Positions 1 through 26,517 of a stretch of 26,517 bases of DNA are shown here, piece by piece. The translations under genes were made by a program, and so were the position numbers. This stretch comes from a virus: positions 1 to 26,517 of the IMG/VR virus record IMGVR_UViG_3300027849_000052. One strand, written 5' to 3'. The notes under the pieces are model-generated. The model worked only from the letters and a program-made list of their open reading frames with translations, did no database searches and was not told the origin of the DNA. Within the stretch, counting starts at the first letter, position 1, and each line of letters begins with the position of its first letter.

Positions 1-689
1 TTCCCGCTTAAACCAGAATTGTATGCTGTTTCAGATGTTTTACTTAAACCGTTTAAAAACTTAGTGTCTTTAAGAAAAGGCTCTTCCATGTTATTAAAAA
101 GTACTTCTTGACCACCTACATTAAAAGCTATATTCCCCCCGTTTTGTATTTGAAATGGAGCATCTAATCTTTTGTCGCTTCTTCCATCTTTGTCTTCATC
201 AATAAATCCATATATAGTAGCAGCCTCTAAAGACCTTGCATCATCATTACCGTTTGAAAATAACCCCTCCTGCATTGTTTGAGCATATTCTAACTTACTT
301 TTTTTGTAAGATCCTAGTTGTGAAGCAAGATTTGTGAAACTATTGTTTACACTTTGCATTGCATCAACGTATTGCATGTAATCAGGATCTGTAGTATCAT
401 CAAAACTAGCTGCCATTTTAGCGGCATCAGTATATTTTGTACGTTCCCCTAGTAAAAAATTACGCATAGCTGAGGTTTCTTTAGGGCTAAAACTCGTGAA
501 GTCTATATCAGTCTTCATTTTGCTCATGTAATTGTTAACACGAGATTGAATTGCTTTATTTTTAGCAACCCTGTCGTTAGACACTTGTTTGTTTCCAAGT
601 GAAGCTATTCCTTTAGCAGCCGCAGCCCCTACATCTAAAAATTTCTTGCCAGTAAGAGCAGCTCCTTGTATTAATGCATTGTTTGCCAT
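1..689 (-). CDS. Candidate internal virion / DNA-ejection protein, 3' end cut by window
   Basis: The reading frame opens at an ATG at 689 and stays open to the left edge, giving about 229 residues with the C-terminus missing. The N-terminus (MANNALIQGAALTGKKF) is followed by an Ala-rich stretch and then a hydrophilic, probably helical region rich in Asn, Lys, Met and Ser. Residues 5-20 match a motif in the small basic protein at 22309-22740, at protein and DNA level. The gene is last in the visible structural operon, straight after a Gly/Ala/Gln-rich protein that resembles small ejection proteins. In podoviruses this place usually holds the large internal proteins released into the cell during DNA entry. 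That role is inferred from position and composition; no catalytic motif is visible. Confidence 0.6.
   Translation of the reverse strand, partial: MANNALIQGAALTGKKFLDVGAAAAKGIASLGNKQVSNDRVAKNKAIQSRVNNYMSKMKTDIDFTSFSPKETSAMRNFLLGERTKYTDAAKMAASFDDTTDPDYMQYVDAMQSVNNSFTNLASQLGSYKKSKLEYAQTMQEGLFSNGNDDARSLEAATIYGFIDEDKDGRSDKRLDAPFQIQNGGNIAFNVGGQEVLFNNMEEPFLKDTKFLNGLSKTSETAYNSGLSG
630..677 (-). repeat. Copy 1 of shared A-L-x-x-G-A-x-L-T-G-K-K-F-x-D-V motif
   Basis: This stretch encodes ALIQGAALTGKKFLDV near the N-terminus of the left-edge protein. A second copy, ALVSGASLTGKKFVDV, lies in the protein at 22309-22740. The underlying DNA (639-665 against 22405-22431) matches at 22 of 27 positions by hand alignment, so common descent is more likely than chance. 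Confidence 0.7.
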
Positions 690-700
690 ATTATATTATT

Positions 701-1345
701 TTATTTGCCTCCAAGTAAATTACCTACAAAGCTTCCATCACCAACTTGATCAGCTAATCCTGGTAAACTTGGTACTAGAGAGCCAGCCATTCCTGTAACG
801 CCACCTATAATAGATTTTGTAGCAGAATCTCTTGCTGCGTTCGCCGCACCTAATCTTTGTTGCGACATACCAAGCATAGTATCTGTTTTATCTTTTTCAG
901 CTGCTCTAGCTCCATAAGCTCCTTGTAATTCTTGATTTTGTAATTGTCCAGCCATTTGTCTTTCTGCCATTTGATTACCGGCTTCTTGAGATCCAATACT
1001 AGCGGAAGCGGCTTGTGCATTTTGTGATTGTTGTCCTGCTAAAGATTGGGCTAATGCTGCAATTCCAGAACCACCAGCTGCTCCCTGCAAAGAATCCATG
1101 GTATTAGCCATACCTGCTTGTTGCTGTTGATTAATAAAGTCAGCTTGCTGCGTGTTAACAGTCAAGTCTTCCATAGTGTTTTCTTGATTCACCGCTAAAT
1201 TAGAAGTATCCGCACCTTCCATACGCGCTTTATTCCTGTTAAATTCTGCCTGAGCTGCTTTTTGTTCTCGTTTTCTTTTACCGCTACCTATGATCCCTCC
1301 GGCTATCCCGGCTAAACCCTGTACGGCACCCATTAATGGTATCAT
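701..1345 (-). CDS. Small ejection-protein candidate (T7 gp14-like type)
   Basis: The product has 214 residues. Residues 1-21 are a Gly/Ala/Ile-rich hydrophobic segment (GAVQGLAGIAGGIIGSGKRK) ending in a basic cluster, which could insert in a membrane. The middle (about 25-170) is long, helical and very rich in Ala, Gln and Asn, and the C-terminus is again Gly-rich (SFVGNLLGGK). This layout is common in small podoviral internal virion proteins that leave the capsid ahead of the DNA to form part of an envelope-spanning channel. The gene sits between tail-protein genes and a second candidate ejection protein, which fits that role. ATG at 1333 (residue 5) is an alternative start. The function is inferred from layout and composition. 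Confidence 0.55.
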   Translation of the reverse strand: MIPLMGAVQGLAGIAGGIIGSGKRKREQKAAQAEFNRNKARMEGADTSNLAVNQENTMEDLTVNTQQADFINQQQQAGMANTMDSLQGAAGGSGIAALAQSLAGQQSQNAQAASASIGSQEAGNQMAERQMAGQLQNQELQGAYGARAAEKDKTDTMLGMSQQRLGAANAARDSATKSIIGGVTGMAGSLVPSLPGLADQVGDGSFVGNLLGGK

Positions 1346-1365
1346 ATATTAAAATGTTTTATAGG

Positions 1366-1383
1366 TTATTATTACGTATTATT
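1366..1383 (-). repeat. 18-nt repeat spanning a stop codon, copy 1
   Basis: The minus-strand sequence AATAATACGTAATAATAA occurs here and again, identically, at 26035-26052. In both places it begins two bases before a gene's TAA stop and runs into the leader of the next gene. It could be a processing or regulatory element, or an AT-rich coincidence. Confidence 0.5.
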
Positions 1384-1714
1384 TGCTACTCTCAAAAATC
1401 TCTGATCCCACTAAAAATAATTCAGCGTAATCCAAAGAATCATTTTTAAATTGCATTTCAGCATAGTATCCTTTTAAACCGCTTGTATTAACGGCGGCTG
1501 TTTTACTAAACAATATAAAACTAGTTAAAAGAGGTCTTGGCGTAGTAGATAATATTTGTGCTGTAATGGTAGTAGGGTTTATCCCAGTTATCAATCCTAT
1601 TAATACAATATCTTTACCGTTTATATCATTTGTATAATAAACTGTGTCTCCTATTTGTACGGATACATTTAAAGGTTGTGGAAATGTTAATGTTATAGAT
1701 TGTATACTTGCCAT
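1379..1714 (-). CDS. Small conserved virion-associated protein, function unknown
   Basis: The product has 111 residues and looks all-beta: alternating hydrophobic strands (ITLTFPQPLNVSVQIGDTVYY) lead to a final segment, LKGYYAEMQFKNDSLDYAEL, then a GSEI/SS C-terminus. That last motif resembles a small family common beside tail genes in marine and flavobacterial phages. It has no signal peptide or membrane segment. It lies 13 nt after the cysteine-rich 113-residue gene and 33 nt before the ejection-protein candidate, so it is probably co-expressed with late structural genes and may be a minor tail or connector component. No biochemical role can be read from the sequence. Confidence 0.6.
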   Translation of the reverse strand: MASIQSITLTFPQPLNVSVQIGDTVYYTNDINGKDIVLIGLITGINPTTITAQILSTTPRPLLTSFILFSKTAAVNTSGLKGYYAEMQFKNDSLDYAELFLVGSEIFESSK

Positions 1715-1727
1715 ATATTATTATTTA

Positions 1728-2069
1728 TTAAGGTACTACGCAGCTAGTGCAATTAGCATAAGGTCCACTGCCGCTATTAGCAGCCTCATCTATTTTATAT
1801 GTCCCAGCTGGATCTGAAACACTTCCGGTTACTGTGGCACAATAAATTGTTCCCGCCGCACTGTCTTTAACCCATACCACGTTGTTTGCTACATAAGTGT
1901 AAGCTAAAAGGCTAGCGCTTGATCCATTCCATCCTGCAGTTTTACTTACATAACGAATTGTAGACGAACTACAATCTACGGTTTTGTACGAGCCAGTGGA
2001 GCATGTAGGGCAATTAACGGAAGATTGTAAGCCTAAGCCGGTTTGTCGTCTATAAGTTTTAAGTGCCAT
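1728..2069 (-). CDS. Cysteine-rich small tail/decoration protein, paralogue of its upstream neighbour
   Basis: The product has 113 residues and opens MALKTYRRQTGLGL, then a CPTC pair at residues 20-23. It contains six cysteines (C20, C23, C33, C77, C107, C110), with a second CxxC (CTSC) near the C-terminus, in a short Ser/Thr/Ala/Gly-rich beta-like chain. The head (TYRxQTG...CxTCST) is shared with the 82-residue protein just upstream, and 21 nt of DNA under it (2038-2058 against 2296-2316) match at 18 positions. The two genes are therefore probably tandem duplicates with different tails. Position after the large tail protein suggests a virion surface or fibre-tip piece; the paired cysteines could bind metal or form disulfides. 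No known function is recognised. Confidence 0.55.
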   Translation of the reverse strand: MALKTYRRQTGLGLQSSVNCPTCSTGSYKTVDCSSSTIRYVSKTAGWNGSSASLLAYTYVANNVVWVKDSAAGTIYCATVTGSVSDPAGTYKIDEAANSGSGPYANCTSCVVP

Positions 2070-2072
2070 ATT

Positions 2073-2321
2073 TTAACAGGTTGCTGTGTTATCACTATAG
2101 TATCCTGCTGTCGCTAGTGTAGTTAAAGCTGCATCAGAGTAAAGATTTACTGCTGTTGCAAATGTAGCTCCACTCGCCACATATACAGTAGCTGTTGCTG
2201 ATGTTCCACAGCATAATGTGTTAATTACCGCTGAGTAACATAAAGATAATTGAGTTGAACAAGTAGCACAAGTCTGGGATGTTCCCAATGTTGCACCTGT
2301 TTGTTGTCTGTAAGTTGCCAT
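2073..2321 (-). CDS. Cysteine-rich small tail/decoration protein with VASGxTF module
   Basis: The product has 82 residues. Residues 3-24 form a head (TYRQQTG...CATCST) shared with the next gene. Residues 36-77 form a module opening with CCGT, then VYVASGATFATAVNLYSDAA, and ending in GYYSDN. The same module closes the 489-residue protein encoded just upstream. Six cysteines are present (C18, C21, C28, C37, C38, C82). The DAALTT...GYYSD ending resembles modules seen at the ends of fibre-like proteins in environmental Bacteroidetes phages. The gene starts 5 nt after the preceding stop and ends 3 nt before the next start. It is probably a virion surface component; this is inferred from context. 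Confidence 0.55.
   Translation of the reverse strand: MATYRQQTGATLGTSQTCATCSTQLSLCYSAVINTLCCGTSATATVYVASGATFATAVNLYSDAALTTLATAGYYSDNTATC
2091..2216 (-). repeat. CCxGT...VASGxTF module, copy in the 82-residue protein
   Basis: This encodes residues 36-77 of the 82-residue protein. The order is a CC-x-GT opening, YVASGATFATA, an Asp-Ala turn and an aromatic Gly-Tyr-Tyr end. It aligns with the C-terminal 39 residues of the 489-residue protein (2330-2446) and suggests module shuffling between neighbours. Confidence 0.6.
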
Positions 2322-2326
2322 ATTTA

Positions 2327-3796
2327 TTATTGTTTATAAAATCCATCCGCCGCAGGATTCCCTGAAGCATCTAATACTGATGTTGCTGTTAAAAATGTTT
2401 GTCCGCTTGCTACAAAGTAATTACTAGGTGTTCCCACGCAACAAGCGTCTGTAGCTGTAGATCCAAATGTTAGTGTAACTGGAACTAACGATCCTTCTAT
2501 ATGATTATCTAAATCCACCGTACTTAATAAACTAGGCGATCCTGTGCCATATATTGTAACATTAAGAACAGCGGTTAAAGTTTTAGTTGCTGGTGTATTA
2601 TTTATTGTTATCTTTTGAGAATTTACATTAAATTCATAATTAGGAAATATAGAAGCTTGATTGCTCCAATCCTGAACATTTATAGGGTCTGCTATAACAA
2701 AATTAGCAGTTGATGTAGCCGCTACTGTGTACGTAAAATCTTGATTAAATGTTTCGTTTCCTGGAATAAAAGTTTTAGCATCTGCCGCCCCGACTGTCAC
2801 ACTAGAATTAGCGCTAGTGAAAGCAAAAGATAAAGTGGTATCTATATATTGATTTACAATAATTGTAGATGGTTGGCCGCCTGGTGTATCAAAAGAACTA
2901 GCTAAATTGCCGGTTAAGACAAAAGTATATACTTGATCTATAGTAGTTGCGGGAAATATAACATTGACTAGAGCTTGTCCAGTAGAATCTATTGTTCCGG
3001 ATGTATTAACTATATTAGTACTTCCAGGGGTTGCCGTACACACTAAAGCCCAGTTTGCTCCAGTTATTCCGTTAATTGTAAATGTTCTAGTAGCACCCCC
3101 AACATTAACATTATTAGTGTTAAATGACCAAGATTGAATTTCTGTAGGTGGACTATATATTGTAATAGCATTAGCTGTTAAGCAAAACTCGTCGCCAGTA
3201 ACATTAGCTGCTGGAAAAGTATACGTTACAGTAAAAACAATACTTGTTAATTGATTGCTACTATTGTATGTTTTAGAATTAGTAATAGTATAATTATTTA
3301 TATTACCTATACTCACTGCTAAAATAGGTTCAACTTCAAAGTAATAACCTGTGCTAGCAGTAGCGCTTTGCGTTACTACCGTGGCAGTTGTACCAAAATC
3401 TCCACTACCATTGTAGGCAGAAGGAAGATCTCCAGGTGCTGGAAATAGTATATTAGATGTACCACAATTTTTTATCGTACCTGATAATGTAACTGGCATT
3501 TGTTCAGCATAACCCGCCGCGCAAATATCTATTAAAACGTCATTAGCAGGCATTAGGCTAGGCGAAATATAATTAACAACACAATCTATGTTTGCTCCAT
3601 TCTGAGAAAAAACAACGCTACTGACATAAGTTGGCAATGGGGATGTTGCAGAAAAATTACTAGCAGTTATAGTGTATCCCGCATTTGGTGTTAATAATAA
3701 AACAACAGATGGATTATCTTGTGTCCAATCAACCCCAGTGATTTCCGGAAAGCTTACTATAGTTACTGAAAAGTTATTTATATTTATTGATGCCAT
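2327..3796 (-). CDS. Beta-rich tail/fibre protein with C-terminal VASGxTF module
   Basis: The product has 489 residues, rich in Thr, Ser, Val, Ile and Asn and poor in charge, as expected for stacked beta-sandwich domains exposed on a virion. Two similar units can be seen: about residues 10-95 (GYTITASNFSAT ... SSVVFSQNG ... ICAAG) and about 148-212 (GYYFEVEPILAVS ... LTSIVFTVTYTF ... CLTANA). Further sandwich-like stretches follow to about residue 440. The last 39 residues carry the CC-x-GT/VASGQTFLTA module also found in the next gene. It follows the 1918-residue tail protein at 2 nt, so both probably belong to the same tail assembly. A host-adhesion role is likely but inferred. Confidence 0.55.
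   Translation of the reverse strand: MASININNFSVTIVSFPEITGVDWTQDNPSVVLLLTPNAGYTITASNFSATSPLPTYVSSVVFSQNGANIDCVVNYISPSLMPANDVLIDICAAGYAEQMPVTLSGTIKNCGTSNILFPAPGDLPSAYNGSGDFGTTATVVTQSATASTGYYFEVEPILAVSIGNINNYTITNSKTYNSSNQLTSIVFTVTYTFPAANVTGDEFCLTANAITIYSPPTEIQSWSFNTNNVNVGGATRTFTINGITGANWALVCTATPGSTNIVNTSGTIDSTGQALVNVIFPATTIDQVYTFVLTGNLASSFDTPGGQPSTIIVNQYIDTTLSFAFTSANSSVTVGAADAKTFIPGNETFNQDFTYTVAATSTANFVIADPINVQDWSNQASIFPNYEFNVNSQKITINNTPATKTLTAVLNVTIYGTGSPSLLSTVDLDNHIEGSLVPVTLTFGSTATDACCVGTPSNYFVASGQTFLTATSVLDASGNPAADGFYKQ
2330..2446 (-). repeat. CCxGT...VASGxTF module, copy at the C-terminus of the 489-residue protein
   Basis: These are the last 39 residues of the 489-residue protein: ACCVGT, then YFVASGQTFLTATSV, then DASGNPAADGFYKQ. 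The cysteine pair, VASG turn, TFxTA strand and terminal Gly-aromatic-Tyr match the module at 2091-2216. Confidence 0.6.
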
Positions 3797-3798
3797 GC

Positions 3799-6700
3799 TT
3801 ATAGTATTTCTCCTGTTAATACGTTTATGGTTACCGCACTATTGTTTGGTTGTTTTTGTGAATACACTTCTACACCAGATTTGAACACTTGTAAATAAAC
3901 ACCATCTCCATGTGTATTTAATGTTCCACCAGCATTAAATGTATCTGCTATTAATCCGAAAGAAACAATTTCAGGGTTAGGCCCTGTTGTATTAGCAACT
4001 ATAGTGTTAGCCGTCGCTTGGTCAATAGTAATCAAATTATATCTATCTCTTGATTCGAATGTGTCTGAACTTGTTATGTATTTTTGATAAGGGGCTGATG
4101 AATCTAAAGCTGTGCTAGAAGTGCCTTGAGCAACCGCAGAAGGAACTACAGGAGCACCTTGTACATCGCCAGTAGGACTATTAGCAAACCCATTGGAATC
4201 TAAAGTAAATGTATCATATAATCCTGTAACATTTTGAAGATTTCCAACATATGCTCTAGCTATATCCGTGGTGTTTCCAATTATTCTATATGTACCCCTA
4301 TTACACGCATGTCTACTAGTAAGTGTTGATGACATAGCGGTAACCAAGCCTGTTGTGGGGTCTGTGTAATTCCTAGCTGCTTGAGAAGACCTTGTCGTAA
4401 TTAGGAATTCTAAGTTTAATAAAGCAGTGGCAATTGTATCCCCTGTAATTTGTTGAGTTCCAGTGTTGCCATCAGGATCAACTACAGTCATTGTAAAATC
4501 TATAGTACCCGCACCACCAGTTACTGTGCTCGGTGGAATATACCAATTACCGGTCCCATCATTTAAGGCAGCAGGTTGATTCATCCAAGAAGGCATATTA
4601 GTCTGCGGTAATGCTATAAACAATTGCGAAGGTGTATGATCTGGATCGTCAATACCTATAGGATTGTAAGTCCAAACATCACCATTTACTAAACCTGTTA
4701 AAGGAGGATAGCTAGTTGTAAAATAAGGATCTTCTGCTACAGGTAGTATATTTAAAGATATAGTAGCTGGTGCACTACAAACTCCACCACAACAAGCTTC
4801 TACCGTAAACGATCCTCCGTCACCATAAAAATTTAAGTCAGGATTGAACGTGAATGAACCAGTGCTTTGCAATACCAATGTTCCACTATTAGTAGCGTCA
4901 TTTATTAAATTAAAAGTTATACCACTTGCGCAGGTGTTTGTTTGTGCTATTTGGAATGTTCCTAAAATATCCTCAACCCCTGTGAATGATTGATTGTTAA
5001 GTAAAGGAGGAATCGTGGAAGTAAAACATGTATCATCCAATGATGTAGTTACCGTAAATTCTTCAAGTGCTGGAGCAGTAATAACAGAAGCCCTCCCAAT
5101 TCCTTGCACATTAAATTCTTCTGAGTTTACATTATTATCACAATCAGTATTAAAAAATGTAGCTAATCCTCGTATGTAATTAAAGTATTTACCTTCTTTA
5201 TTCACGAACTCTCTAAGCTCGCCTTCTTGTAAATCTGTAATAATTGAATTTGTGTACCAACCTTTAGTTGTTGAAAAACTGTTCGGAGTTATTTGTTGAG
5301 CTTGTACTTGAGCTAACGAATAAGTTTTTTCACTAGGTAAAACTTTATATATATATTCTCTAGAATCCGTACCACTATAGTTTAGGGTTTTAAATCCTTT
5401 TACAGATGAAGGGTTTTCATTAAATACAACATTAAAAGAGCTTTCATAATAAGGCCCTAAATTAACATCAGTAGGCCCAACATTATAAAAAGTATTGCGT
5501 AATGCATTAATATTATGCTCCCATAATCTGCCGTCTTTAAATGTGTAATAAATACCATTTAAGAATACACCGGCTTCTGGTATATAGGTTTTTCTAGAAG
5601 TCCACCCATTCACATCTTCTTTAAACGATATTGTTGTAGAAGTTGTTGGATAGGTATTAACAAATTGATCGCATAAAGGATCTTTGTTAAGTCTATCAAA
5701 TTGCCCAGCGCCTAAAGTTTGTTGCCAGTAAGGGGAAAGCGTTGATAAAGAAACGTTGTAATTTCTTCTATCAGCATCCCATGTACCTACAATCTTACTG
5801 TTTAATTTTAAATTATCTGAAAAGAATCCATGCATTCCGTAATTTGAAACCTCTGTAATTCCATCATTTGAAAGTCTTATAACAGTTCCTCTATTTGCAT
5901 CTGTATAATACATTCTAAATCCATATTCAGCAAATGACTCTGGATTAGTTGCAATTCCAAATTCCCCTTGAAAAGTTATTGTTTGACCAAGAACAGCCTG
6001 GTTAGATGTAACATTAGAACTGCCGTCAGCATTAAATAGAGCATCCTTGTTAGCTAATATTTTCATCGACTTATTCTCACATAGAGTAACTAAGTTAGTG
6101 TCTCTAGAGTAAAGTTTTTGCACGCTACCATATTCTGGATTTACGTCTTTAGTTATAGACTCAGCTTGTATAAATTGGTTTAAACCATTAACACCAGAAA
6201 CTGAATTAAATATTTGAGAAAATATTAATCCACTACTTCTGTGCTCTTCGTTATATGGTTCATCTAAAGTGGCTGATGCCTTAACTCCGTTTTCAATAAC
6301 AGGCTGATTATAATCATCTCTTATACGATCTGACTCAACACCGTTTGCAAATGAATAACAATTAAAAAAGTCTAAAGTATGCTCAGTACCATGATCAGTC
6401 GACGTATCATAAGATCCAGGAACTTCGTAATATATATCTAGTTCTGCAGCTTCTTTAGGTTCTGTTTCAAATATAGCAGGATTAGCTGATGAGAAACCAT
6501 TGTCTTCAGGATTTAAAGTTAAAAACTCCATTCCCACGTAATTGCTGTTGTTAGCGCAGGTGTAGGTTGTTAGCCCGCCATCTACTACAGGATCCCATTG
6601 AAGGCCACCTGAACCTTCAATTGGTTTTATAGTTAGCTTATATCTTCTAAGCGTATTTAAACTATCGCCGTATGACGAGTTAGTTGTTGAATTACAAGCG

Positions 6701-9555
6701 TATGTTCTAACAACGGTATCATCAATACTCGTGATTCTATATATAGTACCGTTTGGGTCTAAGGTTTGAGACCCTGCCCCAGCGTCTATGAATCTAAATA
6801 AAGAACCCACGGTATTTAAAGCATCGTGTAAAGCAGGATACTTAACCTCCATAGATCTACCGCCCCCGTACTTACCACCACCAGACCAACTAACTTCAAT
6901 AGTGCCTTCTGTTGCCCCTAATGTTGTTCCTTGACCTTTTCTAGCGCATTTAGGCTTTACTCTGTCTATAAACAATCTTGAGTCATTTCCTTGCGCATCA
7001 TCACATAGCCAATTGTAAGAGCTTCTTCTCCAGTCTCTTCTTCTTTCTTTTGTAGCATCTAAATAATAACAAAACCCTAAAGCTTTTCTTATATAGTTAT
7101 CATCACTAGCTCTTGCGGCTAAAATATTTTCAGTAAGAACTACATCTTGATTTACTTTTACAAAAAATCTTCCAGTAAATTCTGGTTTGTTTTGAATTTC
7201 AACAGAAGCTAGTTCTAATTGTAATCCATCTACGGCATACGTCCAGCCATAAGGATCGGTTGATGTAAAGTTCATATCTGCCCCAAAAACAGAAGATGAT
7301 GTTAGGGTATAGTATGAACCGCTTATATCTATTTTCCCAATAGATCCTATTTTATACCAATTACTAACATTAAATCCATCAGTAATTCTCATAACTAAAC
7401 CAGAAGTTGATGCGGATTCCACTCCAAATTGCTGATCAAATCCCGGGTGAGCTGAATTATCATCTGATGCTTCAACAGCAATTTCAACCCCTCCTTCTAT
7501 AGGGAAATACCCATTTGGAAACAACAATTGAGAGTCTCCATCATCTCGGGTCATTGTGCCCTTGCTTAGTTTAGTTTCTTTTAAATACTGAGGCGCTTCG
7601 TTTTCAATAGCTATAACTTTATATCTAGCTTTTTCAGTAACAGGTTCATCACTATCGTGTTGCTTTTTAAGTATAATAAAAGTTTCTTCATCTACTTTGT
7701 TTCTTTCCGCAGAAGGAAAAGATAACCATACGTTTCCGTCTTCAGCATTGTAATAACGATCTAAACATAGATTGTAATATTCCTGTGAAGTTTCTTTTAT
7801 ATAGTATTTAAAGTATGGAAATTGTGTTTGTTGATCGTAGTAAGGTGTAGAACTTGCTATCCTTGCTTTTATTTTATTTGACTTTTGAGCATCAGGCTTT
7901 TCAATAACCGCGGTGGCTTCGCTACTTGTAAATACAGGAGTTGTTCTTCCGTACTTATCCATGTAAGCAACACCAACTTGATAAGTCCTAATTGATTTAA
8001 CAGATTCCGCTACCGTGTTATTTCCAATTGTAATACTAGATATTGGATCACCATTTTGATCTAATATATCTAAAGAATCAGTGGCTACGTCAATAATTGT
8101 TTGTGTAGGGTTACCTAAAGAATCAATTAGATTAAAATTTTGTGTATAATTACCATATATTAATCTATTAGCGCTTATTTCTTGAGCCAAAGCTTTTCTA
8201 GGCACATTATCGTATGGTCTTAATAATTGATTAGCATTTACAACCGATGTTATAATCTCTGTTTTAATATTAAACGAGTTGTCTTGCCACTCTGGGTCAG
8301 TTGGTGTAAAAGTATCTACAACATATACATTAGCATTGTTGGTTGCTTTGTATAAAATATCAACTTTAGTTACATTTATAGGTATATCGGATGGTATAAA
8401 ATTAGAAATAGTTAATTGTCTAATGTTATTAACCATTGCTAAATTATAACCTTCTTCTGGAGAGTAATTAAATTCTCCTGGCATAAAAGCTGGGTTGCTA
8501 AAAGGAGAAAACGCGGAAAGTTCGTTGTTTTTATATTTATATCTATAACCGAATCTAGCAAACCTCATTTCAAAAAACGGAGTTTCTTGTTCTAGAGTTA
8601 CATCGTATAATTTAGCTGTTGTTGTTTGATTTTCTATTCCAACCCCAACTGAATTAATAATTACTATTGCACCTGTTTGAGATTGTCCACTACCTATAAC
8701 AGATAGTACGGTACATCTATTTACAGCGTCTTGATCCAAGGGATCGTTTTCAGCCCAAGAAAAAAGTAATACGTCGTCAGGCTTATAATAAGGTAGTGTG
8801 TTTCCTTGCCACGTTAATGTCTGTGGACCGCTTTCGCTATTTTTAGGAACTAATTCACCATTAATTGTTTCTACAAAAGAAAATGATGTTTGAGTTTCTA
8901 CGTTTGCCGTAACAGCAGGGTTAGTACCGTCTATTGTTCTGCTAGTGGAAAAAGCTTCTATAGAGGGGGGTTGTAACGGATATTTTTTTATTACCGTTAA
9001 ATCAGATTCTATAAAATCTCTGCCATAAATTTGCGAATGAGTTAGGAAGTTTACTGGAGGAACCCAGTCTTTTATGATTATTTTTTTAGGCTCAGTTTGA
9101 TTATCTGTCCATATTAACATACCCTCAAGTACATTTATACCAGTAATTAAATAATCTTTACTAAACTTTAAAATGTTTTGAGTGTCTACAACTAACGGTA
9201 AAGTAACCGTTGTTACAGAATTATAAGAAGCAATAACACTAATATTGTCTGAAGCTATAAACCAATATATTTCATCTGAATTTTCATCTGCTCTAGCACC
9301 AATACACACTGGATTACTTAAATTGCTTATATAACTAGCAGCCCCCCATGTAGTAAGTTTACCTGTAGTTTCGTTTAAGTAGTTGAAGTTCTTTTCTTTA
9401 TTACCTTTTATATTTTGAAATGAACCAACTTGTGAATTTTCAGAAGAGGCAATTTCTAGATTTAAAGCATCGCGATATTCACCATTAGGAACTAATCTCT
9501 CGTCGAGATCTTTATTCATTTTCCCTCCGGTAAACGTGTGAATTAATTCAGGCAT
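3799..9555 (-). CDS. Very large tail protein: crAss-like stabilization/muzzle-type head with C-terminal Ig/cadherin-like domains
   Basis: The product has 1918 residues. The N-terminus, HTFTGGKMNKDLDERLVPNG followed by EYRDALNLEI, is a signature I associate with the large tail 'stabilization' or nozzle-type protein of crAss-like and related Bacteroidetes podoviruses, whose usual members are roughly half this size. Residues 1-1500 hold long mixed beta regions consistent with tail-tube/nozzle domains. About 1520-1605 reads as a VCBS/tandem-cadherin-like repeat (GVEDILGTFQIA, then GSFTFNPDLNFYGDGGSFTV), and about 1605-1710 as a dystroglycan-type cadherin-like domain (DDPDH, LPQTNMPSWMNQP, VVDPDGN). 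A beta-rich C-terminal 200 residues follows. The protein may therefore combine tail tube and adhesin. It starts 5 nt after the preceding stop in a late structural run. Exact role is inferred. Confidence 0.7.
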   Translation of the reverse strand: MPELIHTFTGGKMNKDLDERLVPNGEYRDALNLEIASSENSQVGSFQNIKGNKEKNFNYLNETTGKLTTWGAASYISNLSNPVCIGARADENSDEIYWFIASDNISVIASYNSVTTVTLPLVVDTQNILKFSKDYLITGINVLEGMLIWTDNQTEPKKIIIKDWVPPVNFLTHSQIYGRDFIESDLTVIKKYPLQPPSIEAFSTSRTIDGTNPAVTANVETQTSFSFVETINGELVPKNSESGPQTLTWQGNTLPYYKPDDVLLFSWAENDPLDQDAVNRCTVLSVIGSGQSQTGAIVIINSVGVGIENQTTTAKLYDVTLEQETPFFEMRFARFGYRYKYKNNELSAFSPFSNPAFMPGEFNYSPEEGYNLAMVNNIRQLTISNFIPSDIPINVTKVDILYKATNNANVYVVDTFTPTDPEWQDNSFNIKTEIITSVVNANQLLRPYDNVPRKALAQEISANRLIYGNYTQNFNLIDSLGNPTQTIIDVATDSLDILDQNGDPISSITIGNNTVAESVKSIRTYQVGVAYMDKYGRTTPVFTSSEATAVIEKPDAQKSNKIKARIASSTPYYDQQTQFPYFKYYIKETSQEYYNLCLDRYYNAEDGNVWLSFPSAERNKVDEETFIILKKQHDSDEPVTEKARYKVIAIENEAPQYLKETKLSKGTMTRDDGDSQLLFPNGYFPIEGGVEIAVEASDDNSAHPGFDQQFGVESASTSGLVMRITDGFNVSNWYKIGSIGKIDISGSYYTLTSSSVFGADMNFTSTDPYGWTYAVDGLQLELASVEIQNKPEFTGRFFVKVNQDVVLTENILAARASDDNYIRKALGFCYYLDATKERRRDWRRSSYNWLCDDAQGNDSRLFIDRVKPKCARKGQGTTLGATEGTIEVSWSGGGKYGGGRSMEVKYPALHDALNTVGSLFRFIDAGAGSQTLDPNGTIYRITSIDDTVVRTYACNSTTNSSYGDSLNTLRRYKLTIKPIEGSGGLQWDPVVDGGLTTYTCANNSNYVGMEFLTLNPEDNGFSSANPAIFETEPKEAAELDIYYEVPGSYDTSTDHGTEHTLDFFNCYSFANGVESDRIRDDYNQPVIENGVKASATLDEPYNEEHRSSGLIFSQIFNSVSGVNGLNQFIQAESITKDVNPEYGSVQKLYSRDTNLVTLCENKSMKILANKDALFNADGSSNVTSNQAVLGQTITFQGEFGIATNPESFAEYGFRMYYTDANRGTVIRLSNDGITEVSNYGMHGFFSDNLKLNSKIVGTWDADRRNYNVSLSTLSPYWQQTLGAGQFDRLNKDPLCDQFVNTYPTTSTTISFKEDVNGWTSRKTYIPEAGVFLNGIYYTFKDGRLWEHNINALRNTFYNVGPTDVNLGPYYESSFNVVFNENPSSVKGFKTLNYSGTDSREYIYKVLPSEKTYSLAQVQAQQITPNSFSTTKGWYTNSIITDLQEGELREFVNKEGKYFNYIRGLATFFNTDCDNNVNSEEFNVQGIGRASVITAPALEEFTVTTSLDDTCFTSTIPPLLNNQSFTGVEDILGTFQIAQTNTCASGITFNLINDATNSGTLVLQSTGSFTFNPDLNFYGDGGSFTVEACCGGVCSAPATISLNILPVAEDPYFTTSYPPLTGLVNGDVWTYNPIGIDDPDHTPSQLFIALPQTNMPSWMNQPAALNDGTGNWYIPPSTVTGGAGTIDFTMTVVDPDGNTGTQQITGDTIATALLNLEFLITTRSSQAARNYTDPTTGLVTAMSSTLTSRHACNRGTYRIIGNTTDIARAYVGNLQNVTGLYDTFTLDSNGFANSPTGDVQGAPVVPSAVAQGTSSTALDSSAPYQKYITSSDTFESRDRYNLITIDQATANTIVANTTGPNPEIVSFGLIADTFNAGGTLNTHGDGVYLQVFKSGVEVYSQKQPNNSAVTINVLTGEIL

Positions 9556-9560
9556 ATATA

Positions 9561-10484
9561 TTACGATTTAATCCATTTGGATTGGTTTCTCATTACTTGC
9601 GCTATCAAATCGGATTTTAATTCAGATAAACGTATTTTTGCATTCCGTCTAGCCGCAACCATTTCTTTTTTGAATCTTTGTATAGTGTACTCTTGAGTAT
9701 TTGCTCTTACAGATAAAACAGCGTGAGTTATGTATTTGTATATTGCGTCAATAGCAAATTTGTGAACAGTCATATCTTCTTCGCATCCAAGACCGTCACT
9801 TATATATTTTAAAGTTACAATTCTACCTCTCATATCTGAGCTGAATCTAATCATACCTTTTATTTGATCAATGTAAAAAACTCCGTTAGCTTGAGACTGC
9901 TCTGGATTTAATCCAAATCTACCTCCATAAGCATACAAATTTAATAAATCAGGATTGTTTTCCCATGCGTTCCATCCGTTAGCATTACCTGATAAAGGGT
10001 ATGGGCTGTTATCTTGCCATCTTCTTAGTGTTTCAGAAGGCTGCGGGTATGCTACTTCACCGTCTTCGTCAAATATGTATTGATAATTGTTATCTTGCGC
10101 ATAAGGCAAAGGGTTACTTGTAAGGTCTGTTCTGTATATTATTCTTTCTACACCCGAAGTATCAACCCAAGATAGTTTTGTATAATTAACATAATCTTGT
10201 GGTAAAACCATATACAAACCTGGAGGACACTCTATTTCAATAGATTTTTCCTGAGGCAATGTATCAAAGCTAAATTCTTGTATTGCTCTTTGTGCATGAA
10301 AAGCTACATCTGTTCTTTTTACTTTTGGTATTATTTTTTCTTCACCTACATATATTACCATAAAGTTATTTATGATATCTGATATGCTAACAAATTGATA
10401 GCCGCCGTAATTTTCATCATTACTGTCCCATAATCCATCAGGACCTAAGTAATATTCTTCTTGTGTTTGATTTATTAAAGCCAT
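9561..10484 (-). CDS. Head-tail connector / tail tubular-type protein
   Basis: The product has 307 residues. It opens MALINQTQEEYYLGPDGLW and contains a conserved-looking core, RAIQEFSFDTLPQEKSIEIE, then PPGLYMVLPQDYVNYTKLSW at about residues 88-126. The second half includes a YIDQIKGMIRFSSDMRGR strand pair, then helices rich in Lys and Arg to the C-terminus (MVAARRNAKIRLSELKSDL). Such a profile recurs in the connector or tail-tube adaptor proteins of environmental crAss-like and T7-like podoviruses. It lies 3 nt after the 250-residue ring candidate and 5 nt before the giant tail protein, exactly where a tail-tube A-type protein is expected. The family assignment rests on pattern memory and gene order. 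Confidence 0.6.
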   Translation of the reverse strand: MALINQTQEEYYLGPDGLWDSNDENYGGYQFVSISDIINNFMVIYVGEEKIIPKVKRTDVAFHAQRAIQEFSFDTLPQEKSIEIECPPGLYMVLPQDYVNYTKLSWVDTSGVERIIYRTDLTSNPLPYAQDNNYQYIFDEDGEVAYPQPSETLRRWQDNSPYPLSGNANGWNAWENNPDLLNLYAYGGRFGLNPEQSQANGVFYIDQIKGMIRFSSDMRGRIVTLKYISDGLGCEEDMTVHKFAIDAIYKYITHAVLSVRANTQEYTIQRFKKEMVAARRNAKIRLSELKSDLIAQVMRNQSKWIKS

Positions 10485-10487
10485 CTA

Positions 10488-11240
10488 TTATTGTTTTTCT
10501 TGTTGAACAGTTTGCATTTCCATACCGTTTGCAATTTGGTACATTTGAACATCTTGAACCACTAGTCCAGCAAATGCTAATATCTTAACTACAAGTTCCG
10601 TTTCTTCAGAATCGTGTAATTCAAAATCTACAGAAGTGGTTGCATCGTATAAAGCCTCTCCGTAAACCATTTGGTAGCCCCAGGCAGCCTCGGTAGGATT
10701 TTTAATATAATTACACGTAACACCAGTAATTAACTCACCAGCGGCTCCGTATACCTTATATCCATCTGTGCTCGCTACAAACACGGGTCTTGAATTTGTT
10801 GGTTTTAAATACTCTGATTGATTAATCATTAAATATTCGTTGTAATTTATACGTTCCGCTTCTACAAGAGTTGTTGTATTAACAACGGTATTAGGCGTAG
10901 GATACAGTGATTTTGAAGTTACTGTGTTCGCATAAACTATAGTACCTAATCTATATAAATTAGCAGGAGTCTGCCAATAGAACGAAGCATTATATGTCAT
11001 TGCTGCATTCGTTTCGAATAGGTTTATTTTTTCATTAAGGATGTTAAGCATGTCAGAAAATGCGGTATCATTACCAGGCACTCTTCCATATTGGTTAATA
11101 TCATAGAAGTATTGTTCGAATATATCTAACTGCGCTTGATTAGCGAATAGATTAAATTCCTGAGGGGTAACATACCCTCGTTGCTCTTTATTAAGTATTG
11201 CTAATACTCTTTGATATACGGTATCTACGCTTACAGCCAT
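10488..11240 (-). CDS. Head-tail ring/adaptor protein
   Basis: The product has 250 residues. The N-terminal helical part includes VYQRVLAILNKEQRGYVTPQ and EFNLFANQAQLDIFEQYFYD. A beta region with RLGTIV, AERINYNEYLMIN and a GYKVYGAAGELITGV hairpin follows, then YIKNPTEAAW and a C-terminal helical segment FELHDSEETELVVKILAFAG. This arrangement (helical head, small beta barrel, 'hits E-E' helix near the end) matches ring/adaptor proteins of crAss-like phages as I remember them. A 63-nt gap with a perfect 8-bp stem-loop separates it from the upstream gene. A connector role is inferred from resemblance and from its place between capsid and tail genes. Confidence 0.6.
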   Translation of the reverse strand: MAVSVDTVYQRVLAILNKEQRGYVTPQEFNLFANQAQLDIFEQYFYDINQYGRVPGNDTAFSDMLNILNEKINLFETNAAMTYNASFYWQTPANLYRLGTIVYANTVTSKSLYPTPNTVVNTTTLVEAERINYNEYLMINQSEYLKPTNSRPVFVASTDGYKVYGAAGELITGVTCNYIKNPTEAAWGYQMVYGEALYDATTSVDFELHDSEETELVVKILAFAGLVVQDVQMYQIANGMEMQTVQQEKQ

Positions 11241-11262
11241 AATTTATTTTTTATTATTATAA

Positions 11263-11290
11263 TAATAGGCCACCATTTAGTAGCCTATTA
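11263..11290 (-). terminator. Stem-loop between virion protein gene and ring/adaptor gene
   Basis: TAATAGGC (11263-11270) pairs perfectly with GCCTATTA (11283-11290) across a 12-nt loop. On the coding strand the hairpin lies 13 nt after the 269-residue gene's stop and is followed by a T/A mixture (TTATTATAATAATAAAAAAT), not a clean U-run. It may be a weak terminator, a processing site or an mRNA 3'-end stabiliser. Confidence 0.5.
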
Positions 11291-11303
11291 CTATAAAGGG
11301 TGA

Positions 11304-12113
11304 CTATTTAAGTCTTTTTTCAATTGCCTTATATATTTCCATTCCTTCATCTGTTTTAAAGAATGAAGATAATGCTGAATAAGGATGCTCATCGAACGGA
11401 ACAGTCATTACTTTACGACCATTGGTTCCATATGTAAAGGTTCTTTGATCTTGTGATAAATTTAAGATCCCTTGTTCAACAGATTTAACACCAAAATTTC
11501 TTAATTGTGTGTTGTCGTCAGTTGCTAATTCTAGAAAAAGCTGTGGATTTTTTCTAGCAAATATTAATACATCTCTTTTTAATTCAGCCGATGATAAATC
11601 ATTTACTTGTTCTCCAATTTCTACACGTAAAATTCCTTCAGCCTCATCTAATGATAAGCCTTTAGCCATATTTAACGCTGCTAATTCATATTCAATCCAC
11701 TCTACTTCATTAGTAGCTATTTGTTGTGGTTTGTATTCTTTATAAATGTTATTTAGATCCGGGTGATATAAAGATAGTAGTTTTTGTAAAACTACATTTT
11801 CTTTTGGCACTGATAATTTACCATTCCTAAAAATAATTCTACCCATTATAACCTGTCCTTTTTGTTCATCAACAAATGGAGATCTTTGGTTGGTAGCGTA
11901 TCTTAATTCTCTTTGGTAACCTGCTTCTGTGTCAAACCAAAGCATTGATTTAACTCTAGAATGTGCTGTTGCTATTGAGTATACTAATGGCTCTTTACCG
12001 CTAGCTATTTCATATAGTCTTTCTTTAATTTCCCAGGTATCTTTTTTAACTTTAGGTATTTTTATTTCTTGAGGTGCAACCTCAGCTTGTTTTGCTTGTG
12101 CTTTTGTAGCCAT
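11304..12113 (-). CDS. Conserved virion-region protein, function unknown
   Basis: The product has 269 residues. It opens with a Lys/Ala/Gln-rich tail, then WEIKERLYEIASGKEPLVYS. A well-patterned core follows (LRYATNQRSPFVDEQKGQVI and IIFRNGKLSVPKEN), then LQKLLSLYHPDLNN, several helices (ELKRDVLIFARKNPQLFLEL), and a C-terminal stretch with SQDQRTFTYGTNGRKVM. I recognise this as a widespread uncharacterised protein of marine phages, usually near the capsid gene. It contains no catalytic motif that I can identify. It follows the major capsid gene after an 82-nt gap with two stem-loops, so it may be made at a different level from capsid. A head-completion or inner-capsid role is possible. Confidence 0.6.
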   Translation of the reverse strand: MATKAQAKQAEVAPQEIKIPKVKKDTWEIKERLYEIASGKEPLVYSIATAHSRVKSMLWFDTEAGYQRELRYATNQRSPFVDEQKGQVIMGRIIFRNGKLSVPKENVVLQKLLSLYHPDLNNIYKEYKPQQIATNEVEWIEYELAALNMAKGLSLDEAEGILRVEIGEQVNDLSSAELKRDVLIFARKNPQLFLELATDDNTQLRNFGVKSVEQGILNLSQDQRTFTYGTNGRKVMTVPFDEHPYSALSSFFKTDEGMEIYKAIEKRLK

Positions 12114-12149
12114 GATATGATATAATATAAATGTTAATAAGAGTAATAA

Positions 12150-12176
12150 TTACCCCTGTCAGTTCAACAAGGGTAA
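12150..12176 (-). terminator. Stem-loop downstream of the major capsid gene
   Basis: TTACCC (12150-12155) pairs with GGGTAA (12171-12176); a one-base mismatch and an inner TGT/ACA helix leave a 7-nt loop. On the coding strand it lies about 20 nt after the capsid stop and is followed by TTATTACTCTTATT. It is a candidate weak terminator or transcript-end stabiliser for the abundant capsid message. Confidence 0.5.
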
Positions 12177-12185
12177 CCACTACTT

Positions 12186-12200
12186 GATAGTTATACTATC
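12186..12200 (-). other. Short stem-loop overlapping the capsid stop codon
   Basis: GATAGT (12186-12191) pairs with ACTATC (12195-12200) around a 3-nt loop, and the capsid TAG stop (12196-12198) lies in the stem. It stands next to the longer stem-loop at 12150-12176. Both could protect the capsid mRNA 3' end; the short stem could also be coincidence in AT-rich DNA. Confidence 0.35.
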
Positions 12201-13659
12201 CTTTTAATAATACGAAGTTGTTCGCAGCTTGAGTACATAATGTTCTTTCTGATAAGAAATGTACATTCATAACATCCGCGTCACTTGTATAGTTTCCACC
12301 AACTGAACCAGTTACCCAAGATTTCAATCGTCTGTCATCAGCTTCAGAAGCTCTGTATCTGATGTGTAAGAAAGGTCTTGAAATATTTTGTCCTAATTGT
12401 TGATCGTAAACTGTAGAAGTTCCAGCTGGTACAATCACACCTTTAATATCGTCAATTAATCCACGAGTTGTAGAATCATTTAAATATTTCCAGTCTGTTT
12501 TGTAAAAGTCGTATGCTCCACGTCTGAATCCTGAGAATCCAAGGTTAAGTGCCATATCTTCTGAATTGTCAAATACACCGTAAGATGTACCTCCAGCTCC
12601 ATAAGAATTTTGAGCAGCCAACATATTGTCAATACCTAGAGACGTTGCTCTATCTAAAAACATCATATTTTCCTCAATAGCTCCCTGCTTGTCTAGCTCT
12701 TGTAAGATTGTATCAAATGCGTCGATACCAGTTCCTGCACCTACTGTGCTGAAATCAGTTCCTGACCATACTAATCCTCTTTCTTCTAGCGTTGCAAATA
12801 AACCTTGCATACCCGAGATTGTCGCTCCTGCTGCATCTGTAAATGCTCCTGCTGCGTTTTCTGCTTCAACCATACTCATTTCTAAGTAATCCTCAAATCT
12901 AATTCTTGATTCATGCTCAGATTTTAAATACCATAAGTATCCACCTGTTCCGATCTCAGTTGTAACTTCAACCCATCCAATTTGAGCAACGTCTGAACCG
13001 TTTACTTCATACTTGTCTCTTAAGATGATTGGTTTGTTACTGTAAGTTGTAAAAGATGCGTCAACTGAATTACCAGCTAATACAGACCCTTTTCCATATT
13101 CAGAACCAAAAACAAAACACGAAAGAGGTGCTCCTACAACCGCTCCTTGTAAAGCTACTGTAAGATTCCTGTTAGCGTTATCATATACTTCAATGTTATA
13201 TGTTTGAATTCCAGCTGCTAAACCCCCTACGGACTTAACGAAAGCTTTGTTCACTACATTACCACCTGCTTTTAATGATACTACAATAGTCATACCTGGT
13301 CCAAGTAATGGAACTTTTCCATCAGCCCCTGGTGAAGGCAATCCAATTGTTTGTGTTCCTGCTACACCCGCTGGTGCATTAGAAGTCACTGTATCATATG
13401 CAATGTGTAATCTTCCTTGTTCTGACCAAACTACTTGATCTGATGCCATAGGCATCTCTGCTCCGACCATTCTTAAGAATCCAGTGATAGTACGATTACC
13501 GTATCTCTCAATTTCTTTCTCATAAACTTCGGGTAAAAATTGTTGTGCCCAATCCATATCAGTTAATGATAGGTAATTATCTCCAAATAAACCTTTTACA
13601 GGTCTTGGAGTTAAGTGGGCTAAATTTGCCAGTGTTGCTGGCGCTACGTCAAATGCCAT
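12196..13659 (-). CDS. Major capsid protein
   Basis: The product has 487 residues. The N-terminal region holds PRPVKGLFGDNYLSLTDMDW, then AQQFLPEVYEKEIERYGNRT and FLRMVGAEMPMASDQVVWSE. I associate these with the HK97-fold major capsid proteins of crAss-like and other environmental Bacteroidetes phages. A long helix-like segment (SEHESRIRFEDYLEMSMVEA) near residues 230-255 would fit the spine helix, and late beta stretches (FLHIRYRASEADDRR) the P domain. The gene follows a scaffold-like gene at 6 nt and is followed by stem-loops. Its base composition is less AT-rich than most neighbours (a hand-counted line gave 28 G+C of 60), as expected for a strongly expressed gene. Confidence 0.85.
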   Translation of the reverse strand: MAFDVAPATLANLAHLTPRPVKGLFGDNYLSLTDMDWAQQFLPEVYEKEIERYGNRTITGFLRMVGAEMPMASDQVVWSEQGRLHIAYDTVTSNAPAGVAGTQTIGLPSPGADGKVPLLGPGMTIVVSLKAGGNVVNKAFVKSVGGLAAGIQTYNIEVYDNANRNLTVALQGAVVGAPLSCFVFGSEYGKGSVLAGNSVDASFTTYSNKPIILRDKYEVNGSDVAQIGWVEVTTEIGTGGYLWYLKSEHESRIRFEDYLEMSMVEAENAAGAFTDAAGATISGMQGLFATLEERGLVWSGTDFSTVGAGTGIDAFDTILQELDKQGAIEENMMFLDRATSLGIDNMLAAQNSYGAGGTSYGVFDNSEDMALNLGFSGFRRGAYDFYKTDWKYLNDSTTRGLIDDIKGVIVPAGTSTVYDQQLGQNISRPFLHIRYRASEADDRRLKSWVTGSVGGNYTSDADVMNVHFLSERTLCTQAANNFVLLKG

Positions 13660-13665
13660 AATTTT

Positions 13666-14904
13666 CTATTTAATGTGTTTAAAACTTTTAATTTTTAATT
13701 TTGAACCACTGTCCCCTGAATCGACTGCTCGCAATCCCCAACCTCCTGGAGCTTTAACTTCATTGTGAACACCTCTCGCGCCCATCTGTACGTTTTTGCT
13801 TTTGGAAATACTGGTCTTCATGGCATCGGCTTTACCTTGCTCATAAAAATGATTTGCAATTGAATCTGCATTCATAGCTGTGAATATACCCTTATGGTAA
13901 CCTTTAGCATCTGACATTTCATTGTTTTCGTTTAAGAACTTCTTAACAAAATTGTTGATGTCGCTTTGGGTTTCCTTTACTTTAGGTGCATCTTTTACTT
14001 TAAAACGATATTTTTTATCTCCAACTTGATAATCAAAACCTTTGAAATCCTCATTGAAAACTTTGTCCGTTTTATTCAAAAACACATTTGCTTGCTTCTC
14101 AGCTATTTGAGTTGCTGCTTCGTTTTCTTTTGTATAGCGATTGAAAAAATCTACCGCTTTCTTTTGTTCAGGAGCTAATCTACTACCTCCTTTTATTTCT
14201 TCGTAGTACTTAGATTTTAATCCATCTAAGTGACTTTTAGCTTTCGCAAGCTCTTCTCTTTTTGCTAACTTCTTACGTCTTATATCTCGTTCTTCATCAA
14301 TATCTTCGTCAAAAGCAAACTTGTCTTCCATTATAAAATCAACATCCTCTTTATCTAAATGAGGTCTTGTTGTCTCGTAATATTCTCTTAGTAATTGAGA
14401 CTCGTTTAATTGGCTATAGTCAGTATTTAATTTTACATAATCCTGTAAACTACCACCTGTGTCATTCATAAACTCTACAACCTTCTGTATGTTCTCTGGT
14501 AATTCAACACCTGCTGCTTGCTCTACAATTGCTTGTTCAACTTGCTCTTCAAGTTCTTCTGCTGCTTCTACAACTTCCTCTTCTGTTATTTCTTCAAGAA
14601 AGGATTCTTCAGCTTGAACGGGCTCTGGTTGTTGTGGTACTTCTGCTTCCACTTTTTGTATAGGTTCGGCTTGTTGATCTGCAACCACTGTTGTTGCTTC
14701 TTGCTTTGTATCGGCATCTGCTTGTGGATTTTTTAATTTACCTAAGTCCAGTTTTATAGTGTCACTATCTTTATCGAAAGATGCTGTTTCACTTTTAGTT
14801 TCAACTGGTGCTTCTGCTTTTTGTTCTACCGGGGCTTTCGCTGCGGGTTCTGTTTTTTTAGGAGCTTTAATTTTAAAGTCCCCCTCTTGTTTTGTTTCTG
14901 ACAT
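13666..14904 (-). CDS. Capsid scaffolding protein
   Basis: The product has 412 residues. The first 150 are very acidic and low in complexity (Ala, Glu, Gln, Pro, Val; EEITEEEVVEAAEELEEQVE). A helical middle follows with charged coiled-coil-like stretches (RRKKLAKREELAKAKSHLDG), and the end is basic (SGSKLKIKSFKHIK). An acidic rod with a basic capsid-binding tail directly before the capsid gene is the classic layout of scaffolding proteins, which guide procapsid assembly and leave or are cleaved before DNA enters. No protease motif was noticed, so any maturation protease must be elsewhere. The role rests on composition and gene order. Confidence 0.75.
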   Translation of the reverse strand: MSETKQEGDFKIKAPKKTEPAAKAPVEQKAEAPVETKSETASFDKDSDTIKLDLGKLKNPQADADTKQEATTVVADQQAEPIQKVEAEVPQQPEPVQAEESFLEEITEEEVVEAAEELEEQVEQAIVEQAAGVELPENIQKVVEFMNDTGGSLQDYVKLNTDYSQLNESQLLREYYETTRPHLDKEDVDFIMEDKFAFDEDIDEERDIRRKKLAKREELAKAKSHLDGLKSKYYEEIKGGSRLAPEQKKAVDFFNRYTKENEAATQIAEKQANVFLNKTDKVFNEDFKGFDYQVGDKKYRFKVKDAPKVKETQSDINNFVKKFLNENNEMSDAKGYHKGIFTAMNADSIANHFYEQGKADAMKTSISKSKNVQMGARGVHNEVKAPGGWGLRAVDSGDSGSKLKIKSFKHIK

Positions 14905-14936
14905 GATAAAATATTATATAAGTGTTATTACTATTA

Positions 14937-17363
14937 TTACCTAGGATCGAACGCACCTAAGCCAAATCCACCGCCCATTGTGTCATTCCCTCCGGATTCG
15001 AAGTTAGTTGGGGGTGAATCATTTTTTCTTTGAGAGATCATTTCGCTTTGTTGTGTACCCTGTATTCTAGTACGCTCGTCTTTACGATCTTCAATTTCTT
15101 TTTCTTTAGCCTTAGCATTATCAACTTCTATGCCTTTTAATTGCATGTTGTAATTAAACTCTAAAGCCATTAATTCTTTCTTAGCTCCTACCTCAACTTG
15201 TATTCTTTGCTGCTCAATCTGCCCTTTTAATTGTTCTAATTGAGATTTAGTCGCAAACAAAGCTTGGTCTTTTTGAACTTCAGCTTGTGCGGCTACTTGT
15301 TGTGCTTGTGCATTTGCTTGAGCTTGAGCTTGTATATTTGCTTGCTGCTCTTGTTGTAATCGTTCTTGACGTTTCTTTTGTCTAACTTTTAGCAATTGAT
15401 TAGCTAACTTAAGGTTTTTAACCTCTCTAATGTCAATAGCATCTGACAGATCAATAAGTCCAGCGCTTAATGCTTGTTGAACATTGTTTTCTAGCATTTG
15501 TTTTTGTTCGTCATCAGGCGTTAGCTCTAAGAATATACCAAAATCATGCAAGTGTAAATCCCTCATTTCATCTAAGGTAGCTACATTAAAACCACCTATC
15601 TTTTGAATAAACGCTTCTTTTGCTGGATGGTATTCTATTATATCTGATATTCTCAAGGATAAACATTCCGCAGTTTCTCTCGTTAGATAAAGCCCTGCGT
15701 CTAATATATGCCTTGTTGCTGTGTTTGAATTGGCTGCTGCCATTTTTTGAACACCCACTAAGGCTCTTGCGTCTGGAGTACTACCGTCTCTTGCTTCATT
15801 AAGACCCGTTACATCTCTTATCATTTGTAGATAATAGTTGTATGTCGATATTAATGTTTGCAGCTTTTGGCCACCACTACCTGTTTGAACTTCTTGAATA
15901 GGCACCTTACCAGGATTCATATCACCCTCTTGAGTAAACGACCTACCTATAATAGAACCCGTTTGGAAAAACATATTTAATGCTTCCTGAGGATTATAGT
16001 TTGTTCCGTTACCTAAATCAACTTCATTTATACCATCAGCATCTAAGTAAACACCGTCAGGTATCATTCTTTGTAATACTTGTTGCAGCTTTAAATGCGT
16101 TAACTGTATCATATCAGCAAAAGCAGTACAACGACTTACTATTGATTCAATTCTACCTTGATACATTCTAGGGGCTGTTATAGCGTAATTCATTTTAACC
16201 TTAGTGCTATCACTTTTAGGTCGCATCATGTTTTTAGCCATCTCCCATTTAAGAACAATATCAGTACCTAGAACCATTACGCCCTCATATAGCACCTCTA
16301 AAGATCTTGACATCTTACCAAATTGCTCTTCGTACATTTCAATAGGTGGATCAAATTGATCATCACGAGCAATTATTTTCGTGGCACCTGTTGCTGTTTC
16401 TTTAACTTTATAAACCTCGTTCATGTAGGTCTTATAATTAAAATAAAGTATTTGAACTATGTTTTGGTCTCTATTGTTGTTTCCATTACTTACATTATTG
16501 TTCCAAACTCCGTAGTTTTGAGAACCTTGCTGTTGTATTTGACTTAACTGATCCTCAGATAGGTCTGGAAACTGCTTTTTAAGCTCGTTTAAGGGAACGA
16601 ATTTAACTTCCCCTGCATAATATATATCTTGAAAATATGGATCCTCTGTGTAAGAGTAAATCAGGTAAGCTGGATCTACATAATCTACAGTAACGCCTTC
16701 AGATTCTGTGAAGTTATTTTTAACAGCTCCAATTCCAAGCGTTGTAATATCGTAATAATATCTTTTCTTTGTTAAGTCATATCTGTTTTCGTCAAACATA
16801 ACATTAATAGCTTCCTCTTCTGCAATTTCAATTCCTTGCTTGTAGGATAACTGCATGTGTAAATCTAATTCTTCTTCTGAATCAGGTAATCTATCTGGGT
16901 TGTTTTCAAATAAATTAATACCAAAGTTTTCTTGAGCAAAGTTATTCAGCTCTTCTGTTTGCAAGTCTCTAATAATAGACTCCATATACTTTGTTCTTTT
17001 ACTAACACCGTATGGATCTTGAGAGTAAGCTGTTAAATCAAAAGCCCTATCAGCAATACCGTTAACAACAATATCAACAAACTTTGATAATATAGGTACA
17101 GGTTTCCAGTCTAAGTTTAAATAAGACAAATCACCGTTAATAGACATTTCGTCTTTATACTTTTGTATAGGCTGTTCACCTCTCGCATATAGTCTAAGAC
17201 TATGGAACGTATTTTGATTACTTCTAAATCGTGTCACACCAGAATTGTTTGAGAACCATTCGTTCTGAATCGCTCTTCCAACCTGGAGTCCGTAGTCTCG
17301 TGACATTTTTTCTGCATCACTTGCAACTTGACTTGGAAAAAAACTATTTACTACTCCTCCCAT
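14937..17363 (-). CDS. Portal protein
   Basis: The product has 808 residues. The N-terminal 120 include LRLYARGEQPIQKYKDEMSI and SYLNLDWKPVPILSKFVDIV, then VNGIADRAFD, which I associate with portal proteins of crAss-like phages; these form the dodecameric DNA channel at one capsid vertex. The core runs to about residue 640, with ARDGSTPDARALVGVQKMAA and DFGIFLELTPDDEQKQMLEN. The C-terminal 150 or so are a Gln/Ala-rich coiled coil (KKRQERLQQEQQANIQAQ) and a Gly-rich tail, consistent with a portal barrel reaching into the capsid. It starts 4 nt after the terminase stop. Its length is large for a portal but usual for this group. Confidence 0.8.
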   Translation of the reverse strand: MGGVVNSFFPSQVASDAEKMSRDYGLQVGRAIQNEWFSNNSGVTRFRSNQNTFHSLRLYARGEQPIQKYKDEMSINGDLSYLNLDWKPVPILSKFVDIVVNGIADRAFDLTAYSQDPYGVSKRTKYMESIIRDLQTEELNNFAQENFGINLFENNPDRLPDSEEELDLHMQLSYKQGIEIAEEEAINVMFDENRYDLTKKRYYYDITTLGIGAVKNNFTESEGVTVDYVDPAYLIYSYTEDPYFQDIYYAGEVKFVPLNELKKQFPDLSEDQLSQIQQQGSQNYGVWNNNVSNGNNNRDQNIVQILYFNYKTYMNEVYKVKETATGATKIIARDDQFDPPIEMYEEQFGKMSRSLEVLYEGVMVLGTDIVLKWEMAKNMMRPKSDSTKVKMNYAITAPRMYQGRIESIVSRCTAFADMIQLTHLKLQQVLQRMIPDGVYLDADGINEVDLGNGTNYNPQEALNMFFQTGSIIGRSFTQEGDMNPGKVPIQEVQTGSGGQKLQTLISTYNYYLQMIRDVTGLNEARDGSTPDARALVGVQKMAAANSNTATRHILDAGLYLTRETAECLSLRISDIIEYHPAKEAFIQKIGGFNVATLDEMRDLHLHDFGIFLELTPDDEQKQMLENNVQQALSAGLIDLSDAIDIREVKNLKLANQLLKVRQKKRQERLQQEQQANIQAQAQANAQAQQVAAQAEVQKDQALFATKSQLEQLKGQIEQQRIQVEVGAKKELMALEFNYNMQLKGIEVDNAKAKEKEIEDRKDERTRIQGTQQSEMISQRKNDSPPTNFESGGNDTMGGGFGLGAFDPR

Positions 17364-17367
17364 ATTA

Positions 17368-19578
17368 CTATTTTATTATTTTTGATTTTGATCCATCGAT
17401 TTGGTATTTCGCAAATCTTAAATTAACTGGTGCTCTTTGCATTTTGTTTGTTGGTCTATATAAATCCTTATGACAAGCCATTATGGCTAAACCCGAGCTA
17501 ATTGCTGCATCAAATTTCGTTCTGTTGTTTATATCAAACTTAGCCCAATCACCTAACGTTTCGTTAAAGTACATTGTGCCGTATTCCCCGTGACTATTTA
17601 AACCTACGTGTCTGTCAATATACATTTCTATTGCAGCGGCGTGAGCTTGTTTTATATCTTCACTAGAGTTAGGTATTCCACCTATTTCTTTTTCGGTTAC
17701 AGACAATTTATTCCAAAGCTTATCAGGCCTATTCATTGAATACCCTCTGTATCCCCTTCTTTTAAAATAATATAAAAGTCTAGGTTTATTGTTTTCACAA
17801 AGTATTGGCATTCCATAAAATACACAAGCCATTAATACATCTTCAAAAAATATCTCTGCGGTTTGTGGTCTTGCTACGTATTCTAAAAAGAATGTGCTCG
17901 GTGGAGCATCTTCCATACTAAACTTAGTTAATCCGTGCAAAGCACCTTTAGATCCTCTTCCGTCTGTTGTTCCTGATATATCATAACTATCACAACCAAA
18001 AGCACCTATATGTTCGTTACCTGGCCATCTTACTCCATTCTTTAATAGTTGTCTATTTTGAATATCATAAGCAGGTGTCCAGCTTATTAAAAATCTTCCG
18101 TTTGGATTTGGTGAAAATATTACTTTAGAATCTTTAACACCATTCTCCCATTGAAAACTACCTTTTGTTAAAACATTGCTGTTTCCTAAGTCTTCATTGT
18201 AATCTATTTGTTCGTATATTTTTGCTAAATTAAATATACTATTTTTTGTTTCATCTCTAAAAGCATGTTCCTCTGTTCTTGGAAACTGTCTGTAAAATTC
18301 ATTTAAAGCATCTTGATCGCCTTTTAATCCTTCTACTTCATTTCCCCAATGTTCAATTACACCTACTTCTATTTCGTCTCCCTGAGGACCGACAGTGCCT
18401 TCTTCCGGTTTGTTGAATACAGGTAAGCCATAAGAATCAATGAATCCTTCGTAGTTCCATTCCATAGGTATGAACAAAGAATAGAGTCCTGAGCGAGTCT
18501 GTCCGTTGGCGTTTCTCTTGGTAACATCTGAGCTATTATATAGTTTTTTAAAATTGTCTCCTCCTTTATCTAAAGCATTTGATGTTGAACCCATCATACA
18601 CTTTCCAATAATTCTTGATCCTAATCGTAGCGTCGTTTTGGTGACCCTCCAGTTGTTGAGGATGTTGTTCGGCCTTTCCCATTTCCCCGATTCATCGTGG
18701 ACGAGGAGTTTAAGTTTTTCCCCATCGTACGCGTTGTCACCGGTATTCTTCCAGTCGATCGTCGTGTCAAGGCCCGTGAGTGTCTCTGTGGCTTTATTCG
18801 AATCGAGTCTTCTACGGGTAAATTTGGATGCGGGTACACGATAGGCAAGTTCGGTCTTGGGTCTGTCCATCCCGTCCTGTATTGGTTTAAAGAAAAATGG
18901 GAAGTTGACAGAAATGGGTACAACCTTATCTGTGAACATCTTTTTCGCATCGGAGCCAGATTTGGACAATATCCCAAACCGTGAGTCGCTTGATATGGTT
19001 GCCATATTGACCGTCTCCCCGGATGCCATGAATGAAAAACCTGAACGTCTGTTCTTGAGATAGCACATACCATAACAACGTTTGTCTGCCTTACAAGCTT
19101 CCCAGAATATATAGAATAATCTATTTGATTCTCGAAAGTCTGGCTGCCCAACATCAATCTTGGACCACTGCAAGTACATAAAGTGAGTACCAGTAATGTA
19201 AGTATCCACACCCTTATTATTGAACCAATGTCCGTTTTCTCGTTTGTTGAAATTTTCATCTATATATGTGCCCCATGTGTTTTTAAACCCCTCTGGATAA
19301 TCTCTCCAATCAAAAATGCTTTTTATACCTTTTAATTGCTTTGGATATTCTTCAGGTGTCCATTTGTTAGTAACTTTGCTTAATTTACCCGGTGATTTTG
19401 GTAGAGCTATTTTAAGGTTTTGTATCTTATATATTTCTCCTATTTGACCGGTCTTACTTATAACAACGACATCATGTTCTTTGTTATACCCATACGCCCA
19501 TTTCTTACCTTTATTAAGCCTAGATATTGTTGTAAGCTTTATAGGTTCTATAACTTTATATAGTTCCTGGGTATACAT
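17368..19578 (-). CDS. terL: Terminase large subunit (packaging ATPase-nuclease)
   Basis: The product has 736 residues and powers DNA packaging and genome cutting. A lambda-type deviant Walker A, KNRRSGFSF, lies at residues 175-183: the lysine is at the first position and there is no GK[ST]. Walker B, LKLLVHDE, lies at 289-296, and a coupling motif, MMGSTSN, at about 328-334. The nuclease domain shows the expected acidic residues at D530/D533 (FGCDSYD), E595 (PILCEN) and D690 (RTKFDAAISSGLA). The start overlaps the previous stop in a TAATG junction. Codons for residues about 171-323, which is exactly the ATPase core, come from a GC-rich patch unlike the rest of the gene (see 18605-19065). Confidence 0.92.
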   Translation of the reverse strand: MYTQELYKVIEPIKLTTISRLNKGKKWAYGYNKEHDVVVISKTGQIGEIYKIQNLKIALPKSPGKLSKVTNKWTPEEYPKQLKGIKSIFDWRDYPEGFKNTWGTYIDENFNKRENGHWFNNKGVDTYITGTHFMYLQWSKIDVGQPDFRESNRLFYIFWEACKADKRCYGMCYLKNRRSGFSFMASGETVNMATISSDSRFGILSKSGSDAKKMFTDKVVPISVNFPFFFKPIQDGMDRPKTELAYRVPASKFTRRRLDSNKATETLTGLDTTIDWKNTGDNAYDGEKLKLLVHDESGKWERPNNILNNWRVTKTTLRLGSRIIGKCMMGSTSNALDKGGDNFKKLYNSSDVTKRNANGQTRSGLYSLFIPMEWNYEGFIDSYGLPVFNKPEEGTVGPQGDEIEVGVIEHWGNEVEGLKGDQDALNEFYRQFPRTEEHAFRDETKNSIFNLAKIYEQIDYNEDLGNSNVLTKGSFQWENGVKDSKVIFSPNPNGRFLISWTPAYDIQNRQLLKNGVRWPGNEHIGAFGCDSYDISGTTDGRGSKGALHGLTKFSMEDAPPSTFFLEYVARPQTAEIFFEDVLMACVFYGMPILCENNKPRLLYYFKRRGYRGYSMNRPDKLWNKLSVTEKEIGGIPNSSEDIKQAHAAAIEMYIDRHVGLNSHGEYGTMYFNETLGDWAKFDINNRTKFDAAISSGLAIMACHKDLYRPTNKMQRAPVNLRFAKYQIDGSKSKIIK
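18605..19065 (-). other. GC-rich mosaic segment inside terL covering the ATPase core
   Basis: Hand counts per 60-base line give about 47% G+C for 18601-19080, peaking at 35 of 60 in 18721-18780. The line at 18541 has 18 of 60 and the line at 18181 has 14 of 60. Codon choice also changes (GTC, GAC, ACC, CCG, GGG and TCC become common), and the reading frame is unbroken. The segment encodes residues about 171-323, from Walker A past Walker B to the coupling motif. Homologous replacement from a GC-richer relative is the simplest reading. An assembly chimera is possible. Confidence 0.65.
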
Positions 19579-19853
19579 TATTTTGATCTATTTTCAGCAA
19601 ATCCACCAAAGCTAGACGTTTCAATTTCTTGCTTAGGTTTATTATTAAGGATCCTTTCCTCTTCTTCAATACGGTTAAGTATTTCGAATGCATCAAAGAT
19701 TGCTAGTTTTTTAGTAGCTGCGGCGTTTTTAAGTCTGTCTGCAGAAATGTCATCATCTGAATCGACAATGTCTTCTTTAGCTACTTTTATAAGTTCCTCA
19801 ACTGCTCTGTGCCCAGCCTGGATTATATTCCTCTTCGTTTCCTTGATGTTCAT
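19578..19853 (-). CDS. Small terminase subunit candidate
   Basis: The product has 91 residues and looks all-helical: KETKRNIIQAGHRAVEELIK, then SADRLKNAAATKKLAIFDAF and EILNRIEEEERI, with a flexible Ser/Gly/Lys C-terminus. It directly precedes terL with a one-base TAATG overlap, the usual position for the DNA-recognition subunit of the packaging motor, and it begins 56 nt inside the preceding gene. The ADRLKNAAATKK segment seems typical of a small protein placed before terminase genes in marine phages. No helix-turn-helix is certain from the sequence, so the small-terminase call depends mainly on position, length and helical character. Confidence 0.5.
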   Translation of the reverse strand: MNIKETKRNIIQAGHRAVEELIKVAKEDIVDSDDDISADRLKNAAATKKLAIFDAFEILNRIEEEERILNNKPKQEIETSSFGGFAENRSK

Positions 19854-20391
19854 ATTTGATTGTAATTGAATTGGTGGGAACGCGGTATAACCTCTGCCCT
19901 TCTATTATAAATTCATACTCCGAGTTTGGCCTAAATCCAATTAAGTCATCTTCTTTAAATTCTCCATTTGAGTATTTTACTATACCTATTAATGGTTTCT
20001 CAGAATCTAAAGAAAACATTTTTGTTTCTTTAATTGGCATAACAAATACAAAACCTTCTAAAGCTTTCCATTCGTTATTTCTTTTATAAGCGTATATTTG
20101 ATCGGGTTGAACTAAATATATATCTTCACTTAAATAGTTTTTACTATTCTTTTCTTGGCCTCTAACGTCTCTGAATCTTCTGAATATGTTATGATGCACA
20201 ATTACATCATCACCTTCTCTAAGCTCATTATATACGTTAGCAAGCGGCAAGCTTAACAACTTACCTATTCTATTACTGTATTCGTGATTTTGTAAATCTG
20301 TATTAAGTAATAATGTTTGGCCTTCTATTTTTTTAACTCCAGTCGTCCTACTGCCCTTCGGCGCAACTAAATAATTAAATACGCTGTGCAT
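19798..20391 (-). CDS. Possible two-domain Cpn10/GroES-like protein
   Basis: The product has 197 residues and is mostly beta. Residues about 5-110 read like a Cpn10-type barrel: VFNYLVAPKG near the start, an exposed loop, RIGKLLSLP, then ELREGDDVIVHHNIFRRF and a final DQIYAYK strand. Residues about 111-180 seem to repeat the order: GFVFVMPIKETK, PLIGIVKYS, EFKEDDLIGFRP, RLYRVPTNSI. Two fused barrels would resemble the chloroplast Cpn20 co-chaperonin. The gene follows the previous stop with no gap and overlaps the small-terminase candidate by 56 nt. A phage GroEL/GroES pair lies 4 kb upstream, making a co-chaperonin role plausible. Similarity to any single GroES is weak, so other beta-barrel proteins are possible. 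Confidence 0.4.
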   Translation of the reverse strand: MHSVFNYLVAPKGSRTTGVKKIEGQTLLLNTDLQNHEYSNRIGKLLSLPLANVYNELREGDDVIVHHNIFRRFRDVRGQEKNSKNYLSEDIYLVQPDQIYAYKRNNEWKALEGFVFVMPIKETKMFSLDSEKPLIGIVKYSNGEFKEDDLIGFRPNSEYEFIIEGQRLYRVPTNSITIKYEHQGNEEEYNPGWAQSS

Positions 20392-20616
20392 CTACCATGA
20401 AAGATCATATTCCACGGATATTGACATGTTTTTGTTGAAATCTTTCCAAGGCATTAACATATCTTTTTTAGTAATGTAGATAGAGTACTTGTCTTCTTCC
20501 TCCACAATATGGGCTATAGTATGACCGCCATACACTTCCTGTCCAACAGCATAGTGCATAGCGTCATTCTTATAGTCTTTCCCAACGCTTATTTTTCTAA
20601 TCGTTTGTTGGGACAT
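20392..20616 (-). CDS. Small phage protein, function unknown
   Basis: The product has 74 residues when begun at the ATG at 20616 (MSQQTIRKISVGKDYKND). An upstream in-frame ATG at 20658 would add 14 residues and overlap the previous gene by 62 nt, so the shorter start with a 20-nt overlap is preferred. The sequence looks beta-rich: YAVGQEVYGGHTIAHIVEEE, then KYSIYITKKDMLMPWKDFN. No motif or signal peptide is seen. It sits in a tight run of small genes before the packaging genes and has no gap to the next start. Function is not recognised. Confidence 0.55.
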   Translation of the reverse strand: MSQQTIRKISVGKDYKNDAMHYAVGQEVYGGHTIAHIVEEEDKYSIYITKKDMLMPWKDFNKNMSISVEYDLSW

Positions 20617-20869
20617 CTGAAATTTCTCCTGTTTGTAAGTCGATATTAACAGATCCATGTTCTTTTTCTAACTCCGCTTGCAAGTCTGATAACTCTTTAA
20701 CAATTCCTTGTAATTGAGTAATCAATCCTGCTTTGTGTCCTTCTAGTCCACCAATTTGCATTTGGATTTGATTCTGTTTATTAACAGTATCTTGTAATCC
20801 TTTTAATTGATCTTTTGAAATTGACTTTACTTCTTTTGCTTCTACGTTTAATGTTTTTACTTCACTCAT
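20597..20869 (-). CDS. Small coiled-coil phage protein
   Basis: The product has 90 residues. Residues about 15-70 form a heptad-like helix (LKGLQDTVNKQNQIQMQIGG, then GLITQLQGIVKELSDLQAEL) and the end reads EKEHGSVNIDLQTGEIS, a combination I associate with a short conserved protein found in many marine phages. A coiled-coil oligomer is likely, with no enzymatic motif. The gene starts 11 nt after the 52-residue gene's stop and overlaps the next gene. Its role is unknown; coiled-coil proteins at this place could be assembly or packaging accessories. Confidence 0.6.
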   Translation of the reverse strand: MSEVKTLNVEAKEVKSISKDQLKGLQDTVNKQNQIQMQIGGLEGHKAGLITQLQGIVKELSDLQAELEKEHGSVNIDLQTGEISDVPTND

Positions 20870-20880
20870 GTTGATTAAAT

Positions 20881-21039
20881 TTAATTGTTATTTGGTTTTT
20901 GTTTATAAGGAAATGCTTTATTTAACATTTCTTTTCTGTTTTCGCAATTGCATTTGCCAGGTAGTTTATCTACTAGCTTTTTTATTCCAGTTGCTTTGGT
21001 TATTTTTTCTATGGTGTCTCCTAGTCCTTTTGATTCCAT
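20881..21039 (-). CDS. Short 52-residue phage protein with CxC motif
   Basis: The reading frame begins ATG at 21039 and ends TAA at 20881-20883, encoding 52 residues: MESKGLGDTIEKITKATGIK, then KLVDKLPGKCNCENRKEMLN and a Lys/Pro/Asn-rich end. The start overlaps the preceding gene's stop in a TAATG junction. The arrangement GLGDTIEKxTKATGIKKxVDK, then a CxC pair and RKExLNKxFPYK, looks like a small conserved phage family that I have seen in environmental phages without assigned function. Evidence for a real gene is the exact coupling, its tidy fit between neighbours and the absence of any other explanation for the 169-nt gap. The longer overlapping frame on the same strand at 20966-21157 is rejected. 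Confidence 0.7.
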   Translation of the reverse strand: MESKGLGDTIEKITKATGIKKLVDKLPGKCNCENRKEMLNKAFPYKQKPNNN

Positions 21040-21293
21040 TAGCACTTCCAGTTTCTTCTAGCGATATCATTCGGGCAATCTCCATTTTTATCTGGATCTT
21101 TACACTTTTTAATACCTGCAGATCTAGCACAATAAGATTTCTTTCTTGAGCCTCCACCTGGCTGAGGTGCTTTTAGATTACCGCCAGTTTTATTATTATA
21201 TGTTTTCCTTTCAGCTGCACTCATACCCGCTGTATGGGGTTTTGTTCTTTTAGCTGGGCTAGTTAAGCAGGAGCCTTTCATTTTGTATGCCAT
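21039..21293 (-). CDS. Basic cysteine-containing small protein (DUF6321-like), SPAK motif
   Basis: The product has 84 residues, very basic, opening MAYKMKGSCLTSPAKRTKPH. A conserved-looking core follows: SAAERKTYNNKTGGNLKAPQ, then SRKKSYCARSAGIKKCKDPD, ending RRNWKC. The E-R-K-x-Y-x-x-x-T-G-x-N-L-K and SYCARSAG signatures resemble the phage family I know as DUF6321; the name is from memory. Five cysteines are present, one at the C-terminal end. It carries one SPAK motif at residues 12-15, shared with its upstream neighbours. It overlaps both adjacent genes by one base in TAATG junctions. A nucleic-acid-binding role is possible from charge but unproven. Confidence 0.65.
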   Translation of the reverse strand: MAYKMKGSCLTSPAKRTKPHTAGMSAAERKTYNNKTGGNLKAPQPGGGSRKKSYCARSAGIKKCKDPDKNGDCPNDIARRNWKC

Positions 21294-22303
21294 TATTTAT
21301 ACAAAGGTTTTTTCATCCCGTATCCTCTTTTCTTCATAGGGGATTTAGTTTTTAATGCTAAGGTAGGTATTTCCTCATTACCTAGCCCTGAGCTTTTTAT
21401 TCCAGCTGGAGTAAGTGTGCTAACCGCTTTTACTTTAGGTCTTGGTTTTTTTATACCATCCTCTTCAATAATTGTCTTTTGTCCAGCGTAAGTTTTAGAT
21501 GCATCCGGTAATTCCATATCTCTAGAAGCACTGTCAAAAGTCCCGCTTTTCCCCAAAGGATCTGAACTCATTTCAACTTGTCTTGTTCTAGCTGTCATGT
21601 TTTTATCGAAAGCATTAAGCTCTGCTGAGTTTTCTTCAACCTTAGCTTTTTTTCTAGCTGCTTTAACTACTTCTCTACGAGCTTTACCTTTAAGTTTAGT
21701 TGTTTCTTGAAAATTACCATCCTCATCTATTCTCCCACCACCGCTAGCTGCTAATTTAGCTGCTTTTATTTTAGATTGACGAACATCTTTTCCAGACTTT
21801 TTAATTGATCTGCTTTGTTGTCTAACTCTCCAAGGTGACATAGCGTCATTTTTATCCCTAGTTTGAGTAGGCGTAAACTCGTTTGTGTCTGTAGTTGTAC
21901 CCGGTATTACTGTGTCTGGCTCGCTTTCCCCAGTGTCTACCTGATCCCTTGCTCCGTCTGGATTCTTTTTTCTAAAAGCTTTAGCTTCTGTTATTTTTTC
22001 CTCAGACATACCCTCTGCTCTTAAATCATCCCAGGTTTTATTTCTAGTTATTTTTTTACCTTCAACAATCTGGTCTCCAGTTGAGCTTGATTCTAATACA
22101 TTAACACCTACTTGTTTTAAAGGAGATCGCTTAGCGTATCCTCTTTTTTTACTCGGTGATGGAATGTCTTTAGTCTGATTATCCCCGTAAACGCCAGCTG
22201 GGCCAACGCCTAATAAAGGTTCTGTTACACCTTTCTTTTGATTAAATAAACCTGCGTTTATCCTTGCCGTAATTGGCGTGTTCTTTTTTCCTTTTGTTCC
22301 CAT
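21293..22303 (-). CDS. Large basic disordered protein with repeated SPxKKRGY motifs
   Basis: The product has 336 residues, dominated by Lys, Arg, Ser, Thr, Asp and Gly, with almost no hydrophobic core. SPxK/R motifs occur at residues 49-52 (SPSKKRGYAK), 60-63 (SPLK), 156-159 (SPWRVRQQSR) and 321-324 (SPMKKRGYGMKKPLYK). The first and last share the longer SPxKKRGY form and bracket the chain. A helical basic middle (KLKGKARREVVKAARKKAKV) could contact DNA. It overlaps the next gene by one base (TAATG). No enzyme family is recognised. It could be a packaged DNA-associated protein, an ejected virion protein or a maturation-protease substrate; the sequence alone does not choose. Confidence 0.6.
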   Translation of the reverse strand: MGTKGKKNTPITARINAGLFNQKKGVTEPLLGVGPAGVYGDNQTKDIPSPSKKRGYAKRSPLKQVGVNVLESSSTGDQIVEGKKITRNKTWDDLRAEGMSEEKITEAKAFRKKNPDGARDQVDTGESEPDTVIPGTTTDTNEFTPTQTRDKNDAMSPWRVRQQSRSIKKSGKDVRQSKIKAAKLAASGGGRIDEDGNFQETTKLKGKARREVVKAARKKAKVEENSAELNAFDKNMTARTRQVEMSSDPLGKSGTFDSASRDMELPDASKTYAGQKTIIEEDGIKKPRPKVKAVSTLTPAGIKSSGLGNEEIPTLALKTKSPMKKRGYGMKKPLYK

Positions 22304-22308
22304 TATAA

Positions 22309-22740
22309 TTAGTTGTTAGTTTTATTTTTATCTATGCTTAAGTCAGCCGATATTGGCTCTTTTTTTTCTTCAAAAACTTTACCTACTTCAGCGGCTACGT
22401 CAACAAATTTTTTACCAGTTAGACTAGCTCCGGAAACTAACGCTTCATTTATTTTAAGGGGAGATTTTGATTTGCTTGTTATAGGATTACTTTTAGCGGG
22501 ACTTGCCATATCACCTCCATATCCATCTTGAAAATAAGATTCACCTCCGTAGAAGTTTTTCTTTTTAACAGGTGATCCGCTTCTTTTTGCAAAAGCTTCT
22601 TTAGCTTGACTTAAAGATACGTCTTCACCACCAACACCTTGTCTTGGTCCTGGATCAGATTTGTCTTGAAACCCACTAGCGTTTTGCTTCGATTCAATTC
22701 TATTGAATTTTTTAGCTTGTCCTCTATATGTAATTGCCAT
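22309..22740 (-). CDS. Basic small protein with three SPxK motifs and GAxLTGKKF motif
   Basis: The product has 143 residues, basic and Gly/Ser/Lys-rich, with SPxK motifs at residues 56-59 (SPVKKKNF), 80-83 (SPAK) and 93-96 (SPLK). Immediately after the third comes ALVSGASLTGKKFVDV (100-115), nearly the same as residues 5-20 of the left-edge ejection-protein candidate. The tail is short and charged. The gene lies 2 nt after the metallopeptidase-like gene and 5 nt before the large basic protein, so they are expressed together. The shared motif and the SPxK repeats suggest common handling, for example incorporation into the capsid or proteolytic processing. This is inference; no known domain is recognised. 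Confidence 0.6.
   Translation of the reverse strand: MAITYRGQAKKFNRIESKQNASGFQDKSDPGPRQGVGGEDVSLSQAKEAFAKRSGSPVKKKNFYGGESYFQDGYGGDMASPAKSNPITSKSKSPLKINEALVSGASLTGKKFVDVAAEVGKVFEEKKEPISADLSIDKNKTNN
22396..22443 (-). repeat. Copy 2 of shared A-L-x-x-G-A-x-L-T-G-K-K-F-x-D-V motif
   Basis: This encodes ALVSGASLTGKKFVDV in the 143-residue basic protein, directly after an SPLK motif. It is the partner of the copy at 630-677 in the left-edge protein, 22 kb away. Confidence 0.7.
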
Positions 22741-22742
22741 AA

Positions 22743-23096
22743 TTATGATTGTTTATATGCTTCGTTTTCCCACTCAAAATCAGGATGACCTTCATTCATA
22801 GTAGCTCTTTTATATACCCGTGCAGGACTTCTTGTATCTTTTTTCCAAGTAACTGTTTCTGCAGAGTACTGTAATCTTCCTTGAGCTAATTGATCTAAGT
22901 GCACTTTTTCGTGAGCGACAGCGTCTTCTATTTTCTTGTCAGACAATTTAGAGTCTACAAAAATAGTACCGTCTCTATTAGCTTCAGCCTCAACTCCATC
23001 TTCTAAATCATCTTTTTTGATAACGGGAGTACCGAACTCAGAAGTTTTTTCGTGAATTCCAAAAATGTCAGCATGGGGTTTTAGCTTGAATGCCAT
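22743..23096 (-). CDS. Minimal HExxH metallopeptidase-like protein
   Basis: The product has 117 residues. DAVAHEKVHLDQLAQGRLQY (58-77) contains HExxH at residues 62-66, the zinc-binding and catalytic motif of zincin peptidases. A later WENEAYKQ at about 109-116 offers a glutamate (E110 or E112) as third zinc ligand in the style of minigluzincins. An N-terminal beta part (PVIKKDD, NRDGTIFVDSKLS) precedes the helix, as in those small enzymes. It also contains one SPAR motif (90-93), like its neighbours. The gene overlaps none but is spaced 1 nt and 2 nt from the two adjacent SPxK genes. Activity and substrates are inferred: it may cleave the neighbouring proteins, or be a degenerate structural relative. 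Confidence 0.6.
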   Translation of the reverse strand: MAFKLKPHADIFGIHEKTSEFGTPVIKKDDLEDGVEAEANRDGTIFVDSKLSDKKIEDAVAHEKVHLDQLAQGRLQYSAETVTWKKDTRSPARVYKRATMNEGHPDFEWENEAYKQS

Positions 23097-23097
23097 A

Positions 23098-23364
23098 TTA
23101 TCTATATCCTTTTTTAGAATCGTGTTGAGCGTTTTCAGCGTAATTCTTTCTAGCTTTTGCTGAAAGGTTTTGATTACTAGCTTCTTTAATATCGTACTTC
23201 ATACCATTCTTTTTAGCTGGCGACTTAGCCGCAATTGCATCTACAATTTGCTTTGGTAAGTTTTTCTTTTGGCTAGCTGTTTGCTTAGCTGGAGAGCTAA
23301 TGCCAGCTCCTTTGTTTGCTCCAATTTTATTTGGCCCAATACCTTTAAATCCTGAATATCCCAT
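23098..23364 (-). CDS. Basic small protein with two SPAK motifs
   Basis: The product has 88 residues, Lys/Ala/Gly/Asn-rich and probably disordered. It opens MGYSGFKGIGPNKIGANKGA and carries SPAK at residues 24-27 and 48-51 (AAKSPAKKNGMKYDIKEA). The C-terminal third reads LSAKARKNYAENAQHDSKKG. It is first of the run of SPxK proteins, 21 nt after the winged-helix candidate and one base before the peptidase-like gene. No family is recognised. The charge suggests nucleic-acid contact or packing inside the virion, but that is inference from composition. Confidence 0.55.
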   Translation of the reverse strand: MGYSGFKGIGPNKIGANKGAGISSPAKQTASQKKNLPKQIVDAIAAKSPAKKNGMKYDIKEASNQNLSAKARKNYAENAQHDSKKGYR

Positions 23365-23385
23365 TGTTAATTATTTATTTGTTAG

Positions 23386-23826
23386 TTATCTTTCTTTATC
23401 TTTTATCATATCGTCAATAGCTTTATTATAAACTTTGTCTGTATATGTTTTGTTTTTATAAAACTTACTTCTTTCTGATGTAGGTAAGTCTTCTTCTGCT
23501 AATAGTATTCTATAAATTCTATTTATTAAACTTTTACATCTCAATGAAGTCTTATAAACATTAAACTTTTTAGTTGTCCTGTTTCTTTTACTCCAAACAT
23601 CAATCCACCCAGCACTCCTTAATCGTTCCCATCTAGCTTTATCCCAGGAGTATGTGTAAACACCTTCTATGAAATCATTACGTGTAAAATGCTTTTTACA
23701 ATCTAAATAGATCAACAACTCAAGGTCAGCATCTAAGATGTCATAAGTCTTACAGGCCCATTTTCTAACAAGCCTGTAATACTTAAATAAATTTAATTCC
23801 CTTAAGTCTTTCGACGATAGTCTCAT
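23386..23826 (-). CDS. Possible winged-helix DNA-binding protein
   Basis: The product has 146 residues, strongly basic and helical. Residues about 25-100 (LELLIYLDCKKHFTRNDFIE, then WDKARWERLRSAGWIDVWSK and RTTKKFNVYKTSLRCKSLIN) show helices followed by a basic two-strand hairpin, the usual order of a MarR-type winged helix, with RNRTTKK as the wing. The end is a charged helix with EEDLPTSERSKF. Its ATG overlaps the GroES stop in an ATGA junction, so it is translated with the chaperonin genes. It may be a late-gene regulator or a small packaging/DNA-binding protein. The fold call is from pattern only. Confidence 0.45.
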   Translation of the reverse strand: MRLSSKDLRELNLFKYYRLVRKWACKTYDILDADLELLIYLDCKKHFTRNDFIEGVYTYSWDKARWERLRSAGWIDVWSKRNRTTKKFNVYKTSLRCKSLINRIYRILLAEEDLPTSERSKFYKNKTYTDKVYNKAIDDMIKDKER

Positions 23827-24080
23827 TCAACTAATACAACATCGTTAATTGTTATAACATAATACATTTTGTCATTCCATTGAATTCCATGACCAGCATG
23901 CTTGTCGTATCTTATAACACTACCTTCTTTTATATAATCAATTTTATCTCCTACACTTATAACATTAGCCTTTAAGTACCTAATGTCGGTGTTTTGCGTT
24001 TCTGTTATCTCAAGTCCTCCTACTGTCTTCGGAGCCTCTTTTATTTTATCTATTACGATGTAATAATTAATTGCTTTCAA
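23823..24080 (-). CDS. groES: Phage GroES-like co-chaperonin
   Basis: The product has 85 residues against about 97 for bacterial GroES. MKAINYYIVIDKIKEAPKTV matches the first strand (N-x-x-V-I-V-x-x-I/K), GGLEITETQN takes the place of the mobile loop whose hydrophobic triplet docks on GroEL, KANVISVGDKI matches the G-x-V-x-x-V-G segment, IKEGSVIRYDKHAG matches the K-x-G-D-x-V-x-F-x-x-Y-x-G segment and YYVITINDVVLV ends the barrel. The roof loop is reduced. The gene starts 14 nt inside the 3' end of groEL and overlaps the next gene by 4 nt, so it is translationally coupled. It probably caps the phage GroEL, as T4 gp31 caps the host chaperonin. Confidence 0.8.
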   Translation of the reverse strand: MKAINYYIVIDKIKEAPKTVGGLEITETQNTDIRYLKANVISVGDKIDYIKEGSVIRYDKHAGHGIQWNDKMYYVITINDVVLVE

Positions 24081-25671
24081 GAGATCTTACATTTGAGATT
24101 ATACAATCGGTTGATACTATTGTTGTCGCTACACTAATTGCATTTTTTAATGCAGACTTTGTAACTAACACAGGATCTATAATACCATGTTCAACCATTG
24201 ATTTGTAACAACCACACGTAGCGTCAATTCCAACACCCTCCCATTCCCTGTCTTCTAAAGCGGGATCATTATCTACATATTCTTTTGGGTTCGGAAATTC
24301 AGTGTACCCTGCATTTTCTAGTATAATGTAATAAGGTGCTTTAATAGCTTCTAACAGTATTTTATAACCATCATCTTTTGCTTCTATTTTTTGTGAAGCA
24401 TTTAATAAAGCAATACCACCACCAGGTACAATACCTTCAGCTAATGCAGCTTTGGTTGCGTGTAATGCATCATCAACCCTATCTTTCTTTTCTTTTAATT
24501 CAACTGCTGAATCTGCTCCTATATATAATATACCAACCTTACCTGTAAGCATTGATAATCTTTCTTGTAGCTTTTTCTTAATCCAATTGTTTTGTTCTTT
24601 TTCAATCTTTCTTTCAACATCGGCAATACGCTCGCTTATTTCTTCTGTTACTTCGTTAATTTGTAACGTAGTGTTTTTAGCGTCTGTAACGGACTTAACA
24701 GCCTCTCCTAATGCATCAAGCTCAATTAGATCTAAATCGTCCCCTAACTCCTCGTTAATGACTGTAGCACCCGTAAGGATAGCTAAATCTTGAACAGCAT
24801 CTTCTTTAGTAGGTCCAAAGCCTGGTAAATCAATTATATTAACTTTAATATTACCTTTAACTTTGTTTGCTAATAAAGTAGCGTATGGTTGTTGATCCAT
24901 TGGCGCAACAATAAGCAAAGATCTTTTAGTCTTAACTACATGTTCCAATATGTTTTGTATTCGTCGTACATTTGGTATTGTAGAACTTACTATTAATACG
25001 TAAGGATTATCCAATACAGCTGTACCTTTTTCTTTATCTGTTAATAAATGTGATGACTTTATTGGTGCCGGCCATTGTGTTCCTTCTACAAACTCAACAT
25101 AAGTTTCATTCGTAGGAGAATCTTCCATTAGAACGACTCCATTCCTTCCAACTTTTTCATATGCTTCACCAATCTTGTCCCCAAGATCCTGGTCGTTGTT
25201 ACAGCTAATGTAAGCAACTTGTCGTAACATTTCACCTTTAACTTCTGTGCTGGTTTTGTCAAGATAATCCACAACTTCTTTAGCACATTCAGTAATGCTT
25301 TCTTTAATATCTCTAATTTGATCTTCACCTTTGTATTCGTTTAATTTGTTTAGTAGGGATTGAGCAAGGACGATAGCCGTCGTGGTACCGTCTCCTGCTT
25401 CCCTTACTGTATTACTAGCAGCTTCCTTTATTAAGGTTGCTCCTATATTCTCGACCGGATCTATTAAGACTACGCTTTCTGCAACGGTTACTCCGTCTTT
25501 TGTAATCACCGGTCTGCCCATTCCGTCCTCGTATATTACGCATTTTCCAGAAGCTCCTAATGTTGACTTCACTGCGTCTGATAACTTATAGACTCCGGAC
25601 ATTATTTTATTTCGTGCCTCGTCGCCGAAATTCAGATCTTTAACAATCTGACTAGGTAAATTGAATTCCAT
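24067..25671 (-). CDS. groEL: Phage GroEL-like chaperonin with altered apical domain
   Basis: The product has 534 residues, close to the 548 of E. coli GroEL, and folds proteins in an ATP-driven ring. ATPase features are intact: LGASGK (38-43), TKDGVTVA (57-64), GDGTTT (93-98), DALHATKAAL with the catalytic Asp at 401, GGG (417-419) and an Asp at 499. Substrate-binding positions differ: E. coli Y199, Y203 and F204 align with I204, H208 and L209, while helices H and I (NVRRIQNILE; YATLLANKVKG) and PGFG stay similar. The flexible Gly-Gly-Met tail is missing. The first 180 codons are less AT-rich than the rest. It overlaps groES by 14 nt. Target may be the phage capsid or tail. Confidence 0.93.
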   Translation of the reverse strand: MEFNLPSQIVKDLNFGDEARNKIMSGVYKLSDAVKSTLGASGKCVIYEDGMGRPVITKDGVTVAESVVLIDPVENIGATLIKEAASNTVREAGDGTTTAIVLAQSLLNKLNEYKGEDQIRDIKESITECAKEVVDYLDKTSTEVKGEMLRQVAYISCNNDQDLGDKIGEAYEKVGRNGVVLMEDSPTNETYVEFVEGTQWPAPIKSSHLLTDKEKGTAVLDNPYVLIVSSTIPNVRRIQNILEHVVKTKRSLLIVAPMDQQPYATLLANKVKGNIKVNIIDLPGFGPTKEDAVQDLAILTGATVINEELGDDLDLIELDALGEAVKSVTDAKNTTLQINEVTEEISERIADVERKIEKEQNNWIKKKLQERLSMLTGKVGILYIGADSAVELKEKKDRVDDALHATKAALAEGIVPGGGIALLNASQKIEAKDDGYKILLEAIKAPYYIILENAGYTEFPNPKEYVDNDPALEDREWEGVGIDATCGCYKSMVEHGIIDPVLVTKSALKNAISVATTIVSTDCIISNVRSLESN

Positions 25672-25695
25672 TTAATTAAATTTTATTTGATTATA

Positions 25696-25986
25696 TTACT
25701 TGAATGTTTTTACCACTTTCGGTCCAGATACATAATCTAGTTTTCTTTGGTAATGATTGACAGATCCGTCGATTGCGCTTTCAGCTCCTTCAACAGTCTC
25801 TCTTCTGGTTACATCTTGCCAAGAATCCTCTTTGTCTGGATACTTGATTTCGGTTTGAAAAAATCCATTCGGTAATTGTGTAATTCGCCAGTTAGACTTA
25901 TCAGCTGCATGCTTCCAAGTTTCAATGGTTTTCTCTTCGGGTTGTGGTTGACTGGACCACGTACTAGTCTGGTAAAATAGTGTCAT
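25696..25986 (-). CDS. Small phage protein, function unknown (WRITQLPNGFFQTE type)
   Basis: The product has 96 residues, charged and without membrane segments. WSSQPQPEEKTIETWKHAAD leads to NWRITQLPNGFFQTEIKYPD, then WQDVTRRETVEGAESAIDGS and a C-terminal VKTFK. The strand pair LPNGFFQTE and the helix RRETVEGAESAID look like a compact alpha/beta domain which I recall from other marine phages without a function. It precedes groEL with a 24-nt leader, and a 61-nt gap separates it from the upstream gene, holding a short stem-loop and the 18-nt repeat. Co-expression with the chaperonins is likely; a link in function is not shown. Confidence 0.6.
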   Translation of the reverse strand: MTLFYQTSTWSSQPQPEEKTIETWKHAADKSNWRITQLPNGFFQTEIKYPDKEDSWQDVTRRETVEGAESAIDGSVNHYQRKLDYVSGPKVVKTFK

Positions 25987-26014
25987 TGGTTTAGGTTTTA
26001 ATTGACATTGGTTT

Positions 26015-26031
26015 CATACCTCTTTGGTATG
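26015..26031 (-). other. Short stem-loop in the leader of the 96-residue gene
   Basis: CATACC (26015-26020) pairs with GGTATG (26026-26031) around a 5-nt loop, between the 123-residue and 96-residue genes. It is followed by AAACC on the coding strand, not a U-run. It may be a processing or regulatory hairpin. Confidence 0.35.
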
Positions 26032-26034
26032 GTT

Positions 26035-26052
26035 TTATTATTACGTATTATT
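26035..26052 (-). repeat. 18-nt repeat spanning a stop codon, copy 2
   Basis: This is the second exact copy of AATAATACGTAATAATAA (see 1366-1383). Again it begins two bases before the TAA stop of one gene and extends into the leader of the next. The next start is 64 nt from the repeat's start here and about 36 nt away in the first copy. Confidence 0.5.
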
Positions 26053-26419
26053 CTTCGTCGTTAACTGGTGGTGGTGGGGCTGGATTCATCCACGTAAAAT
26101 ACAAGTCTTCGTTTACTGGTGTAATTTGAGATTGTATATTTGCAGCAATAGACGCTTGCATTCCAGGTACGTCTAAAGATCCTTCAAGCCATCCAATAAC
26201 TACAGCTTCAAATGCTTCTGTATTCTCATAAGGAGTAAAAGGCTCACCTGTTACATATGTATAACTTTCTGACCCCATATTAGTTGATGAATAAGTAACT
26301 CCTCCAGACTCTTCTGAACCTGTGTATCTAAAATGTACTGTGTAAATTACGTTGTCTTCACCTTCGCTTTGAATGTGAGCATTCATTTGCGGGATTTCCC
26401 ATTTGTAAGTAATTGCCAT
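26048..26419 (-). CDS. Small tail-fibre-associated phage protein (DUF7936-like)
   Basis: The product has 123 residues. It opens MAITYKWEIPQMNAHIQSEG, then NVIYTVHFRYTGSEE with alternating beta strands, GEPFTPYENTEAFEAVVIGW and LEGS at about residues 78-102, and a Pro-rich tail (NPAPPPPVNDEE). A short TYxWxIxQM start, FTPYxxxTExxVIGW and a Pro-rich end recur in a small family found beside tail-fibre genes in many marine phages; DUF7936 is my recollection of its name. It directly follows the fibre gene whose C-terminus lies at the window edge, consistent with a fibre-assembly or chaperone-like role. No function is proven. Confidence 0.6.
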   Translation of the reverse strand: MAITYKWEIPQMNAHIQSEGEDNVIYTVHFRYTGSEESGGVTYSSTNMGSESYTYVTGEPFTPYENTEAFEAVVIGWLEGSLDVPGMQASIAANIQSQITPVNEDLYFTWMNPAPPPPVNDEE

Positions 26420-26431
26420 TGTTTTATTTAT

Positions 26432-26517
26432 TTATTTATTTTCTAATGTTTGTATTCTCACTTCTAATGCTTCTATTTTATCTATGGCTTGCTGTAAGGC
26501 AGCTGTTAATAAAGGAA
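26432..26517 (-). CDS. C-terminal end of a tail fibre with peptidase-S74-type intramolecular chaperone
   Basis: Only the last 27 codons and the TAA stop (26432-26434) are inside the window. They encode PLLTAALQQAIDKIEALEVR, then IQTLENK. 'Pro-Leu-Leu-x-Ala-Ala-Leu-Gln-x-x-I-x-x-I/L-E-x-L-E-x-R-I' is the typical end of peptidase S74 / endosialidase-type intramolecular chaperone domains: a coiled coil that helps fibre subunits trimerise and is then cut off autocatalytically. The catalytic Ser-Lys pair lies outside the window. Neighbouring the DUF7936-like gene supports a fibre identity. The family call rests on 27 residues. Confidence 0.65.
   Translation of the reverse strand, partial: PLLTAALQQAIDKIEALEVRIQTLENK

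Follow-up and report, generated by a model that had tools for sequence, protein, structure and literature searches.

A Ser-Pro-x-Lys motif on small late phage proteins: a possible docking tag for virion cargo

The window, that is, the whole stretch of 26,517 nucleotides analysed here (positions 1 to 26,517 of IMG/VR record IMGVR_UViG_3300027849_000052), carries a cassette of five consecutive minus-strand genes (Table 1). The tight spacing described in an earlier note on this DNA was confirmed, with intergenic gaps of 1, 2, 5 and -1 nt. A recount of the SPx[KR] motifs returned the numbers given there for every gene, 11 in total, whereas composition predicts 0.64 (mean of the shuffled sequences, maximum 5; 0 of 20,000 shuffles reached 11). 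The window outside the cassette holds 1 SPx[KR] versus 1.8 expected, which is the SPGK of TerL, the only one among the remaining large ORFs. The two SPxKKRGY copies of the 336-aa protein (SPSKKRGY from residue 49 and SPMKKRGY from residue 321) are both present and flank its middle, but do not sit at its extreme ends. Four of the five cassette proteins are basic (net charge +7 to +25) and HEx117 is acidic (-5). GroEL/GroES genes precede the cassette.

Table 1 Features of the SPxK cassette and of the large late protein in the window
Feature	Position	Strand	Description	SPx[KR]
88-aa ORF	23098..23364	(-)	basic, net +13	2 SPxK
117-aa ORF (HEx117)	22743..23096	(-)	putative minimal zincin-like metallopeptidase	1 SPxR
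HEKVH (HExxH), HEx117 residues 62-66	22899..22913	(-)	within predicted helix 53-71	
SPAR, HEx117 residues 90-93	22818..22829	(-)	loop of predicted beta-hairpin	
143-aa ORF (SP143)	22309..22740	(-)		3 SPxK
SP143 residues 93-120, SPLKINEALVSGASLTGKKFVDVAAEVG	22381..22464	(-)	SPxK plus peptide common to the N-terminus of the large late protein	
336-aa ORF (SP336)	21293..22303	(-)	basic, net +25	4 SPx[KR]
84-aa ORF	21039..21293	(-)	predicted disordered N-terminal tail with SPAK (residues 12-15), then DUF6321 (PF19846) module	1
Large late protein	3-689	(-)	truncated at the left end of the window	
Large late protein, N-terminal 28 residues, MANNALIQGAALTGKKFLDVGAAAAKGI	606..689	(-)	counterpart of the SP143 peptide	

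The 117-aa protein had been noted for a peptidase-like signature, and both the HEKVH and a late WENEAY (residues 109-114) are in place. No Pfam model scored above its cut-off (PF20573 reached 14.3 bits versus 27), and phrog_10499, of unknown function, matched with E 2.4e-5. The AF2 model (pLDDT 83.8) was aligned by VIA-align best with zincins, namely PprI/IrrE (8sln, Z 6.2, 3.1 A over 82 residues), Wss1, abylysin and selecase, and nearly all of the next rows were zincins too. BFVD returned SprT-like viral models (E 6.5e-4), and Foldseek against the PDB alone gave no E below 0.4. HEx117 thus models as a small SprT/IrrE-like metallopeptidase, and the predicted fold agrees with the earlier peptidase-like assignment. 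Its closest structural counterparts, the SprT-like, IrrE-ImmA and minigluzincin metallopeptidases, likewise combine an HExxH helix, a small beta-sheet and a C-terminal helix with a Glu; E102, E110 and E112 of HEx117, candidates for a third zinc ligand, are invariant in the alignment of homologues. The HExxH is kept in 81/81 close homologues and lost in the L034 (EENKH) and G009 (EELKH) proteins. Unlike in these known families, the predicted hairpin loop of HEx117 bears an SP and is special to this phage clade; distant homologues have a shorter loop without SP (WKGKKYPR), and the distant SprT-like homologue of Methylophilales phage Melnitz has no SPxK nearby.

What links the other members of the cassette to HEx117 is the motif, rather than homology along their length. 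The 88-aa protein carries an N-terminal tag, FKGIGPNKIG...SPAK, and a helix-plus-tag unit, NLPKQIVDAIAAKSPAKK; its slot is occupied in relatives by proteins of 64-328 aa with 1-5 SPxK, whose similarity is otherwise often unrecognisable. In SP336, about 65 N-terminal and about 12 C-terminal residues are conserved around a variable, lysine-rich middle. The 84-aa protein matches DUF6321 with 41.6 bits, above the gathering cut-off of 28.5. Its AF2 model has pLDDT below 50 at residues 1-13 and 15-22 and about 60-76 in the remainder, so that the SPAK is predicted to sit in an unstructured tail. Further searches were negative: no homologue among phage records for SP336, the tagged protein of L226 or the 398-aa protein of L047; no relative of the KALxGKQ-SPAK unit in 84,980 bacterial and archaeal genomes; no match in a fold search with DUF6321; and nothing informative in NCBIfam. 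Mimicry of the scaffold tail (SKLKIKSFKHIK) by the C-terminal tail of SP336 (SPLKMKYFKK) was considered and dropped because about half of all basic tails score equally well.

The cassette is real and conserved, and recurs around the zincin gene in 80 other related phage loci, where SPxK proteins lie adjacent to the HExxH gene. The phages concerned form a widespread and mostly marine group. Across the 81 loci, genes -3 to +4 relative to the zincin hold 734 SPx[KR] versus 51.7 expected, and the rest of the same loci 60 versus 47.4. The motifs are present in the homologues: the SP is nearly invariant across the 117-aa family, and SPxK sites are conserved in cassette families that are otherwise just 30-60% identical. 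Presence in homologues and co-occurrence with the peptidase gene had both been named in the earlier note as points that could refute it, and both turned out in its favour. The motif is Ser-specific and Thr is no substitute, as 379 distinct proteins contain 527 SPx[KR] versus 35.9 expected (14.7-fold) and 38 TPx[KR] versus 33.2 (1.1-fold). The residue after Pro in 394 distinct contexts is A (46%), F (15%), L (14%), S (9%) or M (7%), together about 91%, and K/R in at most about 3%. The refined consensus is S-P-[A/F/L/S/M]-K-[K/Q/M/I/V]. Many copies lie 7-12 residues from a protein terminus, while internal and C-terminal ones are also common. In relatives, a second SPxK cluster adjoins lysis-type genes. 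Literature searches on SPxK in phages and on DUF6321 or DUF5872 found nothing relevant.

SPxK behaves as a transferable tag. Of 79 non-redundant proteins with one of five distinct small modules at the C-terminus, 61 have it N-terminal to that module, where about 5 motifs are expected: 13/15 with the DACY..KCRK module (0.6 expected), 7/8 with CW..GSC (0.3), 15/21 with WFKEEW (0.5), 23/31 with DUF6321 (3.5) and 3/4 with SFACRFAG (0.2). One leader, MRTKGIGPQGLGxKGNNGYHIGSPAK, is fused to different modules in different phages, and one protein (L211) is a tandem array of SPILK, CW module, SPAKK and DUF6321. The tag is dispensable, because a phage without tags (G006) retains part of the module set and an IGPQGLG leader that lacks SPxK. 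DUF6321 and its companion small Cys modules also occur in cyanophages and roseophages, likewise beside terminase genes (PSSM2_123 between gp15 and gp16; CRP-7 gp63-65 directly upstream of TerL). Those phages have the modules without a tag, or joined into one protein, whereas in this clade each is mostly found alone behind an SPxK tag.

Part of the tag region recurs in a second place in the genome. The SP143 segment SPLKINEALVxGAxLTGKKFVDVG and the N-terminus of the large late protein are homologous (profile matches with i-E 1e-10 to 1e-3), and single-genome searches with the latter matched a short second ORF in a dozen contigs (E 6e-6 to 4e-3). The two copies co-vary, with a within-genome similarity of 67.2 versus 61.4 between genomes (permutation p = 0.014, 14 non-redundant genomes). 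In G009, SPxK immediately precedes the shared peptide in the large late protein itself, which begins MENSPIKQQAALIRGAG; the copy in the cassette reads SPIKQADANLVHGAG. Among 38 distinct sequences of a neighbouring 210-aa late protein, 3 have an N-terminal SPxK. The large late protein is encoded within the structural block, and its G009 homologue weakly matches phrog_16990 (E 0.004); it is thus a probable virion protein, probably one of the ejection type. Iterated profiles and hhalign gave nothing significant against phi38:1 gp100, elemo gp71 or the MW202828 protein encoded at the equivalent position, and the G009 protein has no homologue among phage records. Two small lysine-rich late proteins of Cellulophaga phage phi38:1, gp69 and gp80, are annotated as structural.

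We tentatively propose that SPxK is a docking tag by which cargo proteins are brought into the virion, in a manner like capsid targeting in T4. The short linear tag is carried by small, late and mostly lysine-rich proteins, among them the minimal zincin, DUF6321 and other small Cys modules. It would dock its carriers onto a common partner, possibly a single receptor, in the assembling particle. The tagged proteins might then be packed inside the virion alongside the large late and probably ejection proteins, or in a similar way to these, and perhaps be delivered into the next host as cargo. In support of a docking tag are the enrichment, the conservation, the Ser specificity, the module swapping, the shared peptide, the unstructured-tail position predicted in the 84-aa protein and the structural annotation of the lysine-rich phi38:1 proteins. 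Against it count the predicted location in HEx117, a folded loop and not a tail, the internal and C-terminal copies, the dispensability seen in G006, and the negative comparisons of the large late protein with those of phi38:1, elemo and MW202828. Since part of the tag is common to the N-terminus of a probable virion protein, this may be an undescribed cargo-loading route into the virion.

The conserved, motif-linked cassette with a zincin-like protein thus stands, but the two interpretations offered for it in the earlier note lack support in the form given there, and a tag for docking or cargo fits the evidence better. One of them made SPxK a processing site; HEx117 or another protease would cut there, removing short leaders or separating modules at maturation. 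Motifs do precede folded modules and stand between tandem ones (as in L211), 80 other loci also have the zincin gene within the cassette, and the internal proteins of T4 combine targeting with maturation cleavage. We nevertheless consider cleavage unlikely. The neighbours of the G009 zincin, which has EELKH for HExxH, retain SPxK; G011, G018, G019 and G028 have an intact HExxH, a zincin without SPxK and few or no SPxK elsewhere; and L331 and L314, contigs that may be incomplete, have a late protein with an N-terminal SPxK and no detectable zincin. HEx117 would, moreover, have to cut its own internal motif, and positions 7-12 residues from a terminus fit the removal of a short leader rather than cutting into products. 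The other interpretation was that of virion DNA-binding proteins, in which SPxK contacts the minor groove like histone SPKK; such proteins might also act inside the cell, and would help to condense the genome. Histone SPKK units (H1, sea-urchin and hydrozoan sperm H2B) resemble the cassette in a repeated Ser-Pro followed by a basic residue in lysine-rich proteins; sequences such as AKSPAKK look like histone tails, and SPAKK is a listed variant in Hydractinia spH2B (PMC9903204). Most of the cassette proteins are basic, and T4 internal proteins contact DNA through lysines (PMC3012670). The histone consensus SP(K/R)(K/R) (PMC9903204) is, however, not matched by a small or hydrophobic residue after Pro, Thr is not accepted, the motif also occurs in the acidic HEx117, in a loop predicted to be folded, and DNA contact leaves the shared ALIxGA..KKFxDVG peptide unexplained. 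Histone-like binding is therefore quite improbable.

Docking could also take place in the cytoplasm, with SPxK binding a phage or host factor (e.g. the phage chaperonin or a host regulator) late in infection and no packaging at all. The position of the cassette after the chaperonin genes, and of the second cluster next to lysis-type genes in relatives, would fit such a role. We give it little credence, as a GroEL/GroES phage without SPxK (MW202828) and a chaperonin phage with few SPxK (G005) exist, and the peptide of the large late protein is unexplained unless that protein is a client of the same factor. That the motif has no function, being a low-complexity repeat that recombination has scattered over the quickly changing genes of a single clade, would agree with the rapid evolution of the protein bodies and the loss of the tag in sister lineages. 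It is very hard to reconcile with a Ser-specific motif that keeps fixed places across loci and is better conserved than any other part of proteins that have otherwise diverged, and we regard it as highly improbable.

For the docking tag, the nearest parallel is found in the internal proteins of T4 (IPI, IPII, IPIII and Alt), varied, host-adapted small proteins that have in common only a short peptide, the capsid-targeting sequence, which sends them into the head (PMC3012670). The cassette likewise has a short peptide common to unrelated small late proteins, here on five modules. The T4 sequence is unrelated to SPxK, which occurs in several copies per protein and, with its internal and C-terminal copies, is not confined to the N-terminus. 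A T4-type assembly core is absent here, and the cassette proteins are putative cargo. The ejection protein sets of podoviruses (P22 gp7/16/20) and SPN3US offer a second comparison, since the large late protein is encoded where such proteins lie, and the tagged proteins would accompany it in packing and delivery. No sequence homology was found, and the putative identity of the late protein comes from gene order and one weak PHROG match.

Small, fast-evolving proteins of uncultured phages mostly go unannotated because they lack homologues, and in this case one short motif ties together dozens of mostly homologue-less small proteins across more than 80 loci. In its broadest form, which we regard as rather doubtful, Ser-Pro-x-Lys would be a cargo-loading code: any small domain behind it would enter the virion together with the ejection apparatus and reach the host, so that an abundant and mostly marine clade would possess a set of swappable injected effectors that includes a metallopeptidase. 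If true, this would provide a sequence rule for predicting which proteins are packaged or injected in a marine phage group that is among the more abundant, and possibly a handle to load chosen proteins into a phage particle. It would also offer a testable link between the virion and the small Cys modules that unrelated marine phages encode next to terminase genes.

The five minus-strand ORFs of the cassette and their eleven SPx[K/R] motifs, reported in the earlier note, are all present. When each protein was shuffled 20,000 times, a mean of 0.64 and a maximum of five motifs were obtained, and the rest of the window holds one SPx[KR] against 1.8 expected. In 80 loci, the viral contigs matched in the search with the 117-residue family, genes -3 to +4 around the zincin (the 117-residue HExxH protein) carry 734 motifs versus 51.7 expected by composition and the remaining genes 60 versus 47.4, with residues taken as independent. 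As many loci are near-copies, a second count was restricted to 379 distinct proteins and gave 527 versus 35.9 (ratio 14.7), against 38 versus 33.2 for TPx[KR] and 27 versus 46.5 for APx[KR]. The motif refined from 394 distinct contexts reads S-P-[A 46%, F 15%, L 14%, S 9%, M 7%]-[K 93%]-[K, Q, M, I, V]. S49-P50-K52 and S60-P61-K63 of the 336-residue family are invariant despite 30-37% identity to the window copy, and the gene in the 88-residue slot ranges from 64 to 328 residues in relatives, yet keeps one to five SPxK. In near-complete relatives, another SPxK cluster adjoins endolysin-type genes at the distal end of the late region. G006, a relative in which no zincin was seen (the related sequences are all metagenomic contigs, many incomplete), has one motif across 61 genes.

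The window, a 26.5-kb fragment of an IMG/VR virus record, also encodes GroEL, GroES, TerL, portal, a scaffold-like protein, a major-capsid-type protein and more structural proteins, and close relatives of its capsid protein are encoded on hundreds of IMG/VR stretches. The nearest named relatives are Flavobacteriia podoviruses (TerL identity 63% to MW202828 and 45% to the Flavobacterium elemo phages, with Cellulophaga phi38:1/Calle also near), so the host is probably a marine Bacteroidota bacterium.

Features of the window and of related contigs and loci
Sequence	Positions	Feature	Remark
Window	1728-2069, 2073-2321	Neighbouring small proteins in the structural block, common start YRxQTGxxLxxSxxCxTCST	Probably tandem paralogues
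Window	19798-20391	Second GroES-like protein (phrog_13932, E 2.5e-17)	Immediately upstream of the small ORF that precedes TerL
Window	23823-24080	Other GroES	Adjoins GroEL
Window	21039-21293	Separate Cys module
G001	28352-29805	Second SPxK cluster, by endolysin or amidase-type genes	Outside window
G003	30869-31441	As G001	Outside window
G004	35333-37047	As G001	Outside window
G061	20648-21022	In-frame TAA in zincin homologue; stops also in TerL of this contig	Either decay or sequencing errors
L391	5821-6297	DLSGDGKVTxKDVLIGRGVI between two SPxK	Resembles an EF-hand or dockerin loop
L409	1042-1383	As L391
L411	3400-3744	As L391
L417	1125-1469	As L391
L083 (phi38:1)	2594-2935, 7493-7798	gp69, gp80	Small, lysine-rich, annotated structural proteins
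L272, G002	679-915; 10398-10643	gp80-like proteins	Examples from the window's clade

HExxH is kept in 81 of 81 close homologues of the 117-residue protein, whose AlphaFold2 model has a pLDDT of 83.8. Foldseek against the PDB returned no significant E-value for this model; once its candidates were realigned, almost all of the top 19 rows were zincins, with Z of 6.2 for PprI/IrrE, 5.6 for an Rv2017-type regulator, 4.1 for Wss1, 4.0 for BepA, 3.9 for abylysin and 3.5 for selecase. Viral models named SprT-like match it with E 6.5e-4. The Z values are modest, and a putative zincin is suggested by HExxH and by how consistently zincins recur in the list. Its SPAR lies in a beta-hairpin loop of the model; since this loop is shorter and without SPAR in distant homologues (WKGKKYPR in contigs G018 and G019), SPAR looks like an insertion.

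The 84-residue protein is DUF6321, a module present in many cyanophages and Pelagibacter phages; in its model the SPAK tail has pLDDT below 50 and the module about 60-76. Proteins of the clade pair a few leaders (PITxR..EPLLNVG, MRTKGIGPQGLGxKGNNGYHIGSPAK, MAYxQxSPFKK) with various small C-terminal modules. Among non-redundant proteins, SPx[KR] lies N-terminal to DACY..KCRK in 13 of 15, to CW..GSC in 7 of 8, to WFKEEW in 15 of 21, to SFACRFAG in 3 of 4 and to DUF6321 in 23 of 31 (expectation 3.5, the highest of these five modules). The modules themselves are older and more widespread. In P-SSM2, several share one chain (PSSM2_123, encoded between gp15 and the small terminase gene), and in Roseobacter phage CRP-7 they lie immediately upstream of TerL, in both cases without SPxK. 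T4-like cyanophage, roseophage and flavophage are unrelated marine phage groups, and all three have DUF6321, DACY..KCRK, CW..C and WF.E.W next to terminase genes, the Cys modules being fused in P-SSM2 (locus L308) and separate in CRP-7 (L307, gp63-65) and the window.

An ORF truncated at the left end of the window encodes a large late protein whose first 28 residues, MANNALIQGAALTGKKFLDVGAAAAKG, match the C-terminal part of the 143-residue protein, SPLKINEALVSGASLTGKKFVDVAAEVG. With a profile of the cassette peptide, the N-termini of the large counterparts in other genomes are recovered (i-E 1e-10 to 1e-3), and reverse, single-genome searches with the large protein find the cassette ORF in a dozen contigs (E 6e-6 to 4e-3). 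The two copies are more similar within than between genomes (65.5 versus 58.4, p 0.0006, 20 genomes), also with near-copies removed (67.2 versus 61.4, p 0.014, 14 non-redundant genomes). In contig G009, MENSPIKQQAALIRGAG opens the large protein and the cassette counterpart is SPIKQADANLVHGAG. A neighbouring 210-residue late protein has SPxK in 3 of 38 distinct N-termini, from phages in which no zincin was detected. The gene of the large protein is part of the virion gene block, at the position of phi38:1 gp100 and elemo gp71 in their genomes; homology to these two was sought and none was demonstrable, and the sole database hint is a weak match of the G009 homologue to phrog_16990, a virion structural protein (E 0.004). 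From this match and the gene position we infer that the large protein may be present in the virion.

The proposal of the earlier note that SPxK marks protease-substrate sites is weakened and now unlikely, because G009 keeps its tags although its zincin has lost HExxH (EELKH), and conversely G011, G018, G019 and G028 have HExxH intact with few or no tags. The first His is missing from the zincin of fragment L034 as well (EENKH), which does not separate the readings because no other SPxK occurs on that fragment. The second proposal, histone-like DNA binding, is weakened as well and seems somewhat less probable still, as the residue after Pro does not fit, Thr is not used for Ser, and the motif also sits in an acidic folded protein.

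Most economically, SPxK is read as a docking tag, which would collect a swappable set of late proteins on one shared partner as the particle assembles; the tagged set would dock next to the large late protein, whose N-terminal peptide is copied in one tagged protein. Cargo loading into the virion by this tag is our leading, still tentative, hypothesis, and a docking role in the cytoplasm is less probable. An analogy is offered by the internal proteins of T4, a highly diverse set with only a capsid-targeting sequence in common (PMC3012670). The SPxK tag system is real and conserved and belongs to one phage clade, in which it has apparently been undescribed so far.
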